This document shows, one piece after another, positions 1 to 64,000 of a stretch of DNA of 64,000 nt. The position numbers were made by a program, and so were the translations under genes. Numbering within the stretch: position 1 is the stretch's first letter; each line of letters starts with the position of its first letter. The stretch comes from Acidimicrobiia bacterium (GTDB taxonomy: Bacteria > Actinomycetota > Acidimicrobiia > Spongiisociales > UBA5794): assembly GCA_036396535.1 (NCBI GenBank), contig DASWKR010000060.1, positions 1-64,000 on the forward strand, given 5' to 3'. Below the pieces are notes generated by a model. It was given only the letters and a program-made list of their open reading frames with translations. It ran no database searches and was not told the origin of the DNA.

Positions 1-292
1 AACGGCCTGCCCTGCCGCTGGCGTAGGACGCCAGGAGCTCGGAGCTGCCTTCCCCGAGCGGGCTGTGATAGTCGGTGAGGTCTTCGTCACCGGCGAACTC
101 CACGACGCCATCGACGACGTGCAACACCATGAGGGCGTCGCTTCCTTCCACGATTTCCACGGCACCGTTGGCTCGGTGACCCGCCCACGCCTCGAGGAAG
201 GGAGCCCTCGGGAACGGGCCGACTCGTCCGGCGACCGGCTCGAGCTCGAACCCGGCGCTCTTCCAGTCGAGGTGAACCGAGGGGCCCGTCAC
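1..292 (-). CDS. BioF2/CelD-like GNAT acetyltransferase, N-terminal part (runs off window)
   Basis: The frame starts with a GTG that shares four bases (GTGA) with the stop of the asparaginase gene and continues to base 1, so about 97 N-terminal residues are visible. The text FEVEP-like strand, the PF.RAPFLEAWAG stretch and the FAGDEDLTDYHSPLG motif are typical of the N-terminal half of the CelD/BioF2-like acetyltransferases (PF13480 type), which transfer acyl groups to unknown acceptors. The family assignment rests on remembered motif similarity; the catalytic C-terminal half is outside the window. Translational coupling to the asparaginase gene suggests one operon, but no shared pathway is evident. 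Confidence 0.6.
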   Translation of the reverse strand, partial: MTGPSVHLDWKSAGFELEPVAGRVGPFPRAPFLEAWAGHRANGAVEIVEGSDALMVLHVVDGVVEFAGDEDLTDYHSPLGEGSSELLASYASGRAGR

Positions 293-1248
293 GCCGACCC
301 ATCGACCGTTCGGGATCCGACCGGGTCGCCTCCGCCGAGCACCGGGGGTGTGGCGAGGTCCTGGAGCGCCTCGATGGCCGCACCGGACAGGAGGCCCATC
401 GACCGCATGACCTCGATCATCGCCATGACGGCAACGCTAGAAGACCCGGAACGGCTCTTCGCCGCGATCCCCACCCCGTGTCTCGCCGCTCCGATCAGGC
501 CCTCCGCTCCTGCCTTCAGCGGGCCACCCCACCAGGCGCCGAGGCGGCCGTCAGGCCGCTCGTTGCCGGCAACGAGCGATGGGAAACGACTCGTGGCTGA
601 AGCAACCTCGGCGAAGCGCCTGTCGACCGTCATCGCCGCGAAGGCCGTCGCCAGTCCCCGGCAGGAGCCACGCAGGGTCGGCGCTCCGCACCCGTCGATG
701 CCGACGGGCTCGACCGGTTGCCCGGTGGCCTCGGCGACCGTCGCCAGGACCCGGCGTTGCAGTGGATGGTCCGGGCTGCGATACGTATCCACCGGCCAGC
801 CCTGGGCGACGCATGCCAGCAGGAACCCGGCGTGCTTCCCGGAGCAGTTGTGATAGACGGGAAGCGGCGCCCTGTGTCCCGTGGAGAGGAGCAGCGCCTT
901 CGCAGCCTCGGCGAGCGGCCAGCTCGGCGGGGTCCCCAGGTCGGCTTCGGTCAACCCGCCGGAGCGCAGCATGGCTCGCACGATCTCGAGGTGCACCGGG
1001 TGGCCGCTGTGACTGGAGCAGGCGACTGCGAGGTGCTCGGGTACGAGGGCAGCTCCCAGCTCCTGGCTCACGCTCGCCTGGATGGGCTTGATGGCCGACC
1101 GGTAGTACAGCGGTGTGTCCGGGTCTCCCCAGGACGCCAAGACCCGCCCGTCTGCGTCGACGACGACTGCGGTGGCGTCGTCCAGGCTCTCGGTCAGTCC
1201 GGAACGGACGGTTCGAACGACGAGGGGGTCGTTGGAGCTCCCTCGCAT
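289..1248 (-). CDS. Asparaginase II family (Rhizobium etli type) L-asparaginase
   Basis: A 319-residue protein of the thermolabile asparaginase II family (PF06089), which hydrolyses L-asparagine to aspartate and ammonia in the cytoplasm and is unrelated to E. coli AsnA/AnsB. Visible landmarks are the N-terminal VRSGLTES block, the YRSAIKPIQA motif near residue 49, the CSSHSGHP motif near residue 82, the NCSGKHAGFLLAC motif near residue 135 and the GIDGCGAPT motif near 183, all family hallmarks. Length is normal for the family. It lies 11 bases after the RsiG-like gene and overlaps the next gene by four bases. No convincing Shine-Dalgarno precedes the ATG, so translation may depend on coupling. 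Confidence 0.9.
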   Translation of the reverse strand: MRGSSNDPLVVRTVRSGLTESLDDATAVVVDADGRVLASWGDPDTPLYYRSAIKPIQASVSQELGAALVPEHLAVACSSHSGHPVHLEIVRAMLRSGGLTEADLGTPPSWPLAEAAKALLLSTGHRAPLPVYHNCSGKHAGFLLACVAQGWPVDTYRSPDHPLQRRVLATVAEATGQPVEPVGIDGCGAPTLRGSCRGLATAFAAMTVDRRFAEVASATSRFPSLVAGNERPDGRLGAWWGGPLKAGAEGLIGAARHGVGIAAKSRSGSSSVAVMAMIEVMRSMGLLSGAAIEALQDLATPPVLGGGDPVGSRTVDGSA

Positions 1249-1259
1249 CCGCGGGTCGG

Positions 1260-1805
1260 TCAGCGGCTCAGGAGCTCGTCGACGCTCGCCAGGCCGTCCC
1301 GGTACCGCCTCGTCAGCTCCTCGTTGATCTTCTCCTGAGAGTCGTAGACGGCCCGCCTCTGGCTGGAGATCTCGACCTCGACCTCCGTGAGCGAGCTCTG
1401 GATCACCTCGAGCTCGTGATCCGACATCGAAGGCAGGTGGGCGAGGAAGTCGTCACCCAGCACCTGATCGACGATTCTCCTGCCTTCACCCGGTATGTCC
1501 GGCGGTTCGATCGGCAGCGACTTGGCGTGGATGTCCCTCACGGCGGCGTCCTCGTCCGGATCGGCGAGGATCTCGGGCAGTGCATCGATGAGCGAGCGTG
1601 TCTCTTCGCCGCGGCGGCGCCGCAACTCGAAAGCCAGCAAGTCCATGCGCCCGTGCAACAGCCTGCGGTAGAACGAGAGCTCGGTGTCGAGCGAGTCACA
1701 CAACTGCCGGCGCCTGCGCAACTCGTCGATGTCGATGCTCGTGATGTCGTCGACGAAGACCGGGTCGGTGACGATGTCTATGCGGCGACGCTGCGGTTCT
1801 TCCAG
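1260..1805 (-). CDS. RsiG-like c-di-GMP-binding anti-sigma factor homologue, probable CTG start
   Basis: A 181-residue, highly charged helical protein resembling RsiG, which in Streptomyces holds the sigma factor WhiG when bound to cyclic di-GMP. RsiG helices carry the motif E-x3-S-x2-R-x3-Q-x3-D. Here the first helix has DTELSFYRRLLHGRMD, which fits with D for E and H for Q, and the C-terminal helix has EVEISSQRRAVYDSQE, which keeps E, S and R only. No ATG, GTG or TTG lies upstream of the conserved region: the first TTG (1721) would cut off about 28 residues that look coding. A CTG at 1805 follows an AAAGG ribosome site by about 8 bases and an in-frame TGA, so CTG is the best start. Ligand binding is inferred. 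Confidence 0.6.
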   Translation of the reverse strand: MEEPQRRRIDIVTDPVFVDDITSIDIDELRRRRQLCDSLDTELSFYRRLLHGRMDLLAFELRRRRGEETRSLIDALPEILADPDEDAAVRDIHAKSLPIEPPDIPGEGRRIVDQVLGDDFLAHLPSMSDHELEVIQSSLTEVEVEISSQRRAVYDSQEKINEELTRRYRDGLASVDELLSR

Positions 1806-1871
1806 GGCTCGGGCCTTTCAGTCTCAGACGATCGGGCGCATCCCACTCGGGACGCCCCGCCTGCCCAGAGG

Positions 1872-2966
1872 CTAACAATGCTTCACGAGCGTGAAGTACG
1901 GGTTCACCGCCCGCCCGCCGCCCGGGTGGATCTCGAAGTGGGTGTGCGTCGCCAGTCCGACTGCGTTGCCCGTGTTGCCGACGTACCCGACCGTCTGGCC
2001 GCCCTCGACACGCTGGCCGGAGCGGAGCCCGCTGGCGTAGCCCTCGAGGTGGGCGTAGTAGTAGCTGACGCCGTGGTCGGCACGGAGCCAGACCGTGATC
2101 CCGCCGAGCGTGTTCGTCCCGAGCGACACGACGCCGTCCGCCACGGCGACGTTCTTCGAGCCGCGCGGAGCGAACATGTCGTTACCCTGGTGCCGGCGAC
2201 CACCGGGGCGCGGGAAGCCCCAGTCGTTGATGAAATGAGACCCGGGCACCGGGCACTGGAACCCGGGCGTCACCTCGTCGGGGATGCCGTCGGAACCGCC
2301 GTTCTTCTCGGCCTCCTCACGCAGCTTGCGGAGCCGCTCGGCCTCTTGGAACTCTTTGAGGGCGTCTGCGGCCTCGGCTTTCGCCTTGGCGAACACGGCC
2401 GCCGCCTCGCGCTGGACGGCGTCGAGGTTCTGCACCGCCACCTCGGCAGCCACCCGCAACTCGGCGACCCGGTCGAGGTCGACGTCGAGCTGTGCCTTGA
2501 GGCGATCCATCTCACGACGGACACTGTCGAGGCGGGAGATCGACACGAAGTCCTGGTCGGCGGCCCGGTCGAGCAGCAGCTTGCGGGTGAGGATCTCCTG
2601 GATCGACTCCGACTCGAGCGCCACCTCGATCAGGTCGCCCCCGCCGCTCATGTACTCCTCCACGATCAGCTCCCTGGCCCGATCGCGCAGATCCTTGACG
2701 TCGACCTCGTAGCTCTGCACGCGCTTGCGCAGCTGGGTCGTCTTCCACGTCAACGCCTCGAGCTCCGAGTTGATCGTCTGGTACTCGGTGAGCGCCGCCT
2801 CGAGGCGGGTGTTCACGTCTTTGAGGGCTTCGTACGCCTCCTGCTTGGCCGCCTCGGTGCGGTCGACCTCGTCCTGCGATTGTGCGGACGCGGCTACCGG
2901 TGTGAGCGCCAGAAGCGCGACCACGACGAGAAGGAAGGCCCAGGGGGAGGTGCGAGTTCGTCGCAT
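1872..2966 (-). CDS. Secreted M23 peptidase with coiled-coil domain (EnvC/PcsB-like)
   Basis: A 364-residue exported peptidoglycan endopeptidase or hydrolase regulator. Residues 1-30 form a signal peptide with a strongly hydrophobic core and an AASAQ cleavage region. Residues about 30-230 are a long coiled coil of the EnvC/PcsB type. The C-terminal domain is a LytM/M23 fold with zinc ligands in HQGND and HTHFE, so it looks catalytically competent. An upstream ATG at 2981 exists, but a TATGCT -10 box (977-982 of the 2 kb block, positions 2977-2982) overlaps it and sits 10 bases before the ATG at 2966, which favours the shorter, almost leaderless form. It probably acts in cell-wall remodelling at division. 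The same-strand RsiG-like gene follows after 66 bases. Confidence 0.85.
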   Translation of the reverse strand: MRRTRTSPWAFLLVVVALLALTPVAASAQSQDEVDRTEAAKQEAYEALKDVNTRLEAALTEYQTINSELEALTWKTTQLRKRVQSYEVDVKDLRDRARELIVEEYMSGGGDLIEVALESESIQEILTRKLLLDRAADQDFVSISRLDSVRREMDRLKAQLDVDLDRVAELRVAAEVAVQNLDAVQREAAAVFAKAKAEAADALKEFQEAERLRKLREEAEKNGGSDGIPDEVTPGFQCPVPGSHFINDWGFPRPGGRRHQGNDMFAPRGSKNVAVADGVVSLGTNTLGGITVWLRADHGVSYYYAHLEGYASGLRSGQRVEGGQTVGYVGNTGNAVGLATHTHFEIHPGGGRAVNPYFTLVKHC

Positions 2967-3043
2967 GCAGTTGGTGAGCATAGACCCGGACGCCGCCACG
3001 AGGAATCCAATCGGCACCGTGAGGGGCCGACTGGAGGTTTGTG

Positions 3044-4030
3044 TCAGCCGAAGATGAGCGTTCCCACCCAGAACATGGCGACACCGAGCGAGGCGCCGTC
3101 GAGGGCCGTCAGCACCCCGGGCGCCCGGGTCGTGTGCACGACCTCTCCCGCCCTGATGAGCGACCCCAGGGCGCGCCCTGCGATGATCCCTCCACCGGCA
3201 AGCGCTCCGGCGAGCACGGCGTCACCGACCTCCACGGTTTGGGCCAGCCAGCCGGCGACCCCTGCCGCCGTGACGGCTCCCACGAGTGTGGCGACGTTCG
3301 GGTCGAGGCCGGCGCTTCCGAGCTTCTGGGTGGCGAAGGTGAGGGCGACGGCACCGGCGAGCCCGGTGGCGAGGATGGCGACGTCGACGACGGACTCCAT
3401 GCGCATCAGTACCAAGGTGCCCGATGCGAGGGCTCCGACGAGCGCCACGACGAGCGATGTCGCCACCCCGTCAACCGAGCGATGGCGCTGGTCGAGCACA
3501 GCCCACACGAGGACGACGAAGACTCCCGCGGCGATCGCCCCGGCGAGCCCCGGCCGGCCCCACCGGTAGGCGCCGTTGCTTGCGAGGGCCGCTGCTACGA
3601 CGCAGGGCACCACCATGAACCCCCGCCTGCGTGACTCTGCGATCTCGGAGAGATCCCACAACCACACCATCACGACGGCAACTCCTGCAGCCGCCAGCCA
3701 CGGCAAGCTCAGGACGTTGGCGATCGCCACCGTGGCGCCGAGAGCCGGTGCCAGCAAGGTGCCGACCACGTCCGGGCGGGTCTGTGTCGCGGTCGCGCCT
3801 CCCGACACCGGGGGGATCACCGCGATCTCGTCTCCGGTGTCCACTCCTGTAGACCGGTCTGCCTGGTTGCCATTGACCCAGACCTGGGCAGTCTCCAGGC
3901 CGGCTGCGAACGAATCTCCGTATCGCGCCGTCGCCGTGTCGAGCACCTCTCCCACCGTGGTGCCGTCGAGCTCGACACTCGATGCACCTGCGGTTTCTCG
4001 CAGATTGGCGAAGAGGCGGAGGGTGGCCAC
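3044..4030 (-). CDS. MoaD/ThiS-like domain fused to a CdsA-like polytopic membrane domain
   Basis: A 328-residue protein starting at GTG, with GGGGAG six bases upstream. Residues 1-80 read as a ubiquitin-like MoaD domain (VATLRLFANLRETAG start, PPVSGG end, with the diglycine that is C-terminal in free MoaD). Residues 100-328 form about eight membrane segments. The last part, SLIR...VVHTTRAPGVLTALDG, has the spacing of the CdsA signature (K-D-x-G ... HGG-x-DR-x-D), but with most catalytic residues changed. The diglycine is internal, so it cannot be adenylated unless the protein is cut. It could be a degenerate CDP-diglyceride synthase relative carrying a sensor domain. Function is not known. 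Confidence 0.7.
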   Translation of the reverse strand: MATLRLFANLRETAGASSVELDGTTVGEVLDTATARYGDSFAAGLETAQVWVNGNQADRSTGVDTGDEIAVIPPVSGGATATQTRPDVVGTLLAPALGATVAIANVLSLPWLAAAGVAVVMVWLWDLSEIAESRRRGFMVVPCVVAAALASNGAYRWGRPGLAGAIAAGVFVVLVWAVLDQRHRSVDGVATSLVVALVGALASGTLVLMRMESVVDVAILATGLAGAVALTFATQKLGSAGLDPNVATLVGAVTAAGVAGWLAQTVEVGDAVLAGALAGGGIIAGRALGSLIRAGEVVHTTRAPGVLTALDGASLGVAMFWVGTLIFG

Positions 4031-4118
4031 GCGGTTCTCCCCGGAGGTTCGGTCGATCGCGGCAGCGTAGCTGTGCCGACTGGGAGGTGTCGCGTCGCCG
4101 ATCGCGGCCGGAGCCGTC

Positions 4119-4835
4119 TCAGCGGTCGCGCTCGCCGGTGCGCACGAGGCGGACCAGATCCGCCTGCGAATGCACCGCCAGCTTGCGGAACATCGACTTG
4201 AGGTGGTTGCGCACGGTGTGCTCGCTGACGCCCAGCTCCCTGGCGATCGAGGAGACCCTGTGCCCTCTGAGCAGGTGCTCGAGCACCTCACGCTCCCGCG
4301 GCGACAGCCGCTTCAACTCGGGGAGCGGTGTGCCGGAGCCCGGGGATGCCGAGGTCGTCCCATAACCGGCGCGGTCGACCTCTGCCGCGATCCGGCGCAT
4401 GCTCTCCTCGAGGTCGGCGTGGTTCGGAGCGTGCCCGTCACTCGTAACGGCGCGGTCGGGAACGATCAGCCACATGAGCGGTATCGGACCCCGGCCGAGC
4501 CCCTGCATCGGGATGACCTTCACGAGGGCGGGCAGCTCACGGCCGTTCGCCGTGATGACGCGCCAGTCGAGGGAGATGATCTCCTGCGAGATGCTGCCGT
4601 TGCGGGCGAGCCGGATGTACTCCTCGAATCTCGGAGCGTGTCCGGGGGCGATCCATTGCGGAGAGGTGCGGTCGCCGACCGGCTGGCACGGGTCATCGCC
4701 GACGAGGTCCGCCAGTGCCGGGTTGGCGTACGTTCGAAAGCCGTGCTCGTCCGTGATGAGCACCCCGTCGCTCATCGTGGCCAGCAGCGACTGGAGGGGG
4801 ACGACGACCTGCGAGGTCGTCGCACGCGCCGTCAT
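4119..4835 (-). CDS. PAS-domain LuxR-family transcriptional regulator
   Basis: A 238-residue one-component regulator. The N-terminal half is a PAS domain (start LQSLLATMSDGVLITDEHG, with YANPALADLVG following). The C-terminal 65 residues form a LuxR/GerE helix-turn-helix (LSPREREVLEHLLRG followed by IARELGVSEHTVRNHLKSM). No receiver domain is present, so it is probably controlled by a small ligand or redox signal through PAS. ATG at 4835 was chosen because the upstream in-frame sequence has poor codon use. It is divergent from the catabolic genes at 5.1 kb, which makes them candidate targets; that is inference. Confidence 0.85.
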   Translation of the reverse strand: MTARATTSQVVVPLQSLLATMSDGVLITDEHGFRTYANPALADLVGDDPCQPVGDRTSPQWIAPGHAPRFEEYIRLARNGSISQEIISLDWRVITANGRELPALVKVIPMQGLGRGPIPLMWLIVPDRAVTSDGHAPNHADLEESMRRIAAEVDRAGYGTTSASPGSGTPLPELKRLSPREREVLEHLLRGHRVSSIARELGVSEHTVRNHLKSMFRKLAVHSQADLVRLVRTGERDR

Positions 4836-5046
4836 GGTGTCGAGACCCGATACACGTTCAAACCTTCCATCCCCCGAACCCCGCCCAAAGGGCCCGGTGG
4901 TGTGTCCTACCCGCCGCGTCCTTGGTGGATCTCCCACCATGGACCCACTGGAAATCTAGCCAGGCCCGAATCCGGCGGTTGGAGGGTTTTCGTCGCCCCA
5001 AAACGGACTAGTCACCCCACTCTCCAGTCCCGCTTCCGGCGTCAAC

Positions 5047-5052
5047 TACCCT
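5047..5052 (+). promoter_or_regulatory. TACCCT -10 box in the 4836-5061 divergent intergenic region
   Basis: TACCCT fits the actinobacterial TANNNT -10 consensus and ends nine bases before the ATG at 5062. The 226-base region between the LuxR gene and this point holds no gene and no other clear signal that I could find. Confidence 0.45.
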
Positions 5053-5061
5053 CGGCTCACC

Positions 5062-5097
5062 ATGTCGTCGACCGCGGAGCGGGTGTCGTGTTGTTGA
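5062..5097 (+). CDS. Leader mini-ORF (11 codons, ends Cys-Cys) duplicated from the downstream gene start
   Basis: ATG nine bases after a TACCCT box opens MSSTAERVSCC, and its TGA overlaps an in-frame TTG of the downstream gene (TTGA). The first 24 bases match the 24 bases starting at 5088 with only three transitions, offset by 26 bases, so the mini-ORF is an imperfect tandem duplicate of the gene start put out of frame. It could act as a coupling leader peptide. The terminal Cys codons recall cysteine-attenuation leaders of mycobacteria but may be chance. Confidence 0.4.
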   Translation: MSSTAERVSCC

Positions 5098-6035
5098 CCG
5101 CGGAGCGGGTGCTCTTCGACGGCCTCGTCGACTACGCCGGGCTGTTCCCTCCCGCACAGCTGGCGATGGACGCCGCAGTCGCCGAGTACAGGGGCGCACG
5201 GCGCGGGCCACACGCGTGGATCCTCGGGCGGTTCATCTGTCCCGCCTCGCGACTCGAAGAGCTCGCCGAGTCACTCACCAGGACGATGCGCCACGAAGAC
5301 GCCCCGTGGGCGCTGAGCGTGGTGCTCGACGGCAACCCGGCGGAGGGAGCCACTCTGGCGAGGGCCTTCGAGGCCGAGATGAGCCCGGCCGCCATCGTCG
5401 ACATCGTGGAAGCTCGATTGCCACCCCAGGCTTCGGATGGCAGACCCTCGTCTTCTGCGGCGGCGGAGCTCAGGGGTACGGTGAGCGCGGCGCTCTCCGT
5501 GAGCCCCACCGTGCGGCCGTATCTCGAGGTGGCCGTCGGCGACGCCTGGCGGGACGGGATCGGCAACGCCCTGGCAGCGCTGTCCGTCGCCGGAGCCGCT
5601 GAGCTGCGGACGATCGGGGCCAAGATTCGCTGTGGCGGCGCCCATCAGAGCGACTTCCCGACGAGCGCCCAGCTGGCTGCGTTCCTCGTCGGCTGTGCTC
5701 GTAACGACCTTCCCTTCAAGGCGACGGCCGGGCTGCACCATCCGATCCGTCACGTGGATGAAGCGCTCGGTGCCATGCGGCACGGATTCGTGAACCTGCT
5801 GTTCGCGGCCGCACTGGCGAGCGAGGGAGAGGACGAGGTCGCCGTGGCCGCCATCCTCTCCGAGACGGAGAACTCGGCGTTCTCGGTGGTCGCATCGCGG
5901 CTCTCGTGGCGTGGCCGAGCCGTCGGTCTCCCCGCCCTCAAGCGCCTCAGGGCCGAGGGCTTCGTCGCCTTCGGGAGCTGTAACTTCGACGAACCCGTCG
6001 AAGACCTCCTCGACCTGAGGATGATCGCCCGGTGA
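5088..6035 (+). CDS. Conserved hypothetical protein linked to tyrosine catabolism
   Basis: A protein of about 315 residues; starts at GTG 5088, TTG 5091 or TTG 5094 are all possible, and the last overlaps the leader stop. I do not recognise a named family. Visible conserved-looking blocks are VLFDGLVDYAGLFPPA near the start, GRFICPASRLEEL near 45, and a C-terminal GAKIRCGG...PFKATAGLHHPIRH region whose alternating hydrophobic strands look like a TIM barrel with charged active-site residues. No signal peptide or membrane segment. It overlaps the fumarylacetoacetase gene by four bases (GTGA), so a role in the same pathway is likely. Function not assigned. Confidence 0.75.
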   Translation: MLLTAERVLFDGLVDYAGLFPPAQLAMDAAVAEYRGARRGPHAWILGRFICPASRLEELAESLTRTMRHEDAPWALSVVLDGNPAEGATLARAFEAEMSPAAIVDIVEARLPPQASDGRPSSSAAAELRGTVSAALSVSPTVRPYLEVAVGDAWRDGIGNALAALSVAGAAELRTIGAKIRCGGAHQSDFPTSAQLAAFLVGCARNDLPFKATAGLHHPIRHVDEALGAMRHGFVNLLFAAALASEGEDEVAVAAILSETENSAFSVVASRLSWRGRAVGLPALKRLRAEGFVAFGSCNFDEPVEDLLDLRMIAR

Positions 6036-7294
6036 CCAACGCCACCACCGATCCCGGCCTCGGCACGTGGGTGCCCGTGCCGGAAGGAAGCGACTTCCCA
6101 ATCCAGAACCTCCCGTTCGGGGTGTTCACCACTGCGGGCGACCCGGGGCCACGAGTCGGAGTGGCGATCGGCGAGCACGTCTTGGATCTCGCCGCAGTCC
6201 AAGACTCGGGCGTCATGCGGCTGCCTGTGGCCGAGATGACCCGTGGCCCTCTCAACTCGCTGCTCGCCATGGGGCTCGGTCCCGTGCGCCGAAGAGTGTC
6301 CGAGCTGCTCACGGCGGGAAACGACGAGCTGTCGCTGCTCGAGGACCGAGGACTCGTCGCGATGGACGACGTCGAGATGGTCATGCCGGTCGAGGTGGGT
6401 GACTACGTCGACTTCTATTCGTCGGAGCAGCACGCAACGAACGTCGGAAGGATGTTTCGCCCCGATGCCGAGCCTCTCCCGCCGAACTGGAAGCACCTCC
6501 CGATCGGATACCACGGGAGGAGCGCCACGATCGTCCCCAGCGGCATGGACATCGTTCGGCCGCACGGCCAGGTGCAGTCCGGGGGATCCGATCCTGAGTT
6601 CGGGCCGACGCGCCGGCTCGACTTCGAGGTGGAGGTCGGGTTCGTGACCGGCCAGGGGTCTCGGGCGGGCTCACCAATCCCGATCGTGGCCGCCGAGCGG
6701 CACATCGCGGGCCTCCTGCTCGTCAACGACTGGTCGGCTCGTGACATCCAGAGCTGGGAGTACCGACCCCTCGGGCCTTTCCTCGGCAAGTCGTTCGCGA
6801 CCACGATCTCCCCTTGGCTCGTCACGCTCGAGGCGCTCGCCCCGTACCGGGTCACGCCGCCCGCCCAGGATCCGGAGCCGCTGCAGTACCTGCGAGACGA
6901 GAGTGCCCTCGGCGTCGACATCCACCTCGACGTGGCGATCAATGGCACCGTCGTCTCCCGGGCCGAGTTCCGCGACATGTACTGGACGATGGCGCAGCAA
7001 CTGGCTCACGCAACGAGCAACGGGGCGGTCACCCGACCGGGCGACCTCTTCGCCAGCGGGACCGTGTCGAACGACCATCCCGGCTCGTACGGGAGCATGC
7101 TCGAACTGGCCTGGAACGGCACGAGGCCGATCCGGCTCGGAGGCGGAGAGGAGCGCAGCTTCCTCAGCGACGGAGACGAGGTGGTCATCCGGGGTTGGTG
7201 CGGAGGTGACGCCGGCCCGCGGATCGGGTTCGGGGAGTGCCGCGGGACGATCGTCGCCCGGCCGCCGACAGAGATCGCCGCCGGTGCCTTGTGA
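6032..7294 (+). CDS. fahA: Fumarylacetoacetase
   Basis: A 420-residue cytoplasmic enzyme that splits fumarylacetoacetate into fumarate and acetoacetate, the last step of tyrosine breakdown through homogentisate. The N-terminal domain (IQNLPFGVF) and the catalytic C-terminal domain are both present: YVDFYSSEQHATNVG, IGYHGRSATIV, LDFEVEVGFV, NDWSARDIQSWEY and GKSFATTISPW are family hallmarks carrying metal ligands. Length matches the eukaryotic-type enzyme. GTG start overlaps the previous stop by four bases. HPPD follows after about 120 bases, but no homogentisate dioxygenase or maleylacetoacetate isomerase is in the window. Confidence 0.95.
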   Translation: MTNATTDPGLGTWVPVPEGSDFPIQNLPFGVFTTAGDPGPRVGVAIGEHVLDLAAVQDSGVMRLPVAEMTRGPLNSLLAMGLGPVRRRVSELLTAGNDELSLLEDRGLVAMDDVEMVMPVEVGDYVDFYSSEQHATNVGRMFRPDAEPLPPNWKHLPIGYHGRSATIVPSGMDIVRPHGQVQSGGSDPEFGPTRRLDFEVEVGFVTGQGSRAGSPIPIVAAERHIAGLLLVNDWSARDIQSWEYRPLGPFLGKSFATTISPWLVTLEALAPYRVTPPAQDPEPLQYLRDESALGVDIHLDVAINGTVVSRAEFRDMYWTMAQQLAHATSNGAVTRPGDLFASGTVSNDHPGSYGSMLELAWNGTRPIRLGGGEERSFLSDGDEVVIRGWCGGDAGPRIGFGECRGTIVARPPTEIAAGAL

Positions 7295-7414
7295 TATCGC
7301 CTCGGACGATGGCAGCAGCAGTGACGCCCGCGCAGCGCTCCGCCGCCTCTCCCGCTTCCCGACGCTCTCGCGAAGTGAGATACGGAGGGCGCGTAGGATG
7401 ACGGGGACGAGGTG

Positions 7415-8527
7415 ATGTACGTGGATGAGGCACTCGACGCTCACAGGAACGACTTCCCGATCAACGGGTTCCACCACATCGAATTCTGGGTCGACAACGC
7501 TTACCAGGCGGCCCACTACTACCGGTCGGTCCACGGGTACCGGATCGTGGGCTATCGCGGACCGGAGACCGGCGTGCGCGACACCGCGTCGCACGCGCTC
7601 CAGCAGAACGACGTACGCATCATCCTGACCGGTGCCCTGGGTCCTGAGCACGCCGTATCTCAGCATGTGCTGCTCCACGGTCCGGGGGTGCACGACGTGG
7701 CGATCCACGTCCCGGACGCCGAGGCTGCATTCGAGCTGGCGATGGAGAGGGGGGCGACGGCTTACGACAAGCCGGCAACCGTCGAGAGCGAACGCGGCAA
7801 ATGGAAGTCCGCTTCGATCGTGGCGTACGGCGACACGGTGCACAGCCTGGTCGAGAACCCGGATCTCACTTGGCCGCCGCCGGACTTCAGGGCACGCTCG
7901 GACTCGATCGGCGAACCCATCGGGCTCGAGCGCATCGACCACGTCGTCGCCAACGTCGAGTTGGGGGCGATGGACGAATGGGTCGAGTTCTACGAGCGGG
8001 TGTTCGGCTTCGTCCTCCTCCGGCACTTCGACGACGCGGCGATCTCGACCGAATACTCGGCCCTGATGTCGAAGGTGGTCTGGGACGGGTCCGGCGTGAT
8101 CCGCCTCCCCATCAACGAGCCGGCGACCGGGAAGCGCAAGTCCCAGATCGAGGAGTACCTCGACTTCTACCGGGGCTCCGGGGTCCAGCACATCGCGATC
8201 GCGACGAGCGATCTCGTTTCGACCGTTGCCGAGGCGCGCAGGCGCGGGATGGGGCTGATGACGGTCCCCGAGTCGTACTACGGCGACGTGCCTGGGCGGG
8301 TGCCCGACCTGGACGCCGACCTGGCGACGTTGCAGGAGCTCAACATCCTCGTCGATCAGGACGAGGGAGGGCATCTGCTGCAGATCTTCACGAGGATGAT
8401 GCAGGACAGGCCGACGTTCTTCTTCGAGTTCATCGAGCGACGCGGCGCCATCGGCTTCGGCGAGGGCAACTTCAAGGCGCTGTTCGAAGCGATCGAGCGC
8501 GACCAGGCGGAACGCGGCAACCTGTAG
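7415..8527 (+). CDS. hppD: 4-hydroxyphenylpyruvate dioxygenase
   Basis: A 370-residue non-heme Fe(II) enzyme converting 4-hydroxyphenylpyruvate to homogentisate. It has two vicinal-oxygen-chelate halves. The three iron ligands are visible: His in RIDHVVANV (near 171), His in GVQHIAIAT (near 250) and Glu in FFFEFIERRG (near 329). ATG 7415 is preceded at 7 bases by GGGGA, and by a TAGGAT -10 candidate at 7394-7399; a GTG three bases earlier is also possible. Together with fumarylacetoacetase it marks a tyrosine degradation locus. Confidence 0.95.
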   Translation: MYVDEALDAHRNDFPINGFHHIEFWVDNAYQAAHYYRSVHGYRIVGYRGPETGVRDTASHALQQNDVRIILTGALGPEHAVSQHVLLHGPGVHDVAIHVPDAEAAFELAMERGATAYDKPATVESERGKWKSASIVAYGDTVHSLVENPDLTWPPPDFRARSDSIGEPIGLERIDHVVANVELGAMDEWVEFYERVFGFVLLRHFDDAAISTEYSALMSKVVWDGSGVIRLPINEPATGKRKSQIEEYLDFYRGSGVQHIAIATSDLVSTVAEARRRGMGLMTVPESYYGDVPGRVPDLDADLATLQELNILVDQDEGGHLLQIFTRMMQDRPTFFFEFIERRGAIGFGEGNFKALFEAIERDQAERGNL

Positions 8528-8560
8528 ACGGATCGGCGGCGTGGCGATTGCCCCGGCAAC

Positions 8561-8566
8561 TACCGT
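8561..8566 (+). promoter_or_regulatory. TACCGT -10 box, leaderless start of HMG-CoA lyase gene
   Basis: TACCGT ends seven bases before GTG 8574, the spacing seen at many genes in this window. It decides the start of the HMG-CoA lyase gene, because the earlier GTGs at 8541 and 8568 would lie before or right at the transcription start. Confidence 0.5.
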
Positions 8567-8573
8567 CGTGCTC

Positions 8574-9482
8574 GTGCCGCAACTCCCGCATCAGGTCACG
8601 ATCGTCGAGGTCGGGCCGCGCGATGGCCTCCAGGTCGCCGATCGGGTCCTCACCGTCGACCAGCGCATCGAGCTGATCATGTCGCTCGCCGCCGCGGGTA
8701 CGAAGCGCCTCGAGGCCGTCAGCTTCGTGCGAGCGGATGCGGTGCCGCAGATGGCCGGCGCCGAGGAGGTCATCGCCGGGCTGCCCCACGACGGGGGCGT
8801 CTCCTACATCGGGCTGGTCCTCAACGAGCGCGGTCTCGATCGCGCCCTGGCGACATCGGTGGATGAGGTCAACTTCGTGGTCGCCGCCGCCGACGGCTAC
8901 AGCATCGCCAACAGCAGGATGCCCAGCCACGAGGTGATGGCTCAGGTCGAGCGGATGGCACCTGTCGCCCGGCAGGCGGGCAAGCGCACGAGCGTGACAT
9001 TGAGCGTCGCTTTCGGAGACCCGTACGACGGCGAGGTCGCCCCGGAGCGCCTCGTCGAGCTGGCAGATCGCTCTGTCCAGGCAGGGATCGACGAAGTCGC
9101 CCTGGCGGACACCATCGGCGCAGCCGTCCCGAAGGCGGTCGTCTCGCTCATCGGCCAGGTTCGCCCCGTGCTGGGTGACGCCGCTCTCCGCCTTCACTTC
9201 CACGACACGCGCCGCACCGCCATGGCCAACGTGTGGGCGGCGTTGGAGATCGGGGTCGCCGATTTCGACGCCTCCGTTGGGGGACTCGGCGGGTCGCCGT
9301 TCGCGCCCGGCGCAGGCGGCAACGTCGCCACCGAGGACCTGCTGTACCTCCTGGAGCGTTCCGGCGTCGATGCGGCCCAGGACCTCGACGCCGTGCTCGC
9401 CGTCGCCAGGACACTCGGGACGCTCCTCGGCCAGGATCTGCCCGGGGCTGTCACGAAGTCGGGGCCCTTCCCGCCCAGGTGA
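8574..9482 (+). CDS. mvaB: Hydroxymethylglutaryl-CoA lyase family protein
   Basis: A 302-residue TIM-barrel lyase of the HMGL-like family; the expected reaction is cleavage of HMG-CoA into acetyl-CoA and acetoacetate, the last step of leucine degradation. Hallmarks: IVEVGPRDGLQ near residue 10 (catalytic Arg and Asp), HFHDTRRTAMANV near 205 (metal-binding His pair), and SVGGLGGSPFAPGAGGNVATED near 232 with the family loop (GGCPFAPGASGN type), although the active-site Cys is Ser here. That Cys-to-Ser change means the true substrate could differ. Start chosen at GTG 8574 because of the leaderless signal. It makes acetoacetate, like the fumarylacetoacetase upstream. Confidence 0.85.
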   Translation: MPQLPHQVTIVEVGPRDGLQVADRVLTVDQRIELIMSLAAAGTKRLEAVSFVRADAVPQMAGAEEVIAGLPHDGGVSYIGLVLNERGLDRALATSVDEVNFVVAAADGYSIANSRMPSHEVMAQVERMAPVARQAGKRTSVTLSVAFGDPYDGEVAPERLVELADRSVQAGIDEVALADTIGAAVPKAVVSLIGQVRPVLGDAALRLHFHDTRRTAMANVWAALEIGVADFDASVGGLGGSPFAPGAGGNVATEDLLYLLERSGVDAAQDLDAVLAVARTLGTLLGQDLPGAVTKSGPFPPR

Positions 9483-9487
9483 CCTGT

Positions 9488-9541
9488 CCGTTCCTGCGTC
9501 CCCTCATCGCACATGTGCGACGCCGGTACGTCGGAGCGGCT
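9488..9541 (+). repeat. Palindromic intergenic repeat, copy A
   Basis: First of three copies of a roughly 50-base element beginning CCGTTC and containing TGTGCGACGCCGGTACG. The ends form an imperfect inverted repeat (CCGTTC with GAGCGG; GCGTC with GACGC), so the RNA or single strand could fold into a hairpin around CGCACATGTGCG. It lies between the convergent HMG-CoA lyase and FtsH genes. Confidence 0.7.
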
Positions 9542-9557
9542 GGGGGCCGGGCGCTTT

Positions 9558-9610
9558 CCGTTCTGGCGTCCTCCCATCGCATTTGTGCGACGCCGGTACG
9601 CCGGAACGGC
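9558..9610 (+). repeat. Palindromic intergenic repeat, copy B
   Basis: Second copy, same orientation as copy A and 16 bases after it. The stem is better than in copy A: CCGTTC pairs with GAACGG at the outside and GGCGTC with GACGCC inside. It ends 12 bases before the FtsH stop codon, so it could also serve as a terminator for convergent transcripts. Confidence 0.7.
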
Positions 9611-9621
9611 TGAGAGGGGCC

Positions 9622-11556
9622 TCAGGCAGGCGTCTTCGAGCGCTCCTGGTCGACGCCGGCGATGCGGTAGGCGTCGTCCTCGTCGAGGGTCTCCTTCTCG
9701 AGGAGCGCTTCGGCGAGCGCATCGAGGCGCCACCGCTCCTTCGTGAGCGTTTCCATGGCCGTCTCGTAGCAGGCGTCCATGATGCGGCGGATCTCGGTGT
9801 CGACGAGCTCTTGGGTGTGCTCGGACACGTCTTGCCGGCCGAACGGGAACGCACCTGGATCGTCCTCGCCGATGACCGCCACCGGGCCGATCTCGCTCGA
9901 CATGCCCCACCGCCCCACCATCTGCCTGGCGATCCGAGTCGCCACCACGAGGTCGTTTTCCGCGCCGGTCGTGATCTCGCCGAACACGAGATCCTCGGCT
10001 GCCCGGCCACCGAGCGCCCCGACGATACGGCCCTCCAGGTACGGCTTGCTGTATGCGTAGCGGTCGGCGTCGGGGCTCTGGAACGTGACCCCGAGCGCTC
10101 GGCCTCGGGGGATGATCGACACCTTGCGCACCGGGTCTGCTCCCGGCAGCAGCATCCCGAGGATGGCGTGGCCGGACTCGTGGTAGGCGGTCCTGCGCCT
10201 GTCCTCGTGCGTCATCATGATCTTGCGCTCCGCCCCGAGCACGATCTTCTCGAGGGCGTCGGTGAAGTCGTTCATCTGCACCTGCGGATGCCCACGGCGT
10301 GCCGCCAGCAGGGCGGCCTCGTTCACCAGGTTGCGCAGATCGGCGCCGACCATGCCGGGCGTCGACGAGGCGATCGAGTTGAGGTCGACGTCGGCGCCGA
10401 GCGGCACGTGGCGGCTGTGGACCTCCAGGATCGCCTTGCGGCCGACCTGGTCCGGGGGCGATACGGAGACGTGCCTGTCGAACCGGCCGGGCCGCAACAA
10501 CGCCGGATCGAGCACGTCAGGCCGGTTCGTCGCCGCCACGACGATCACGCCTTCGGATCCCGAGAACCCGTCCATCTCGGTGAGGATCTGGTTGAGCGTC
10601 TGCTCTCGCTCGTCGTGTCCTCCGAACGACATCGCTCCGCCCCGGGCCCGACCGATGGCGTCGATCTCGTCGATGAACACGATGGCGGGCGCGCTCTTCT
10701 TGGCCTGCTCGAAGAGGTCCCGCACCCTGCTCGCCCCGACGCCGACGACCATCTCGACGAACTCGGAGGCGGCCATCGAGTAGAACGGCACGTTCGCCTC
10801 GCCGGCGACTGCCCGGGCGAGCAGCGTCTTTCCCGTCCCGGGCTGGCCGCTCAGGAGCACGCCCCGCGGGATCTGTGCGCCGAGCTTCGTGTACTTCTCG
10901 GGGTTGCGCAGGAAGTCGACGACCTCGACGAGTTGTTCCTCAGCCTCGTCGATCCCCGCCACGTCGCTGAAGTCGACCTTGGCACCGTCACCCGCCTCAT
11001 AGAGCTTCGCCCTCGACCTGCCGAGCCCGCCGAGCCCGCCGAGGCCCTGTGTCGCCCTCCTCGAGACGCTGATCAGGAGCCACACGATCAGGAGCGTCGG
11101 GCCGAAGCCGAACAGGAGCTGCTGCCAGACGGGCGCTGCCTGGTCCGGCGGCTCGGCGTTGACGGTGACCTCTTGGTCGATCAGCCTGCGGAGCAGGTCG
11201 TCCTCCGCGAACGACGGCCGCTCCGTCTCGAAGCGCGTCGACGTGACCTCGGCGTCGTCGGGCGACGCCACGGCTTCGGCGAAATCCCCCTGGATCGTGT
11301 CGCCGGTGGTGACCACCGTCTCGACGTTGGCAGCGTCGAGCTGCTCGAGGAACGTCGTGTAGGGGATCCTGATGCGCGCCTCGGGCGCCAGCAGTGAGTT
11401 CGAGATCACCCAGTTGACCACGAGCGACACCAGCAGCACGATCCAGAACCAGCGACCTCCCGGCATCTTGGGGAGTCGCGGGCGCGAGCCTTCGGTCTCT
11501 TCGCCGTCCCGGCCGGCAGGCGGCTTGCTGGCAGGCGGTATCGGTCGGTTCGTCAT
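9622..11556 (-). CDS. ftsH: ATP-dependent zinc metalloprotease FtsH
   Basis: A 644-residue membrane-bound AAA protease that unfolds and degrades membrane and short-lived cytosolic proteins. Order of domains: cytosolic N-tail, first membrane segment near residues 38-57 ([15 protein letters not shown]), periplasmic domain, second segment near 150-168, AAA domain with Walker A GQPGTGKT, Walker [12 protein letters not shown] and the second region of homology (RPGRFDRHV), then the zinc protease domain with HESGH. All catalytic residues are intact. Start ATG 11556 lies eight bases after TAGCGT, so it is probably leaderless; an upstream extension would run into repeat copy C. Confidence 0.95.
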
Positions 11557-11564
11557 CGCGTTGA

Positions 11565-11570
11565 ACGCTA
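11565..11570 (-). promoter_or_regulatory. TAGCGT -10 box of ftsH
   Basis: On the minus strand TAGCGT is followed after eight bases by the FtsH ATG, giving a leaderless or nearly leaderless transcript. Confidence 0.5.
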
Positions 11571-11600
11571 CCGGTTTGTGGCGACGAACACTCCGGCGGG

Positions 11601-11649
11601 CTCTGGCGTACCGGCGTCGCACATAAGCGACGGACGGACGCAAGAACGG
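11601..11649 (-). repeat. Palindromic intergenic repeat, copy C (inverted)
   Basis: Third copy, read on the minus strand. It shares with copies A and B the CCGTTC start, a GCGTC box and the TGTGCGACGCCGGTACG core. It lies between the end of the ABC exporter operon and the start of ftsH, so copies flank ftsH on both sides. Confidence 0.7.
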
Positions 11650-11658
11650 AAAGAGGCC

Positions 11659-13428
11659 TCAGCCGGCGACGCCTGCCGCCCAGTCGGTGTGGAGGGCGGC
11701 ATAGACGCCGCCGAGGCTGAGCAGCTCGACGTGGGTGCCCCGTTCGACGAGGCGGCCCTCGTCGAACACGAGGATCTCATCGCTCGCTTCTGCGGTCGAG
11801 AGGCGGTGTGCCACCGTGATGCTCGTCCGGCCCTCCGTCAGGTGCTCCATCGCCCTGCGGAGGCGCACCTCGAGGGCGGGGTCGACGGCCGACGTCGCCT
11901 CGTCGAGTACCAGCAGGTCCGGGTCGACCATCCAGGCCCTGGTGAGGGCGACGAGCTGCCGCTCTCCGGCAGAGAGCCTGCCCCCCCGCTCGCCAACCGG
12001 CGTGTGGATGCCTGCCGGGAGCGTCTCGATCCAGTCGTCGAGCTCGAGTTCACGGAATGCCTGCCTGATCTCGTCGTCCGAGGCGTCGATGTCTCCATAC
12101 CTGACGTTCTCCGCCACGGTCGAGTCGAAGAGGAAGCCCTCCTGGGGGACGAAGGCCACCCGGCTCCTCAAGCTGTCGAAGCGAACCCGGGCCACGTCGA
12201 TCCCGCCGATCTCGACGACACCGTCGGAGGGGTCGAGCAGCCTCGTGACGAGCTTGGCGAACGTCGACTTGCCGGATCCCGTTTCGCCGACGACCGCCAC
12301 CGAGCGCCCGGACTGGATCGCCACGTCGATCTCTCGGAGGACGTCGCCCCCGGTCGGGTAGCGGAAACGCACCCCTCGAAGCGCCAGCCCGAGCGGCCCG
12401 GGTGGAAGGTCGAGCCCCTCGTCACCCGGGTCGGCGACGTCGATGTCCCCGTCGAGCACGGTGAGGATCCTCCGCACGCCGGCGGCGGCGGACTGCGCCG
12501 AGTCGAGCGTCTCGACGAGGGTCTGGACCGGGTCGACGAGCAGATTGACGAGGAACAGGAAGGCGAGGAGCGTGCCGGCCGAGACTCCGCCGGCGGCGCC
12601 GGTGACCACGCCGACGCCGATCACGGCTGCGGTGATGAGGCCGGCGAACAGCTCGGCGCTCGAGAAGAGCATCGCCCCCAGCTTGCCGGTGCGGTACTCG
12701 GAGCGGAACTGGGCGTCCAGCACCTCTTCGACCTTCCTGACCGTCTCGTTTTCGGCCCCGTAGGCGCGGATCACCGGCAGACCGGTGATCGCCTCGCTCA
12801 GCGCCGCCAGGCTGTCGGCGACGCGGCGCCGCACCACGTCGTGGGCCCGCTGCAGGATGCGCTGGAACCAGACGAGCATGGCGGCGTAGGTGACGACGCC
12901 CCCGAGGACCAGCAGCGCCAGCGTCCACCCGTAGAAGAACATCACGACGACCGCCAGCAGAAGCTGGGCGGCACCGATGAGGAGCCCGACTCCACCCCAG
13001 TTCATGAAGTCCTGGATCGTGGTGACGTCCGACGTGACCCGGGCCACGAGCGCTCCTCGCCGCTCCGATTCGACGTGGAGCACCGAGAGCGTGTGAATGT
13101 GGGAGAACGTCTTGACCCGCAGCTCGGCGAGCCCGCTTGCGGCGGCAGTCGCCAGCCGAATGAGCGCGATGCGCCGTACGAACATCGCCACCACCATGGC
13201 AACCAGTGCGACGGCGCCCTTGGCGACGGCTCCGGTTACGTCGACCCCGGCCGGGTCGAGGATCTCGTGGTCCATGATCTGCTGGACGACGATCGGGACG
13301 ACCACTTGGATGGCCGTGCCGACAACCGCGAACCCGACGGTCCCGAGCAGGCCGCGCCGCAGCGCCGGGGCTTCCTTCAGGGCCCGGCGCAGCGCCTGGG
13401 ACGTGGTGATCTCCTTGCCCTCGATCAC
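11659..13428 (-). CDS. ABC exporter, second half-transporter (TM domain plus ATPase)
   Basis: A 589-residue half-transporter of the MsbA/LmrCD class. Six membrane segments occupy residues about 30-310. The ATPase domain has Walker A GETGSGKS, a Q-loop (FVPQEGFLF), Walker B LLVLDEATSA and an H-loop (VAHRLST). The ABC signature is LSAGERQ in place of LSGGQ/E, a mild deviation. GTG start overlaps the stop of the first half-transporter by four bases and is preceded by GAGGAGG. The two genes probably form a heterodimer that exports lipids or drugs; the substrate cannot be told from sequence. Confidence 0.9.
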   Translation of the reverse strand: MIEGKEITTSQALRRALKEAPALRRGLLGTVGFAVVGTAIQVVVPIVVQQIMDHEILDPAGVDVTGAVAKGAVALVAMVVAMFVRRIALIRLATAAASGLAELRVKTFSHIHTLSVLHVESERRGALVARVTSDVTTIQDFMNWGGVGLLIGAAQLLLAVVVMFFYGWTLALLVLGGVVTYAAMLVWFQRILQRAHDVVRRRVADSLAALSEAITGLPVIRAYGAENETVRKVEEVLDAQFRSEYRTGKLGAMLFSSAELFAGLITAAVIGVGVVTGAAGGVSAGTLLAFLFLVNLLVDPVQTLVETLDSAQSAAAGVRRILTVLDGDIDVADPGDEGLDLPPGPLGLALRGVRFRYPTGGDVLREIDVAIQSGRSVAVVGETGSGKSTFAKLVTRLLDPSDGVVEIGGIDVARVRFDSLRSRVAFVPQEGFLFDSTVAENVRYGDIDASDDEIRQAFRELELDDWIETLPAGIHTPVGERGGRLSAGERQLVALTRAWMVDPDLLVLDEATSAVDPALEVRLRRAMEHLTEGRTSITVAHRLSTAEASDEILVFDEGRLVERGTHVELLSLGGVYAALHTDWAAGVAG

Positions 13429-15218
13429 CGCGCCTCCTCGGCCCGTCTCCTGGCGTCGGCGTCGTAGGCGTCGAGGATCTCGGCGTAGCCGGGGACGGTC
13501 GCCAGCAACTCGTCGTGATGGCCGTGGGCGACGATCCGGCCGTCCTCGACATAGACGATCTCGTCGGCGAGCAGGATGCTCGATTGGCGGTACGCCACCA
13601 CCACGATCGTCGACGGCAGCTCGGCGCGCCGGAGCCCCTCGAGGATGCGGGTCTCGACCGAGGGGTCGACCGCAGATGTCGCGTCGTCGAGGATCAGCAG
13701 CCGCGGCTTGCGAACCACCGCCCTCGCCAGTGCGATCCGTTGCCGCTGGCCACCCGACAGCGTCGTCCCTCGCTCTCCGAGGACGGTTTCGTAGCCGTGG
13801 GGGAGCGCGCCGACGAACTCGTGGGCGTTGGCGAGCCGTGCCGCCGCCTCGATGTCGGCGTCCGAGGCGTGCACCCCGAATCCGATGTTGCCCCGGACGG
13901 TGTCGTCGAAGAGGAACGCCTCCTGGGCGACGAACGCCACCTCGCCGGGAAGGGCCGACCGGGCGAAGTCGCGCAGGTCCCGCCCGTCGATGCGAATCGC
14001 CCCCGCCATGGGATCCCACAGCCGGGCGAGCAGCACCGCCAGCGTCGACTTGCCAGAGCCGGTCGGCCCGACGACGGCGACGACGCGGCCCGGCTCGATC
14101 GTCAGCTCGACTCCTTCGAGGACGAGGTCGTCCCCGGTGTACGAGAAGTCGAGGGTCTCGCTGCCGACCTCGGCGCCGTGTGCCTGGACGGTCGCCGACA
14201 GCGAGCCGTACGGGACGACGTCGCGGACTTCGAGCACGGCCTCGACTCGCTCCCATCCGGCCACCGAGTGGGTGAGATCCCAGATGACGAACCCGATGAG
14301 CCGCACCGGTATGTACAGGAGCGTGATGAGGTAGACGATCGTGATGAGGTCGCCTGGGCTGATCGCTCCGGCCTGGATCCGCCAGGCGCCGAGCATGAGG
14401 AGCACCACACTGCTGATCGATAAGATCCCCTCGACGGCGACCCGGAAGGTGTTCCACCGGGTGTCGACCGTGATGATCGTGTCGCGCAGCTCGTCGGACG
14501 CCGCCGCGAGTCGTCGCGTCTCGTATGCCTCGCGACCGAGCGCCTTCACGGTCAGTGCGCCGTCGAAGCTCTCGTGCGCCATCGCTGCCACGTCACCTTG
14601 CTGCTCCTGCACCCGCGCGAACTGCGCCTGGGTGCGCCAGCTCCCCCGTAGGTCGGTGGCGACGACGGAGACGAGGATCACCAGGGCGGCGAGCGCCATG
14701 ACAGGATCGATGAAGAGGATCATCACGACCGACCCGATCAGCAGCAGGGTGGCACCCGTCCCATATGGAAGGGGGGCGAGGATGAAAGTCCCCTGATTGG
14801 CGTCCGAGTCGGTGACGGCCAGCAAGTCGCCGGTCGACTGCCTGCTGTACCAGCCGAGCTCGAGCCGGAGCAGGTGGTCGATGAGGCGGTTGCGCACGTC
14901 CGCCTTGGCGCGGAACTGGAGGTAGCCGGCGGCGGTGCGCCGCAGCGTGATCCCTGCGGCCTTCCATGTGGCGACGGCGATCACCGCCAACAGGCCGGGC
15001 CACAGCCTTCCGGCCGTCGAGGCGCCCTCGTCGAGCACCGGGACGATGAGGCTGTCTGTCACGTTACCGATGACGACCGCGGCGGCGACGATGGCGCTCA
15101 CGAACAAGGCGGCGCCTGTGACGGCGAGCGCGAAGGCGGCCGGGTGCATGCGAACGAGCAGTGCGACGAGGCGGGCGCCGCGTCGCATCGATTGGCGGAA
15201 GGTCGGGGAGTCCGGCAC
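13425..15218 (-). CDS. ABC exporter, first half-transporter
   Basis: A 597-residue half-transporter. The membrane domain covers residues about 20-325 and the ATPase domain has Walker A GPTGSGKS, signature LSGGQRQ, Walker B LLILDDATSA and a VVAYRQSS H-loop in which the usual His is Tyr. The D in place of the catalytic Glu after Walker B, together with the altered H-loop, suggests a degenerate site, as in heterodimeric exporters such as TM287/288. Its partner keeps Glu and His. GTG start at 15218 is nine bases from TAGCAT, so it is probably leaderless and heads the two-gene operon. Confidence 0.9.
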   Translation of the reverse strand: MPDSPTFRQSMRRGARLVALLVRMHPAAFALAVTGAALFVSAIVAAAVVIGNVTDSLIVPVLDEGASTAGRLWPGLLAVIAVATWKAAGITLRRTAAGYLQFRAKADVRNRLIDHLLRLELGWYSRQSTGDLLAVTDSDANQGTFILAPLPYGTGATLLLIGSVVMILFIDPVMALAALVILVSVVATDLRGSWRTQAQFARVQEQQGDVAAMAHESFDGALTVKALGREAYETRRLAAASDELRDTIITVDTRWNTFRVAVEGILSISSVVLLMLGAWRIQAGAISPGDLITIVYLITLLYIPVRLIGFVIWDLTHSVAGWERVEAVLEVRDVVPYGSLSATVQAHGAEVGSETLDFSYTGDDLVLEGVELTIEPGRVVAVVGPTGSGKSTLAVLLARLWDPMAGAIRIDGRDLRDFARSALPGEVAFVAQEAFLFDDTVRGNIGFGVHASDADIEAAARLANAHEFVGALPHGYETVLGERGTTLSGGQRQRIALARAVVRKPRLLILDDATSAVDPSVETRILEGLRRAELPSTIVVVAYRQSSILLADEIVYVEDGRIVAHGHHDELLATVPGYAEILDAYDADARRRAEEAR

Positions 15219-15227
15219 AGCCGTTCG

Positions 15228-15233
15228 ATGCTA
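15228..15233 (-). promoter_or_regulatory. TAGCAT -10 box of ABC exporter operon
   Basis: Minus-strand TAGCAT is nine bases from GTG 15218. The same bases read on the plus strand overlap the AGGAGG site of the small gene at 15244, so two expression signals share this short divergent interval. Confidence 0.45.
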
Positions 15234-15243
15234 GGAGGGTCCG

Positions 15244-15375
15244 GTGACAGCAGAGACGCCGCTGTTGACGCCGTCGGGGATGTTCAGCCGCCTCGAGGCG
15301 CCGCCACCCTCCCGCGCCAACCCGCCCAGCTCGATCGGCGCCGAGCTCGACGTCGCCGACGAAGGCTCGCCCTAA
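15244..15375 (+). CDS. Small hypothetical protein (43 aa)
   Basis: GTG start with a strong AGGAGGG ribosome site five to six bases upstream, 43 codons, and a TAA that overlaps the -10 box of the next gene. Codon third positions are almost all G or C, as in neighbouring real genes. The protein is Pro-rich (EAPPPSRANPPSS in the middle) with an acidic end and no membrane segment. I do not recognise a family. The strong ribosome site and composition support translation; no function can be given. Confidence 0.45.
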   Translation: MTAETPLLTPSGMFSRLEAPPPSRANPPSSIGAELDVADEGSP

Positions 15376-15378
15376 CGT
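15373..15378 (+). promoter_or_regulatory. TAACGT -10 box of SAM hydrolase gene
   Basis: TAACGT ends seven bases before ATG 15386. It overlaps the alternative GTG at 15377, which is therefore unlikely to be the start. Confidence 0.5.
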
Positions 15379-15385
15379 GGCCACA

Positions 15386-16228
15386 ATGCTCCCCATCTCG
15401 TTCCTGTCGGACTTCGGGCGTGCCGACGAGTTCGTCGGCGTGGTCCACGGCGTCATCGCCCGGATCGCCCCGGAGGTGCGCGTCATCGACGTCGGCCACG
15501 ACTTCCCGCGGGGCGACGTGCGCGCCGGGGCTCTGGCGCTCCTAAGGGCCATCCAATACCTCCCGCACGGTGTCGCCCTCGCCGTCATCGACCCCGGGGT
15601 GGGCACTGCCCGCAGGGCGATCGCTGCCCGCACCGAGTGGGGGACCTTCGTCGGACCGGACAACGGACTGCTCGCCCCGGCGGTCGCAATGGTCGGCGGC
15701 GCCGACCTGATCGTCTCGATCGACAATCCCGACCTGCGCCTTCCCGCCGAGGGTGCCACATTCCAAGGCAGGGACGTCTTCGCCCCGGCTGCGGCGGTGC
15801 TCGCATCCGGCGAGGTGCCGATCGAGGAGCTCGGGCCTGAGCTCGGCCCCGAGGGCGTGACTCCGTTGATGATGCCGCTCGTCGAGAACGAGCCGGGCAT
15901 CGTGCGAGGCGAAGTGCTGTGGATCGACCACTTCGGGAACGCCCAGACGAACATCGCGCCGAGCGACCTGGAGCTGACGGGCGCCAGACCGGGGGAGGCC
16001 GTCACCCTGCGCATCGGCGCCATCGAGCATGCGCTCATCTGGGTGGCCGCCTACGGGGACGCCGGCCCGGGCGACGGCCTCATCCATGTCGACTCGTACG
16101 GGCAGATCGCCATCGCGGTGCGCGACGGGCGCGCCGACTCCTCGTATCCGGTGGAGGAGGGGATGGCGGTGACGCTGCTGGCCCGAGGGAGCGAGACCCC
16201 GATTCAGCGGATCGCCCCCGTCAGGTAG
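15386..16228 (+). CDS. SAM hydroxide adenosyltransferase (DUF62 family)
   Basis: A 280-residue enzyme of the DUF62/duf-62 fold related to fluorinase and chlorinase, which in most bacteria hydrolyses S-adenosylmethionine to adenosine and methionine. Motifs: LSDFGRADEFVGVV at the start, GHDFPRGDVRAGA near 40, VIDPGVGTARR near 70 and GPDNGLLAP near 93. The C-terminal beta domain starts near residue 170 (GEVLWIDHFGNAQTNI). Length is normal. No halogenase-specific insert is apparent to me. The gene probably stands alone under its own leaderless promoter, and its end overlaps a tiny antisense gene by 25 bases. Confidence 0.9.
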   Translation: MLPISFLSDFGRADEFVGVVHGVIARIAPEVRVIDVGHDFPRGDVRAGALALLRAIQYLPHGVALAVIDPGVGTARRAIAARTEWGTFVGPDNGLLAPAVAMVGGADLIVSIDNPDLRLPAEGATFQGRDVFAPAAAVLASGEVPIEELGPELGPEGVTPLMMPLVENEPGIVRGEVLWIDHFGNAQTNIAPSDLELTGARPGEAVTLRIGAIEHALIWVAAYGDAGPGDGLIHVDSYGQIAIAVRDGRADSSYPVEEGMAVTLLARGSETPIQRIAPVR

Positions 16229-16299
16229 AGGCGCCACAGGAAGGCGGCGACGATGAGAGCCATGAGGACGAGCAGGACGATCGAGGTGACTGGTCGCAT
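16204..16299 (-). CDS. Tiny single-span membrane protein (31 aa)
   Basis: Reading ATG at 16299 gives 31 residues: a short N-tail (MRPVTS), one strong hydrophobic segment of about 18 residues (IVLLVLMALIVAAFLW) and a basic tail ending LYLTGAIR. A TAACGT box lies nine bases before the ATG, as at other leaderless genes here. The 3' end overlaps the SAM hydrolase gene tail-to-tail. No family recognised; the ideal membrane-span pattern and promoter make it a credible gene. Small proteins of this type often bind larger membrane complexes. Confidence 0.5.
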   Translation of the reverse strand: MRPVTSIVLLVLMALIVAAFLWRLYLTGAIR

Positions 16300-16308
16300 C
16301 CCGGAGCG

Positions 16309-16314
16309 ACGTTA
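16309..16314 (-). promoter_or_regulatory. TAACGT -10 box of the 31-aa membrane protein
   Basis: Minus-strand TAACGT followed after nine bases by ATG 16299. Confidence 0.4.
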
Positions 16315-16318
16315 GGGG

Positions 16319-16582
16319 ATGTTCCGCCGAAGCAAGCCGACGCTGCCCGCCGGATTGACCCTGGTGACCCGCCGGGCGTGCGGGCTCTGCGAGGAGGCTC
16401 TGGGGGCGATCGGCAGGGTCGGCGTTGCCGGTCCGGTCGCCATCGTCGACATCGCCGAGCACGCCGAGCACGCCATGTTCGATGAGCGGCTTCCCGTCCT
16501 CCTCGACTCGGCAAGCAACGTGCTGGCGGAGGGCAGGATCACCGAACGGCAATTGCGGGCGATCGCCAGATCGCTGGTGTGA
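16319..16582 (+). CDS. Glutaredoxin-like protein (DUF836 type)
   Basis: An 87-residue thioredoxin-fold protein with a CGLC active site near residues 21-24 (VTRRACGLCEEAL) and the cis-Pro strand DERLPVLLDS near 56-65. The family reduces disulfides or acts as a redox relay in the cytoplasm, but specific partners are not known. It lies 66 bases ahead of the redox regulator Rex, which fits a redox-related function. The ribosome site is unclear: AGGGG touches the ATG, so a slightly later start cannot be excluded. Confidence 0.8.
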   Translation: MFRRSKPTLPAGLTLVTRRACGLCEEALGAIGRVGVAGPVAIVDIAEHAEHAMFDERLPVLLDSASNVLAEGRITERQLRAIARSLV

Positions 16583-16634
16583 GGTCGGGAGCGACCGTAC
16601 CGAGTGGCCCTATTCCGGGCGCCGAGGCCCGGCC

Positions 16635-16640
16635 TATCCT
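16635..16640 (+). promoter_or_regulatory. TATCCT -10 box of rex
   Basis: TATCCT ends eight bases before GTG 16649 and fixes the rex start; an earlier GTG at 16604 lies upstream of this box. Confidence 0.5.
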
Positions 16641-16648
16641 CACCGAGC

Positions 16649-17266
16649 GTGAAGGGCGACATTCCTGCGGCGACCGTCTCGAGGCTCCCCGTCTATCTGC
16701 GGAGCCTCGGCGACCTGCCGCCGAGCCAGGACACGTGCTCATCCGAGCAACTCGCCTCGATCGCCGGGGTGAACTCGGCTCAGGTGCGCAAGGATCTGTC
16801 CCACCTCGGCTCGTACGGAACGCGCGGCGTCGGCTACCACGTCGCCGACCTACGAGAGCAGCTTCGCCACGCCCTCGGGCTCACCAGGGGATACGCCGTC
16901 GCCATCATCGGCGCCGGCAACCTCGGCTCGGCCCTCAGCAACTACGCCGGGTTCGGATCGTGGGGGTTTGGTGTCGCCGCCATCTTCGACAACGACCCTG
17001 CGAGGGTCGGCGAGCTCGTCGGAGGCCTCGCGGTCGAGCCGCTCAGCCACCTCGAGGAAATCGTCGCCGAACGTGGGATCACGATCGGGATCATCGCCAC
17101 GCCGGCAGGGGCGGCCCAGGAGGTGGCCGACCGGCTGACGAAAGCCGGGGTCCGCTCGATCCTCAACTTCGCCCCGGCCGTCATCCACGTCACCGACGGG
17201 GTCGAGGTCCGTAGGGTCGATCTGTCGACTGAGCTCCAGATCCTCACGTTTCACCAGCAGCGGTGA
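16649..17266 (+). CDS. rex: Redox-sensing transcriptional repressor Rex
   Basis: A 205-residue NADH-sensing repressor. The N-terminal winged helix is present (VSRLPVYLRSL start; VNSAQVRKDLSHLGSYGTRGVGY recognition region). The C-terminal Rossmann domain carries GAGNLGSAL, which binds NADH, and the chain ends with FAPAVIHV and the domain-swapped helix. In relatives Rex lifts repression of respiratory and fermentation genes when NADH/NAD rises. The b6f-like and oxidase-like genes start just beyond, and two nuo operons are nearby, so these are natural targets. I found no clear Rex operator by eye. Confidence 0.95.
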   Translation: MKGDIPAATVSRLPVYLRSLGDLPPSQDTCSSEQLASIAGVNSAQVRKDLSHLGSYGTRGVGYHVADLREQLRHALGLTRGYAVAIIGAGNLGSALSNYAGFGSWGFGVAAIFDNDPARVGELVGGLAVEPLSHLEEIVAERGITIGIIATPAGAAQEVADRLTKAGVRSILNFAPAVIHVTDGVEVRRVDLSTELQILTFHQQR

Positions 17267-17286
17267 CCGCGGCGCCCTTAGCGCCG

Positions 17287-17305
17287 GGGGCGCTGTCTGC
17301 GCCCC
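17287..17305. terminator. Hairpin between convergent rex and cytochrome operon
   Basis: GGGGCGC, a five-base loop and GCGCCCC form a perfect 7-bp stem in the 58-base gap between two converging genes. No T-tract follows on either side, so it would be a GC-type or Rho-assisted terminator. Confidence 0.45.
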
Positions 17306-17324
17306 GCGGCGACCTCGGCGCCGT

Positions 17325-17849
17325 TCAGACTTCCTCGTCTGCCTTCTCGTAGCGATCGAGGGCGGCGACGAACATGAAGAACAGGATGGCCGAGCCGAGC
17401 ATCGCCGCGATGGCCGGGATCCTGATCTGGAAGGCGTTGAGGCCTTCGAGCACGGCGGGACGCAGCCCGCGGGGGGCGTAGACGACGAACAGGAGGCTGC
17501 CGATGACGAGCCACCCGAAGGTGGCCGCACCGGTGATCAGGAAGGCGAGGCGGCTGCCCAGGTTCGTGGAGAGGACGAGGAATCCGGTTCCGACGAAAGC
17601 GACGACCGAAACGATCGCGATGAGGATGCCGCGAGCGGCGATCGAGAACTGTGTGATGTCCCCCGCCTCGTCGCGTCGCTTGAACACCCCGTCGTAGGCG
17701 TCTCCGAGGAGGCCGCGGGCCGCGGGGATGAACGACAGCACGGTCACGACGATGAGGGCGACGCCGAGCTTCTCGAGCCTGGTGAGGCCCTCCTGGCGAG
17801 CCGCCACCTCGAGGACTTGTGCTCGGAACCTCTCCCTCATCGGTTTCAC
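17325..17849 (-). CDS. Membrane protein of the cytochrome bc operon, function unknown
   Basis: A 174-residue protein with four likely membrane segments (about residues 27-47, 72-92, 98-121 and 145-163), a basic N-tail and a charged C-tail. GTG start overlaps the diheme cytochrome gene by four bases, so it is the last gene of the cytochrome operon. I do not recognise a family. Its position suggests an accessory or assembly subunit of the quinol:cytochrome c reductase. No heme-binding motif is visible. Confidence 0.7.
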   Translation of the reverse strand: MKPMRERFRAQVLEVAARQEGLTRLEKLGVALIVVTVLSFIPAARGLLGDAYDGVFKRRDEAGDITQFSIAARGILIAIVSVVAFVGTGFLVLSTNLGSRLAFLITGAATFGWLVIGSLLFVVYAPRGLRPAVLEGLNAFQIRIPAIAAMLGSAILFFMFVAALDRYEKADEEV

Positions 17850-19519
17850 AGCGACCTCTCGAATGCGACGATCAGCTCGATGTCTCGCTGGGTGAGCACC
17901 TGGCCGAAGCCGGGCATCCGCCCCGTCCCCAGCCCGTTGATGCCGTAGTTCTTGCCGAACTCACTACCGCCGGTGACGAACGTGATGTGGGTGGCAGGGT
18001 CCGGGAACTGAAGGAGCGCCCTGCCATCCTCGAGCGACGGTCCCCACGCCCCCGAGCCGGGCGCCTGCTGGAACGCCACGCCGGCGCTGTAGCCGGCCGT
18101 GTGGCATCTGGCGCAGTAGGCGTTGAAGAGGCCGAAGGCGCGCCTTGCATCCTCTGTCGTCAGCGTGCTCTCATTCCCTTCCTCGTCGTGGACGGCGACG
18201 TCTGTGCCCTCCATCGCGGTGAGCACGTCGTCGTAGTCGACCTCCCACGCCGCGATCGCCTTGGCGTCCTCGAGGAACTCGATCCTCGACTCGACGCCGC
18301 CGAGGAAGACATCGTGACGATCCGTCGTCACGCTGAGGGTGAGCCGTGACGTGTCGAGCTCGGTGAGGAACGTCTCAGCTGCCTCGAGGTCGGCGATCGG
18401 GATCGCATCCGTGGTCTCGTTCGTGAATCCGTCGTCCGTCCTGAACGTGACTCCGTAGTCATCCACCGCTACGAGGTTCACCTCCAGCTCCTGGTCTCCG
18501 TCGTCGTTCGTGGTTGCCGACACCTGGCGGGTGACCACGGTTTCGTGGACGACCATGGCGATCTCCGTCAGGCGGCGCTCGGCGGCGTCGGCGAGCCCGT
18601 CGCGGTCCGTGTCGGCTCCGGCGCCGATGCACGACTGGCCGACGAGCGTCGCCGACCGGTCGGTGCAGGTCCCGTCGTCCGCGAAGAGTGCCCTGATCTC
18701 GGCCGGGAAACCCTCGATCGTGGCGAACTTGTCGGGCGCATCGTTGACGTCGTCGCGTTGGGCCAGCTGTTGCGCCAGCAGCAGGTCGACGACGTCTTCT
18801 CCGTTGACGATCCTGTCGAGGGCGATCTGGACGGCGTTGTCGATCCTGAGCAGCGCCTCGTCCTGCGAGAGCTGCAGGTTGTGGAGAAAGGCGAGGACCT
18901 GGTCGATCTCCTGGACCGTCATCGATCCTCCGCCCTCGAGACCGGCAGGCGCCATCGGGGTGCCGTCACGCCCATACGTGATGACGGTGCGCACCTCGTC
19001 CTCGGTGAAACGGAAGAAGACGTCGTCGAGGGCCGGCGCCAGCCACGACGTGTTGATGCCGCTTCGCCTCTCGAGGAAGGGAGCGGCACCGCCTCCGGCC
19101 GTCGGGCCGTGGCAGTTGACGCACGCGAACTCGGTGAACCACTCGGAGCCCGCCTCGATGTCCTTCTCGGCGAACTTCTCGGCTGCCCCCGCCTGTCTCC
19201 CGGACTCGTTCACGTAGTAGACCGGGAGCACGACCGCCAGGACCGCTGCCGACACGACTGCGGACGTCAGCACCCGATTGAGCCTGGTGGACTCGAGCAC
19301 CTCGTCCGGGACTCCCGGACGGAGGTTCAGCGGCGTCTCCTCCTGGCGTCTGGCTCGGCGCCTGGCGTTGATGACGATGTACCCGACCCACCCGAGGAGG
19401 GCGGCGAGTGCCAGCGTGAGCACCACCGAGCCGAGCCCGACGTTGCTCGGCCCCACCGGGGCTTCCTCCTCGACCGCGAGGATCAGCGGGGCGGCTGCGA
19501 AGAAGGCCTTGTCGTGCAT
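17846..19519 (-). CDS. Membrane-anchored diheme cytochrome c of the bc complex
   Basis: A 557-residue protein with membrane segments near residues 29-50 and 83-102, then two c-type heme sites, CVNCH near 133 and CARCH near 469. The C-terminal domain ends with GRMPGFG, giving a Met ligand. Between the hemes lies an unusual insert of about 300 residues with acidic, beta-rich sequence that I do not recognise. Diheme cytochromes replace cytochrome c1 in actinobacterial bc complexes (QcrC), but those have closely spaced hemes. ATG 19519 overlaps the Rieske stop by one base; a GTG three bases earlier is equally possible. It should accept electrons from the Rieske protein. Confidence 0.85.
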   Translation of the reverse strand: MHDKAFFAAAPLILAVEEEAPVGPSNVGLGSVVLTLALAALLGWVGYIVINARRRARRQEETPLNLRPGVPDEVLESTRLNRVLTSAVVSAAVLAVVLPVYYVNESGRQAGAAEKFAEKDIEAGSEWFTEFACVNCHGPTAGGGAAPFLERRSGINTSWLAPALDDVFFRFTEDEVRTVITYGRDGTPMAPAGLEGGGSMTVQEIDQVLAFLHNLQLSQDEALLRIDNAVQIALDRIVNGEDVVDLLLAQQLAQRDDVNDAPDKFATIEGFPAEIRALFADDGTCTDRSATLVGQSCIGAGADTDRDGLADAAERRLTEIAMVVHETVVTRQVSATTNDDGDQELEVNLVAVDDYGVTFRTDDGFTNETTDAIPIADLEAAETFLTELDTSRLTLSVTTDRHDVFLGGVESRIEFLEDAKAIAAWEVDYDDVLTAMEGTDVAVHDEEGNESTLTTEDARRAFGLFNAYCARCHTAGYSAGVAFQQAPGSGAWGPSLEDGRALLQFPDPATHITFVTGGSEFGKNYGINGLGTGRMPGFGQVLTQRDIELIVAFERSL

Positions 19520-20409
19520 CACACGCAGGACGGGCCCTGGGGATATGTCGCCGTCTTGTTCTTGGAGCGAGGTGTCTGGAAGATGGCACCCGTATTGACG
19601 ACGAGCTCGCCGGCGTCAGTCAGGGACACCTCGAACCGGTCGAGGTTGCGGGGTGCCGGGCCTGCCTCGTATTCGCCGTGGAAGTTGTAGCGCGATCCGT
19701 GGCATGGGCACTCGAAGCCCTGCGAAGGGACGCATGAAGGCACCCGGCACCCGAGGTGGACGCACCTCTGCCACAGCGCCATCAGCCCCGGTTCGCCTCC
19801 GCCCGCCCCCACCAGGACGGGCAGGTCCTCGAAAGAGCTCCCCGCCATCTCGTCCTCCGGAAACGAGATCAGCCATGTCTGGGCGGCGGCCACGAACTTC
19901 GGCACGACGGTCCCATCCGGTTGGACGATCTCCGTCCTGAGGTCTTCGAGGGTTCCGACGTTGAAGGACGTACCGAACCCGCCTTTGAGCTTCGGCCACA
20001 AGAACGCCAGGAAGCTGATGGTGAGGCCGCCCATGAACGCCCCGCCGAACAGGCCGAGGAGCGCCCGGTTGAGGAAGCGTCGGCGCGTGACGTCGAACTC
20101 GTCGGCGGAGATGTCGACCTTCTCGAGGAGCCGGTCGACGGGTGGCGCCTCTCTCTCACCAACTCCCTCAGTCTCTTCCTCGAGCTCGGTCTCCTCGCGC
20201 ACCAGAGTCGCAACACCACCTGAGGCGGCGGCGATCCTGGCCTGGCGTTCCGCCCTGGCGGCCATGTCCCTGGCTGCCGCCTCCTTGTCGAACTCGCCTG
20301 TGATCGGGCCCGCCGCCGCCCCGCGCCGAACCGCCACGGTGAGGATGCCGCCGGCGACGAGCACCGCCGCTGCGATGAGCCCGATCACGAAGATTGTCGT
20401 TGATTCCAT
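19519..20409 (-). CDS. qcrA: Rieske [2Fe-2S] protein of the quinol:cytochrome c reductase
   Basis: A 296-residue membrane Rieske protein. It has an extra N-terminal membrane segment (residues about 6-26), a charged linker, a second segment near 120-140 (LLGLFGGAFMGGLTISFLAF, preceded by RRRFLNRAL, a twin-arginine-like site), and the cluster domain with CVHLGC and CPCHGS, which supply two Cys and two His plus the disulfide pair. Two membrane segments before the cluster resemble the actinobacterial QcrA layout. It carries electrons from menaquinol to the diheme cytochrome encoded next. Confidence 0.92.
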   Translation of the reverse strand: MESTTIFVIGLIAAAVLVAGGILTVAVRRGAAAGPITGEFDKEAAARDMAARAERQARIAAASGGVATLVREETELEEETEGVGEREAPPVDRLLEKVDISADEFDVTRRRFLNRALLGLFGGAFMGGLTISFLAFLWPKLKGGFGTSFNVGTLEDLRTEIVQPDGTVVPKFVAAAQTWLISFPEDEMAGSSFEDLPVLVGAGGGEPGLMALWQRCVHLGCRVPSCVPSQGFECPCHGSRYNFHGEYEAGPAPRNLDRFEVSLTDAGELVVNTGAIFQTPRSKNKTATYPQGPSCV

Positions 20410-20416
20410 CACTGCC

Positions 20417-21385
20417 TCAGAAGTCGAAGAAGATGCCTGCGTCCCACGGGAACGTGAAGTTGAAACCGGGGCCCCTGAAGAACGAGCCGTAGATCGTGAG
20501 GATCGCAGACGCGAACACGAAGAAGCTGAAGATCATGATCGCCAACTTCCTGTCCGAGGGGCGAACCGACGGGTTCCTGTCGATGTACGGCACGATCGCC
20601 AAGCCGGCGAGGCCGAATCCCGGGATGATGACCCCGGCGACCTGCGGATCGAAGTACGAAAGCAGCTCCTGCAGGCCGAGGAAGTACCAGGGGGCTTTCG
20701 AAGGGTTCGGCTGGGCGTTGAAGTTGGCGAACTCGAGCAGCGGAGCGTCGACGAACACCGAGAACACGAAGACGGCGGCAGTGCAGATCATCAGAGCGAC
20801 GAACTCCACTGCGACGAGGTGGGGCCACGTCGAAACCTTGTCGGTCGGCTCGGCCTTGACCTGCTGGATTGCCCCTGCCTTGACGACCGTGAGGAGCCGC
20901 TGCGTCCTCACGCCCTCCGGAATCGCCGGAGCCGCCGCCGGGGCGGTCGCAGCAGCCGCTCCGCCTCCGGTCGCCGCCGCGGCGGGCGCCGCCACAGCCG
21001 GTGCAGATGCTTCCCCTGCGATCGCAGGTGCGGGCTCGCCCGAGTGGCGCGCTCGCGCCAGTGCGGCCCTGCGGAGCAGCGAGGCCGGAACGCCGTACTG
21101 CTCGGACTCTGCCGAGAGGTCGCGCGCCGGACCAGAAGGGGCCGCCTGGACAGCCGGTGCGTCGGCGGCCGGGGCCTCTGCCGGCGGGGCCTCTGCGGGC
21201 GGCGTCTCGGCCGCAGCGACGGGAGGCTCCTGAACGGAGGCGGCGGGAGATTCTTGGACGGCCTCGCCTTCGGAGGGGGGAGCGTCTCCTCGCATCTCGG
21301 CGAGCACCTCGCTGACGGTGCGTCCCTCCGCCCTGGCTCTCGCCTCGGCGCTGCGGCGCAGTATGTGCTCGGGTATCTCAGCCAT
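20417..21385 (-). CDS. Cytochrome b C-terminal half (PetD/subunit IV-like) with long Ala/Pro N-tail
   Basis: A 322-residue protein whose C-terminal 140 residues match subunit IV of b6f complexes: PNPSKAPWYFLGLQELL at 227-243 is the quinol-site signature, followed by two more membrane segments. The first 180 residues are a cytosolic Ala/Pro-rich tail, absent from normal PetD (about 160 residues total). The tail holds two copies of a short helix motif, IPEHILRRSAEARARAEG at 4-21 and VPASLLRRAALARARHSG at 99-116. The same motif starts the CcoP-like cytochrome at 26.6 kb. Good ribosome site (GAGG) before ATG. It pairs with the separate cytochrome b N-half encoded upstream. Confidence 0.9.
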   Translation of the reverse strand: MAEIPEHILRRSAEARARAEGRTVSEVLAEMRGDAPPSEGEAVQESPAASVQEPPVAAAETPPAEAPPAEAPAADAPAVQAAPSGPARDLSAESEQYGVPASLLRRAALARARHSGEPAPAIAGEASAPAVAAPAAAATGGGAAAATAPAAAPAIPEGVRTQRLLTVVKAGAIQQVKAEPTDKVSTWPHLVAVEFVALMICTAAVFVFSVFVDAPLLEFANFNAQPNPSKAPWYFLGLQELLSYFDPQVAGVIIPGFGLAGLAIVPYIDRNPSVRPSDRKLAIMIFSFFVFASAILTIYGSFFRGPGFNFTFPWDAGIFFDF

Positions 21386-21394
21386 GCCTCGACC

Positions 21395-22177
21395 TCACAA
21401 CGGCCCCGAGATGCCGCCGTCTTTGCGAACTCGCCAGAAGTGGACCGCCATGAAGATGACGATCACGAACGGCAGGAACAGGACGTGCAACACGTACCAG
21501 CGAAGCAAGGTGTCCGGCGTGATCTGGACGCCGCCGATCAGCGCGAACGACACCTGCGCTCCGAATACAGGGGTGTAGGCCGCCATGTTCGAGCCGACGG
21601 TCACGGCCCACACCGCGAGCTGATCCCAAGGGAGGAGGTAGCCGGTGAACGAGAGCAGCAGGGTGAGGAGGAGGAGCACGACGCCGACGACCCAGTTGAA
21701 CTCCCTGGGCGGCTTGTACGCGCCGTGATAGAAGACCCGTGACATGTGGAGGAACACGGTCAACACCATGGCGTGGGCTCCCCACCGGTGCATGTTCCTC
21801 ACGACCTGGCCGAACGCAACGTCTGTCGAGAGCGCCTGGATGTCCTGGTAGGCGGCCGGCGAGGTGGGCCGGTAGTAGAACATCAGGAAGATCCCGGTGA
21901 TGGTCAGCAAGATGAACAGGAAGAAGCTGAGGCCGCCGAGGCACAACGTGTAGGACAGCCGGACGCTGTGCCGTTTCACCTTCACCGGATGGAGGTGATA
22001 CAGAACGTTGTTCATGATGACGTAGGAGCGGTTGCGAGGGCTGTCGGTGTAACCGTGCCTGAAGGGGGAGCCGGGGCGGAAGATCGAGCTCCACGCCTGG
22101 CTCTGACGGATGTGATCGCCCACGTCGGCGAGCCGCTCCTTGAGGCCGACCCTCCCGTCTCCGTTGCCGTTGGCCAA
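21395..22177 (-). CDS. Cytochrome b N-terminal half (b6-like)
   Basis: A 260-residue four-span cytochrome b of the b6 type. Bis-heme ligands are intact: His130 and His144 in the second span, His231 and His246 in the fourth, with the 14 and 15 residue spacings of b6. The chain ends ISGPL as in b6. Cys79 in the YTLCLGG region lines up with the b6 cysteine that binds heme ci, so a covalent extra heme is predicted. TTG start is supported by AGGAGGG just upstream. It oxidises menaquinol together with the subunit IV-like protein and Rieske protein. The gap to the ferredoxin gene upstream is 170 bases and shows no gene and no clear promoter. Confidence 0.92.
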
Positions 22178-22347
22178 TTGCCCTCCTCAGACCCTCGTTC
22201 GCCGGAGAGTGCGGGGAACATACCCGGCAGGGAACCTCGTGGCGAGGAGCGGTCCGCTCTCCGCCCGTGCCCCTGAGCCCTCTCGGGTCCTTCCCTGCAT
22301 CCTCCTGAGTCTCACGCGCCCGAGGCGCTCGTCCAAAACGACCGCGC

Positions 22348-22791
22348 TCACCAACGCATGCCGTACGAGTAACCGTTCTTGAAGTCCCGCTGGCCCGTGT
22401 TGTACTCCCAGGGAGCCATGCCGAACTGCTCTGCCTGCTCGGCGAGCGACCCGGCGAACTTGCCGAGCGTGATGACCCCCGTCGGGCACCGGTCGACGCA
22501 CAGCGCGCACCTGGTGCACTCGTCTTCGTCGACGATGAAGAACCCGAAGTTCTCGGCGTTGTCACCCGGGTTCTCGACGTTGGCCCCCTCGGCGATGGCG
22601 TCGAGCGAGAGGTAGTGGATGCACTTCCACGGGCAGATGTCGACGCATCCCTCGCACAGGATGCACTCCGACTGGTCGATGTGGAGGAACTGCTTCGGTC
22701 TGACCGCGGCAGTGAGATAGGCACCGTCGACCGCCGTCAATTGGTAGTCGTCGCGCATCGGAGGAGTCTCGAACCAGACCTCGTTCGCCAT
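22348..22791 (-). CDS. Ferredoxin with two [4Fe-4S] sites in the cytochrome b operon
   Basis: A 147-residue soluble protein with two CxxCxxCxxxCP motifs: CILCEGCVDICPWKCI near 43-58 and CTRCALCVDRCPTGVI near 92-107. The 33-residue spacing between them is longer than in small bacterial ferredoxins and more like NuoI or membrane-complex ferredoxins. No membrane segment. ATG starts two bases after the stop of the membrane protein gene, so the two are coupled. A ferredoxin as a bc-complex partner is unusual and suggests low-potential electron entry or exit at the complex. Confidence 0.88.
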   Translation of the reverse strand: MANEVWFETPPMRDDYQLTAVDGAYLTAAVRPKQFLHIDQSECILCEGCVDICPWKCIHYLSLDAIAEGANVENPGDNAENFGFFIVDEDECTRCALCVDRCPTGVITLGKFAGSLAEQAEQFGMAPWEYNTGQRDFKNGYSYGMRW

Positions 22792-22793
22792 GC

Positions 22794-23402
22794 CTACCTA
22801 CCCACCTTCGTGAGCGGGCGCCCGTAGGTGGACACCGGAGCGGGCGGAGGGGCGGTCTCGACGCGCTTCGACCTCTCCTGCCACTGGTACATGCCGACGG
22901 CGATGATCCCGGTCACGACGACGACGTAGCCGCCGGCGATGGCGTCCTTGAGGACCGCGGCGCTGATCTTCACCTCGTTGTTGAGGACGAGGGCCTCGGG
23001 GACGGTGAGGATGATCTTCTGGGGGGTCCACTCCCAGACGGCCTGGGTCAAGGTCAGCCATTGGTTCGGGATGATCCCGAAGAGGATGATCATGAGCGTC
23101 GTGAAGACGGATGCTCCGATGGCAGCCCTGGCCCACGTCATCGGGCGCTTGTAGAGGAAGCCGATGGTGATGCCTGCCAGCATGGCGAGCCCTCCGCCGA
23201 GCGAGACCGTCTGGCCGATGAGGGTCCACAGCCAGCCGCGCGGGATGTTCGGGTAGATCTCGGCGTTGAAGGCGTTCACGGGGGGCAGGCTCGTGAAGTG
23301 TGAGAAGAGCGCCCCTCCGATCGTGACGGCGAGCCCGCCCACGATCAGCCCGACGCCGATGAGCTCGTTGCGTCGCAGCTCGCCTGGTTCGGCCTGTGGC
23401 AT
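22794..23402 (-). CDS. Four-span membrane protein heading the cytochrome b operon
   Basis: A 202-residue protein with four membrane segments (about residues 14-33, 58-83, 91-112 and 152-172) and a basic C-tail. No cofactor motif is visible and I do not recognise the family. It is the first gene of the operon, with a TACAAT -10 box 28 bases before its ATG and GAGG at a suitable distance. Coupling to the ferredoxin gene suggests it anchors the ferredoxin to the membrane, by analogy with NrfD-like or HdrE-like anchors; this is inference only. Confidence 0.75.
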   Translation of the reverse strand: MPQAEPGELRRNELIGVGLIVGGLAVTIGGALFSHFTSLPPVNAFNAEIYPNIPRGWLWTLIGQTVSLGGGLAMLAGITIGFLYKRPMTWARAAIGASVFTTLMIILFGIIPNQWLTLTQAVWEWTPQKIILTVPEALVLNNEVKISAAVLKDAIAGGYVVVVTGIIAVGMYQWQERSKRVETAPPPAPVSTYGRPLTKVGR

Positions 23403-23429
23403 TGCCTGTCCTCGGTCGGTCGGACTCCC

Positions 23430-23435
23430 ATTGTA
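23430..23435 (-). promoter_or_regulatory. TACAAT -10 box of the cytochrome b/ferredoxin operon
   Basis: On the minus strand TACAAT is followed by a leader of roughly 20-25 bases containing GAGGACAGGC before ATG 23402. No confident -35 box was seen. Confidence 0.45.
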
Positions 23436-23536
23436 AGTGGTCGCGCCGGCCTCGAAGTGACCGTAAGGGGTGCCCACTGCTGTGCGAGAAGCGGTCCGGC
23501 GATGCTCCGGGTCGTTCCCCGCGCGCAGGCCTGTGT

Positions 23537-24439
23537 TCAGGTGCCGTTCTGCGAGAAGTGCATCCAATCCTTCAGGGAGTTCCAGTCCCCGCCCCATTCC
23601 CATCCGATCGAGGCGAAAGCATCGAAGACGGCGTCGCCCCGCTCGATCATGCCGGGCCGCAGGCGTGACCGATCGACGTACGACGAGGACAGCTCCGGGA
23701 GCACGAGGTCGCCCTTGATGTACGGGTTGTGGAAGGGATTCACGTCGATGGCGAGACCGAAGGCGTGCTGCGACCACGACGTGCCACCGGTTGCCGGTCT
23801 GCATTCGAAGGATCCCGTGACGTTGCCGTCGCCCGTCGGCGGGGCGTCGAGCTCGTCGACGGTCAAGACCCTCATCTGCTCGATCGGGTAGCCGGCCGCG
23901 AAGAGCGCCTCGAAGACGGAAACGACGCCGTCCGCCACCGAGGCGTTGACGATGATCTCGCCGGTGTGGACGACCCCGTCGAACCCGTGGTGCGTCACCG
24001 TGAGATACGCCAGGTCGGAGGCGGCGACGGGACATTCGTCCTGCCAGGTCGACCGGGCGAGCACGTCGGCCGGCACGGGCCCGCTCGTCGCTGCGAACTC
24101 GTCCGCGTCGGGCCGCGGGAGGTGGTCGATCGTCTCGAAAGCCCGGTTCTCCAGCTCGGGCGGGGTTGGCTGGGCGATGCCGAAGCCGTCCGGGCGCTCA
24201 GGCAGGACACGGCTGCCGAGCCACTCTGGCCGGGCGTGCGGCGACTCGGTCGTCGTCGCTGCCGGGACGGTGGTCGTCGTGGTCGTCGGTGGCGGCTGGG
24301 TCGTCGTCGAAGCCGGGGCCGTGCTGGTCACGGTCGGGAGCGGCCCGAGAGTCGCCTGCGGCCCGGTCGTGATCGTCGCGCCGGCAGTCGAGCACGCCGC
24401 CAGCCAGGCGAGCCCGGCGACGGCGACGGTTGTGCGCAT
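23537..24439 (-). CDS. Lipoprotein M15 (VanY-type) D-Ala-D-Ala carboxypeptidase
   Basis: A 300-residue lipoprotein. The signal ends with a LAAC lipobox (residues 13-16), followed by a Thr-rich linker (about residues 40-62) that spans the wall. The catalytic domain carries the M15 zinc motifs SQHAFGLAIDVNP near 225 and DWMHF near the C-terminus (His, Asp, His ligands), so it is probably an active cell-wall carboxypeptidase or L,D-endopeptidase. ATG 24439 is six bases from a TACCGT box and is taken as a leaderless start. Divergent from the CcoN-CcoO gene. Confidence 0.85.
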   Translation of the reverse strand: MRTTVAVAGLAWLAACSTAGATITTGPQATLGPLPTVTSTAPASTTTQPPPTTTTTTVPAATTTESPHARPEWLGSRVLPERPDGFGIAQPTPPELENRAFETIDHLPRPDADEFAATSGPVPADVLARSTWQDECPVAASDLAYLTVTHHGFDGVVHTGEIIVNASVADGVVSVFEALFAAGYPIEQMRVLTVDELDAPPTGDGNVTGSFECRPATGGTSWSQHAFGLAIDVNPFHNPYIKGDLVLPELSSSYVDRSRLRPGMIERGDAVFDAFASIGWEWGGDWNSLKDWMHFSQNGT

Positions 24440-24445
24440 AGGTGA

Positions 24446-24451
24446 ACGGTA
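24446..24451 (-). promoter_or_regulatory. TACCGT -10 box of M15 peptidase
   Basis: Minus-strand TACCGT lies six bases before ATG 24439. Confidence 0.45.
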
Positions 24452-24541
24452 ACGATGCCTCCGACTTGTGCGGTTCGCTTCGTCGCAGGGTCGGCGGCGC
24501 CGGCGGATCGCCGCCGTAGTGGGTTGCGTGAGCCGCCCAAC

Positions 24542-24547
24542 TAACCT
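24542..24547 (+). promoter_or_regulatory. TAACCT -10 box of the CcoN-CcoO operon
   Basis: TAACCT ends ten bases before ATG 24558, the first codon of the leader mini-ORF, so transcription probably starts at or just before that codon. Confidence 0.45.
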
Positions 24548-24557
24548 GCCGAACCGC

Positions 24558-24605
24558 ATGGCCCGAATGCGGATCGATCTCGTGGGAGGGAACGGGCAGG
24601 CGTGA
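24558..24605 (+). CDS. Leader mini-ORF (15 codons) coupled to CcoN-CcoO gene
   Basis: ATG ten bases after TAACCT opens MARMRIDLVGGNGQA, and its TGA overlaps the GTG of the oxidase-like gene (GTGA). A GGGAGGG ribosome site for the main gene lies inside the mini-ORF. The layout predicts leaderless translation followed by re-initiation at the GTG. Confidence 0.4.
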   Translation: MARMRIDLVGGNGQA

Positions 24606-26569
24606 CTACGACGGCTGAAACGCTCGAGGCGGAGGCACCCGCCCCCGAGCCGTTCCACGATCACACCGACAGGGCAGTGAAGGCGCACCTCCAGGCGTCC
24701 CTCGTGCTCTTCGCCGTCGGCCTGCTCGGTCTGGTGGTGCTGGCGGTCAAGTTGATCGAGCCGGAGTTCCTCGGAGGCGTCGCCTTCCTGTCGTACGGCC
24801 GCATGCAGCCGATGGTGACCAGCCTCCTCCTGTACGGCTGGCTCACGATCGGGCTGTTGGGAGCCGTGTGGTATGTGGTTCCTCGGGCGACGGGCGCACC
24901 ACTGCACGGTGAGCGGTTGGCCCTCGTCTCGCTCGGTCTCGTGACGCTCGGGCTCCTGGCAGGCGTCGCCGGCATCGGAGCCGGCCTCTCCGAGGGCCGC
25001 CGCTATCTCGAGATGCCGATCTGGGCAGACGGCATCGTCGCACTCGGCCTCGTCGCGGCAACGGTCGTCGTCACCAGGACGGTGCAGGGGGGAGACGTCA
25101 AAGCGCTCTCACCGGTCCAGTGGTACCTGGTCGCCGCCGTGCATTGGCTGCTCTTCATCCATGTCGTCGGCAACATCCCCGGGCTCACCGGCCTCAGCAG
25201 CATGTTCCAGGAGAGCTTCTTCAGGGCGGGCCTCGTCGGGCTGTGGGTGGGCGCCGCCGGCGTCGGGGTGACGTACTTTCTGATTCCCCGCCTCACGGGC
25301 CGCCCCGCTTTCACGGCGACCCAGATGTCGGTGCTCGGCTTCTGGTCGCTGGCGTTCCTGTGGGCTCTGACCGCTCCCGCCGAGCTGACGTACGGCCCGG
25401 GAGGCGACTGGCTCGACACCATCGGTATCATCTTCTCGATCTGCCTGTTGGTCGCGGTCCTCGTGATCCTCGCCGACATCGTCACGGCGATGCGGGGCAT
25501 GTGGCACCGGGTCGGCGACAGGCTCACCCTCCGCCTGCTGATGGCGGGAGCCGTCTGTTTTGCGATCCTCCCCCTCCTCAACCTGATCGTGGCGCTGCGG
25601 TCCTCGAACACCGTCGTCGGCTACACGGATTGGGGCGGTGCGTACGAGTCGCTCGCCGTGCTGGGCGCCGGCTCGCTGTGGCTGGCTGCCTGGGTGAGGC
25701 ACGCCGCGCCGGAAGTCCTCGGCAGGCCGAGCGGGTTCGGCTCGTTCCACTACGTGGCGTCGCTCACCGGACTCGCATTGGTCGTCGGATCGCAGCTCTT
25801 GGCGGGCGCCGTCACCGGGTTCACCTGGGCGGCGGCAGCCAACTCGGCGAAGTTCATCAATGCCGGGGACGGGTGGCTCAACACGGCAGCCACACTCGAG
25901 CTCCCGCATGCATTCCGGGTGACCGGCGTCGCCGTGTTCACGGCAGCCCAACTGGCGTGGATCGTCGCCAGCTTCGGAGGAATCGCCAGGCCCGGGGCCG
26001 TTGCGGCGTTGGCGGCCCAGGATGACAGTCCCGAGCCCGAGGTGACGCAGGAGCTGCTCCTGGCCCGTCCCCTCGGCCTGGGCCGGCTCCGCACCGGCTA
26101 CGTCGGGCTGTTCGCCGTGGCGGCCCTGTTCGCACTGGTCCTCCCGTCGCTCGATCAGCCCCAGGCCGAACCCACGCGCCTCGCCGACGCCCATCGCTAC
26201 TACCCGGATGGTGCTCCGGCGACGATCGGCCGCCAGGTGTTCATCGCCGAGGGCTGTGTTGCGTGCCACACGCAATCAGTACGTCCGATCGTCACCGACG
26301 TCGGGCTCGGCGCTGTGAGTCAACCGGGCGACTACGCAAGGGAAACGCCCGTCCAGGTCGGCTGGGTGCGGCTCGGCCCCGACCTGATGCACGCCGGCTC
26401 GCGCGACCTGACGTCGGGTGCCAGCTTCGTCACGGACCACCTCGCCGACCCGCGGCGGTTGCGGCCGTGGTCGATCATGCCGAGCTACGACTACCTCAGC
26501 GATCGTGATCTGAACGCCCTCGGCGCCTACATCGCCGGCCTGGCGAGCATCGCGGATGGGGAGGAGTGA
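24602..26569 (+). CDS. CcoN-CcoO fusion: cbb3 oxidase subunit I homologue lacking metal ligands, plus monoheme c domain
   Basis: A 655-residue protein. Residues 30-465 align over their length with cbb3 subunit I: SYGRMQP (CcoN SFGRLRP), FLIPRLTGRP, FWSLAFLW, GGDWLDTIGI and VGYTDWGG all match. The ligand positions do not. CcoN RPLH becomes QPMV (Val72), YGHNAVG becomes RAGLVG (Ala209), GPHHLHYT becomes APAELTYG (Ala260, Glu261) and IGHVHAGALG becomes GAYESLAVLG (Tyr348, Ser350). No heme b, heme b3 or CuB should bind. Residues 497-655 are a CcoO-like domain with one anchor, CVACH at 552-556, GPDLMHAGSR and a Met ligand in SIMPSY, so heme c is expected. The CcoP-like gene follows with a one-base overlap. 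A structural, electron-carrying role is inferred. Confidence 0.85.
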   Translation: MTTTAETLEAEAPAPEPFHDHTDRAVKAHLQASLVLFAVGLLGLVVLAVKLIEPEFLGGVAFLSYGRMQPMVTSLLLYGWLTIGLLGAVWYVVPRATGAPLHGERLALVSLGLVTLGLLAGVAGIGAGLSEGRRYLEMPIWADGIVALGLVAATVVVTRTVQGGDVKALSPVQWYLVAAVHWLLFIHVVGNIPGLTGLSSMFQESFFRAGLVGLWVGAAGVGVTYFLIPRLTGRPAFTATQMSVLGFWSLAFLWALTAPAELTYGPGGDWLDTIGIIFSICLLVAVLVILADIVTAMRGMWHRVGDRLTLRLLMAGAVCFAILPLLNLIVALRSSNTVVGYTDWGGAYESLAVLGAGSLWLAAWVRHAAPEVLGRPSGFGSFHYVASLTGLALVVGSQLLAGAVTGFTWAAAANSAKFINAGDGWLNTAATLELPHAFRVTGVAVFTAAQLAWIVASFGGIARPGAVAALAAQDDSPEPEVTQELLLARPLGLGRLRTGYVGLFAVAALFALVLPSLDQPQAEPTRLADAHRYYPDGAPATIGRQVFIAEGCVACHTQSVRPIVTDVGLGAVSQPGDYARETPVQVGWVRLGPDLMHAGSRDLTSGASFVTDHLADPRRLRPWSIMPSYDYLSDRDLNALGAYIAGLASIADGEE

Positions 26570-27474
26570 TGGACGAGCTGCTGCGGCAGGTCGCGGACGA
26601 GACGGGCGTGCCGGCCGACCTGCTGAGTCGCGCCGCCGCGGCGCGAGCCAAAGCGCTCGGCGTCGAGACGGCCGAGCTGGTCGCGTCGTGGGCCGGAGCA
26701 GAAGCTCCTCCACCTGCACAACCGGCGGCTCCTGCAGCTCCTGCGGAGCAACCTGCAGCCGAGGCGGCGCCCGAGCAGCCACAGCCGGCTGTGCCCGCCC
26801 CCGACCAAGCCGTGACGGCACAGCCGGACACTGCGCCGCAGGTCGAGGTGCTCGAGCCGGAGGCAACGGCGCCGGAGGCGGAGGCGGAAGTGGAGCCCGG
26901 GCCCGCCGGCCTGTTGAGCTCTTTCCCGACGTGGCTGGCGGCCGCCTTCATCATCATCCCGAGCATCGCGGTCCTCTATGCGTTGCTCACGCCGAACGCC
27001 CCTGAGTGCGGCACGGCGGGGCAACTCGCCATCGATCCTGTGAGCGGTGCGGCCGTGAACTGCGACGGGACGGCGTACGGCGTCGACATCGTCAACTTCT
27101 TCACGATCGGCCGCGAGGTCTACGACGCTCGGTGCGTCTCCTGCCATTCCGCAGACGGCTCGGGCGGCGCAGGGCCCGCCCTGCGCAGTGGCTCCGTGCT
27201 CACGACCTTCAACGCCGGGAACTGCATCGCCCACATCGATTGGGTGGCACTCGGGACGGCGGGCTGGCCTGCCGAGCATGGCAACACCTACGGCGACAAC
27301 AACAAGCCAGTCGGCGGCAGCGGCGCCCAGATGCCGGGATTCGAAGGGCAGCTGACGCCTGAGGAGATCCAGGCGGTTTCCCTCTACGAGCGAGTGGCGT
27401 TCGGTGGCCAGCCGCTTCCGGAGGCCGAGGTGGATTGCGGCGCGGTAGAGAGCGGCGTGGTGGCGGCCCCGTGA
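26569..27474 (+). CDS. Membrane monoheme cytochrome c, CcoP-like, with docking-type N-tail
   Basis: A 301-residue protein: cytosolic tail of about 118 residues, very rich in Ala and Pro; one membrane segment at 121-140; then a periplasmic c domain with CVSCH at 189-193, the GSGGAGPALR turn typical of CcoP-type hemes and a Met ligand in AQMPGF near 255. Two further Cys (147 and 165) could form a disulfide. The tail starts with VPADLLSRAAAARAKALG at 14-31, the same motif as in the cytochrome b C-half at 20.4-21.4 kb. ATG 26569 overlaps the previous stop, with GGGGAGGAG upstream. It probably accepts electrons from, or passes them to, the c domain of the fusion protein. Confidence 0.88.
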   Translation: MDELLRQVADETGVPADLLSRAAAARAKALGVETAELVASWAGAEAPPPAQPAAPAAPAEQPAAEAAPEQPQPAVPAPDQAVTAQPDTAPQVEVLEPEATAPEAEAEVEPGPAGLLSSFPTWLAAAFIIIPSIAVLYALLTPNAPECGTAGQLAIDPVSGAAVNCDGTAYGVDIVNFFTIGREVYDARCVSCHSADGSGGAGPALRSGSVLTTFNAGNCIAHIDWVALGTAGWPAEHGNTYGDNNKPVGGSGAQMPGFEGQLTPEEIQAVSLYERVAFGGQPLPEAEVDCGAVESGVVAAP

Positions 27475-27502
27475 GCCGGCCCAGCTAACTCGTCATCGCA
27501 CG

Positions 27503-27508
27503 TACCAT
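27503..27508 (+). promoter_or_regulatory. TACCAT -10 box of metallopeptidase-like lipoprotein
   Basis: TACCAT ends seven bases before GTG 27516. Confidence 0.45.
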
Positions 27509-27515
27509 TTTCTGC

Positions 27516-29168
27516 GTGGATCGTGCTCGGCCGCTGCTCTTGGTGTTGTCCCTGCTCGCCGGCGCCTGCACCGCCGATCAGCGGTCCGACGCAACCGTCC
27601 CACCGACGACCCAGGTGGCGGCGCCGACGACGGTCGCTCCCGTGCCGACCACGACGACGACCGCCCCGCCGACCACGAGGCTCGAAGAGCAGCGCCTGTG
27701 GGCGTTCCCCGGGCCGGAGCACTACGAGGGCGACGTCCTCACTCTCCAACTGCCCCTCGGCGACTTCGGGACACACGAGCTTGGGCCGACGACGCTCACC
27801 ATCGACGGCGAGACGGCGCCGGTGCGGGCGATCCTCGAGAGCGACCCGCTCCTCGGCTGGTACGTCGTCTTCCCGGACGCCTTCGACACTGCCGGCGAGG
27901 TCGGCCGTCACGAGGTGATCGTCACCGCAGAGATCGATGGCTCCCGTCGCCGCGTCGGAACCGGGATCGAGGTGCTCAGCGCCTCCCGCCGTCCCGCCCA
28001 GGAGTCCACGGCCACCTGGGACTTCGTGCAAACCGAGTGCTGCGTGCTCCGCTACCTCACGGACAGTGCCGCCGCTCGGGATCTCGACGCCGTAGCGGAG
28101 CTCCTCGACGACAAGGCTGCGTTCGTCGAGAAACGCTTCGAGCGCCCCCTCCCCGAAGTCGACATCACGCTCATCGACGTGCTGTGGGGCAACGGCGGCT
28201 ACAGCGGCACCGAGGTGGTGGTGTCGTACCTCGACAGGGACTTCGGGCCGCGGGATGCCGAGGTGGTCGGGACGACACTTGCTCACGAGCTCACGCATTG
28301 GATGACAGACGACCTCGAGCAGAGCATCCTCCCCTGGCCGCTCGAGGAGGGGATCGCCGTCTATGTCACGGGCGGCCACTTCAAGCCGGAGGACATCGCG
28401 GCTCGTACCGGTGCTCTGCACGCCCTCGGGCACTTCGTGCCTCTCGCAGAGTTCCTCGACGATTTCGACGAGATGCAGCACGAGTCACGCTACGTCGAGG
28501 CGGCCGGCCTCGTCGATTATCTCGTGGAGCGGTTCGGTTGGGACCAGTTCATCGAGTTCTACTCATCTACCGTGCGGGCACGCTCCAACTCGTTGTGGTT
28601 CGATCGGGCTGCCCAGGTCACCTTCGGCTCGGGCATCGCCGAGCTGTCGACTGGTTTCGCGGAATGGGCGGCCGGCCAGGACCCGGAGCCCGAGCTCGAC
28701 GACCTGAGGCTCACTATCGCTCTGCAGGAAGCGAGGAGAGCGTTCCAGGTCAGCTTCGCCCCGTACCAGAACTACTTCGTCTTCGACTCCGTCCGCAGCG
28801 CAGGGCAGCCGGCGGTGGCGCTGCGGGAGGCTCGCGACCCGGGCAACGTCGCAGCAGAGGCGCTCATCGGCTGGGCGCAGAAGCTGATGGCGGAGCGCCG
28901 GTCGGCCGAGGCGGCCCCAGTCGTCGAGCAGATCGAGTCGATCGTCGAGACGGGGCGCATCGACGGCGGGCTGGGGTCGCAGGTGCTCTCCGTCGCCGAG
29001 CGGCTCGACGAGAGCGGTTACGAGCTCCTCGAGTTCGAGATACGCGACGGGAGAGCCGTCGCCGTGGCGACGCGCCTCGCGCCCGATCGCGAGCAGTTCA
29101 CATTCGAGATGCGGGCCGACGGGTCGGTCGACGTCGACGACCTGCCGGATCCGGTCGCCATCTCGTGA
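27516..29168 (+). CDS. Lipoprotein with gluzincin (HExxH) metallopeptidase domain
   Basis: A 550-residue exported lipoprotein: signal with LAGAC lipobox near 15-19, Thr-rich linker near 40-55, a beta domain to about 165, then a peptidase-like domain with HELTH (near 255) and LEEGIAVY 20 residues later, the layout of M1/M4-type gluzincin zinc sites (HExxH plus a downstream Glu). The C-terminal 150 residues are helical and then end in a small strand domain that resembles a protein-interaction tail. GTG start is leaderless by its TACCAT box. The substrate is unknown; it could process surface proteins. Confidence 0.75.
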   Translation: MDRARPLLLVLSLLAGACTADQRSDATVPPTTQVAAPTTVAPVPTTTTTAPPTTRLEEQRLWAFPGPEHYEGDVLTLQLPLGDFGTHELGPTTLTIDGETAPVRAILESDPLLGWYVVFPDAFDTAGEVGRHEVIVTAEIDGSRRRVGTGIEVLSASRRPAQESTATWDFVQTECCVLRYLTDSAAARDLDAVAELLDDKAAFVEKRFERPLPEVDITLIDVLWGNGGYSGTEVVVSYLDRDFGPRDAEVVGTTLAHELTHWMTDDLEQSILPWPLEEGIAVYVTGGHFKPEDIAARTGALHALGHFVPLAEFLDDFDEMQHESRYVEAAGLVDYLVERFGWDQFIEFYSSTVRARSNSLWFDRAAQVTFGSGIAELSTGFAEWAAGQDPEPELDDLRLTIALQEARRAFQVSFAPYQNYFVFDSVRSAGQPAVALREARDPGNVAAEALIGWAQKLMAERRSAEAAPVVEQIESIVETGRIDGGLGSQVLSVAERLDESGYELLEFEIRDGRAVAVATRLAPDREQFTFEMRADGSVDVDDLPDPVAIS

Positions 29169-29201
29169 TGGGGTCGGAGCAGTGGCCCGCCCCGCAAGCC
29201 C

Positions 29202-29207
29202 TAATGT
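29202..29207 (+). promoter_or_regulatory. TAATGT -10 box of geranylgeranyl reductase gene
   Basis: TAATGT ends seven bases before ATG 29215 and rules out the earlier in-frame GTG at 29182. Confidence 0.5.
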
Positions 29208-29214
29208 CACCGCC

Positions 29215-30477
29215 ATGACCTCGCCGGACGTCCTCGTCGTCGGAGGCGGACCTGGTGGCGCGGCCGCGGCGTACTGGCTCGCCAAGGCCGGGCTCTCAGT
29301 CCTCGTCGCCGAAAAGAAGGCGTATCCGCGGGACAAGACGTGCGGTGACGGGCTGACCCCCCGCGCCGTGAAGCAACTCATCGACATGGGATTCGACTTC
29401 GACGTTCCCGAGTTGCACCGCATCACGGGCCTGCGCGCCTATGCAGGGGATCTCACCATCGAGCTCCCGTGGCCCGAGCATTCGATCTACCCGAGTTGGG
29501 GCGCCGTCATCCGACGCGCCGACCTCGACATGCAGGTCGCCACGCTGGCGGAGAAGCAGGGCGCCATCGTCAGGCAGCGTACGGAGGCCGTCGCCGTCGT
29601 CGAGTCGGGGCGGCTCGCCGCAGTCGAGCTGAGGGAAAAGGACGGCGACCGCGACGTCGTCACCGACGTCGTCACGCCGAAGGTGACCGTCATTGCAGAC
29701 GGCTCCCTCTCCCGCTTCGGCAGGGCACTCGGCACGAGCCGGCGCCGTGACTACCCGTACGGCATGGCCATCAGGGCTTACTACGAGAGCTCCAACTCGA
29801 AGGACTCGATGCTGGAGAGCCAGCTCAACATCCTCGACGCCGAGGGACGGACACTCCCCGGCTACGGCTGGATCTTCCCGCTCGGCGACGGCACCATCAA
29901 CGTCGGCGCAGGTGTCCTGTCGAGCTTCAAGGGCTGGAAGGACGTGAACACGTCTCGCGTGCTCGACGCCTACGTTGGCAGCCTGCCCGGCTACTGGGAG
30001 GTCACGGCCGAGTCGCAACTGACGCGCCCGGTCGGGGGCAAGCTGCCGATGGCGCTGTCGGTGGGCCCGAGGGTCGGATCGAACTGGATCGCGATCGGCG
30101 ATGCGGCAGGGGCCGTCAACCCGTTCAACGGCGAGGGCATCGACTACGCGTACGAGACGGGCCGGCTGGCGGCGGTGCACGTCGGACGAGCGATCGGCTC
30201 TCGAGACATGTCGCTGCTCCATCGCTACAGCCAGGCGCTCGAGGACGAGTACTCCGACTACAACAGGGTCGCCAGGGCATTCGTGATTGCGATCGGCAAT
30301 CCCAAGGTGATGAAGACGCTGACCAGGCTCGGTCTGCGCTCCCGCCCGCTCATGGAGTGGGTGCTCAAGGTGATGGCGAACCTCCTCGAACCGGAGGACC
30401 AGGGGATGAGCGAGCGGGTCTACCATGCCATCGAGCGGGTCGTGAAGGTAGGCCCCGACCCATTGCTGAAGCCCTGA
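29215..30477 (+). CDS. Geranylgeranyl reductase family FAD oxidoreductase
   Basis: A 420-residue flavoprotein. The N-terminal FAD fold is VLVVGGGPGGAAAAYWLA, followed by the family motif PRDKTCGDGLTPRAV near 40-54; the second FAD contact GDAAGAVNPFNGEGIDYA is near 290. In actinobacteria the closest characterised member is MenJ, which saturates an isoprene unit of menaquinone; other members reduce geranylgeranyl chains of lipids. The respiratory setting of this window fits menaquinone reduction. No membrane segment; it would work at the membrane surface. Confidence 0.88.
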   Translation: MTSPDVLVVGGGPGGAAAAYWLAKAGLSVLVAEKKAYPRDKTCGDGLTPRAVKQLIDMGFDFDVPELHRITGLRAYAGDLTIELPWPEHSIYPSWGAVIRRADLDMQVATLAEKQGAIVRQRTEAVAVVESGRLAAVELREKDGDRDVVTDVVTPKVTVIADGSLSRFGRALGTSRRRDYPYGMAIRAYYESSNSKDSMLESQLNILDAEGRTLPGYGWIFPLGDGTINVGAGVLSSFKGWKDVNTSRVLDAYVGSLPGYWEVTAESQLTRPVGGKLPMALSVGPRVGSNWIAIGDAAGAVNPFNGEGIDYAYETGRLAAVHVGRAIGSRDMSLLHRYSQALEDEYSDYNRVARAFVIAIGNPKVMKTLTRLGLRSRPLMEWVLKVMANLLEPEDQGMSERVYHAIERVVKVGPDPLLKP

Positions 30478-30645
30478 GTCACTCCGGCCGATCCGCAGGG
30501 ACGCCCCAGCCACCACCGAAGAATGCGTGCCCGTCGACCGTGAGCGATGGGCTTTTCGACCCATTGCCATCTTCTCCCTCGCCGGTACGCTGACACGTGC
30601 AGACGGCGGGTCAGCTGTCGCAGGGGCTACACGGAGGGGGAAGCC
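30478..30645. other. Intergenic region with a TACGCT -10 candidate
   Basis: No conserved gene seen. TACGCT near 30586-30591 ends about five bases before a GTG at 30597 and could drive the short frame at 30646. Nothing else supported. Confidence 0.3.
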
Positions 30646-30849
30646 ATGCGCTTCGAGCGCGTGCGTATGCGTCGTTGGACATTTCTCGTGATCCTCGCGT
30701 TGGTTTGCGGCGGCCTTGCCGAGTGGGCGCCGCCCAGAAGTCCGGCAAGATCCATCCCTGCGCGTCGAACCGCACCGCCACAACGACGAGGTGCACGTCG
30801 TGTAGAACCGGCGGGGCCGCCGCGGCAAGCCCCGGGACGGCTGCGCTGA
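30646..30849 (+). CDS. Short secreted-protein-like frame (67 aa), possibly decayed
   Basis: ATG with a GGAGGGGG ribosome site opens a basic N-tail and a hydrophobic core (RRWTFLVILALVCGGLAEW), which looks like a signal peptide. After about residue 27 codon use becomes poor (AGA, CGA, GTA) while the +1 frame reads KSGKIHPCASNRTATTTRC with better codon use. This suggests a frameshifted small secreted gene, or a chance frame. No family recognised. The region 30850-30974 has a 14-base palindrome, GGGTCACCTGACCC, and nothing else. Confidence 0.25.
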   Translation: MRFERVRMRRWTFLVILALVCGGLAEWAPPRSPARSIPARRTAPPQRRGARRVEPAGPPRQAPGRLR

Positions 30850-30974
30850 TACGACGTGTCCTGATGGGACGAACTCGGATGCGAACGGTGGGACCTGTCT
30901 GGGTCACCTGACCCATAACCGGGCTGAGGTGCCGGGAAGGCGGGGGTCAGAGCCTCCGACCGGCCGGGCCGACG

Positions 30975-32074
30975 TCACGGGGGTGCGTTCGCTCGTGGGG
31001 GGAGGAGCCGACGCCGTTGCGGTGGTGTCGCGGGGTCGAGGGTGTAGCCGCGCAGGTGAACCACGACGTGGTGGTGATACCAGCACAGCGTGGCCAGGTT
31101 GTCGGCGTCGTGGCTGCCACCCTCAGACCACGGGATGACATGGTGAGGTTGGAGGCGGTAACGCGACGAGCACCCCTCGATCGCGCAGGCACCGTCGCGC
31201 CACACAACGAACCTGCGGACCGCTCCCGGGATGGCCCGCTGTGACCTGGTCACAGTGACCGGACGACCGCCGTCGCCGATCCCGACGACGTTGACCCCGG
31301 CGGTGCAAAGGAGCATCTCGAGGGTGGCCGGCCCGACCCGCGGACCGGCGGCGACCTCGGCGCCTGCCTCGCCCCGGGTGTCCGCTGCCAGAGCGGCGTC
31401 GACACCGTCACGGCAGGCACCCGCGGACCACCCATCCCCGGCTCACCGTCGAGTGAGTCCTCGGCGATCGAAACCAGCGCATCCGCCAACCTGGCGCCCC
31501 GCGACTCGCCGCCAGGAAACGACGGCAACTCATCCGAACGCTGATACACCGCCTTCTCCAAGGTGGCGAAATCGAAACCGGGGAGCTCCCCCCACGCCCG
31601 CCCCGACGACCGGTCGAGGCTCGGCTGCATCGCCAGATGCCGCCCGGCGGCGACCTGGCGCTCGTCACGGCGAGTGACACGACGGTGACGACCGGCCAAC
31701 CTGCCCACCCCGGCGATATCGAAGCCACCGGAAGCGACGAGCAGATCGGCGTCACCGCCCGCAGCCGCCAAGCGACCCGTGGCGACCGCTCGGTCGAACG
31801 ACACGTCCCCGACCATCAGCGCCTCCCAAACCTCCGGCACGCCAGTCAAGATCTTCATCGCACGGGTCAGCGAACGAGCCGATTCGTGAGACACGTCACA
31901 GCGAGCCGCCACCCAATCCTCCAAAGACCGGGCACCGTCGACCTGCTGAACCTGGGCCGCATCCAACCCCCGCAACAACTCGAGCTGCCTGGCCCGCAAG
32001 CGCCCGACGATCCGCTCACACGCCACCAACTCCTCCTCGAGCGTGTCAACCGACGTTTCACTCATCGAGAACAT
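30975..32074 (-). pseudogene. DUF222/13E12-type HNH endonuclease gene, frameshifted
   Basis: The N-terminal part (32074 to about 31415) is a DUF222 helical domain (start MFSMSETSVDTLEEEL; SLEDWVAARCDVSHESA near residue 50). The C-terminal part continues in another frame from about 31425 to 30975: VDAALAADTRGEAGAEVAAG, then an HNH nuclease domain with CAIEGC, RLQPHHVIPWSEGG and NLATLCWYHHH. In intact relatives these form one protein of about 400-450 residues, so a one- or two-base shift near 31413 breaks it. Such multicopy actinobacterial genes often decay. A sequencing error is also possible. TAGGTT lies six bases before ATG 32074. Confidence 0.7.
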
Positions 32075-32159
32075 GACCACAACCTACGACCCGGATACGA
32101 CAGAAACCGGCCTGCAGCGCCTGTGGGCTCGGGCGTCGTGGCGGGGTCGCGGCGCGAGC

Positions 32160-33152
32160 TCAGACGCCGCAGCCGACGGCCATCACGGGCACCGGGCCGA
32201 GGTCGTCGTCGACGTACTGCCATATCGTCGTGCTCGAGCCTTCGTAGTACTGATCGTCGACGGCGAACTCCATGATGCCGTCGCCGTTCAGGTCGCCGAA
32301 GGCGTCGAATCGGAAGACGTCGAGGGCGATGATCGCCCCTTCGACCTCTGGCTCCTCGACGACGAACAACTCGAGGACCGCAGTCTCGACCACCTCGTCG
32401 ACGACCTTGCGCATGAATGCAACCGAGTAGTCGCCGACGGCGGCCGGGTTGAGGCTCCCGTTGGCCTGGCGCTCCGCCACGACGAAGGCCTCCTCGACGC
32501 CGTCGCCCTCGAGGTCGGTCCTGATCGCCTGGACGATCGTCGGCGCTCGATCGTCGATGCCCCGCGACGCCAGGAGCTCGGAGGCTGCTCCCACGTAGAC
32601 CTCGGGGACCGGATCGAGGACGGTCACGGGATACGGCTGCACGTTCCACGAGGCGGACACGGCAACCGGCCGCGGGCGCGGCCAATCCGATCCGTCCAGC
32701 TCGCCGAAGTCGATCGGCACGTCTGCGCTTCCTTCGACGAACTCGCACCCGGGGCCCGGTTCTCCTCCGATTGCGAGTGCGACCGGCTCGGAGAGCAGGA
32801 GGAGCTGGTACTCCTCACCTCCCGACGCGGGAACGGGCGGGCCGCCCGTCGCCTCGATCCACTCGCTCCCGTCCCACCAGCCGACGACGCCGTCCCCTGC
32901 GGCGACCACCGGCAAAGAAGTGACGGAGCCGGCGAGCGACGTCGTGGTCGCCGGCGGAACGGTCGTCGTCGTCGCTGGAACGGTCGTCGTCGTGACCTCG
33001 GGAACGGTCGTCGTCGTTGGCGGAACGGACGTCGTGGTGGTTGCCTGCGTGGTCGTTCCGGCCGGCTGTGATCCCGATGTCGTCGTCTCCGCCTCGCCGC
33101 CGCACGCAGCTGCGGCGACGAGCAGAGCGAGGACCATGGCCGTCCTGCCCAT
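32160..33152 (-). CDS. Lipoprotein with FG-GAP/EF-like calcium repeats
   Basis: A 330-residue lipoprotein: signal with lipobox AAAAC near residue 17, a Thr-rich linker near 23-75 made of TTTTVP-like repeats, then a globular domain. Two acidic loops, DLEGDGVEEAFVV and DLNGDGIMEFAVDD, match the DxDGxxD calcium-loop pattern of FG-GAP/VCBS-like repeats. GGAGG five bases before ATG 33152 is a clear ribosome site, and a TACCGT box at 33186-33191 (minus) gives a leader of about 25 bases. Divergent from nuoA. Function unknown; probably a surface protein. Confidence 0.7.
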   Translation of the reverse strand: MGRTAMVLALLVAAAACGGEAETTTSGSQPAGTTTQATTTTSVPPTTTTVPEVTTTTVPATTTTVPPATTTSLAGSVTSLPVVAAGDGVVGWWDGSEWIEATGGPPVPASGGEEYQLLLLSEPVALAIGGEPGPGCEFVEGSADVPIDFGELDGSDWPRPRPVAVSASWNVQPYPVTVLDPVPEVYVGAASELLASRGIDDRAPTIVQAIRTDLEGDGVEEAFVVAERQANGSLNPAAVGDYSVAFMRKVVDEVVETAVLELFVVEEPEVEGAIIALDVFRFDAFGDLNGDGIMEFAVDDQYYEGSSTTIWQYVDDDLGPVPVMAVGCGV

Positions 33153-33228
33153 CGATTCCTCCAGACATGTGCGATCGCCCAGGCAACGGTAACGGTCACG
33201 CCGTCCGCGCCATGCAGGTGAGGTTGAT

Positions 33229-33257
33229 TTTGGACGCTGCATGGCCCTTCCTAATCT
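33229..33257 (+). promoter_or_regulatory. Promoter of the nuoA-N operon (TTTGGA, 17 bases, TAATCT)
   Basis: -35 TTTGGA at 33229-33234 and -10 TAATCT at 33252-33257 are separated by exactly 17 bases. The second nuo operon has the same arrangement at 62740-62768, which strengthens both calls. Confidence 0.6.
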
Positions 33258-33264
33258 CACGCCG

Positions 33265-33285
33265 GTGACAGGAGCACCCCGATGA
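33265..33285 (+). CDS. Leader mini-ORF (6 codons) coupled to nuoA
   Basis: GTG seven bases after TAATCT opens MTGAPR, and its TGA overlaps the nuoA ATG (ATGA). A GGAG ribosome site for nuoA lies inside it. Same design as the leader before the CcoN-CcoO gene. Confidence 0.35.
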
Positions 33286-33707
33286 CGCTCGCGGACTACC
33301 TCCCGATCGCCCTCATGGTCATCCTCGGCACCGGTTTCGCGGTAGCCGCGATGTACCTGTCGTGGAGGCTCGGCCCCAAGAACCCGACGCCCGAGAAGCT
33401 GGCGCCGTACGAGTGCGGGATCGTGCCTCTGCAGGAGCCGGTCGAGCGATTCCCGGTGAAGTTCTACATCGTCGCCATGCTGTTCGTGATCTTCGACGTC
33501 GAGTTGATCTTCCTCTTCGCATGGGCGGTCCGGTTCGACCAGTTCCAGTGGGCCGGGATCGGCGCCATGGCGGTCTTCGTCGGCCTCCTGCTCGAGACGC
33601 TGCTCTACGTGTGGAAGCGCGGTGCGCTCGATTGGAACGTGGCGCACCGCGCCCGTTACCGCCGGGTGGCGGCGATCGAGCCACCACCCTCAGAGGAAGC
33701 CGCCTGA
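33282..33707 (+). CDS. nuoA: NADH-quinone oxidoreductase subunit A
   Basis: A 141-residue three-span subunit of the complex I membrane arm, near the quinone site. The conserved loop KLAPYECGI near residues 38-46 and the second span with [16 protein letters not shown] are diagnostic. The C-tail past residue 120 is basic and longer than usual. It starts the 14-gene operon in canonical order A-N and overlaps nuoB by one base (TGATG). Confidence 0.97.
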
Positions 33708-34177
33708 TGGCGGGTGAGACGACGCCGCCCGGGATGATGCTCACGACTCTCGAGAAGGGCGTGAATTGGGCGCGCACCCGCTCGATGTGGGGCGCAGTGT
33801 TCGGCCTGGCGTGCTGCGCGATCGAGATGATGGCGACCGGCGCAGCCCACAACGACCTCGGTCGCTTCGGGATGGAGGTGTTCCGGGCGTCGCCGCGCCA
33901 GGCAGACCTGATGATCGTGGCGGGAAGGGTGTCGCAGAAGATGGCGCCCGTGCTGCGCCAGGTGTACGACCAGATGTCCGAGCCGAAATGGGTGATATCG
34001 ATGGGCGCCTGCGCATCGACGGGCGGCATGTTCAACAACTACGCGCTCGTCCAGGGCGTAGACCAGGTCGTGCCGGTCGACATCTACGTGCCGGGTTGCC
34101 CTCCCGGGCCCCAGTCGTTGATGCACGGCATCCTGACGCTGCACGACAAGATCATGGACGGGGAGATCGTCAGGTGA
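33707..34177 (+). CDS. nuoB: NADH-quinone oxidoreductase subunit B
   Basis: A 156-residue hydrophilic subunit that holds cluster N2, the last [4Fe-4S] before quinone. Ligands are visible: Cys36 and Cys37 in [10 protein letters not shown], the Cys in MGACAST and the Cys in VPGCPPGP. The GACAST and [11 protein letters not shown] text is typical of actinobacterial complex I and differs from the second nuoB in this window (GSCSNCGG type). Confidence 0.97.
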
Positions 34178-34734
34178 CGGACGAGGCGCCGGCGCTCGAG
34201 ACGGCAGACGGGGGCGTCGGCAAGGTACGGCCGGGATCGCCACCACCGGCCGACCCGGTGTTGAGCACCCTTCACGAGGCGGCGCCCGCCTCTCGCTTCG
34301 AGCGCTTCGAGCCGGGCAACGGCCCCGCTCAGGACGTCGTCATCGTCGACAGGGCCGGGTACCACGACCTCGTCTCCGCAGCGCACTCGGAGCGCTTCGA
34401 CACGTTCGCAGACCTGTGCGGCGTCGACTATCTGGGACGGAAGCCACGCTTCGAGGTCGTGCTCAACGTCGTCTCACACCCGATGCGCAGGCGACTGCGG
34501 ATCCGGGTCGGGATCCCGGGCGACAACCCGACGGTCGCCACCGTCTCGGACGTGTACCCGGGGGCGAACTTCTTCGAGCGCGAGGCATACGACCTGTTCG
34601 GCATCGTCTTCGAAGGCCACCCCGACCTCACCAGGATCCTGATGCCCGACGATTGGGAGGGTCACCCGCTTCGCAAGGACTACGCAGTCGGCTCGGTCCC
34701 GGTCCAGTTCAAGGGAGCACCGCACGCCTCATGA
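34174..34734 (+). CDS. nuoC: NADH-quinone oxidoreductase subunit C
   Basis: A 186-residue peripheral-arm subunit. The family signature is complete: [17 protein letters not shown], then [19 protein letters not shown] and PLRKDY. The first 40 residues are a low-complexity extension. GTG start overlaps nuoB by four bases and its stop overlaps the nuoD ATG. C and D are separate genes here, not fused. Confidence 0.96.
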
Positions 34735-36164
34735 GCGACACCCCCGACCGCGCGACTGGAGACCTCGAGGCGCCGATCGCGGAGCCGCCGGAGTCCGATG
34801 AACTCGAGTCCACCGTCGCCACCCAGCGGCGTGCGGTGCACGAGATCTGGCTGGCCGGCACGGAGGAGCCCGACTGGGTCAAGGCCGGCACGGACGAGGG
34901 GGCCCAGGAGCTGCTGCCGGACACCGACGATCCGGGGCTGTCGATCCAGCGAGGCACCGTCGTGTCGGACGACTACGTCACGGACGACTACGTCACGGGC
35001 GACGAGCGCCAGATCATCAACATGGGCCCCCAGCACCCTTCGACGCACGGCGTGCTCCGCCTCCAATTGGAGCTCGAAGGCGAGACCATCCGCAGGGTGA
35101 AGCCGATCATCGGGTACCTGCACACCGGGATGGAGAAGACGGCGGAGACGCTCACGTACCTGCAGGGCCCGACCAACGTGACCCGCATGGACTACCTGTC
35201 CCCCTTCCACAACGAGCTGGCGTACTCGCTGGCTGTCGAGCAGCTTCTCGGCGTCGCCTTGCCGCCGCGTGCCGACGCCATCCGAGTGCTCATGACCGAG
35301 CTCAACCGGGTGGCGAGCCACCTGCTGTGGCTGGCGACCCAGGGCATGGACATCGGGGCGATCTCGATGATGCTGTACGGGTGGCGGGAGCGGGAGATCG
35401 TCCTCGAGTTCTTCGAGAAGACGACCGGGTTGAGGATGAACCACAACTACATCCGCCCCGGAGGCGTCGCCGCCGACCTGCCTGACGGGTGGGAGGCGGA
35501 CGTCGAGCGGATCCTGCGCGAGGTCCCGGTCGGTATGAGCGAGTACCGCGAGATACTCGACGAGAACCCCATCTTCCTGGACCGCACGGTCGGCATCGGC
35601 ATCATCACTCAGGAGGAGTGCCGGGCGTACGGCGTGACGGGCCCGATTGCCAGGGCGAGCGGCATCGATTGGGACCTGCGCAAGGCCTTCCCGTACTCGG
35701 GCATCGACGGCTACGAGTTCGACGTCCCCCTCGGGAAGCACGGCGACGTGTTCGACAGGTACCTGGTTCGCATGGAGGAGATGCGCCAGTCGCTGCGCAT
35801 CGTCGAACAGGTGCTCGAGACCATGCCACCCGGCGACTACAGGACGGCCGACCGCAAGGTGACGCCGCCGCCTCGCAAGCGGATCGACGAGTCGATGGAG
35901 GCGCTCATCCATCATTTCAAGATCTTCACCGAAGGCTTCAAGGTGCCCGCCGGGGAGGTGTACCAGGCAGTCGAGTCGCCCCGGGGCGAGCTGGGCGTCT
36001 ACCTGGTCGCCCAGGGAGGCGCCAAGCCATGGCGGGTGCACGTGCGCGGCCCTTCGTTCGCACACGTCCAGGCGCTCCCCATGATGATGACGGACTCCCT
36101 CCTCGCCGACATGATCTCGACGTTGGCGTCGACCGATCCCGTCCTCGGGGACGTCGATCGATGA
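34731..36164 (+). CDS. nuoD: NADH-quinone oxidoreductase subunit D
   Basis: A 477-residue quinone-site subunit. The core starts at INMGPQHPSTHGVLRL (residue 96 on) and contains IGYLHTGMEK and HNYIRPGGVA; it ends with D-x-VLGDVDR as usual. The first 95 residues are an acidic extension not found in standard NuoD (about 380-440 residues), with a repeat DDYVTDDYVTGDE at 80-92. Most related actinobacterial proteins have shorter extensions as far as I recall. Overlaps nuoC and nuoE by four bases. Confidence 0.96.
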   Translation: MSDTPDRATGDLEAPIAEPPESDELESTVATQRRAVHEIWLAGTEEPDWVKAGTDEGAQELLPDTDDPGLSIQRGTVVSDDYVTDDYVTGDERQIINMGPQHPSTHGVLRLQLELEGETIRRVKPIIGYLHTGMEKTAETLTYLQGPTNVTRMDYLSPFHNELAYSLAVEQLLGVALPPRADAIRVLMTELNRVASHLLWLATQGMDIGAISMMLYGWREREIVLEFFEKTTGLRMNHNYIRPGGVAADLPDGWEADVERILREVPVGMSEYREILDENPIFLDRTVGIGIITQEECRAYGVTGPIARASGIDWDLRKAFPYSGIDGYEFDVPLGKHGDVFDRYLVRMEEMRQSLRIVEQVLETMPPGDYRTADRKVTPPPRKRIDESMEALIHHFKIFTEGFKVPAGEVYQAVESPRGELGVYLVAQGGAKPWRVHVRGPSFAHVQALPMMMTDSLLADMISTLASTDPVLGDVDR

Positions 36165-36796
36165 CCGCTCGCCACGCGCCGCCCACCTGGAGCCTCCCCA
36201 ACCAAGAGCGCGCCAGGAAGATGCTCGGGGCGTACCCGGACCCTCGCTCAGCGGTCATGCCGTTGCTGTACGTCGCGGCGCTCGAGCACGGCCACGTGAG
36301 CGACGACGCGATGCGCCAGGTCGCCGAGCTCACGGGGCTGACGTCTGCCCAGGTGAGCGCAGTCGCCAGCTTCTACACGATGTACAAGCGCGAGGAGGTC
36401 GGCCGCTACCTCGTGTCTGTGTGCACGTCGATCTCGTGCTTCCTCCTCGGCGCAGACGACGTCCTCGACGCCATCGAGGACGAGACCGGGACACCTGACG
36501 GTGAGAGATCGGGTGACGGCGTGTTCTCGGTCGAGCACGTCGAATGCCTCGGCGCATGCGGCGGCGCCCCGGCCGTCCAGGTGAACTACGAGCTGGTCGA
36601 AGGCGTCGTGCCGGACAAGGGACGCGCCCTGTGCCGCTGGCTGCGAGACGCCAAGCCGGACACGGTCCTCGGAGACGAGATGCAGAGCCTCTTCGGAGGG
36701 GTCCGCTCGTTCGAGTGGGGGCCGCGAGAGAACGAGGGCGCCGTCGCCGCCGTGCCCGCATTCGGACCGTACGGCTCCGCCAAGGGCGCCCGCTGA
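36161..36796 (+). CDS. nuoE: NADH-quinone oxidoreductase subunit E
   Basis: A 211-residue thioredoxin-fold subunit with the N1a [2Fe-2S] cluster. The four Cys are in CTSISC and ECLGACGGAP, with normal spacing. The chain continues about 45 residues past the usual end with a Gly/Ala tail. It acts with NuoF in NADH oxidation. ATG overlaps the nuoD stop. Confidence 0.96.
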   Translation: MTARHAPPTWSLPNQERARKMLGAYPDPRSAVMPLLYVAALEHGHVSDDAMRQVAELTGLTSAQVSAVASFYTMYKREEVGRYLVSVCTSISCFLLGADDVLDAIEDETGTPDGERSGDGVFSVEHVECLGACGGAPAVQVNYELVEGVVPDKGRALCRWLRDAKPDTVLGDEMQSLFGGVRSFEWGPRENEGAVAAVPAFGPYGSAKGAR

Positions 36797-38103
36797 TGGC
36801 AGAACCGATCCTCACGGCGCGTATGGAGGCACATCCGGCCGACAGCCACACGATGGAGCGCTACCTGGCGACCGGCGGATACGAGGCGCTCCGTACCGCG
36901 CTCGGCAAGCAGCCGGAGGACGTCGCCGTCGAGGTGAAGGCTTCGAACATCCAGGGGCGTGGAGGGGCTGCATTTCCCACCGGCGTCAAGTGGGGCTTCC
37001 TCGGCAAGGCGACGCCGCGCTATCTCGTCGTCAATGCCGACGAGTCGGAGCCGGGGACGTTCAAGGACCGCCAGTTGCTCGAGCGCGATCCCCACCAGCT
37101 CGTCGAGGGAACCATCATCTCGTCGTACGCCCTCGGTGTCGAGCACGCTTTCGTCTACATCCGCGGCGAGTACGCCCGGCCGGCTCGCAGGGTGCAGCAC
37201 GCCGTCGACGAGGCCTACTCGTCGGGGTTCCTCGGCCAGGACATCCTCGGCAGCGGGTTCGACCTCGACATCACCGTCCACCTGGGCGCCGGGGCGTACA
37301 TCTGCGGCGAGGAGACGGCTCTCCTCAACAGCCTCGAGGGCAAGCGGGGTGAGCCACGGATCAAACCGCCGTTTCCCGCCGTCGAAGGCCTGTACGGCAG
37401 GCCGACGATCGTCAACAACGTCGAGACCCTCTCCAACGTGCCGTGGATCGTCACCAACTCGGGCCACAAGTACTCGCTGATCGGGCCGGAGGCGTCCGCG
37501 GGAACCCGGATGTTCTCCCTCTCGGGACACGTCCGCAAACCGGGGAACTACGAGTTCGAGATGGGGATCACGTGGCGCCGGCTGATCTACGAGATCGGGG
37601 GAGGCATCCCGGGGGACCGGGAGCTCAAGTGCTGGATCCCGGGGGGCGCCTCGGCGCCGTGGTTCGTCCCCGGCCACCTCGACACGTTGATCACGAAGGA
37701 CGATGCGGCGGCTCAGGGATCCATGCTCGGCTCGGGGGCAATCGTCGTGATGGACGAGGCGACCAACGTCGTCGCCGCAGCCCATCGCATCGTCAAGTTC
37801 TTCGCCCACGAGTCGTGCGGGCAGTGCACCCCGTGCCGCGAGGGCACGTCGTGGCTCGAGCGGATGTTGTGGCGGATCCTCAACGGCCACGGCCGCCCGA
37901 CGGACATCGACATGCTCCTCGACGTCTCCGACAACATCAGCCCCGGCCTGCGGTGGCCCCCTGCGATGACGACGATCTGTCCGCTCGGCCCCTCGGCGGT
38001 TTCGCCGATCACGTCGATCATGAAGTACTTCCGCGACGAGGTCGAGGCGATGATCGCCGCCGCCGAAGACTCGCCCGCCGTGGAGGAGGTGGCGGTTGGC
38101 TGA
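36796..38103 (+). CDS. nuoF: NADH-quinone oxidoreductase subunit F
   Basis: A 435-residue flavin subunit that oxidises NADH. FMN/NADH sites: GRGGAAFPTGVKWGF near 56 and NADESEPGTFKDR near 83; the glycine-rich GAGAYICGEETALLNSLEG follows near 170. Cluster N3 ligands are in ESCGQCTPCREG near 345 with the fourth Cys in TTICPLG near 395. All appear intact. The stop overlaps nuoG by eight bases. Confidence 0.97.
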   Translation: MAEPILTARMEAHPADSHTMERYLATGGYEALRTALGKQPEDVAVEVKASNIQGRGGAAFPTGVKWGFLGKATPRYLVVNADESEPGTFKDRQLLERDPHQLVEGTIISSYALGVEHAFVYIRGEYARPARRVQHAVDEAYSSGFLGQDILGSGFDLDITVHLGAGAYICGEETALLNSLEGKRGEPRIKPPFPAVEGLYGRPTIVNNVETLSNVPWIVTNSGHKYSLIGPEASAGTRMFSLSGHVRKPGNYEFEMGITWRRLIYEIGGGIPGDRELKCWIPGGASAPWFVPGHLDTLITKDDAAAQGSMLGSGAIVVMDEATNVVAAAHRIVKFFAHESCGQCTPCREGTSWLERMLWRILNGHGRPTDIDMLLDVSDNISPGLRWPPAMTTICPLGPSAVSPITSIMKYFRDEVEAMIAAAEDSPAVEEVAVG

Positions 38104-40540
38104 CGAGCAGCGGGTCAACATCACCGTCGACGGGGAACCGCGGCAGGTCCCGGCCGGGCAGCTGCTCATCAAGGCCGCCGAGGACACGGGGACGTACATC
38201 CCCAGGTTCTGCTGGCATCCGAGGATGAAGCCGGTCGGTATGTGCAGGATGTGCCTCGTCGAGGTGGAGACCCCCCGCGGGAGGCTCCTCACCACTTCGT
38301 GTACGACACCGGTCGCCGAGGGGATGGTCGTGGAGACCGAGTCCGAGGTGGTGAGGAAGGCGCAGGAAGGCGTTCTCGAGTTCCTGCTCATCAACCACCC
38401 GCTCGACTGTCCGGTGTGCGACAGAGGCGGCGAATGCCCTCTGCAGGACCAGACGATGTCGTACGGCCCGGGCGAGAGCAGGTTCGTCGAGGAGAAACGC
38501 CACTTCGAGAAGCCGATACCGATCTCCGACCTCGTGCTGCTCGACCGGGAGCGATGCATCCTTTGCGCCAGGTGCACGCGCTTCTCTTCCGAGGTCTCGG
38601 GGGATCCGCTCATCGAGTTCCAGCAGCGCGGCAACACGACCCAGGTGCTCACCTTCCCCGACGAGCCGTTCAGCTCGTACTTCTCCGGCAACACTGTCGA
38701 GATCTGCCCTGTCGGGGCGCTCACCGCCAAGCCGTACCGCTTCAGGGCGCGACCGTGGGACCTCGAGGCCGTCGAGTCGGTCTCGATGGTCGACTCGTTC
38801 GGCTCCAGGGTGTCGGTCCAGGTCAGCCAGAACCGGGTGCTCAGGATCAACGGCGTCGACAACGAGCCGACCAACCAGGGATGGCTCTCCGACAAGGACC
38901 GCTTCGTCTTCGAGTACGTGGGTTCGGAGCATCGGCTCGGCGTCCCTCTGGTGCGGGAGGGAGGCGAGCTGCGTGATGCGACGTGGGGCGAGGCGCTCGA
39001 TCTGGTGGCAGAGCGGCTCAGCTCCGTCCGCGGCGACGAGGTGGCGGGCATCGGTGGCGCCAGAGGAACGAACGAGGAAGCCTTCGCCTTCGGCAAGTTC
39101 CTCCGCACTGTCGTGGTGACGCCGCACATCGACAGCCAGCTCGCCGACGGGCTCGACCCGGACTTCCTCGCCTGCGTCGTCCCAAGAGCCACCGTCCCCG
39201 ACCTCGACACGGCTGCGACGATCCTGGTGTGGGCCGGCGATCTCAAGGAGGAGCTCCCCGTCCTCTACCTGCGGGTCCGCCACGCCGTCGTCGAGCGGGG
39301 AGCGAGGCTCGTCGTCGTGCATCCACGAAGGACAGGGCTCGACGACGTCGCCTCGGTGAAGATCACATACCGGCCGGGTCACGGGGGAGACACGCTCCGC
39401 AAGCTGTCGTCGGGCGCCGTCGGGGAAGGAGGGTTCGTCGAAGCCCGTGAGCTGCTCGGCGCCGGGCCCGTCGTCGCCATCGTCGGCAGGACGGGCATCA
39501 CCGAGGATCCGCGGGTCGCCGAGGCGGTGGCGGCGTTCGCCCGCGACCTGCCGGGCGCCAAGATTCTCCCGACCGTGCGGCGCCCGAATCTCCTCGGCGC
39601 TCTCGACATGGGTCTGGCGCCGACGTTGCTCCCCGGCAGGGTGCCGGTATCGTCCGAGACCCACCGGGCGGACCTCGAAGCGGCGTGGGGCCCTCTCCCG
39701 GAGGGGACCGGGCGCGGAGCCACAGGGATCTTCGAGGGGCTGAGGGACGGCGAGCTGCGCGCCCTCGTGCTTCTCGGCAGCGACCCGGTTCGCGACCACC
39801 CGGATCGGCTCCTCGTCACCGAGGCACTCGAGCGGGCGGACTTCGTGGTGGCGTTCGATATCTTCCTCAGCGAAACGGCGGCGACGGCCGACGTCGTGCT
39901 TCCCGTCGAGGGCTTCGCCGAGACGGAAGGCACGGTCACCAACCTCGAGGGCCGGGTGCAGAAGGTCAATCGGATCGTCCCCGGGCCCGGCCAATCCCGG
40001 GCGGCGTGGTCCGTGCTCGACGACCTGGCGAGGCGCATGGGGGGGATGCTCGGCGCCACCTCCGCCGAGGCGATGGCCAAGGAGATCGAGTCGATCGCGC
40101 CCGCGTATCGAGGGATCACGTGGGACCTGCTCGACTGGGCCGACGGCCGCATGGGGGTGATCGTGCCGACGCCCGACGGCTCGCAGCCCCTCGAGTACGT
40201 CCCTGTCGACAACGCTCCGCTGGCGTCGGGAGGCAAGTTCAACCTCCACTTGGGTCGGGTGCTCTACGACGACGGCACGCTGGTTGCGATGTCGCCTTCG
40301 CTCGCCGGGCTCGGACCGGCGGCGATGGCGCACCTCCACCCTCGGGACGCGGGGGCGCTCGCCGCGGGTGACGGTGCCACCGTCAGGGTGACCAGCGATG
40401 CCGGGTCCGTGGAGCTGCCACTGCGGCTCGACCCGTCTCTCGCTCCCGGAACGCTCTACGTGCAAGCGAACCTGGCGAAGACGAGACAGCTCGGCTCGGC
40501 GCTCGCCGTCGACGTCGCCGCCGTGGAGGGTGATGCGTGA
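38096..40540 (+). CDS. nuoG: NADH-quinone oxidoreductase subunit G
   Basis: An 814-residue iron-sulfur subunit. The [2Fe-2S] domain is at the start (CWHPRMKPVGMCRMCLVEV), then the HxxxC-type cluster region with CPVCDRGGECPLQD near 105, and the [4Fe-4S] site CILCARCTRF with EICPVGALT. The rest is a molybdopterin-oxidoreductase-like domain without cofactor. TTG start, with GGAGGAGG six bases upstream, overlaps nuoF; this is the only complex I gene in this operon with a TTG start. Confidence 0.95.
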   Translation: MADEQRVNITVDGEPRQVPAGQLLIKAAEDTGTYIPRFCWHPRMKPVGMCRMCLVEVETPRGRLLTTSCTTPVAEGMVVETESEVVRKAQEGVLEFLLINHPLDCPVCDRGGECPLQDQTMSYGPGESRFVEEKRHFEKPIPISDLVLLDRERCILCARCTRFSSEVSGDPLIEFQQRGNTTQVLTFPDEPFSSYFSGNTVEICPVGALTAKPYRFRARPWDLEAVESVSMVDSFGSRVSVQVSQNRVLRINGVDNEPTNQGWLSDKDRFVFEYVGSEHRLGVPLVREGGELRDATWGEALDLVAERLSSVRGDEVAGIGGARGTNEEAFAFGKFLRTVVVTPHIDSQLADGLDPDFLACVVPRATVPDLDTAATILVWAGDLKEELPVLYLRVRHAVVERGARLVVVHPRRTGLDDVASVKITYRPGHGGDTLRKLSSGAVGEGGFVEARELLGAGPVVAIVGRTGITEDPRVAEAVAAFARDLPGAKILPTVRRPNLLGALDMGLAPTLLPGRVPVSSETHRADLEAAWGPLPEGTGRGATGIFEGLRDGELRALVLLGSDPVRDHPDRLLVTEALERADFVVAFDIFLSETAATADVVLPVEGFAETEGTVTNLEGRVQKVNRIVPGPGQSRAAWSVLDDLARRMGGMLGATSAEAMAKEIESIAPAYRGITWDLLDWADGRMGVIVPTPDGSQPLEYVPVDNAPLASGGKFNLHLGRVLYDDGTLVAMSPSLAGLGPAAMAHLHPRDAGALAAGDGATVRVTSDAGSVELPLRLDPSLAPGTLYVQANLAKTRQLGSALAVDVAAVEGDA

Positions 40541-41598
40541 CCGGCCTCGAGATCTTCCTGGAGGCGGGGGTCAAGGTGATCGTCGCCTTCGCGTTGCTCC
40601 TCAACATCACGATCCTGGTGATCTGGTTCGAGAGGAAGGTCGTCGCCGACATGCAGAACAGGATCGGTCCCAACCGGGCAGGTCCATACGGGATGCTGCA
40701 GACCGTCGCCGACGGGCTCAAGCTGCTGTTCAAGGAGAACGTCACTCCTCACAAGGTCGAGTTCGCCCTGTACATCGCGGCTCCGGTCGTTGCGTTGCTG
40801 CCGGCCCTGCTCATCTTCCTGGTGATCCCGATCGGCAGGCCGTTCACCCTCGGCGATCGGGTGATCGATCTGGCAGGGACGGACCTCAACGTCGCCGTCC
40901 TCTACGTGCTCGCCCTCTCGTCGCTGGCGGTGTACGCGGTCGTGCTCGCCGGCTGGGCCTCCGGCTCGAAGTACCCGCTGCTCGGGGCGGTGCGCGCCTC
41001 GGCCCAGATGATCTCGTACGAGGCGGCGATGGGCTTGGCGCTCGTCCCGGTGATCCTCTTCACGGGTACGACGTCGATGCAGGGGATGGTGGCGGCCCAG
41101 GGAGGCGACATCCTCGGCTTCCTGGGACCGTGGAACGCGGTGCTCCTGCCCTCGTTCGTGATCTTCTTCGTGGCGGGCATCGCCGAGACGAATCGCGCTC
41201 CGTTCGACCTGGTAGAGGCCGAATCCGAGCTCGTCGGCGGCTACCACACCGAGTACAGCGGGTTCCGCTTCGCCCTGTTCTACCTCGCCGAGTACATCAA
41301 CATGTTCAACATCTCTGCGCTCACGGTGACGATATTCCTCGGCGGGTGGATCGGCCCGGACTTCGGCCTCGGGCAGCCGTTCACATGGATCCTCCCCCTG
41401 TTTTGGTTCTTCGCCAAGACGACTGCGCTCATCTTCGTGTTCGTGTGGATCAGGGCCACGTTGCCGCGAATGCGGTACGACCAGCTCATGTCGTTCGGAT
41501 GGAAACGCCTCATACCGGTGACGCTCGGCTGGGTCGTGCTCGTGACCATCGCCATCGCCATGCGCCGCTTCCCGCCGAGTTGGCTGCCGTGGGCGTGA
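40537..41598 (+). CDS. nuoH: NADH-quinone oxidoreductase subunit H
   Basis: A 353-residue eight-span membrane subunit linking the peripheral and membrane arms. Signatures: WFERKVVADMQNRIGPNRAG near 30, LVEAESELVGGYHTEYSG near 226 and the acidic loop residues of the quinone channel. Length is normal. GTG start overlaps the nuoG stop by four bases. Ten bases separate it from nuoI. Confidence 0.97.
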   Translation: MTGLEIFLEAGVKVIVAFALLLNITILVIWFERKVVADMQNRIGPNRAGPYGMLQTVADGLKLLFKENVTPHKVEFALYIAAPVVALLPALLIFLVIPIGRPFTLGDRVIDLAGTDLNVAVLYVLALSSLAVYAVVLAGWASGSKYPLLGAVRASAQMISYEAAMGLALVPVILFTGTTSMQGMVAAQGGDILGFLGPWNAVLLPSFVIFFVAGIAETNRAPFDLVEAESELVGGYHTEYSGFRFALFYLAEYINMFNISALTVTIFLGGWIGPDFGLGQPFTWILPLFWFFAKTTALIFVFVWIRATLPRMRYDQLMSFGWKRLIPVTLGWVVLVTIAIAMRRFPPSWLPWA

Positions 41599-41608
41599 GG
41601 GGGTAGCG

Positions 41609-42268
41609 ATGGCAGGCTGGTTCTCCGACATGCTCGGCCCGTTCAAGGGATTCGCAACGGTGTTGCGCCAGATCGGCAAGCCGCGGGTCACCCGGCAGTA
41701 CCCCAAGGAGCACAGAGCCAAGCCGCAACGCTTCCACGGCAGGCACGTCCTCAACCGGTATCCCGACGGGATGGAGAAGTGCATCGGTTGTGAGCTGTGC
41801 GCCGGTGTCTGCCCGGCGAGGTGCATCTACGTCCGGGGGGAGGACAACCCGCCCGACGCCCCCGTGAGCCCGGGCGAGCGGTACGGGTTCGTCTACGAGA
41901 TCAACATGCTGCGGTGCATCTTCTGCGGCCTGTGCGTCGAGGCATGTCCCACCGAAGCGATCACGATGACCCACCTGTTCGAGTTCTCCGTGACGAATCG
42001 GGCGGACTCGATCTACACCCGCGAGCAGCTCCTCGTCGACCGCGACGGCGCCCCCAACCACCTCGACCCGGACGACCCTCTCATCGACATCGGCGAGCTG
42101 CGAATCGCCGACGGATGGATGCGAGCGACGGCTTCCTCGGGTAGGGCGGCCTACGAAGGGGTGGTTGCGTGGACCCCGTCCGCCGGCGTCGGGCTGCGTC
42201 CGGCGGAGAGAGGACAGTCGGCGGAGGGCCAGACCGCGGCTGCCGATCCGGAGGAGGATGGGAAATGA
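41609..42268 (+). CDS. nuoI: NADH-quinone oxidoreductase subunit I
   Basis: A 219-residue ferredoxin-like subunit with clusters N6a and N6b: CIGCELCAGVCPARCI near 56-71 and CIFCGLCVEACPTEAI near 101-116. The C-tail beyond residue 160 is an extension with acidic and Gln/Ala-rich sequence. GGGGG five bases before ATG 41609 serves as ribosome site. Overlaps nuoJ by four bases (ATGA). Confidence 0.97.
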   Translation: MAGWFSDMLGPFKGFATVLRQIGKPRVTRQYPKEHRAKPQRFHGRHVLNRYPDGMEKCIGCELCAGVCPARCIYVRGEDNPPDAPVSPGERYGFVYEINMLRCIFCGLCVEACPTEAITMTHLFEFSVTNRADSIYTREQLLVDRDGAPNHLDPDDPLIDIGELRIADGWMRATASSGRAAYEGVVAWTPSAGVGLRPAERGQSAEGQTAAADPEEDGK

Positions 42269-42900
42269 ACGCCGAGACGCTCCTCTTCGTGGTGTTCGCC
42301 ATCGCTGCGATCGCCGGCGGGCTCACGATGGTCGCCGCCCGTAACCCGGTCTACTCGGCGATGGGGCTGCTGCTGGCGATGTTCTCCGTGGCGGTCTTCT
42401 ACGTGCTCAACGGCGCCCATTTCGTGGCCGCAGTGCAGGTGCTCATTTACGCAGGCGCCGTGATCACGCTGTTCCTGTTCGTGATCATGCTCCTCGGCGT
42501 CGATCGGGTGGACGATCCGCACGAGAGCATCCCCCTGCAGCGGCCCCTGGCGGTCATCGTCGGAGCCGGCCTGCTCCTGCTCCTGCTGGTGGCAGGGAGA
42601 GCGGCCTGGGTCACGGGAGAGGCGGCGTTCGCGTCGGAGGACGTGAGCGGGACCATCGAGGCGATCTCGGACGAGCTCTTCGGCACATGGCTGATCCCTT
42701 TCGAGGCGACGATCCTGCTCCTCACGATCGCCGCAGTCGGCACGGTCGCCCTGGCCCACTTCGGCGAAGGCCTCCAGGTGGTCGGGCGCCCGGTGGGCGA
42801 GGTCGAGGGCGTCTCCCGTTACGAGCTCGGGTCGGGCACGGGGCGGGGCGGCGACGGTCTGGTCGCGGTCGACGACGCAGCCGAGGAGGGTGACCCGTGA
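42265..42900 (+). CDS. nuoJ: NADH-quinone oxidoreductase subunit J
   Basis: A 211-residue subunit with five membrane segments. The third-span region [19 protein letters not shown] is the conserved NuoJ signature near residues 57-76, with the pi-bulge Tyr. The C-terminal 45 residues are cytosolic and acidic. Coupled by four-base overlaps to nuoI and nuoK. Confidence 0.96.
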
Positions 42901-43202
42901 CCGTCACCGCCGGGTGGTACATGGCGCTGGCGGCCGTGCTGTTCGTCATCGGGGCATCCGGGCTGCTGCTGCGCCGCAACGCCCTCGTGATGTTCATGTC
43001 GATCGAGCTGATGCTCAACGCCGTCAACGTCTCGTTCGTCGCAGCCGGCAGGGAGCTCGGCCTCCTCGACGGCCAGATCGCCGCAATCTTCGTGATGGTG
43101 GTCGCCGCAGCCGAGGTGACCGTCGGCCTGGCGATCATCATCTCCGTGTTCCGCAAGAGGGCGACCGCCAGCGTCGACGAGCTGTCCGGGATGAGGGGCT
43201 GA
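42897..43202 (+). CDS. nuoK: NADH-quinone oxidoreductase subunit K
   Basis: A 101-residue three-span subunit. Conserved features: [19 protein letters not shown] with the essential Glu near residue 37, and [15 protein letters not shown] with the second Glu near residue 69. Length is typical. GTG start overlaps nuoJ; the stop overlaps the nuoL ATG. Confidence 0.97.
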
Positions 43203-45082
43203 TGGTCGACGTGATCTGGCTCACGATCCTCCTGCCGCTGGTCGGGGCGGCGTTCCTGCTCTTCTTCGGGAAGCGCCTCGGTGAACCGGCGTCCGGGGTC
43301 GTCGCGTCGAGCCTCGTCGGCGTCGGGTTTCTCATCGCGGTGATCGCCGCCATCCCGCTCATCTCGGGAAGCAGCCGGGAGGCCACCCACGTCGTCCTGT
43401 TCTCTTGGATCCCCAGCCTCGGCATCGACGCCTCGCTGCTGTGGGATCCGCTCTCGGCGATGATGACGCTCGTCGTGACCGGCGTCGGATCGCTCATCCA
43501 CGTCTACTCGATCGGGTACATGCACGGCGACCCTCGTTACGGGCGATTCTTCACGTACCTCAACCTCTTCATCGCCTCGATGCTGATCCTGGTGCTCGGC
43601 GACAACTTCGGGATCCTGTTCGTCGGGTGGGAGCTCGTCGGTCTCAGCTCGTACCTGCTCATCTCGTTCTGGTTCACGAAGCCGAGCGCAGCCGCAGCCG
43701 GGAAAAAGGCGTTCATCGTGAACCGGATCGGCGACCTCGGCTTTCTCGTGGCGCTCATGATCATCTTCTCGGTCTTCGGGTCACTGGCGTTCGAGACCGT
43801 CTTCGAGGAGGCCTCGCTCCAGCTCTCCACGGCCGCGGCGACCGCCATCACCCTGCTGCTGCTCGTCGGGGCGGCCGGCAAGTCGGCGCAGCTGCCCCTG
43901 CACGTCTGGCTGCCCGACGCCATGGAAGGTCCGACACCCGTCTCGGCGTTGATCCACGCCGCGACCATGGTCACGGCAGGCGTGTACATGACGGCGCGCA
44001 CCGGGGTCCTGTTCGAGCTGGCGCCGTTCTCGGCCGCGGCGGTCGCCACGGTCGGGGCGCTCACCGCCCTCTTCGCGGCGACGATCGCCGTCGGGCAGCG
44101 CGACATCAAGCGGGTGCTCGCCTACTCGACGATCAGCCAGCTCGGCTACATGTTCATGGGCGTCGGGGCGGCCGCATACGTGGCGGGCGTCTTCCACCTC
44201 CTCACCCATGCGTTCTTCAAGGGCCTGCTGTTCCTCGCCGCAGGGTCGGTCATCCACGCGCTCGCCAACGAGCAGGACATGTGGAAGATGGGGGGGCTCC
44301 GCAAGGTGATGCCGGTGACGTTCGCCACGATGGTGGCCGCCTGGCTCGCCATCTCCGGGATCCCGCCCTTCGCCGGCTTCTGGTCCAAGGACGAGATCCT
44401 GGCGGTGACGTTCTACAGGGGCGGAGCCTGGGTCCTGCTGTGGATCGTCGGCCTGGTGACGGCCGGCCTGACGGCCTTCTACATGAGCAAGCTCATGTAC
44501 CTGACGTTCTGGGGAGAGCCGCGATGGGCCGAGGGCGTCCACCCCCACGAGAGCCCTGCGACGATGACGGGTCCGCTCGTGGTCCTGGCAGGGCTCTCCG
44601 TCGTGGGCGGCCTCGTCAACACTCCGTTCCGCCCGGCCCTCGAGCACTTCCTCGACCCGGCTTTCGAGCTCGTCGACCACGCCGCGGTGCCCCAGGGCGC
44701 CACCCCGTGGCTGCTCGCCGCCGTCTCGGTGGCGGCGGGGGTGGCCGGCATCTGGTACGCACGGCGCCGCTACGTCGAGCGTGCGCTCCCCGAGGAGACC
44801 GGGGCGGCGTGGGACAGGCTCGAGCACGGCTACTACGTCGACGACGCCTTCGGGCGGGGCATCGTGATCCCGGCCCGCCGCGGCGCCGAGCTCACCGCCT
44901 TCGTCGGCGACGCCAAGATCGTGGACGGCGCCGTCGACGGCGTCGGTTGGCTCGTGCAGAGGGCGGCCCAGCTGCTCCGGCCGATCCAGTCGGGGCTCGT
45001 CCGCAGCTACGGGCTGGGCATCGCGGCAGGCGTCGTCGGCTTCGTGCTGTGGGTCCTCGTCAGAGGCGGTGCGATCGGATGA
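43202..45082 (+). CDS. nuoL: NADH-quinone oxidoreductase subunit L
   Basis: A 626-residue antiporter-like subunit with about 16 spans and the long lateral helix. Features: WDPLSAMMTLVVTGVGSLIH near 80, VGWELVGLSSYLLISFW near 140 (essential Glu), AGKSAQLPLHVWLPDAMEG near 225 (essential Lys) and HAATMVTAGVYM near 257. It pumps protons. The stop overlaps the ATG of a 63-codon frame by four bases, not nuoM. Confidence 0.97.
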   Translation: MVDVIWLTILLPLVGAAFLLFFGKRLGEPASGVVASSLVGVGFLIAVIAAIPLISGSSREATHVVLFSWIPSLGIDASLLWDPLSAMMTLVVTGVGSLIHVYSIGYMHGDPRYGRFFTYLNLFIASMLILVLGDNFGILFVGWELVGLSSYLLISFWFTKPSAAAAGKKAFIVNRIGDLGFLVALMIIFSVFGSLAFETVFEEASLQLSTAAATAITLLLLVGAAGKSAQLPLHVWLPDAMEGPTPVSALIHAATMVTAGVYMTARTGVLFELAPFSAAAVATVGALTALFAATIAVGQRDIKRVLAYSTISQLGYMFMGVGAAAYVAGVFHLLTHAFFKGLLFLAAGSVIHALANEQDMWKMGGLRKVMPVTFATMVAAWLAISGIPPFAGFWSKDEILAVTFYRGGAWVLLWIVGLVTAGLTAFYMSKLMYLTFWGEPRWAEGVHPHESPATMTGPLVVLAGLSVVGGLVNTPFRPALEHFLDPAFELVDHAAVPQGATPWLLAAVSVAAGVAGIWYARRRYVERALPEETGAAWDRLEHGYYVDDAFGRGIVIPARRGAELTAFVGDAKIVDGAVDGVGWLVQRAAQLLRPIQSGLVRSYGLGIAAGVVGFVLWVLVRGGAIG

Positions 45083-45270
45083 GGGCGTTGACGTCGAGGA
45101 TCCGCTACGAGGCCTCTGGGTGGTGCATCCCCGACGCGGGCGGGATGGCTGAGGTCGGGCGCGTCGCCGGCGAATCGCCGGAGAGACGGCGGTCTCGCTC
45201 CCGGATGCGCAACCGGGCGGCGAGCGACGGTGGAGCTGCCGAGGCACGACGAGAGGCCGGTCGAGCATGA
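45079..45270 (+). CDS. Small Arg-rich frame (63 aa) bridging nuoL and nuoM
   Basis: ATG overlaps the nuoL stop by four bases (ATGA) and the TGA overlaps the nuoM start by four bases, so it is coupled at both ends like its neighbours. The protein is basic (RRRSRSRMRNR near 38-47) with no membrane segment. Codon use is less GC-biased than in the nuo genes, and includes AGG, AGA and TCT. Complex I operons normally have nuoL next to nuoM. It could be a real small subunit, or spacer DNA that is open by chance; double coupling favours translation. Confidence 0.4.
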   Translation: MRALTSRIRYEASGWCIPDAGGMAEVGRVAGESPERRRSRSRMRNRAASDGGAAEARREAGRA

Positions 45271-46805
45271 GCTTTTCCGTGGTCGCCCTGCTCGTGCTGC
45301 TACCCGCCCTGGGAGCCGTCGTCGTAGCTCTCATCCCGAGGCGCCGCCAAGAGCTCGTGCTGCCCGTCACCGCCGCCATCACCCTCCTGCCGCTCGCCGT
45401 GGCGCTCTACGCCCTGTGGGAGTTCCAAACCGGTACCCCCGACTTCCAGTTCACGGAGCGCGTGGCGTGGTTCCCCGAATGGGGCATCGGCTGGAACGTT
45501 GGCATCGACGGGATCTCGCTCTTCCTCCTCGTCCTCACCGCCCTCCTGTTCCCGATCTCGATCCTGGCGTCGGCGTCCGTGGAGAAGGACGTGAAGCTCT
45601 ACATGATCTCGATGCTCGTCCTCGAGACCGGGCTCCTCGGCGTGTTCGTCGCCCTCGACCTGCTGCTCTTCTTCGTCTTCTTCGAGGTGACCCTGGTTCC
45701 GATGTACCTGCTCATCGGGATCTGGGGCAGCGCCAACCGGGTCTACGCCGCCGTCAAATTCGTCCTCTACACCGCCCTCGGCTCGGCCCTCATGCTCACG
45801 GCCATCATCTGGCTGGCGGTGACCGCTTCTCCCGGGTCGATCTCGTTCGCCTTCCAGGACCTCCTCGAGGCCGAGCTGTCCCGCACCGCCCAGCTCTGGC
45901 TGTTCCTCGGGTTCGCCGCCGCCTTCGCCGTCAAGGTGCCCTTGTTCCCTCTGCACACCTGGCTGCCGGACGCCCACACCGAGGCGCCGACCGCCGGCTC
46001 GGTCTTGCTGGCCGGCGTCCTCCTCAAGCTCGGAACGTACGGTTTCCTCCGGTTCAACCTGACGCTGTTCCCGGACGCCACGGTTCGCCTGGCGCCATGG
46101 CTGGCGACGCTGGCGGTTGTCGGGATCATCTACGGCGCCGTGGTCGCCACGGTGCAGCCTGATGTGAAGCGACTCGTCGCATACTCTTCCGTCAGCCACC
46201 TCGGGTTCATCGTGCTCGGACTGTTCGCCCTGACCACACAGGGTCTCCAGGGAGGCGTCATCCAGATGGTGAACCACGGCCTGACGACGGGCGGTTTGTT
46301 CCTGCTCATCGGGATGATCTACGACAGACGCCACACCAGGCAGATCTCCGACTACGGCGGGCTGGCGCAGGTGATGCCGGTATTCGCCGGCTTTTTCCTG
46401 TTCATGGCGTTCGCCTCGGCAGGGCTCCCCGGCCTCAACGGCTTCGTCGGCGAGTTCAAGGTGCTGCTCGGCAGCTACCTCACCTTCCCGGTGCTCGCCG
46501 TGGTCGCCGCCCTCGGTGTCGTGCTGGCTGCCGTCTACCTGTTGTGGGCCTACGAGCGCGTCTTCACGGGACCGATCACGAACCAGGCGAACGAGAAGCT
46601 CCTCGACCTCGGCCTCCGCGAGGTCGTCATCCTCGCTCCGCTCGCCGTCCTCATCGTGTTCCTCGGGATCTACCCCAAGCCGGCGCTCGACCGCATCCAG
46701 CCATCCGTCGACGCCGTCATCGAGCGAATCGACACGCAGCTCGGCACGGCGTGGGACCCGCCGCGATACGGCACGGGCGTTCCCGCCGCGGCAGGGGAGG
46801 AGTAG
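45267..46805 (+). CDS. nuoM: NADH-quinone oxidoreductase subunit M
   Basis: A 512-residue antiporter-like subunit with 14 spans. Features: the essential Glu in LLLFFVFFEVTLVPMYLLIG near 135-154 and Lys in FAVKVPLFPLHTWLPDAHTEAPT near 225, then NHGLTTGGLFLL near 335. Length is normal. It starts four bases inside the small frame. Ribosome sites in this operon are weak, so coupling is probably important. Confidence 0.97.
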   Translation: MSFSVVALLVLLPALGAVVVALIPRRRQELVLPVTAAITLLPLAVALYALWEFQTGTPDFQFTERVAWFPEWGIGWNVGIDGISLFLLVLTALLFPISILASASVEKDVKLYMISMLVLETGLLGVFVALDLLLFFVFFEVTLVPMYLLIGIWGSANRVYAAVKFVLYTALGSALMLTAIIWLAVTASPGSISFAFQDLLEAELSRTAQLWLFLGFAAAFAVKVPLFPLHTWLPDAHTEAPTAGSVLLAGVLLKLGTYGFLRFNLTLFPDATVRLAPWLATLAVVGIIYGAVVATVQPDVKRLVAYSSVSHLGFIVLGLFALTTQGLQGGVIQMVNHGLTTGGLFLLIGMIYDRRHTRQISDYGGLAQVMPVFAGFFLFMAFASAGLPGLNGFVGEFKVLLGSYLTFPVLAVVAALGVVLAAVYLLWAYERVFTGPITNQANEKLLDLGLREVVILAPLAVLIVFLGIYPKPALDRIQPSVDAVIERIDTQLGTAWDPPRYGTGVPAAAGEE

Positions 46806-46808
46806 GCC

Positions 46809-48335
46809 GTGCAGCGCATCGACTTCATCTCGATCGCCCCACAGATCGTTCTCCTCGGTGGTGCCGTCCTCGTTCTGCTCGCCGAGGTGACGCTGACCCT
46901 CGGCCGCAGGGCATGGGCCGCGATCTCCGCGGCGGCCCTGGGGCTCTCGCTGCTGCTGTCTGTCGCCCAGTGGATGCGAGTCGACGAGCTGACCGACCTC
47001 GTCGCCGCCGGCGGGCTCGGCAACGATGCCTTCCTCAGCTACACAGGCGAGGCTCTCCGGCTCCCCATGATCGTCATGGACCACCTGTCCGCATTCGCCG
47101 GCATCGTCATCTTCGCCGTGGGCGGCGTCGCGTTGACAGCCGCCTGGAGGCTGGTGGCGACCCTCGACACCAAGGGCGCCGAATTCGTCGCCTTGGTGCT
47201 CCTGGCGGTTGCCGGCATGCACCTGATGGTGATCTCCGCCAACCTCATCCTGCTGTTCATCGGCCTCGAGGTGACGTCGATCAGCCTCTACGTCGTCGCC
47301 GGTTTCACCCGCGACGAACCGAACTCCGACGAGGCGGCGATGAAGTACTTCCTGCTCGGCTCGTTCGCATCGGCGATCTTCCTCTACGGCATCGCCCTGG
47401 TCTTCGCGGCGACCGGGTCGATCTCGATCTACGGCGAGGGTGCGATCACCGAGTTCATCCGTGGCCGGGTGCTCACGCTCGGGGCGAGCGGCGGCGTGTT
47501 GTGGGTCGGCATCGCCCTCATGATCATCGGGCTGGCGTTCAAGGTGACGGCCGCCCCGTTCCACCAGTGGGCGCCGGACGTGTACCAGGGCGCTCCCGGC
47601 GGCGCAGTCGGCCTGATGGCTGCCGGGGTCAAGGTGGCCGCCTTCATCTCGCTCGCCCGGTTGCTGGTGGCCGCCTTCGAACTCGCCTACAGGCTGTGGG
47701 TGCCGCCCCTCGCCGCCGTGGCGGCATTGTCGGTCGTCGTCGGTACGGCGCTCGCCATCGCCCAGACCGATCTGCGCCGCATGCTCGCCTACTCGGGGGT
47801 CGCCCACGCCGGGTTCATGCTGTCGGCGCTCGTGGCCGTCGAGGACGGAGTGCCTGCGCTGCTGTTCTACGTCTCGACGTACGCCTTCATGCTGCTCGGC
47901 GCCTTCACGGTGACTGCGATCGTGAGCGGGCCCCGCAACGGGGCGTCGCCTCTCGAGGCGTACCGCGGACTGGCGGCGCGGGCGCCGGGACTCGCGCTGA
48001 CGCTCGCGGTGTTCATGCTGTCGCTCGGTGGCATCCCGCTGCTCGCCGGGTTCGTAGGGAAGGTCACGGTGTTCGCGGCGGCGATCGGCGCCGGCTACCT
48101 GTGGCTGGCGCTCGTCGGGCTCGTCGCCTCCGTCGCCGGCCTGTTCTTCTACCTGCGGGTGATCGTGCTGATGTATTTCCAGCAGCCCGCCGACGCACCA
48201 GGCACAGCGGCGGCCCCTCCCGAAGTGGGAGTCGGCGGACGGCTGGTGCTGGTCGCTTGCCTGGCCGTCACCATCTCGTTCGGCGTCGCTCCCTGGCCGC
48301 TGCTCGACTGGGTGAGCGGCGCTCTTCCGTTCTGA
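46809..48335 (+). CDS. nuoN: NADH-quinone oxidoreductase subunit N
   Basis: A 508-residue antiporter-like subunit with 14 spans, last gene of the operon. Features: LLFIGLEVTSISLYVVAGF near 145 (essential Glu), GLAFKVTAAPFHQWAPDVYQGAP near 240 (essential Lys) and AYSGVAHAGFM near 325. GTG start has GGGGAGGAG six bases upstream. No terminator hairpin seen in the 70 bases to the next gene. Confidence 0.97.
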   Translation: MQRIDFISIAPQIVLLGGAVLVLLAEVTLTLGRRAWAAISAAALGLSLLLSVAQWMRVDELTDLVAAGGLGNDAFLSYTGEALRLPMIVMDHLSAFAGIVIFAVGGVALTAAWRLVATLDTKGAEFVALVLLAVAGMHLMVISANLILLFIGLEVTSISLYVVAGFTRDEPNSDEAAMKYFLLGSFASAIFLYGIALVFAATGSISIYGEGAITEFIRGRVLTLGASGGVLWVGIALMIIGLAFKVTAAPFHQWAPDVYQGAPGGAVGLMAAGVKVAAFISLARLLVAAFELAYRLWVPPLAAVAALSVVVGTALAIAQTDLRRMLAYSGVAHAGFMLSALVAVEDGVPALLFYVSTYAFMLLGAFTVTAIVSGPRNGASPLEAYRGLAARAPGLALTLAVFMLSLGGIPLLAGFVGKVTVFAAAIGAGYLWLALVGLVASVAGLFFYLRVIVLMYFQQPADAPGTAAAPPEVGVGGRLVLVACLAVTISFGVAPWPLLDWVSGALPF

Positions 48336-48396
48336 GCCGGCCAGGACCGCCTCGAGCTGTGAATCGACGCCGAGCGGCACATCGGCCACGTCCTCC

Positions 48397-48402
48397 TACC
48401 CT
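48397..48402 (+). promoter_or_regulatory. TACCCT -10 box of bactofilin-like gene
   Basis: TACCCT ends three bases before ATG 48406 and six before ATG 48409. The usual spacing in this window is 6-10, which favours the second ATG as the real start. Confidence 0.4.
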
Positions 48403-48405
48403 GCC

Positions 48406-49548
48406 ATGATGAGACGCCGCCTTCTGATGGCCGCCGCGATCGGCGCATTCGTCATCCCGATACCCATTGTCGTCGACGTGATCGCCACGGACATCCTCCT
48501 CATAAACGAGGGCGATCACCGCGACGAGGACGTCTACGTGATCGCCGAGTCCGGCCGAGTGGACGGCACGATCGACGGTGACCTGATCATCGTGACGGGC
48601 GGGCTCTCGATCGGGGGAACGGTGACTGGGGATGTCATCGTCGCCACACACGGCGAGGTGACGATCTCCGGCCTCGTCGCCGGTTCCGTGAGAGGGTTCG
48701 CCAGGAGCGTCGCCATCTCCGGCACGGTGGGCGACGACGTCGCCGTCGTCGCTGCATCGGTGGACTTCTCCGGGACGGCGGGGCGCGACGTCCTGGTCCT
48801 CGCCGGGTCGCTGGCCGACACCGGGTCCGTCGGCCGCGACCTCAGGGGTCGCTTCGTCTCGGGCAACCTCGACGGCGCCGTCGGGCGTGACGTCGACGTC
48901 ACCGTCGCCCGCATCACCGTCGGCCCGGACGCAGTGATCGGCGGCGATCTCCTGTATCGGGCCGACTCGGAGGCGCGCATCGACGATGGCTCGAATGTCG
49001 CAGGGCAGACGGCGCGCCTCTCGGCACGAGGAACGTTCTTCGTACGGGTGTTCCTCACCGCGGCGACCGTCATCGGGACACTTGCCTTCGTCCTCGGCGG
49101 GCTCATCCTGCTGTGGCTCTTTCGCTCGGTCGCCCCGCGCGCCGTCGGAGCAGTGCTGACCTCCCCGTGGAAGGCTCTGGGGGTCGGGCTGGCCGCGGTC
49201 GTGCTCGTCCCGATGTTCGCCGTGTTCGCGGCGGCGTCGCTCGTCGGCATCCCGATCGCCGTCGCCCTCCTCCTGTTGGTCGGACTGTCGCTCCTGTTCG
49301 GGCCGGTCCCCGCCGTGGCCGCCGCCGGGGTCAAGCTCGTGCGCGGCCGCTATGGCCTGTTCGCGGCCTTCGTGGTCGGTGCGGTGGTGTGGCGGCTCGG
49401 GATCTGGTTGCTCCCGATCGTCGGAATCCTGCTCTACTTCGGCGGGCTGATCTTGGGCGTCGGGGGCTGGCTCGTCGGGGCCTGGACGCAACGCCGGACG
49501 GCGCCCGTCGCCGGGTTGCCCGCCGCCGGCGTGGTGGCAGCCGAGTAG
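48406..49548 (+). CDS. Bactofilin-like beta-helix protein with C-terminal membrane spans
   Basis: A 380-residue protein: N-terminal membrane anchor (residues 6-28), then a long run of short repeats of the type GTVxGDVxVxx to about residue 190, typical of bactofilin/polymer-forming beta-helices, and finally four membrane segments (about 215-237, 255-300, 312-345). Bactofilins form filaments on the inner membrane surface; here the helix would sit on the outside or inside depending on topology, which I cannot settle. The membrane C-part is like that of DUF8173-type proteins. It is not part of the nuo operon. Confidence 0.7.
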   Translation: MMRRRLLMAAAIGAFVIPIPIVVDVIATDILLINEGDHRDEDVYVIAESGRVDGTIDGDLIIVTGGLSIGGTVTGDVIVATHGEVTISGLVAGSVRGFARSVAISGTVGDDVAVVAASVDFSGTAGRDVLVLAGSLADTGSVGRDLRGRFVSGNLDGAVGRDVDVTVARITVGPDAVIGGDLLYRADSEARIDDGSNVAGQTARLSARGTFFVRVFLTAATVIGTLAFVLGGLILLWLFRSVAPRAVGAVLTSPWKALGVGLAAVVLVPMFAVFAAASLVGIPIAVALLLLVGLSLLFGPVPAVAAAGVKLVRGRYGLFAAFVVGAVVWRLGIWLLPIVGILLYFGGLILGVGGWLVGAWTQRRTAPVAGLPAAGVVAAE

Positions 49549-49551
49549 CGT
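49546..49551 (+). promoter_or_regulatory. TAGCGT -10 box of molybdenum hydroxylase gene
   Basis: TAGCGT ends eight bases before ATG 49560. It overlaps the stop codon of the preceding gene. Confidence 0.5.
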
Positions 49552-49559
49552 GCCCGCCG

Positions 49560-51848
49560 ATGCGCGGCTCGATCCTCGGCAACAACGTCAAGCGGGTCGA
49601 AGACCCCAGGTTCATCAGGGGCGAGGGGCGATACCTGGATGATCTCGACGTCGAAGGGGTCCTCCACCTCCACGCCGTGCGGTCCGTCTTCCCGCATGGA
49701 GTGATTCGCGCCGTCGATGTGGCCGGTGCGCGGTCGTCCCCTGGGGTCGTCGCGGTGTACACCGGCGAGGACTTCGCCCACGTCAAGTCGACGCCGACAT
49801 CCGGGAAGGTCGATCGGGCCGCCTCGCGTCCCGTCGTCGCCCGCGGCCGGGTCCGTCACGTCGGGGACATCGTCGCTGTCGTGGTCGCCGAAAGTCCGCA
49901 GGCCGCTGCCGACGCCGCAGACCTGGTGTGGGCCGACATCGAGCCCCTCCCAGCCGTGTCGTCGATCGGAGGCGCCACCGCGGAAGGGGCCCCGGTCATA
50001 TGGCCCGAGATCGGGTCGAACGTAGTGCACACGGACGCCGGGACGGGGTCGAGTGACCCTTTCGGCGAGGCGGACGTCGTCGTGGCGGGCGACTTCCGCA
50101 ACCAGCGGGTGGCGCCGATACCGCTCGAGGGGAACTCGGCCCTCGCCATCCCACGAGACGACGGCCGTCTCGAGGTCTGGGTGGGCACCCAGAACGTCTT
50201 CAGTCACCGCCACACCATCGCTCGGGCGCTCGACGTGGAGCGAGCCAAGGTCCGGGGACGCGTCCCGGACATGGGTGGAGGCTTCGGCGCCAAGTTCTAC
50301 TCATACCCGGAGCAGATCCTCACCGCCGTCATCGCGACGGAGCTGGGCAAGCCCGTCAAGTGGATCGAACGCCGTGGCGAGAACCTCGTCGGAATGGTGC
50401 ACGGCAGGGCGATGACCCAGCACGTCGAGATCGGTGCCAAGCGAGACGGCACGATCGTGGGACTGCGGGTGGCAGTCGACCAGGAAGTCGGGGCGTATCC
50501 CTCGTTCGGGGCGGTCCTCCCGACATTCACGCGGCTGATGGCGAGCGGTCCGTACCGGATCCCCAAGGTCGACTTCTCGTACCGGGCCGTAGCCACGAAC
50601 ACCACCACGGTCCACGCCTACCGCGGCGCCGGGCGACCTGAAGCGACGGCATTCCTCGAACGCATCCTCGACATGCTCGCCCGCCACCTCGACGTCGACC
50701 CGGTCGAGTTGCGGCGCCGCAACTTCTTCGCCCCCGAGGACTTCCCCCTCGAGACCGTGACCGGTGCCCGCTACGACTCCGGCGACTACGAGAAGGCCAT
50801 GAACGCGGCGCTCCGGATCGCGGGGTACGACGAGCTGAGAGCCGAACAGGCAAGGCGACGCTCCAGCGGAGCACGCCGCCAGCTCGGCATCGGTCTGTCG
50901 AGCTATGTCGAGGTCACCGCTCCCGACGGGTCGCACGAATGGGGCGCGGCCGACGTGCACGAGGATGGCACGGTCACGGTGAGGGTCGGCACCTCCGCCC
51001 ACGGCCAGGGCCACGAGACTGCCTTCGCCCAGATCGCCGGCGGGATCTTCAACGTTCCATACACCGATGTCAGAGTGGTGTTCGGCGACACTGATGTCAT
51101 CCCTCTCGGAGAAGGCACCGGCGGCTCGCGATCTCTCCAGCTCGGGGGCAGTGCCGTCCAGAAGGTCTCGGTCGAGGTCGTCGACAAGGCGAGGGAGATC
51201 GTGGCGTTCCTCGAGGAAGCCGCCGTGGGCGACGTCGTCGTCTTCGAGAACGGCACCGTCGGGGTGGCGGGAGTCCCGGACACCGCCATCGGGTGGGGCG
51301 ACCTTGCGGCGATCGCCTCCGACCGGGGAAGACTCCCCGAGGGCATGGAGCCCGGCCTCGGCGCCGAGGGCGTCTTCGACCAGGGCGGCTCGACGTATCC
51401 GTTCGGAACCCACATCTCAGTCGTGGAGGTGGACATCGAGACCGGGGACGTCGAGCTGAGCCGGCACGTCGCCGTCGACGACGCCGGCAACATCCTCAAC
51501 CGGTGGCTCCTCGACGGTCAGGTGCATGGCGGCATCGCCCAGGGCGTCGGCCAGGCCCTCTTCGAGGAGATGCGCTACGACGAGGACGCCAACCCGCTGA
51601 CCGCCAACCTCGTCTCGTACATCTTGCCGATGGCGCCCAACCTCCCGAGCTTCGAGGTCGCCCACACCGAGACGCCGACGCCGATGAACCCGCTCGGCGT
51701 GAAGGGGATCGGCGAAGCGGCGACCATCGGTTCGACCGTGGCGGTCCAGAATGCGGTCGTCGACGCCCTCAGCCACCTGGGCGTCAGACACATCGACATG
51801 CCGCTCACCCCCGCCAGAGTGTGGGCTGCGATCAGCGCCGCAGGCTGA
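49560..51848 (+). CDS. Molybdopterin large subunit of the CoxL/xanthine dehydrogenase family (orphan)
   Basis: A 762-residue protein related to the large subunit of aerobic CO dehydrogenase and xanthine dehydrogenase. Features: GNNVKRVEDPRFIRGEGRYLDD start, RVPDMGGGFGAKFYSYPEQ near 240, HAYRGAGRPEA near 357 and GIGEAATIGSTVAVQNAV at the end with the usual active-site Glu. The active loop is AYRGAGRP, the form II type, not the AYRCSFR of true CO dehydrogenase, so its substrate is unknown. No FAD (coxM) or [2Fe-2S] (coxS) subunit lies next to it; both neighbours are unrelated. It may depend on subunits encoded elsewhere. Leaderless ATG. Confidence 0.88.
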   Translation: MRGSILGNNVKRVEDPRFIRGEGRYLDDLDVEGVLHLHAVRSVFPHGVIRAVDVAGARSSPGVVAVYTGEDFAHVKSTPTSGKVDRAASRPVVARGRVRHVGDIVAVVVAESPQAAADAADLVWADIEPLPAVSSIGGATAEGAPVIWPEIGSNVVHTDAGTGSSDPFGEADVVVAGDFRNQRVAPIPLEGNSALAIPRDDGRLEVWVGTQNVFSHRHTIARALDVERAKVRGRVPDMGGGFGAKFYSYPEQILTAVIATELGKPVKWIERRGENLVGMVHGRAMTQHVEIGAKRDGTIVGLRVAVDQEVGAYPSFGAVLPTFTRLMASGPYRIPKVDFSYRAVATNTTTVHAYRGAGRPEATAFLERILDMLARHLDVDPVELRRRNFFAPEDFPLETVTGARYDSGDYEKAMNAALRIAGYDELRAEQARRRSSGARRQLGIGLSSYVEVTAPDGSHEWGAADVHEDGTVTVRVGTSAHGQGHETAFAQIAGGIFNVPYTDVRVVFGDTDVIPLGEGTGGSRSLQLGGSAVQKVSVEVVDKAREIVAFLEEAAVGDVVVFENGTVGVAGVPDTAIGWGDLAAIASDRGRLPEGMEPGLGAEGVFDQGGSTYPFGTHISVVEVDIETGDVELSRHVAVDDAGNILNRWLLDGQVHGGIAQGVGQALFEEMRYDEDANPLTANLVSYILPMAPNLPSFEVAHTETPTPMNPLGVKGIGEAATIGSTVAVQNAVVDALSHLGVRHIDMPLTPARVWAAISAAG

Positions 51849-51854
51849 CGCAGG

Positions 51855-52511
51855 TCACATCGGGTCGATCTCCGAAGCCTCCGAGACGGTCTCGAACGAC
51901 TCGGCCGCTGCCGTGATCGTTGCTACCCGCGTCGTATCCACCAGGATCATCACGAGGTACGTGCCGTCGGTATACCGCTCGAGCTCGACCGGCCCGGACG
52001 TGGGGTCGAGTGAGGCCGCCATCGACACGATCTCGTCGAGCTCGCCGAGGTTGGCCAGGCGGATCCCGATCGGCCTCCTGCTCAGGTGGTCCCGACTGCG
52101 CAGGCGTTTCTCGGCATAGCCGAGCCCGTACAGGATGAGCAGGCCGAGCACTGTCGCCGTGACTGCGCCGAGCACCAGGCCGACGCCCGTCGTCATCCCG
52201 ATGGCGGCGACTGCCCACAGGCCGGCCGCGGTGGTGAGCCCGCGCACGTTCGCCCCTTCGCGGAAGATTGCTCCGGCACCGAGGAACCCGATGCCCGAGA
52301 CGACTTGGGCGGCGATCCGCGTGGTGTCCTCACCGCCGAACGCATACGCCGAGAGCATCGTGAACAGGGAGGCTCCGAGGCCGACGAGCATGTGGGTGCG
52401 CAACCCGGCCGCCTTGTGATGCGCCTCGCGCTCGAAGCCGATCAAGCCGGAGAGCAAGGCGGCGGTAGCCAGGCGCACCGTCCACTCGAAGACGTTGAGC
52501 TCGTCGGGCAC
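51855..52511 (-). CDS. MgtC/SapB family membrane protein
   Basis: A 218-residue protein: four or five spans up to about residue 130 and a C-terminal ACT-like domain. The conserved core GLIGFEREAHHKAAGLRTHMLV near 21-43 (with the Arg of the family) and VSGIGFLGAGAIFREG near 71-86 are family hallmarks. MgtC relatives modulate ATP synthase or magnesium handling. GTG start. Tail-to-tail with the hydroxylase gene, with only six bases between stops. Confidence 0.9.
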   Translation of the reverse strand: MPDELNVFEWTVRLATAALLSGLIGFEREAHHKAAGLRTHMLVGLGASLFTMLSAYAFGGEDTTRIAAQVVSGIGFLGAGAIFREGANVRGLTTAAGLWAVAAIGMTTGVGLVLGAVTATVLGLLILYGLGYAEKRLRSRDHLSRRPIGIRLANLGELDEIVSMAASLDPTSGPVELERYTDGTYLVMILVDTTRVATITAAAESFETVSEASEIDPM

Positions 52512-52544
52512 CGGCTCAGTCTCGCATGGGCGCCGAAGCGGTGC

Positions 52545-54071
52545 TCAGGACCCGGGGCGCGTGAACACCGTGGCGATCCGGTCCTCGTATGCGGTTTGCC
52601 AGCCGGGGTCTCCTCGGAGCACCTGGCCCAGGGTCGAGCCCCGCTCGACCAGCACGTAGTCGACGGCGGCGGCGTCCAGCTTCCCCTGCCAGCCGTCCGC
52701 GGCGTAGTAGATGGCGGCAAAGTCGAGGAGGCCTTGGTCGCGGTACACATCTGCCCTGCCGTCGATGAAGACGGGATACCCCCGCCAGATGAGGTATCCG
52801 CCCCAGCCGTAGGCGTTGAAGACCCGGCCGGAGCCGCTGCGGTCGTCGAGCCAGTCGACCGCCGCGACGGGGAGGGATGCATCGACGGCTTCGTCGTTCG
52901 AGGCGATCGTCGTTGCGGCGACGGCGATCCCGAGGGCGGCGATCGCCGTCGCCGCCAATGCCGTCTGCCGGTCGAGCCGGCCTCGAGGTCGCTCGCGCTC
53001 CACGAAGCCGAGCGCCGCCGACCAGTGGCGGGCCAGGATCGGGCCGGCGACGACGGCGAAGATCGGCACGTTGCGCGCCGAGAGAGCGGCACCTACGGCA
53101 GTGCCTGCGAACATGAGCAGCTCGGTGGCCGACGGCCTCGCAGGTGACCGGAGCATGCCGCCTATTCCGAAGAGCACGAGCAGCACCAGCAGCCAGAAGA
53201 CCGGCTGATCCGGGCTCGGCGGGTGCCACTCGGTGATGAAGCGTCGCTGCACCGTGCTGCCGAGCGTTTCGAACGGGTACACGAGCATGCGGGCCCCGTT
53301 CGGGTTGACGAGTGCGGCGCCGAGGCACGAGGCGATGCTTGCACCGAGGCGGGCGACGTCACGAGCGGGCAGGGTGCGCGGATCGTGGTGTGTCGTTCTC
53401 AGCTCGATCAGCTCGCCGGCGAGGTACGCCCCGAGCGCCGCGACACCGAGGAGATAGCCGCTGTGGAGGTTCACCCAGAGCAGCGTGAGAGCCGGGAAGG
53501 CAAACCACACCCAACCCCCGATCGAGCCGTCCTTGCGGCGCTCGAGGAGCAACAGGAAGACCGCCAGCAGGAGCAGGTTGACCAGCTGGACACGCACCCC
53601 CCAGACCGCGGCGGTGCCGCCCGCGGCGACCAAGGTCGCCAGCGAAGCGATGTTCGGCTTGCCGGGGGACATCCGGTACACGATGGCGAACGTGGCGGTC
53701 ACGATGACGGCGAACAGGATCATCAGCGCGACGAGACCGCCGGCGCGGTACGTCAGCCACATGACCACCTGTGACAGCCACTCGTGAGCCACCCACTCGT
53801 TCGCCGACGCCGTGTACGAGAAGACGTCCTGGCGAGGAATGCCCGAGCTCACGATCAGCTCACCGGTGCGCAGGTGCCACCACATGTCGGGGTCGACGGT
53901 GTGTTGCACGGCCAGCGACGCCACGCCGGTGAACAGCACGATTGGGAAGATCCGACGGAGGTTCACGAGCGCGAGAAGCGTAGGGGGCGATGCCGCCAGC
54001 ATCTCGATCTGCTCGGCCCGGTCGGATCCCGGTGGGGGGCCCGGCGCCCAGTCTGTGCTCTTGCTCGGCAT
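52545..54071 (-). CDS. Polytopic membrane protein, GT-C-like, function unknown
   Basis: A protein of up to 508 residues with about ten membrane segments. The first external loop has VDPDMWWHLRTGELIV and WVAHEWLSQ, a pattern shared by a large family of uncharacterised membrane proteins that resemble GT-C glycosyltransferases. The last 130 residues form a soluble domain (ending VFTRPGS). The start is uncertain: ATG 54071 has a G-rich stretch touching it, and ATG 54002 also fits. It follows fbpC-like gene with 43 bases between. Not assigned to a pathway. Confidence 0.7.
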   Translation of the reverse strand: MPSKSTDWAPGPPPGSDRAEQIEMLAASPPTLLALVNLRRIFPIVLFTGVASLAVQHTVDPDMWWHLRTGELIVSSGIPRQDVFSYTASANEWVAHEWLSQVVMWLTYRAGGLVALMILFAVIVTATFAIVYRMSPGKPNIASLATLVAAGGTAAVWGVRVQLVNLLLLAVFLLLLERRKDGSIGGWVWFAFPALTLLWVNLHSGYLLGVAALGAYLAGELIELRTTHHDPRTLPARDVARLGASIASCLGAALVNPNGARMLVYPFETLGSTVQRRFITEWHPPSPDQPVFWLLVLLVLFGIGGMLRSPARPSATELLMFAGTAVGAALSARNVPIFAVVAGPILARHWSAALGFVERERPRGRLDRQTALAATAIAALGIAVAATTIASNDEAVDASLPVAAVDWLDDRSGSGRVFNAYGWGGYLIWRGYPVFIDGRADVYRDQGLLDFAAIYYAADGWQGKLDAAAVDYVLVERGSTLGQVLRGDPGWQTAYEDRIATVFTRPGS

Positions 54072-54114
54072 CCCCCCGGGATCGGCCTGAAGGTCGTGCG
54101 GGTTGAGCGAGCCG

Positions 54115-55131
54115 TCAGCCGGCCGGGAACAGCACGACCTCGTCGATGCCGATCTCGACGCGGTCCCCGACTTCGATGAGTGGCGTGCCCGCAAGGCGCG
54201 AGGTGAGCCGGCGCCCGTCCTCGAGCTCGAGGGTCACGAGCCGATCGTGCCCGTAGAACTCTTGATCGACGATGGTGGCTCTGCCTTCCATCGATGGCAC
54301 CGGATGGATCCACTCCGGCCTGACCATCACGAGGACCGGCCCGCGCAGCTTGCTGGCGTGGGGGAACCGGCCGATCGGGGTCGTCACGATGCCCGTCTCC
54401 GCCGTGCCTTCGATGAGAGTGCTCTCGCCTATGAAGCCGGCGACCCACGGGTTGGCGGGAGACTTGTACACGTCCCGGGGCGCCCCGATCTGGAGAACCC
54501 GGCCATGGCGCATCACGGCGACCGTGTCGGCCATCGCAAGCGCCTCCTCCTGGTCATGGGTCACGAACACGACGGTGCTGCCGGTCTCCTTGAGGATGAG
54601 GCGGACGTCGCGGCGCATGCGATCCCGCAAGGAGGCGTCGAGGTTCGAGAACGGCTCGTCGAGCAGGATCACGCTCGGGCTGGGTGCGAGCGCTCTGGCG
54701 AGTGCGACCCGCTGCTGCTCTCCTCCCGACAGCTGGTGGGGCATCCTGTCTCCCATGGCCTCCAGCCCGACCAGTTCGAGTATCTCAGCCACTCGGGTGG
54801 CCGCCCCCTTTCCGATGCCGAATGCGACGTTGGCGCGCACCGTCATGTGCGGGAAGAGCGCATAGTCCTGGAACACCATGCCTACCCGACGACGGTCCGG
54901 GGGGAGGTTGACGCCGGGACCGACGACCGTGTCGTCCCCGATGTGCACGCTGCCGTACTCGGGATCCTCGAACCCGGCGATGATCCTCAAGGCAGTGGTC
55001 TTGCCGCACCCGGAGGGCCCGAGGAGGCAGCAGATCTCACCGGCCGACACCTCCAGATCGAAGCGGTCGAGGGCGACGGTGTCCCCGAACCGTCTCGTGA
55101 GCTGGTGGCAGTGGATCGTGCTCGCCGTCAT
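54115..55131 (-). CDS. fbpC: Ferric-type ABC importer, ATP-binding protein
   Basis: A 338-residue ATPase of the FbpC/PotA group. Walker A is GPSGCGKT near 38, the signature LSGGEQQRVALARAL near 138, Walker B VILLDEPFSNLD near 158, and the H-loop FVTHDQEEA near 193. The C-terminal regulatory domain (TOBE) starts near 245. ATG overlaps the permease stop by four bases. It powers the importer encoded by the two following genes (in transcription order, this is the third gene). Confidence 0.9.
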   Translation of the reverse strand: MTASTIHCHQLTRRFGDTVALDRFDLEVSAGEICCLLGPSGCGKTTALRIIAGFEDPEYGSVHIGDDTVVGPGVNLPPDRRRVGMVFQDYALFPHMTVRANVAFGIGKGAATRVAEILELVGLEAMGDRMPHQLSGGEQQRVALARALAPSPSVILLDEPFSNLDASLRDRMRRDVRLILKETGSTVVFVTHDQEEALAMADTVAVMRHGRVLQIGAPRDVYKSPANPWVAGFIGESTLIEGTAETGIVTTPIGRFPHASKLRGPVLVMVRPEWIHPVPSMEGRATIVDQEFYGHDRLVTLELEDGRRLTSRLAGTPLIEVGDRVEIGIDEVVLFPAG

Positions 55132-56747
55132 GACCGGACCACCGGCTCCCCGGCGCGGCGCATGACGAGATACATCGGTAGCGCCGACACCGCCACCAGG
55201 AGCAGCGCCGGCGCCGCGGCGCGGGCGTAGAACAGCTCGTTGGCGCTCGACCAGATGCGGACCGCCAGCGTGTCGAACCCGGTCGGGCGGAGGAGCAGGG
55301 TCGCCGGAAGCTCCTTCATGGTCGTGAGGAAGACGAGGGCGCCTCCCGTCGCCACCCCGCGCCACACGAGCGGGACGGTGACCAGGCGCATGACCTGGCC
55401 GGCAGTCCTCCCGAGGCCCCGGGCTGCCTCCTCGAGGTGTGGGTTCGACTGGAGGAGGGCGGCGCCGGTCGCTCCGACGGCCTGCGCCAGGAAGAGCACG
55501 GCGTAGACGACCACCAACACCGCGAAGCTCTGGTAGAGCGGGCCGAGGTAGGACGCTGCGAAGAAGACGATGGCGAGCGCAACCGTGATGTGGGGAAGTG
55601 AGAAGATCACATACACACCTCGCTCGAGCCAACGCGACGCCCGGCGTCGGTGGCGGATCGTGAGGACCGCCACCGGTATCGCCGCTGCCATGGCGATCAG
55701 TGCTGCGACGCCTGACCCGGCCACCGACCCTGTGAGGGCGCCCCATCGCATGGCGAGTTCGTCCCCACGGGCCACGCCGCGGACGAGCCATGCGGTCAGG
55801 GTGAGGATCGGCAGGCCGAGCCCTGCCGTGACGAGGCCGGCGAGGAACGTGAGGCTCGCCGCCTTCGCCCTCCTCGAGGTCGGGATCGATGGGGCGATGC
55901 CTCGCGGACCGCGCGGGAAGTATGTCGCTCTGCCACGGGTTCGCTGCTCCACCCACAGGACGATGAGCACGACTGCGATGAGGAGGATGGCGAGCACCGC
56001 GGCAGGGGTTCGGTCGAGCCTGCCCTGGTACTGGGCATAGATCACCCTCGTGAAGACGTCGAATCGCATCAGCGACACCGCCCCGAAGTCGGACAGCGTG
56101 TAGAGCGCCGCCAGTAGAGCGCCCGCCGCGATCGCCGGCCGCAGCTGCGGGACCGTGATCGAGAAGAAGGTGCGCACCCGCGAGGCACCGAGGCCGCGCG
56201 CCGCTTCATCGAGAGCAGGGTCGAAGCGCAGCAGCGCCGACCTCGTGATGAGGAACACGTACGGGTAGGTCGACAGGGTCAGGGCCAGCCAGGCTCCCGG
56301 GAACCCGGCGACGGAAGGAAGCTGTCGACCGAGGGCGTCGCTGAGGAGCCCTCGGGGTCCGAAGGAGGCGAGATACGTGAGGGCGATCACGTAGGAGGGA
56401 ACAACGAGCGGTAGCCCGACGAGCACAGCCCATGCCCGCCTCGCCGGGAGATCGACTCGGACGGTGAGCCAGGCCGCCGCGACCCCGATCACGACGGCGG
56501 AGCCGGTGACCGCCAGCGTGAAGAGGACGGAACGCCCAACGAGACCGGCCGTCCTCGCGCTGAAGAGGACGCTCCACGCCGAGTCGGTGGCGCCGGCGAC
56601 CCGGACGACGAGAGAGACGAGGGGAACGACGGCGGGCAACACGCTGATCAGCGCGAACGCCCAGAGGATCCGCCCCGCTCGACGGCCGGGAGGGGCCTCG
56701 CTCTCCGGACGGCTCCGGGCCGCGTCGGCGACGGGCGCCACCGTCAC
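55128..56747 (-). CDS. fbpB: Ferric-type ABC importer, fused permease
   Basis: A 539-residue permease with about 12 spans and two EAA-type loops: DEAARGLGASRVRTFFSITVP near 195-215 and EEAARGLGRTAGQVMRLVTVP near 445-465. This duplicated layout is typical of FbpB/iron(III) and thiamine permeases, which carry both halves in one chain. GTG start overlaps the binding-protein stop by four bases. Forms the channel for the substrate delivered by FbpA. Confidence 0.9.
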   Translation of the reverse strand: MTVAPVADAARSRPESEAPPGRRAGRILWAFALISVLPAVVPLVSLVVRVAGATDSAWSVLFSARTAGLVGRSVLFTLAVTGSAVVIGVAAAWLTVRVDLPARRAWAVLVGLPLVVPSYVIALTYLASFGPRGLLSDALGRQLPSVAGFPGAWLALTLSTYPYVFLITRSALLRFDPALDEAARGLGASRVRTFFSITVPQLRPAIAAGALLAALYTLSDFGAVSLMRFDVFTRVIYAQYQGRLDRTPAAVLAILLIAVVLIVLWVEQRTRGRATYFPRGPRGIAPSIPTSRRAKAASLTFLAGLVTAGLGLPILTLTAWLVRGVARGDELAMRWGALTGSVAGSGVAALIAMAAAIPVAVLTIRHRRRASRWLERGVYVIFSLPHITVALAIVFFAASYLGPLYQSFAVLVVVYAVLFLAQAVGATGAALLQSNPHLEEAARGLGRTAGQVMRLVTVPLVWRGVATGGALVFLTTMKELPATLLLRPTGFDTLAVRIWSSANELFYARAAAPALLLVAVSALPMYLVMRRAGEPVVRS

Positions 56748-57751
56748 AGCAGCCCCGCCTGGGCCACGAGGTCGGTTGCTCGGTCGAGCACGTCGGCGAG
56801 ACTCGACAGGTCGATGTCGGGGGTGGCGATCGAGTCGATCGGTGGCAGCCCCGGGTACGGTTCGACGCCCTCGACCAGCGGGTATTCGAACGTCTCGTCT
56901 GCGAAGAACGCCTGTGCTTCTTCGGAGAGGAGGAACTCGATGAACTGCGTCGAGGCGTCCTCGCCGCCCCCCACGAGGATTCCGGCTCCGGCAGGCATCA
57001 CGAGTGATCCGGCCGTCGTCCCGTCCATGAAGTGGTTGACGGCGTTCACGTCGCCTCCCTCGTCGATCAGCCGGAGCAGGTAGTAGTGGTTGACGAGGCC
57101 GGCGTCCACTTCGCCTGCGTCGACCGCGGCGACGATCGGGAGGTTGCCCTCGTACGTCGGCGATCCGTTGGCTTCCATTGCCTCCAGCCAGGCAAGTGTG
57201 GCCTCCTCTCCGTCGAGGATGATCTTCGCCGCCACGAACGAGAGAAACGATCCGTTCGTCGGAGCCAGGGCGACGCGGCCCGCCCATTCGTCGCTCGTCA
57301 GCTCGTCCTCGCTGGCGGGGAGCTGATCGGCGTCGATTCTTGTCTCGTCGTAGACGAAAACGCGTGATCGACCGGAGACACCGATCCATCGATTGTCGCG
57401 GTCGCGGAAGCGAGGGGGCACCGGCGCCACCACGTCTACGGGAAGCTCCCTGAACAGGCCCGCTCCGGCCACCGTGCCCAGGGAACCGGGATCTTGGGCG
57501 AAGAACACGTCTGCCGGGGAGTCCTCGCCTTCCTCGAGGATCGTGGCTGCCAGCGAGGCGCTCTCGCCGTAGCGGACCTCGACGTCCAGGCCGGACTCGG
57601 CCTCGAACTGCTCGATCAGGGGAGCGACCAGCTCCTCCGAGCGTCCGGAGTAGACGGTGAGCGTGTTGTCCGAACCCGAGCATGCCGTGAGGCTCACGGC
57701 GACCAGCAATGCGCCCGCCACCACGATGATGGTGCGTCTGACGTTGTCCAC
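56744..57751 (-). CDS. fbpA: Ferric-type ABC importer, substrate-binding lipoprotein
   Basis: A 335-residue lipoprotein; the signal ends in LTAC near residue 23. The mature part has YSGRSEELVAPLIEQFE, typical of iron(III)-binding FbpA, and NHYYLLRL near 235 with the paired tyrosines that bind ferric iron in that family. GTG 57751 has AAAGGG seven bases upstream; an ATG further upstream lies only three bases from a TACACT box and is less likely. First gene of a three-gene operon, divergent from the DtxR/MntR-family gene. Confidence 0.9.
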   Translation of the reverse strand: MDNVRRTIIVVAGALLVAVSLTACSGSDNTLTVYSGRSEELVAPLIEQFEAESGLDVEVRYGESASLAATILEEGEDSPADVFFAQDPGSLGTVAGAGLFRELPVDVVAPVPPRFRDRDNRWIGVSGRSRVFVYDETRIDADQLPASEDELTSDEWAGRVALAPTNGSFLSFVAAKIILDGEEATLAWLEAMEANGSPTYEGNLPIVAAVDAGEVDAGLVNHYYLLRLIDEGGDVNAVNHFMDGTTAGSLVMPAGAGILVGGGEDASTQFIEFLLSEEAQAFFADETFEYPLVEGVEPYPGLPPIDSIATPDIDLSSLADVLDRATDLVAQAGLL

Positions 57752-57803
57752 GAGGTCCCTTTCTGCCTGCTTGGAGATTGACACTACCGCCATAGTGTAA
57801 ATC

Positions 57804-57824
57804 ACCTGACACCCGGCGTCAGGT
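57804..57824. promoter_or_regulatory. Palindromic operator between fbpA and the DtxR/MntR-family gene
   Basis: ACCTGAC, seven bases, GTCAGGT is a perfect 7-bp inverted repeat centred between the two promoters (TACACT for fbpA on the minus strand about 10 bases away, TACTCT for the regulator on the plus strand). It does not match the classic DtxR/IdeR box (TTAGGTTAGSCTAACCTAA) closely, but has the expected place and symmetry for the local regulator. Coordinates could be off by one base. Confidence 0.55.
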
Positions 57825-57846
57825 CTACCTTACGATTTCGAACGAG

Positions 57847-57852
57847 TACTCT
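57847..57852 (+). promoter_or_regulatory. TACTCT -10 box of the metal regulator gene
   Basis: TACTCT ends six bases before GTG 57859, a leaderless layout. Confidence 0.5.
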
Positions 57853-57858
57853 CACCTG

Positions 57859-58518
57859 GTGGACACCACCTACAGCGTCAAGTTCCGCGAGTACGCCGAA
57901 GCGGTCTGGGAGCTCGAGGAGCTCGACATCGAGCCGATCCAGGCCCGCATCGCAGACTGGCTGGGCGTGTCGCGCGCCAGTGTCTCCGAGATGATCAAGA
58001 AGATGGAGGCGGAGGGTGTCGTCGTCGTCGGTGAGGGGGTGCGGCTCACGCCCGAGGGACGGCACCTTGCCGAGGTCGTGGTCAGGCGCCACCGCCTCGC
58101 TGAGCGCTTCCTCTCCGAGGTCCTCGAGCTCCCGTGGGCGAAGGTCCACGCCGAGGCGGAAGTATGGGAGACGGCGATCAGCGACGACGTCGAGAAGGCG
58201 ATGTGGGCCGTCATGGACGACCCCAAGACGTGCCCCCACGGCAACCCGATCCCCGGCGCCGGTTATCGGCCCCCTCCGATGAAACCGATCGCCCAGATGG
58301 TGGTCGGCGAGGTTCTCCCGCTCGAGCGTATCTCCGAGGAGCTCGAGCTCGACGTCGACATGATGGCCTATCTCGACGAGTCAGGGCTCCGGCCGGGCGC
58401 TTCGGTCGAGCTGCGCGGGCGCGATCCTCACGGGGCGCTGACGGTGAGCGTCAACGGGAGCGCGGCGGGCGTGGGCCCTTTCGCTGCTGAGCGCCTGTTC
58501 GTCGCCCTCGCCTCCTGA
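57859..58518 (+). CDS. DtxR/MntR-family metal-dependent repressor
   Basis: A 219-residue regulator: winged helix (IADWLGVSRASVSEMIKKM, residues about 36-54), dimerisation and metal domain, and a C-terminal SH3-like domain (from about 150). Ligand positions read more like MntR than DtxR: REYAE gives acidic residues where MntR has Asp8/Glu11, RHRLAERF keeps the His, and HAEAEVWE has Glu where DtxR has Cys. The last DtxR/MntR His is Thr here (WET). Metal specificity is therefore uncertain. It is divergent from a ferric importer, which it presumably represses with metal bound. Confidence 0.88.
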   Translation: MDTTYSVKFREYAEAVWELEELDIEPIQARIADWLGVSRASVSEMIKKMEAEGVVVVGEGVRLTPEGRHLAEVVVRRHRLAERFLSEVLELPWAKVHAEAEVWETAISDDVEKAMWAVMDDPKTCPHGNPIPGAGYRPPPMKPIAQMVVGEVLPLERISEELELDVDMMAYLDESGLRPGASVELRGRDPHGALTVSVNGSAAGVGPFAAERLFVALAS

Positions 58519-58578
58519 GCCGGCCATCGGCGTGGGGCGCCCGGATGCGGCAGGCCGGATGCGGCAAGCACGGCTCAG
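58515..58578. terminator. Inverted repeat and short direct repeats between convergent genes
   Basis: CTGAGCCG at 58515-58522 and CGGCTCAG at 58571-58578 form an 8-bp inverted repeat that spans the gap and both gene ends. Within it CCGGATGCGGCA occurs twice, 14 bases apart. It could terminate both transcripts; there is no T-tract. Confidence 0.35.
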
Positions 58579-59336
58579 CCAGGCAACGTGACCGCCACCG
58601 TCGGATCGTCGACGGACGTGACGTCCAGAGTCAGCCGCATGGAAGCCGTGCCCTCTACGTCTGCATCGTCGAGGCCGAGGCTCTCGGCGAGCGTCGATGC
58701 GTCGGCTTCCATCGCCAGCACGAGCCGAACGATCGCACCGGTGTCGAGCTGGCGCCACACCTGCAGTGCGGTGTACTCGACGCCTGACAGCTCAGGCACG
58801 ACGCCGATGAGGAGGGAGTCGGCGATGGCCGCTGCGAGGTCGTAGCGTGCGGCCGTGACGCCATTCACCTCGACGACCTCGAGGGCGGTGACCTCGTCGA
58901 GTCGGCCGACTTCGAGCTCGACCCAGAAATCCGTGGCCGCCGGGCAGATGCTCAAGACCGCCGCCACGTCCGCCTCGGCGTAGCGGCTGGGTAGCAGCGA
59001 GCCCTCGCCGAGCCACACGTCGTCGGCGTCGCCTGCGATCCGTTCCGTCCGACTCTCCCCGTCGACGACGTATTCGGTGGTGCACTCGAAGCGCTCGCCC
59101 TGGCGCGCCCCGCTCGCAGCGATGTGCGCCGTCGTCTCCGCCACCTCGATGTCGATGACGAGCTCCGACCGGTACGACTCGAGCTCGACGGGGGGCGCTC
59201 CCCGGCCGAGAACCCCCTCGGGCACCGCGGTCCCCGCAGCGGGTGTCGTCGCCAGCGACGTCGCCCCGGTGTCGGCGGTCGTGCTCTCCGTGCAACCTGC
59301 TGCGCAGAGCACGAGCACGCACACGGCGAGTCTCAT
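58575..59336 (-). CDS. Lipoprotein, LppX/LolA-like
   Basis: A 253-residue lipoprotein: signal with CAAGC lipobox near residue 15, a Thr/Ala-rich linker and a mostly beta-strand domain with a pattern (long amphipathic strands, CTTEYVVDGESRTER near 85) like that of LppX/LprG-type lipid carriers, though I am not certain of the family. ATG overlaps the phosphodiesterase stop by four bases. Probably translationally coupled to it. Possible role in lipid transfer at the outer side of the membrane. Confidence 0.65.
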   Translation of the reverse strand: MRLAVCVLVLCAAGCTESTTADTGATSLATTPAAGTAVPEGVLGRGAPPVELESYRSELVIDIEVAETTAHIAASGARQGERFECTTEYVVDGESRTERIAGDADDVWLGEGSLLPSRYAEADVAAVLSICPAATDFWVELEVGRLDEVTALEVVEVNGVTAARYDLAAAIADSLLIGVVPELSGVEYTALQVWRQLDTGAIVRLVLAMEADASTLAESLGLDDADVEGTASMRLTLDVTSVDDPTVAVTLPG

Positions 59337-60427
59337 CCCCGCCCCAGCAGCGGGATCACCCGTTCGGCGTCGGCAAGGGCGCCGTGGTTGCCGACCATGC
59401 GATCGTCGCTGAAGCGGTGGAGCAGCAGGACGTCGTCGTCGGCGAGGAGGATCCCATCCGGCTTGCGGGCGTCGAACGCCGGGTGGGCAGGGCCCGGGCC
59501 CCACCACGACTCGGCCGCGGAGATCGGGATCCAAGTGGCGGGCAGCGTCTCCGCCAGGGAGGCACCCTCGCCTTTGACGAGCATCGCTCTGCCGTCTCCG
59601 AAGAACTCCCGCCCCTCGTGGTCCGCCTTGGCGATCCTGACCTGGCTCTTGGGAGGGAAGTCGATGTGCCCGTGGTCGGCGACGCCCACGAGCGAGATGT
59701 CTGCGGGAAGGCGAATGCTCAACCGTTGCCACACCGTCGCCGCGATCCCGACCGCTTCGGCGTACTCGTCACTCTCCTGGCCGTGGACGTGTGCCGCGAA
59801 GTCGACGTGCGGAACGTAGGCGAAGACGAGCCTGCCGGGAGCCGCCAGCGCGATCGTCGCGTCCACGAGGTCGGCGGTGGTCCACGCCACTTCGAACCGG
59901 CATCCCCGGTAGAGGGCGCGGCTCAGCGAGCTCGCTACGAAGTTGGCAGGCTGCACGGTCACCGCCTCGACGCCTGCCGCCTCGAGCCGTTCCCACAGGT
60001 TGGGCCCCGGAAGGAACCCGGCGGCGTCGATCGCAGGGATTGGATCGCCCCACAGTGTCGTCCAGCGAATCGTGTTGATGACGACACCGGGGTCGGGTAG
60101 CCACAGCTGGTAGCCGATCAGCCCGTGCTGCCTCGGCACCGCTCCAGTCGCAACGGTCGCCAGGCTCACGGTCGTCGTGGCCGGGAACCCGGAGTCGATG
60201 GCGGCAGCCTCGGAGTCGGCGAGGGGTGCCGCGGAAGGATGCATGAGCTGATGGTGCCCCAGACCGTCGAAGAGGACGAGCACGTAGCCTGCCCCCGTGT
60301 TCACGTCGGCGGCGAGGTGCTCGTGCAGAGGTGCCGAGGCCGATCGTCCCGTGAGCCTGTGCTCGACCTCTGCGATCACGTTGACGAGCGCACCGCCGGA
60401 GTAGTCCGGCAAGGTCAGGGTCGGCAT
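59333..60427 (-). CDS. Alkaline-phosphatase-superfamily phosphodiesterase/nucleotide pyrophosphatase
   Basis: A 364-residue enzyme of the type I phosphodiesterase/nucleotide pyrophosphatase family. Metal and nucleophile positions: LVLFDGLGHH near 50 (Asp), FPATTTVSLATVATG near 80 (Thr nucleophile), HVDFAAHVHG near 205 (Asp/His), ADHGHIDF near 247 (Asp/His). No signal peptide, so it may act in the cytoplasm. Substrate not predictable. Coupled to the lipoprotein gene after it. Confidence 0.85.
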   Translation of the reverse strand: MPTLTLPDYSGGALVNVIAEVEHRLTGRSASAPLHEHLAADVNTGAGYVLVLFDGLGHHQLMHPSAAPLADSEAAAIDSGFPATTTVSLATVATGAVPRQHGLIGYQLWLPDPGVVINTIRWTTLWGDPIPAIDAAGFLPGPNLWERLEAAGVEAVTVQPANFVASSLSRALYRGCRFEVAWTTADLVDATIALAAPGRLVFAYVPHVDFAAHVHGQESDEYAEAVGIAATVWQRLSIRLPADISLVGVADHGHIDFPPKSQVRIAKADHEGREFFGDGRAMLVKGEGASLAETLPATWIPISAAESWWGPGPAHPAFDARKPDGILLADDDVLLLHRFSDDRMVGNHGALADAERVIPLLGRG

Positions 60428-60435
60428 GGCGTCAG

Positions 60436-60605
60436 CTACTGCTCGTCCGGGCGCAGTGCCCGCAAGATGCAGAACTCGTTGCTGTCGGTGTCGTCGCCCG
60501 CCATGCGACCCGCATGTCGAGGGCGACACCCCACGACCGTCCGATCGACGGCCGAGGGGAGGCATCGAAGGACAGATACCGAGCGCGGACGGACATGCCG
60601 GTCAT
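60436..60605 (-). pseudogene. Remnant of a VOC/glyoxalase-like gene with internal deletion
   Basis: The minus-strand start gives MSVRARYLSFDA...GRSWGVALDMRVAW (from ATG 60596 or 60605), resembling the N-terminus of small VOC proteins (pattern ...FDxxDPxRLAxFWAAALGW). About 40 bases later a different frame reads DTDSNEFCILRALRPDEQ, resembling the VOC C-terminal DPEGNEFCVLR motif. The intact family has about 120-130 residues, so the middle appears to be lost and the frame shifted. Confidence is moderate since both pieces are short. Confidence 0.45.
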
Positions 60606-60661
60606 TCTGCCAGACGGTTTGCCCGCAGCGTCCGGGTCGTGGCCCGATCGGGCCTGCGCCG

Positions 60662-62059
60662 CTACTCGATGATGGCGTAGGTGAGCTGGCCCGGCTTGCC
60701 GGGCCCGTTCTCGACGATCTCGTCGGGGAGTGCCGCGAAGGGGATCTGGATCGATGTGGACGCTTCGACCTTGACCGAGCCTCCGCCACCTCCGAACGGG
60801 GTGAGTGGCTCGCCCGGGTCGTGGATGTACTTACAACCGGTGCTGGTGCACTTCCAGAACGTCGTCTGGATGAACACCGGGCGAAACTCCTGGATGTTGA
60901 GGTTCGAGGTTCCTGTGCCCAGGGTGAGATCCCAGAACAGCGGAACCCATCCGAACCGGGCGGCGTCGTCGATCGTGCCGCTGAAGATGACTCCATCGCT
61001 CGGCTGCCACACGTTCTGGAGGCAGTCGACCATCGCATCGTGGTCGGAGATGGACCCGCAGATCGCTTTGCCGTTGGCTGTGAGGTAATCCCAGAGCGGC
61101 GTGTCGTCGATCGCGTTGCCGGCGATCGTGATGGTGTTGGTGCTGTTCGTGAGCCGGCCGGCGACTCCCGACACCCCGTCTACGAAGCCGTCGTGCAGCG
61201 CCGATGCCATGTTTCCCGTCTCAGTCGTGAGCGTGTACGGCTGGGCGTTGAAGTTGCCGTCGAGGCAGGCGTCCCTGTCCAACTTGAAGACCGAGGTTGC
61301 GCTCGGTGCCACTCCGATCGGGTGGTCGGCGCCCTGGGCGATGTTGCGAGCCAGCCTCGTGTTCGAGCTCCCGGTGCAGGTCTGTGTCGTGTGGAGGATG
61401 AGGTTCCCGAACTCCGTGATGTCGAGGAAGGCGAAGTTCCCGATGGTTGGGCCGTCACACGGAGGGATGCCGTTCGGGTTCGATCCCGTCTTGAGGCAGA
61501 TCTCGCCGTCCCCGCCGGCGAGGCCTGGCATCCCGAACGGCATCGCTCCGCCTCCCGGGTCCAGGAATATCTCGATCTCGGCCGCCGCCGAGGTGGCGAT
61601 CTCATCGATGCCGAGCACCCCTCCGAACGCCGTGGTGACCGCTACCTCCGGGAGGTTGACGCGCAGCCGCTGCAGCGTCGCGGTGAACGAGATGCACGGG
61701 GAAGCGGGGCTGATGACGGTGAAGATGGTTGGCCGATCGAGGTCCTGGCACGCCGCCCATGCCGTTGCCCATTCGGTGTCGCTGACCGCTAACGACAGGC
61801 TCGCCTTCGAGATGCGGATGACCTCGCCCGACGCATCCGCGATCGCTTGCGCCTTCGTACGCTCGGCGGTGAAGATGGCCCCGGCTACCCCGGCCGTGTC
61901 GACCGTCGATTGGTCCTGGCGCCTCTGCGACCAGGCGTTGGCGAGATCGACGGCGAGCCCGGCAAACCCGACGATCACCACCATTGTCACCGCGACCAGG
62001 ACGATCGACGTGCCACGCTCGTCGCGGCGCAGCTGCCGTCGCACAGTCCTCAGGTGCAC
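60662..62059 (-). CDS. TadG-like Flp pilus/secreted protein
   Basis: A 465-residue protein starting at a GTG that overlaps the TadE-like gene by ten bases. The N-terminus has RDERGTSIVLVAVTMVVIVGFAGLA (residues about 13-38), the TadE/TadG class III pre-pilin-type membrane segment. The remainder is an exported domain of beta-rich, Cys-containing sequence (ten or more Cys) followed by a Gly-rich stretch, without a VWA motif that I can see. Tad pseudopilins take part in pilus assembly at the cell surface. No other tad genes (tadA-C, cpaB) are in the window. Confidence 0.75.
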   Translation of the reverse strand: MHLRTVRRQLRRDERGTSIVLVAVTMVVIVGFAGLAVDLANAWSQRRQDQSTVDTAGVAGAIFTAERTKAQAIADASGEVIRISKASLSLAVSDTEWATAWAACQDLDRPTIFTVISPASPCISFTATLQRLRVNLPEVAVTTAFGGVLGIDEIATSAAAEIEIFLDPGGGAMPFGMPGLAGGDGEICLKTGSNPNGIPPCDGPTIGNFAFLDITEFGNLILHTTQTCTGSSNTRLARNIAQGADHPIGVAPSATSVFKLDRDACLDGNFNAQPYTLTTETGNMASALHDGFVDGVSGVAGRLTNSTNTITIAGNAIDDTPLWDYLTANGKAICGSISDHDAMVDCLQNVWQPSDGVIFSGTIDDAARFGWVPLFWDLTLGTGTSNLNIQEFRPVFIQTTFWKCTSTGCKYIHDPGEPLTPFGGGGGSVKVEASTSIQIPFAALPDEIVENGPGKPGQLTYAIIE

Positions 62060-62496
62060 GTGAACGCTCCCCCAGCCCCGCCGTTCCACCAGTCGGCTTC
62101 GCCCTCGTACGGCTGTTCCAGGCGGAACTCGATGACGGAGTGGAGATCGATGCCGCCGAACACGCCGTCCAGGAGCCCCGTGAGCGTGGTGAGGCCGGCC
62201 TCGACCTCCACCTGGGCGAGCCCTCCCAGGGTGCCGTCCGCGGACTTCGGCGTGAGGGTGACCTTGGGTGTTGCGTGCGCGTAGACGAGGTCCATGCGGG
62301 CGCACGCTTCCTGAGCGACCGCCGTCACATCCCCGTAGTTCGTTGCGGCGAGCCGGGCCGCCTCACGCGTTCCGTGGCGCACATCGTTTTGCTGGGCGAA
62401 TGCCCAAGAGGCCTCGATGATCCCGAAGAGCAGGATGATCAACAGTGGCAGGACGACCGCGAACTCGACGAGCGCGGCTCCACGCTGGTTCTTCAT
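62050..62496 (-). CDS. TadE-like pseudopilin
   Basis: A 148-residue protein with the classic TadE start: KNQRGAALVEFAVVLPLLIILLFG (residues 2-25), where the Glu after GAALV fits a class III prepilin peptidase site. The next part is a helical tail, EASWAFAQQNDVRHGTREAARLA, typical of TadE. AGGGA five bases upstream of ATG 62496. Coupled with TadG-like gene downstream. Confidence 0.85.
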   Translation of the reverse strand: MKNQRGAALVEFAVVLPLLIILLFGIIEASWAFAQQNDVRHGTREAARLAATNYGDVTAVAQEACARMDLVYAHATPKVTLTPKSADGTLGGLAQVEVEAGLTTLTGLLDGVFGGIDLHSVIEFRLEQPYEGEADWWNGGAGGAFTCT

Positions 62497-62739
62497 TGCG
62501 TCCCTGGTTGGCGGGCCGACCCAACGACGTCGGCAGTGTGTTCATCGGCTTGCGTGCCGCATCCCTTGAGGCCCTCGATCAGGCATGAGGTGTCTCCAGG
62601 AGAGCGGCCGTGGAGCGGCGTGGGTCGCGAAGGGCCGGGTGGCCGCCACTCGGCGGGTAAAGGCGACGCTCGCACGAGGGGTCCCGCGGCGAGTTCGGCG
62701 CCCATTTCGGGGGCTCTCGTTCGGCCTGATGACGCAGAC
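62497..62739. other. Intergenic region without recognised gene
   Basis: Between the TadE-like gene and the second nuo promoter I see no conserved protein. On the minus strand GGAGA precedes a 14-codon frame (MPDRGPQGMRHASR, about 62586-62542), and the sequence is otherwise low in coding signal. No RNA structure identified. Confidence 0.4.
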
Positions 62740-62768
62740 TTTGGAGGCCAAATCGCCCCTCCTATACT
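62740..62768 (+). promoter_or_regulatory. Promoter of the second nuo operon (TTTGGA, 17 bases, TATACT)
   Basis: -35 TTTGGA at 62740-62745 and -10 TATACT at 62763-62768 with a 17-base spacer, identical in -35 sequence and spacing to the first nuo operon promoter. Confidence 0.65.
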
Positions 62769-62825
62769 CGCCGCCGAGGGCCGCACGCGTGCGGTCTGGC
62801 GCCGACCGAGGGGTATGGAAGGGTC

Positions 62826-63200
62826 TTGGAGAGCTACTTCGGCGACTACGTGACCGTTGCGGTGTTCGTCACCGTCGGTGCGCTCCTCGTCGGCGGGGGC
62901 CTCTTCGTCTCCTCGCTGCTGCGCCCCGACAAGCCGTCGAAGGGCAAGTCGGAGACGTATGAGTGCGGCATCGATCCCGTCGGCGGAGGGTGGTCGCAGA
63001 CCCACATCCGCTACTACATCTTCGCCCTTCTCTTCCTGATCTTCGACGTCGAGGCGGTGTTCATCTTCCCGTGGGCCATCAAGGTCGAAGGATTCTCGCT
63101 CGGCGGAGCATTCATCCTCGTCGAGATGGTCATCTTCATCGGGGTCCTCGTGCTCGGCCTCGTCTATGCGATACGCAAAGGGGTGCTGCGGTGGGAGTGA
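62826..63200 (+). CDS. nuoA: NADH-quinone oxidoreductase subunit A, second copy
   Basis: A 124-residue three-span subunit. The loop ETYECGIDP near 43-51 and the second span region [16 protein letters not shown] are as in NuoA. It differs clearly from the first copy ([15 protein letters not shown] versus [13 protein letters not shown]), so it is not a recent duplicate. TTG start with GGAAGGG a few bases upstream; spacing is tight, so the start is tentative. Begins an operon that runs out of the window. Confidence 0.93.
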
Positions 63201-63688
63201 TCGAGAAGTTCGGGGCCCCGAAGCCCGTCTCGTGGCTCCTCAACTGGTCGCGGAAGTATTCGCTGTGGTTCTTCCAGTTCGGCCTGGCATGCTGTGCGAT
63301 CGAGTTGATGGCTGCCTCGAGCCCTCGCTACGACTTCATGCGATTCGGGATCATCCCGCTCCCCGCATCACCTCGCCAGGCAGACCTGATGGTCGTCGCG
63401 GGAACCGTCACCGACAAGATGGCGCCGGCCATCAAACGCCTCTACGACCAGATGCCGGACCCGAAGTACGTCATCTCGATGGGCTCATGCTCCAACTGTG
63501 GCGGTCCGTACTGGGACTCCTACTCGGTGACCAAGGGGGTCGACCAGGTCATCCCAGTCGACGTCTACGTCCCGGGTTGCCCGCCGCGCCCCGAGGCGCT
63601 GATGGAGGGCATCGTCCTCTTGCAGCAGCAGATCTCGAAAGAAGACGTACGCGAGAAGTGGAACGAGCGTGACCGACAGCCCGTCTGA
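63197..63688 (+). CDS. nuoB: NADH-quinone oxidoreductase subunit B, second copy
   Basis: A 163-residue subunit with cluster N2 ligands: the Cys pair in [10 protein letters not shown], the Cys in [15 protein letters not shown] and the Cys in [11 protein letters not shown]. The [18 protein letters not shown] type is common in many non-actinobacterial complex I variants, in contrast to the GACAST type of the first copy. GTG start overlaps nuoA by four bases. Confidence 0.95.
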
Positions 63689-64000
63689 GGCGAACCCCGA
63701 GACTGCGGCAGCCGGCAACGAGATCCCCGAGGACGGCGCCGGCGCGCTCGCCGTGTTCGCAGCCGAGCTGGCGTCGGTGGTCGGCGCCGCCGAGTGGTCT
63801 GCCGAGTTCGCGACGGTGCACGTCTCGGTGGACAGAGAGCGATGGCGTGAGGCCATCACGGCCGCTCGGGACGCCGGGCTCCCTTTCTTCTCGTGGCTCT
63901 CCGCCATCGATTGGTCGCGCCAGGTGAGTGTGGGCGAGTCGGTCGAGAAGCCGGACGAGATGCACGAGCGCTACCAGGTGCTCGCCAGGCTGTCGTCGGT
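63669..64000 (+). CDS. nuoC: NADH-quinone oxidoreductase subunit C, second copy (partial)
   Basis: GTG start inside the nuoB end (20-base overlap) opens a frame to the window edge, 110 codons. It reads an acidic N-tail, then [35 protein letters not shown] and [12 protein letters not shown], which match the order of the NuoC/30-kDa domain (the SAIDW motif is near residue 83). The gene continues past the end. Overlap of coding with nuoB and operon order support the call. Confidence 0.8.

Follow-up and report, generated by a model that had tools for sequence, protein, structure and literature searches.

The window, by which we mean the whole 64,000-nucleotide stretch analysed here (contig DASWKR010000060.1 of the UBA5794 assembly GCA_036396535.1), carries a gene in which a membrane domain resembling CcoN of cbb3 oxidases, devoid of heme b and copper ligands (hereafter CcoN'), is fused to a CcoO-like cytochrome c domain (CcoO'). 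The fusion, its parts and the CcoP-like gene that follows (CcoP') are these:

24602-26569, plus strand: fused ligand-free CcoN-like and CcoO-like protein, 655 residues, in a single open frame with a GTG start
24665-25975, plus strand: CcoN-fold membrane domain, residues 22-458, with no heme b, heme b3 or CuB ligand (ligand table, AlphaFold2, Foldseek)
26078-26152, plus strand: extra helix, residues 493-517, joining the CcoN and heme c domains (AlphaFold2 helix, hydrophobic sequence)
26219-26545, plus strand: CcoO-like heme c domain with C552-x-x-C555-H556 and Met626 (PF02433, ligand conservation)
26566-27474, plus strand: CcoP-like membrane-anchored monoheme cytochrome c, whose start codon overlaps the fusion stop (PF13442/PF00034)
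26608-26685, plus strand: N-terminal tail motif of the CcoP-like protein, VPADLLSRAAAARAKALG (motif search)

Opposite the fusion, a divergent operon encodes a b6f-like complex III:

22794-23495, minus strand: small membrane protein, here called M4TM, first gene of the operon, start codon uncertain, conserved across the class
22348-22791, minus strand: 2x[4Fe-4S] ferredoxin-like subunit with eight cluster cysteines, 100% conserved
21395-22177, minus strand: cytochrome b6-like subunit of PetB/ExtP type, with four heme b histidines and Cys79 at the heme ci position
20417-21385, minus strand: subunit IV-like protein (PetD), whose N-terminal tail has two copies of IPEHLLxRSxEARAKAxG (domain search, motif)
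19519-20412, minus strand: Rieske [2Fe-2S] subunit, Rieske ligands kept (domain search)
17846-19522, minus strand: bc complex cytochrome c subunit with two CxxCH sites (domain search)

Between M4TM and CcoN'O' lies a lipoprotein-like open reading frame (about 23537-24400, minus strand) that by eye looks like a VanY/M15-type peptidase; in relatives the two genes are usually closer together than in the window genome. Further along, an open reading frame at 31250-32080 (minus strand) with an HNH-type, 13E12-like C-terminal look is probably a mobile-element remnant.

Pfam COX1 (PF00115) matches residues 25-415 of the fusion with 93.6 bits against a gathering cut-off of 34.8, and Pfam FixO/CcoO matches residues 541-638 with 77.6 bits. 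Against NCBIfam ccoN (TIGR00780) the fusion scores 123.8 bits, short of the curated cut-off of 583. Its nearest solved relatives in phmmer searches are the cbb3 CcoN chains 9g83_t and 3mk7_A (E ~1e-21), together with CcoO chains. The AlphaFold2 model (pLDDT 87.9, pTM 0.92) agrees, as Foldseek ranks cbb3 CcoN first for the predicted fold (TMt 0.88, rmsd 2.5 to 3mk7), and CcoN' is assigned to the C family from these best structural and sequence matches. Even the protein of the most divergent clade, family f12, is predicted to adopt the CcoN fold (pTM 0.88, TM 0.81-0.85). On the predicted structure, the fusion is a 12-helix CcoN fold lacking the six His ligands of catalytic CcoN; the linking helix at residues 493-517 is probably a transmembrane anchor.

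The ligand positions were mapped by three routes: phmmer to 3mk7_A and 9g83_t, MAFFT with Pseudomonas stutzeri CcoN, and profile-profile alignment with HHalign, which against intact CcoN from 16 loci gave E=1e-76 over 437 columns with few gaps. All three place the six histidines and Tyr251 identically, which rules out motif misalignment as the source of the loss. None of the six histidines is kept in the fusion, where H60 corresponds to V72, H207 to A209, H257 to A260, H258 to E261, H345 to Y348 and H347 to S350; the cross-linked active-site Tyr251 is W254, and none of the ligand-free homologues has Tyr there. In the set of 85 ligand-free sequences, which includes several contigs fetched twice (the reduced tree has n=70), 83 keep none of the six histidines and two keep one, while all six are present in 72/72 intact CcoN sequences used for comparison. 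Judged by these alignments, the loss in the CcoN' family is far beyond chance. The two exceptions, L026 and L027, have their residual histidine at the position of the CuB ligand H257 (GAHTL and GSHNF).

A conservation scan found no His, Met or Cys column in the CcoN' membrane domain that could supply substitute ligands, the highest conservation being 54%, and alternative ligands of these kinds were rejected accordingly. The residues at the former ligand positions vary (Ala, Ser, Val, Leu, Arg and others). Of the positions invariant in intact CcoN, CcoN' retains chiefly glycines, prolines, tryptophans and tyrosines, and it has lost, among others, the six ligands, Tyr251, N62, N144, Y317 and G324. 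By contrast with the emptied membrane domain, the heme c site of the fusion (C552, C555, H556, M626) is intact and 98-100% conserved.

The original prediction, made by eye from the letters of the window, had an unbroken CcoN motif alignment in which every heme b, heme b3 and CuB histidine and the cross-linked Tyr region were changed, beside a CcoO-like part that kept its heme c motif and Met. All of this was borne out. It had also pointed to retained non-ligand histidines, and here it holds in part: they are present in the fusion and are weakly conserved in the family (H187 in FIHVV 23%, H383 in SFHYV 54%). His436 in LPHAF, named as a possible replacement ligand along with other conserved histidines, proved to be unconserved.

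A homologue was found in 51 of the 60 relatives searched, and a class-wide sample gave matches in 82/198 genomes, including family f12, whose streamlined genomes of ~1 Mb, judged by size and kinship, probably belong to Actinomarinales. UBA5794 has been described as the sister order of Actinomarinales, and the paper on its genomes names both complex III and complex IV with no mention of cbb3 (PMC12008989). In a sample of the phylum, 14/296 genomes matched: the window genome, three of the same order and ten of other classes, five of these ten being ligand-free and five intact cbb3. Nearly all of the 85 ligand-free sequences come from the class Acidimicrobiia, with five from elsewhere in the phylum. 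In a scan of named genomes, the ligand-free matches were Acidimicrobiia or Actinomycetota metagenome-assembled genomes plus one labelled Acidobacteria, which groups inside the former, whereas matches from Acidobacteriota, Bacteroidota, Planctomycetota and others keep all six histidines. A CcoN tree built without the ligand columns and without an outgroup, from which the other-class sequences were left out, separates ligand-free from intact sequences by one branch (SH-aLRT 100); the ligand state changes once on it, against 26.7 times in shuffles.

Between close pairs, the CcoN part shows dN/dS of 0.05-0.22 and the heme c part 0.04-0.15, a sign of strong purifying selection. The ligand-free core is thus maintained rather than decaying, and decay of CcoN'O' is rejected by these values and by synteny, in line with the original view that the changes do not reflect general decay.

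The partners of CcoN' have kept their cofactor sites. PetB retains His130, His144, His231 and His246 together with Cys79, and the cofactor ligands of the partners are mostly 95-100% conserved. In CcoP', the heme c ligands C190, C193 and H194 are conserved at 100% and M256 at 95%; this protein scores 18.5 bits against an NCBIfam ccoP cut-off of 180, the CcoO-like domain being present in the fusion. As far as sequences can tell, CcoN alone among the subunits of the locus has been emptied of cofactor ligands. M4TM matches no Pfam or NCBIfam family, and its His66 is 93% conserved. The 2x[4Fe-4S] protein is encoded in the same b6f-like operon as the PetB with the heme ci Cys79, and it could possibly serve as a cytoplasmic entry for electrons into complex III.

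Among the Acidimicrobiia loci examined that carry CcoN'O', nearly all have it facing the divergent operon (M4TM, 2x[4Fe-4S] protein, PetB, PetD, Rieske and diheme cytochrome c); families f13 and f15 show rearranged variants. The CcoP-like gene, read in the same direction as CcoN'O', adjoins it in nearly all loci, and where the contig continues it is often followed by a GGR/MenJ-like reductase and Nuo genes. In many other Acidimicrobiia families, CcoN'O' is absent from the locus of bc, ferredoxin-like, M4TM and CcoP-like genes; there the CcoP-like gene lies directly opposite M4TM, or no CcoP-like match is seen. CcoN'O' is therefore an accessory of the locus and not essential to the complex generally.

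The N-terminal tails of PetD and the CcoP-like cytochrome have in common the consensus IPEHLLxRSxEARAKAxG, of which PetD carries one to five copies. A regular-expression search of six-frame open reading frames of at least 80 residues found it in the window only in these two genes, and a whole-genome search with the consensus peptide returned them as its two best matches, PetD clearly (E=6e-12) and the CcoP-like cytochrome weakly (E=0.16). Copies per 10,000 residues number 38 in PetD, 13 in CcoP-like proteins, 0.09 in unassigned open reading frames and 0.01 in shuffles, and a small number of matches fall in frames assigned to CcoN'O'. The motif is a possible docking tag linking PetD and the CcoP-like cytochrome, and from the shared tails we infer that the bc complex and this cytochrome may have a common docking partner.

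A link to the aa3 oxidase appears in gene order, strongly in one genome only. In locus L142 (family f15) the order is ResA-ResB-ResC-CcoN'(+cupredoxin)-CoxB-CoxA-CoxC-CoxD-CtaG-CcoO'-CcoP'-GGR, so that intact aa3 genes, among them a CoxA with an undiminished Pfam score of 544.7 bits, lie between ligand-free CcoN' and CcoO'. The CcoN' of this operon (L142:13090-15219, minus strand) has a C-terminal cupredoxin fusion. In families f13 and f56, CcoN'O' adjoins ResABC. In the window's genome, an intact CoxBACD-CtaG (aa3) cluster lies on a different contig from CcoN'O'; in this assembly, which is about 96% complete, no cytochrome bd subunit I was found, nor any actinobacterial QcrB or ccoG above cut-off. 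The genome also carries another cytochrome b, incomplete and located at the edge of a contig (G000:C42:1-641, L151), adjoining an FeS/NAD(P)-type oxidoreductase gene with two [4Fe-4S] motifs; this is a different protein from the cytochrome b of the locus.

Since the CcoN fold has been kept intact by evolution beside complex III genes, it is probably a membrane holder for the cytochrome. We consider it fairly likely that CcoN'O' is a scaffold free of heme b and copper that docks heme c and passes electrons from complex III towards aa3. A cbb3-type module would have been converted by the lineage to a dock without heme b and copper, in which CcoN' would hold the CcoO-type heme, and probably also the CcoP-like cytochrome, next to the b6f-like complex III. 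Menaquinol electrons would pass by way of Rieske and diheme c to the CcoP-like and CcoO-like hemes, and from these to the CuA or heme c of a separate aa3 oxidase; the CcoP-CcoO relay of cbb3 would thus survive as a bridge that connects complex III with complex IV, its oxygen-reducing core having turned structural. Physical association of the bc complex, CcoN'O'P' and aa3 is what we infer from the genomic linkage by which the three are known here. The original prediction spoke of a scaffold that replaced a catalyst. A scaffold is the best explanation; "replaced" is only partly apt, because an intact aa3 oxidase elsewhere in the genome makes the fusion an added component of the complex III locus.

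Other readings fit less well. The former active site might have been repurposed for a quinone, lipid or other small molecule, making CcoN' a functional subunit, for example a quinone-handling or proton-conducting one, rather than a passive scaffold. The ligand columns have lost ~150 cubic angstrom, and residue volumes give no indication of compensating bulk in the neighbouring faces (permutation p 0.16), so that a cavity is conceivable; CcoN' also belongs to a menaquinol-oxidizing cluster near the GGR/MenJ-like reductase and Nuo genes. Yet no new conserved polar network has arisen, the conserved Gly, Trp, Pro and Tyr are mainly those of intact CcoN, and the ligand positions hold varied residues, so we regard such a use as unlikely. 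It is similarly improbable that CcoN' is merely a membrane anchor whose 12 helices are kept only for fusion to, or folding of, the CcoO-like cytochrome. In the window's family the two parts are indeed fused, and the cytochrome part is the better conserved in the alignment; in many relatives, however, CcoN' and CcoO' are separate genes that are both retained, a single helix suffices as an anchor in the CcoP-like cytochromes, and in the same pairs dN/dS is as low for the CcoN part as for the heme c part. That unusual ligands other than His still bind a b-type heme or copper is very improbable in view of the variable ligand positions and the lack of a conserved His, Met or Cys column. That CcoN'O' is a decaying, pseudogene-like relic deserves next to no credence: identities of 25-50% for the CcoN part against 70-90% for cytochrome b do show the former to evolve faster, but open frames throughout the class, purifying selection, synteny and retention even in genomes of ~1 Mb contradict it.

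More broadly, and tentatively, the scaffold reading may extend to a history in which an ancestor of several actinobacterial lineages turned a cbb3-type CcoN/CcoO/CcoP-like module into a catalytically empty electron relay, serving as scaffold for a b6f-like complex III that bears a ferredoxin-like subunit. This would have given rise to a kind of III-IV supercomplex not described before, and probably even Actinomarinales, abundant marine bacteria with streamlined genomes, would have it.

Heme-copper oxidase subunit I is the textbook catalytic core of its enzyme, and a large, selected family without the b heme and copper site makes possible a test of the role of the fold without its chemistry. 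Among the closest known proteins is the fused CcoNO of cbb3 (PRK14485, "bifunctional subunit I/II"), which has the same fold, the same order of CcoN and CcoO and a CcoO-type heme c motif. CcoN'O' differs in lacking the six histidines and Tyr251, in scoring 196.9 bits against a curated PRK14485 cut-off of 1080, and in its place in a bc-complex locus of a genome without ccoG above cut-off. Because CcoN' genes pass the Pfam COX1 cut-off, as do six ligand-free homologues of diverse clades (lowest 39.6 bits), surveys can miscount them as terminal oxidases, even as low-oxygen cbb3 oxidases, and microaerobic respiration may be wrongly inferred.

The PetB of the locus resembles the ExtP/ExtQ-type cytochromes b6 (NF040969/NF040970), with 309.8 bits against an ExtP cut-off of 290. 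ExtP and ExtQ are named for selenite/tellurite reduction operons, whereas PetB here accompanies Rieske, a ferredoxin-like subunit and CcoN'O'P'; with its ferredoxin-like subunit and heme ci Cys, the locus points to an undescribed type of complex III. In known III-IV supercomplexes (bc1-cbb3, 8smr/6xkw; actinobacterial bcc-aa3, 7qhm, 6adq, 9gy6), a bc complex and an oxidase-fold subunit are joined by membrane cytochromes c, and we propose a like arrangement here. The arrangement here differs in that the oxidase-fold CcoN' lacks catalytic metals and that a b6f-like complex III with a ferredoxin-like subunit takes the place of QcrCAB.

In the open literature, outside which most subscription papers lie, no account of a family of ligand-free CcoN came to light, and only one precedent did: a deranged COX1-like protein of Acetobacter, which is reported to be without any of the residues that bind its metal cofactors, is kept in the genome and has been proposed to have a structural role, as summarized in the part of PMC10715153 that cites Matsutani et al. 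2014. As described there, the two proteins are alike in the loss of all cofactor-binding residues. The Acetobacter protein is described as resembling COX1 and as encoded in a cluster with CtaB in acetic acid bacteria, whereas CcoN' is of the C family and its identified neighbours are bc-complex genes. Unlike the protein of that account, CcoN' has an intact fused heme c, belongs to a complex III locus and occurs in many families of a phylum, and the CcoN' family is thus a new and larger variant of this precedent.
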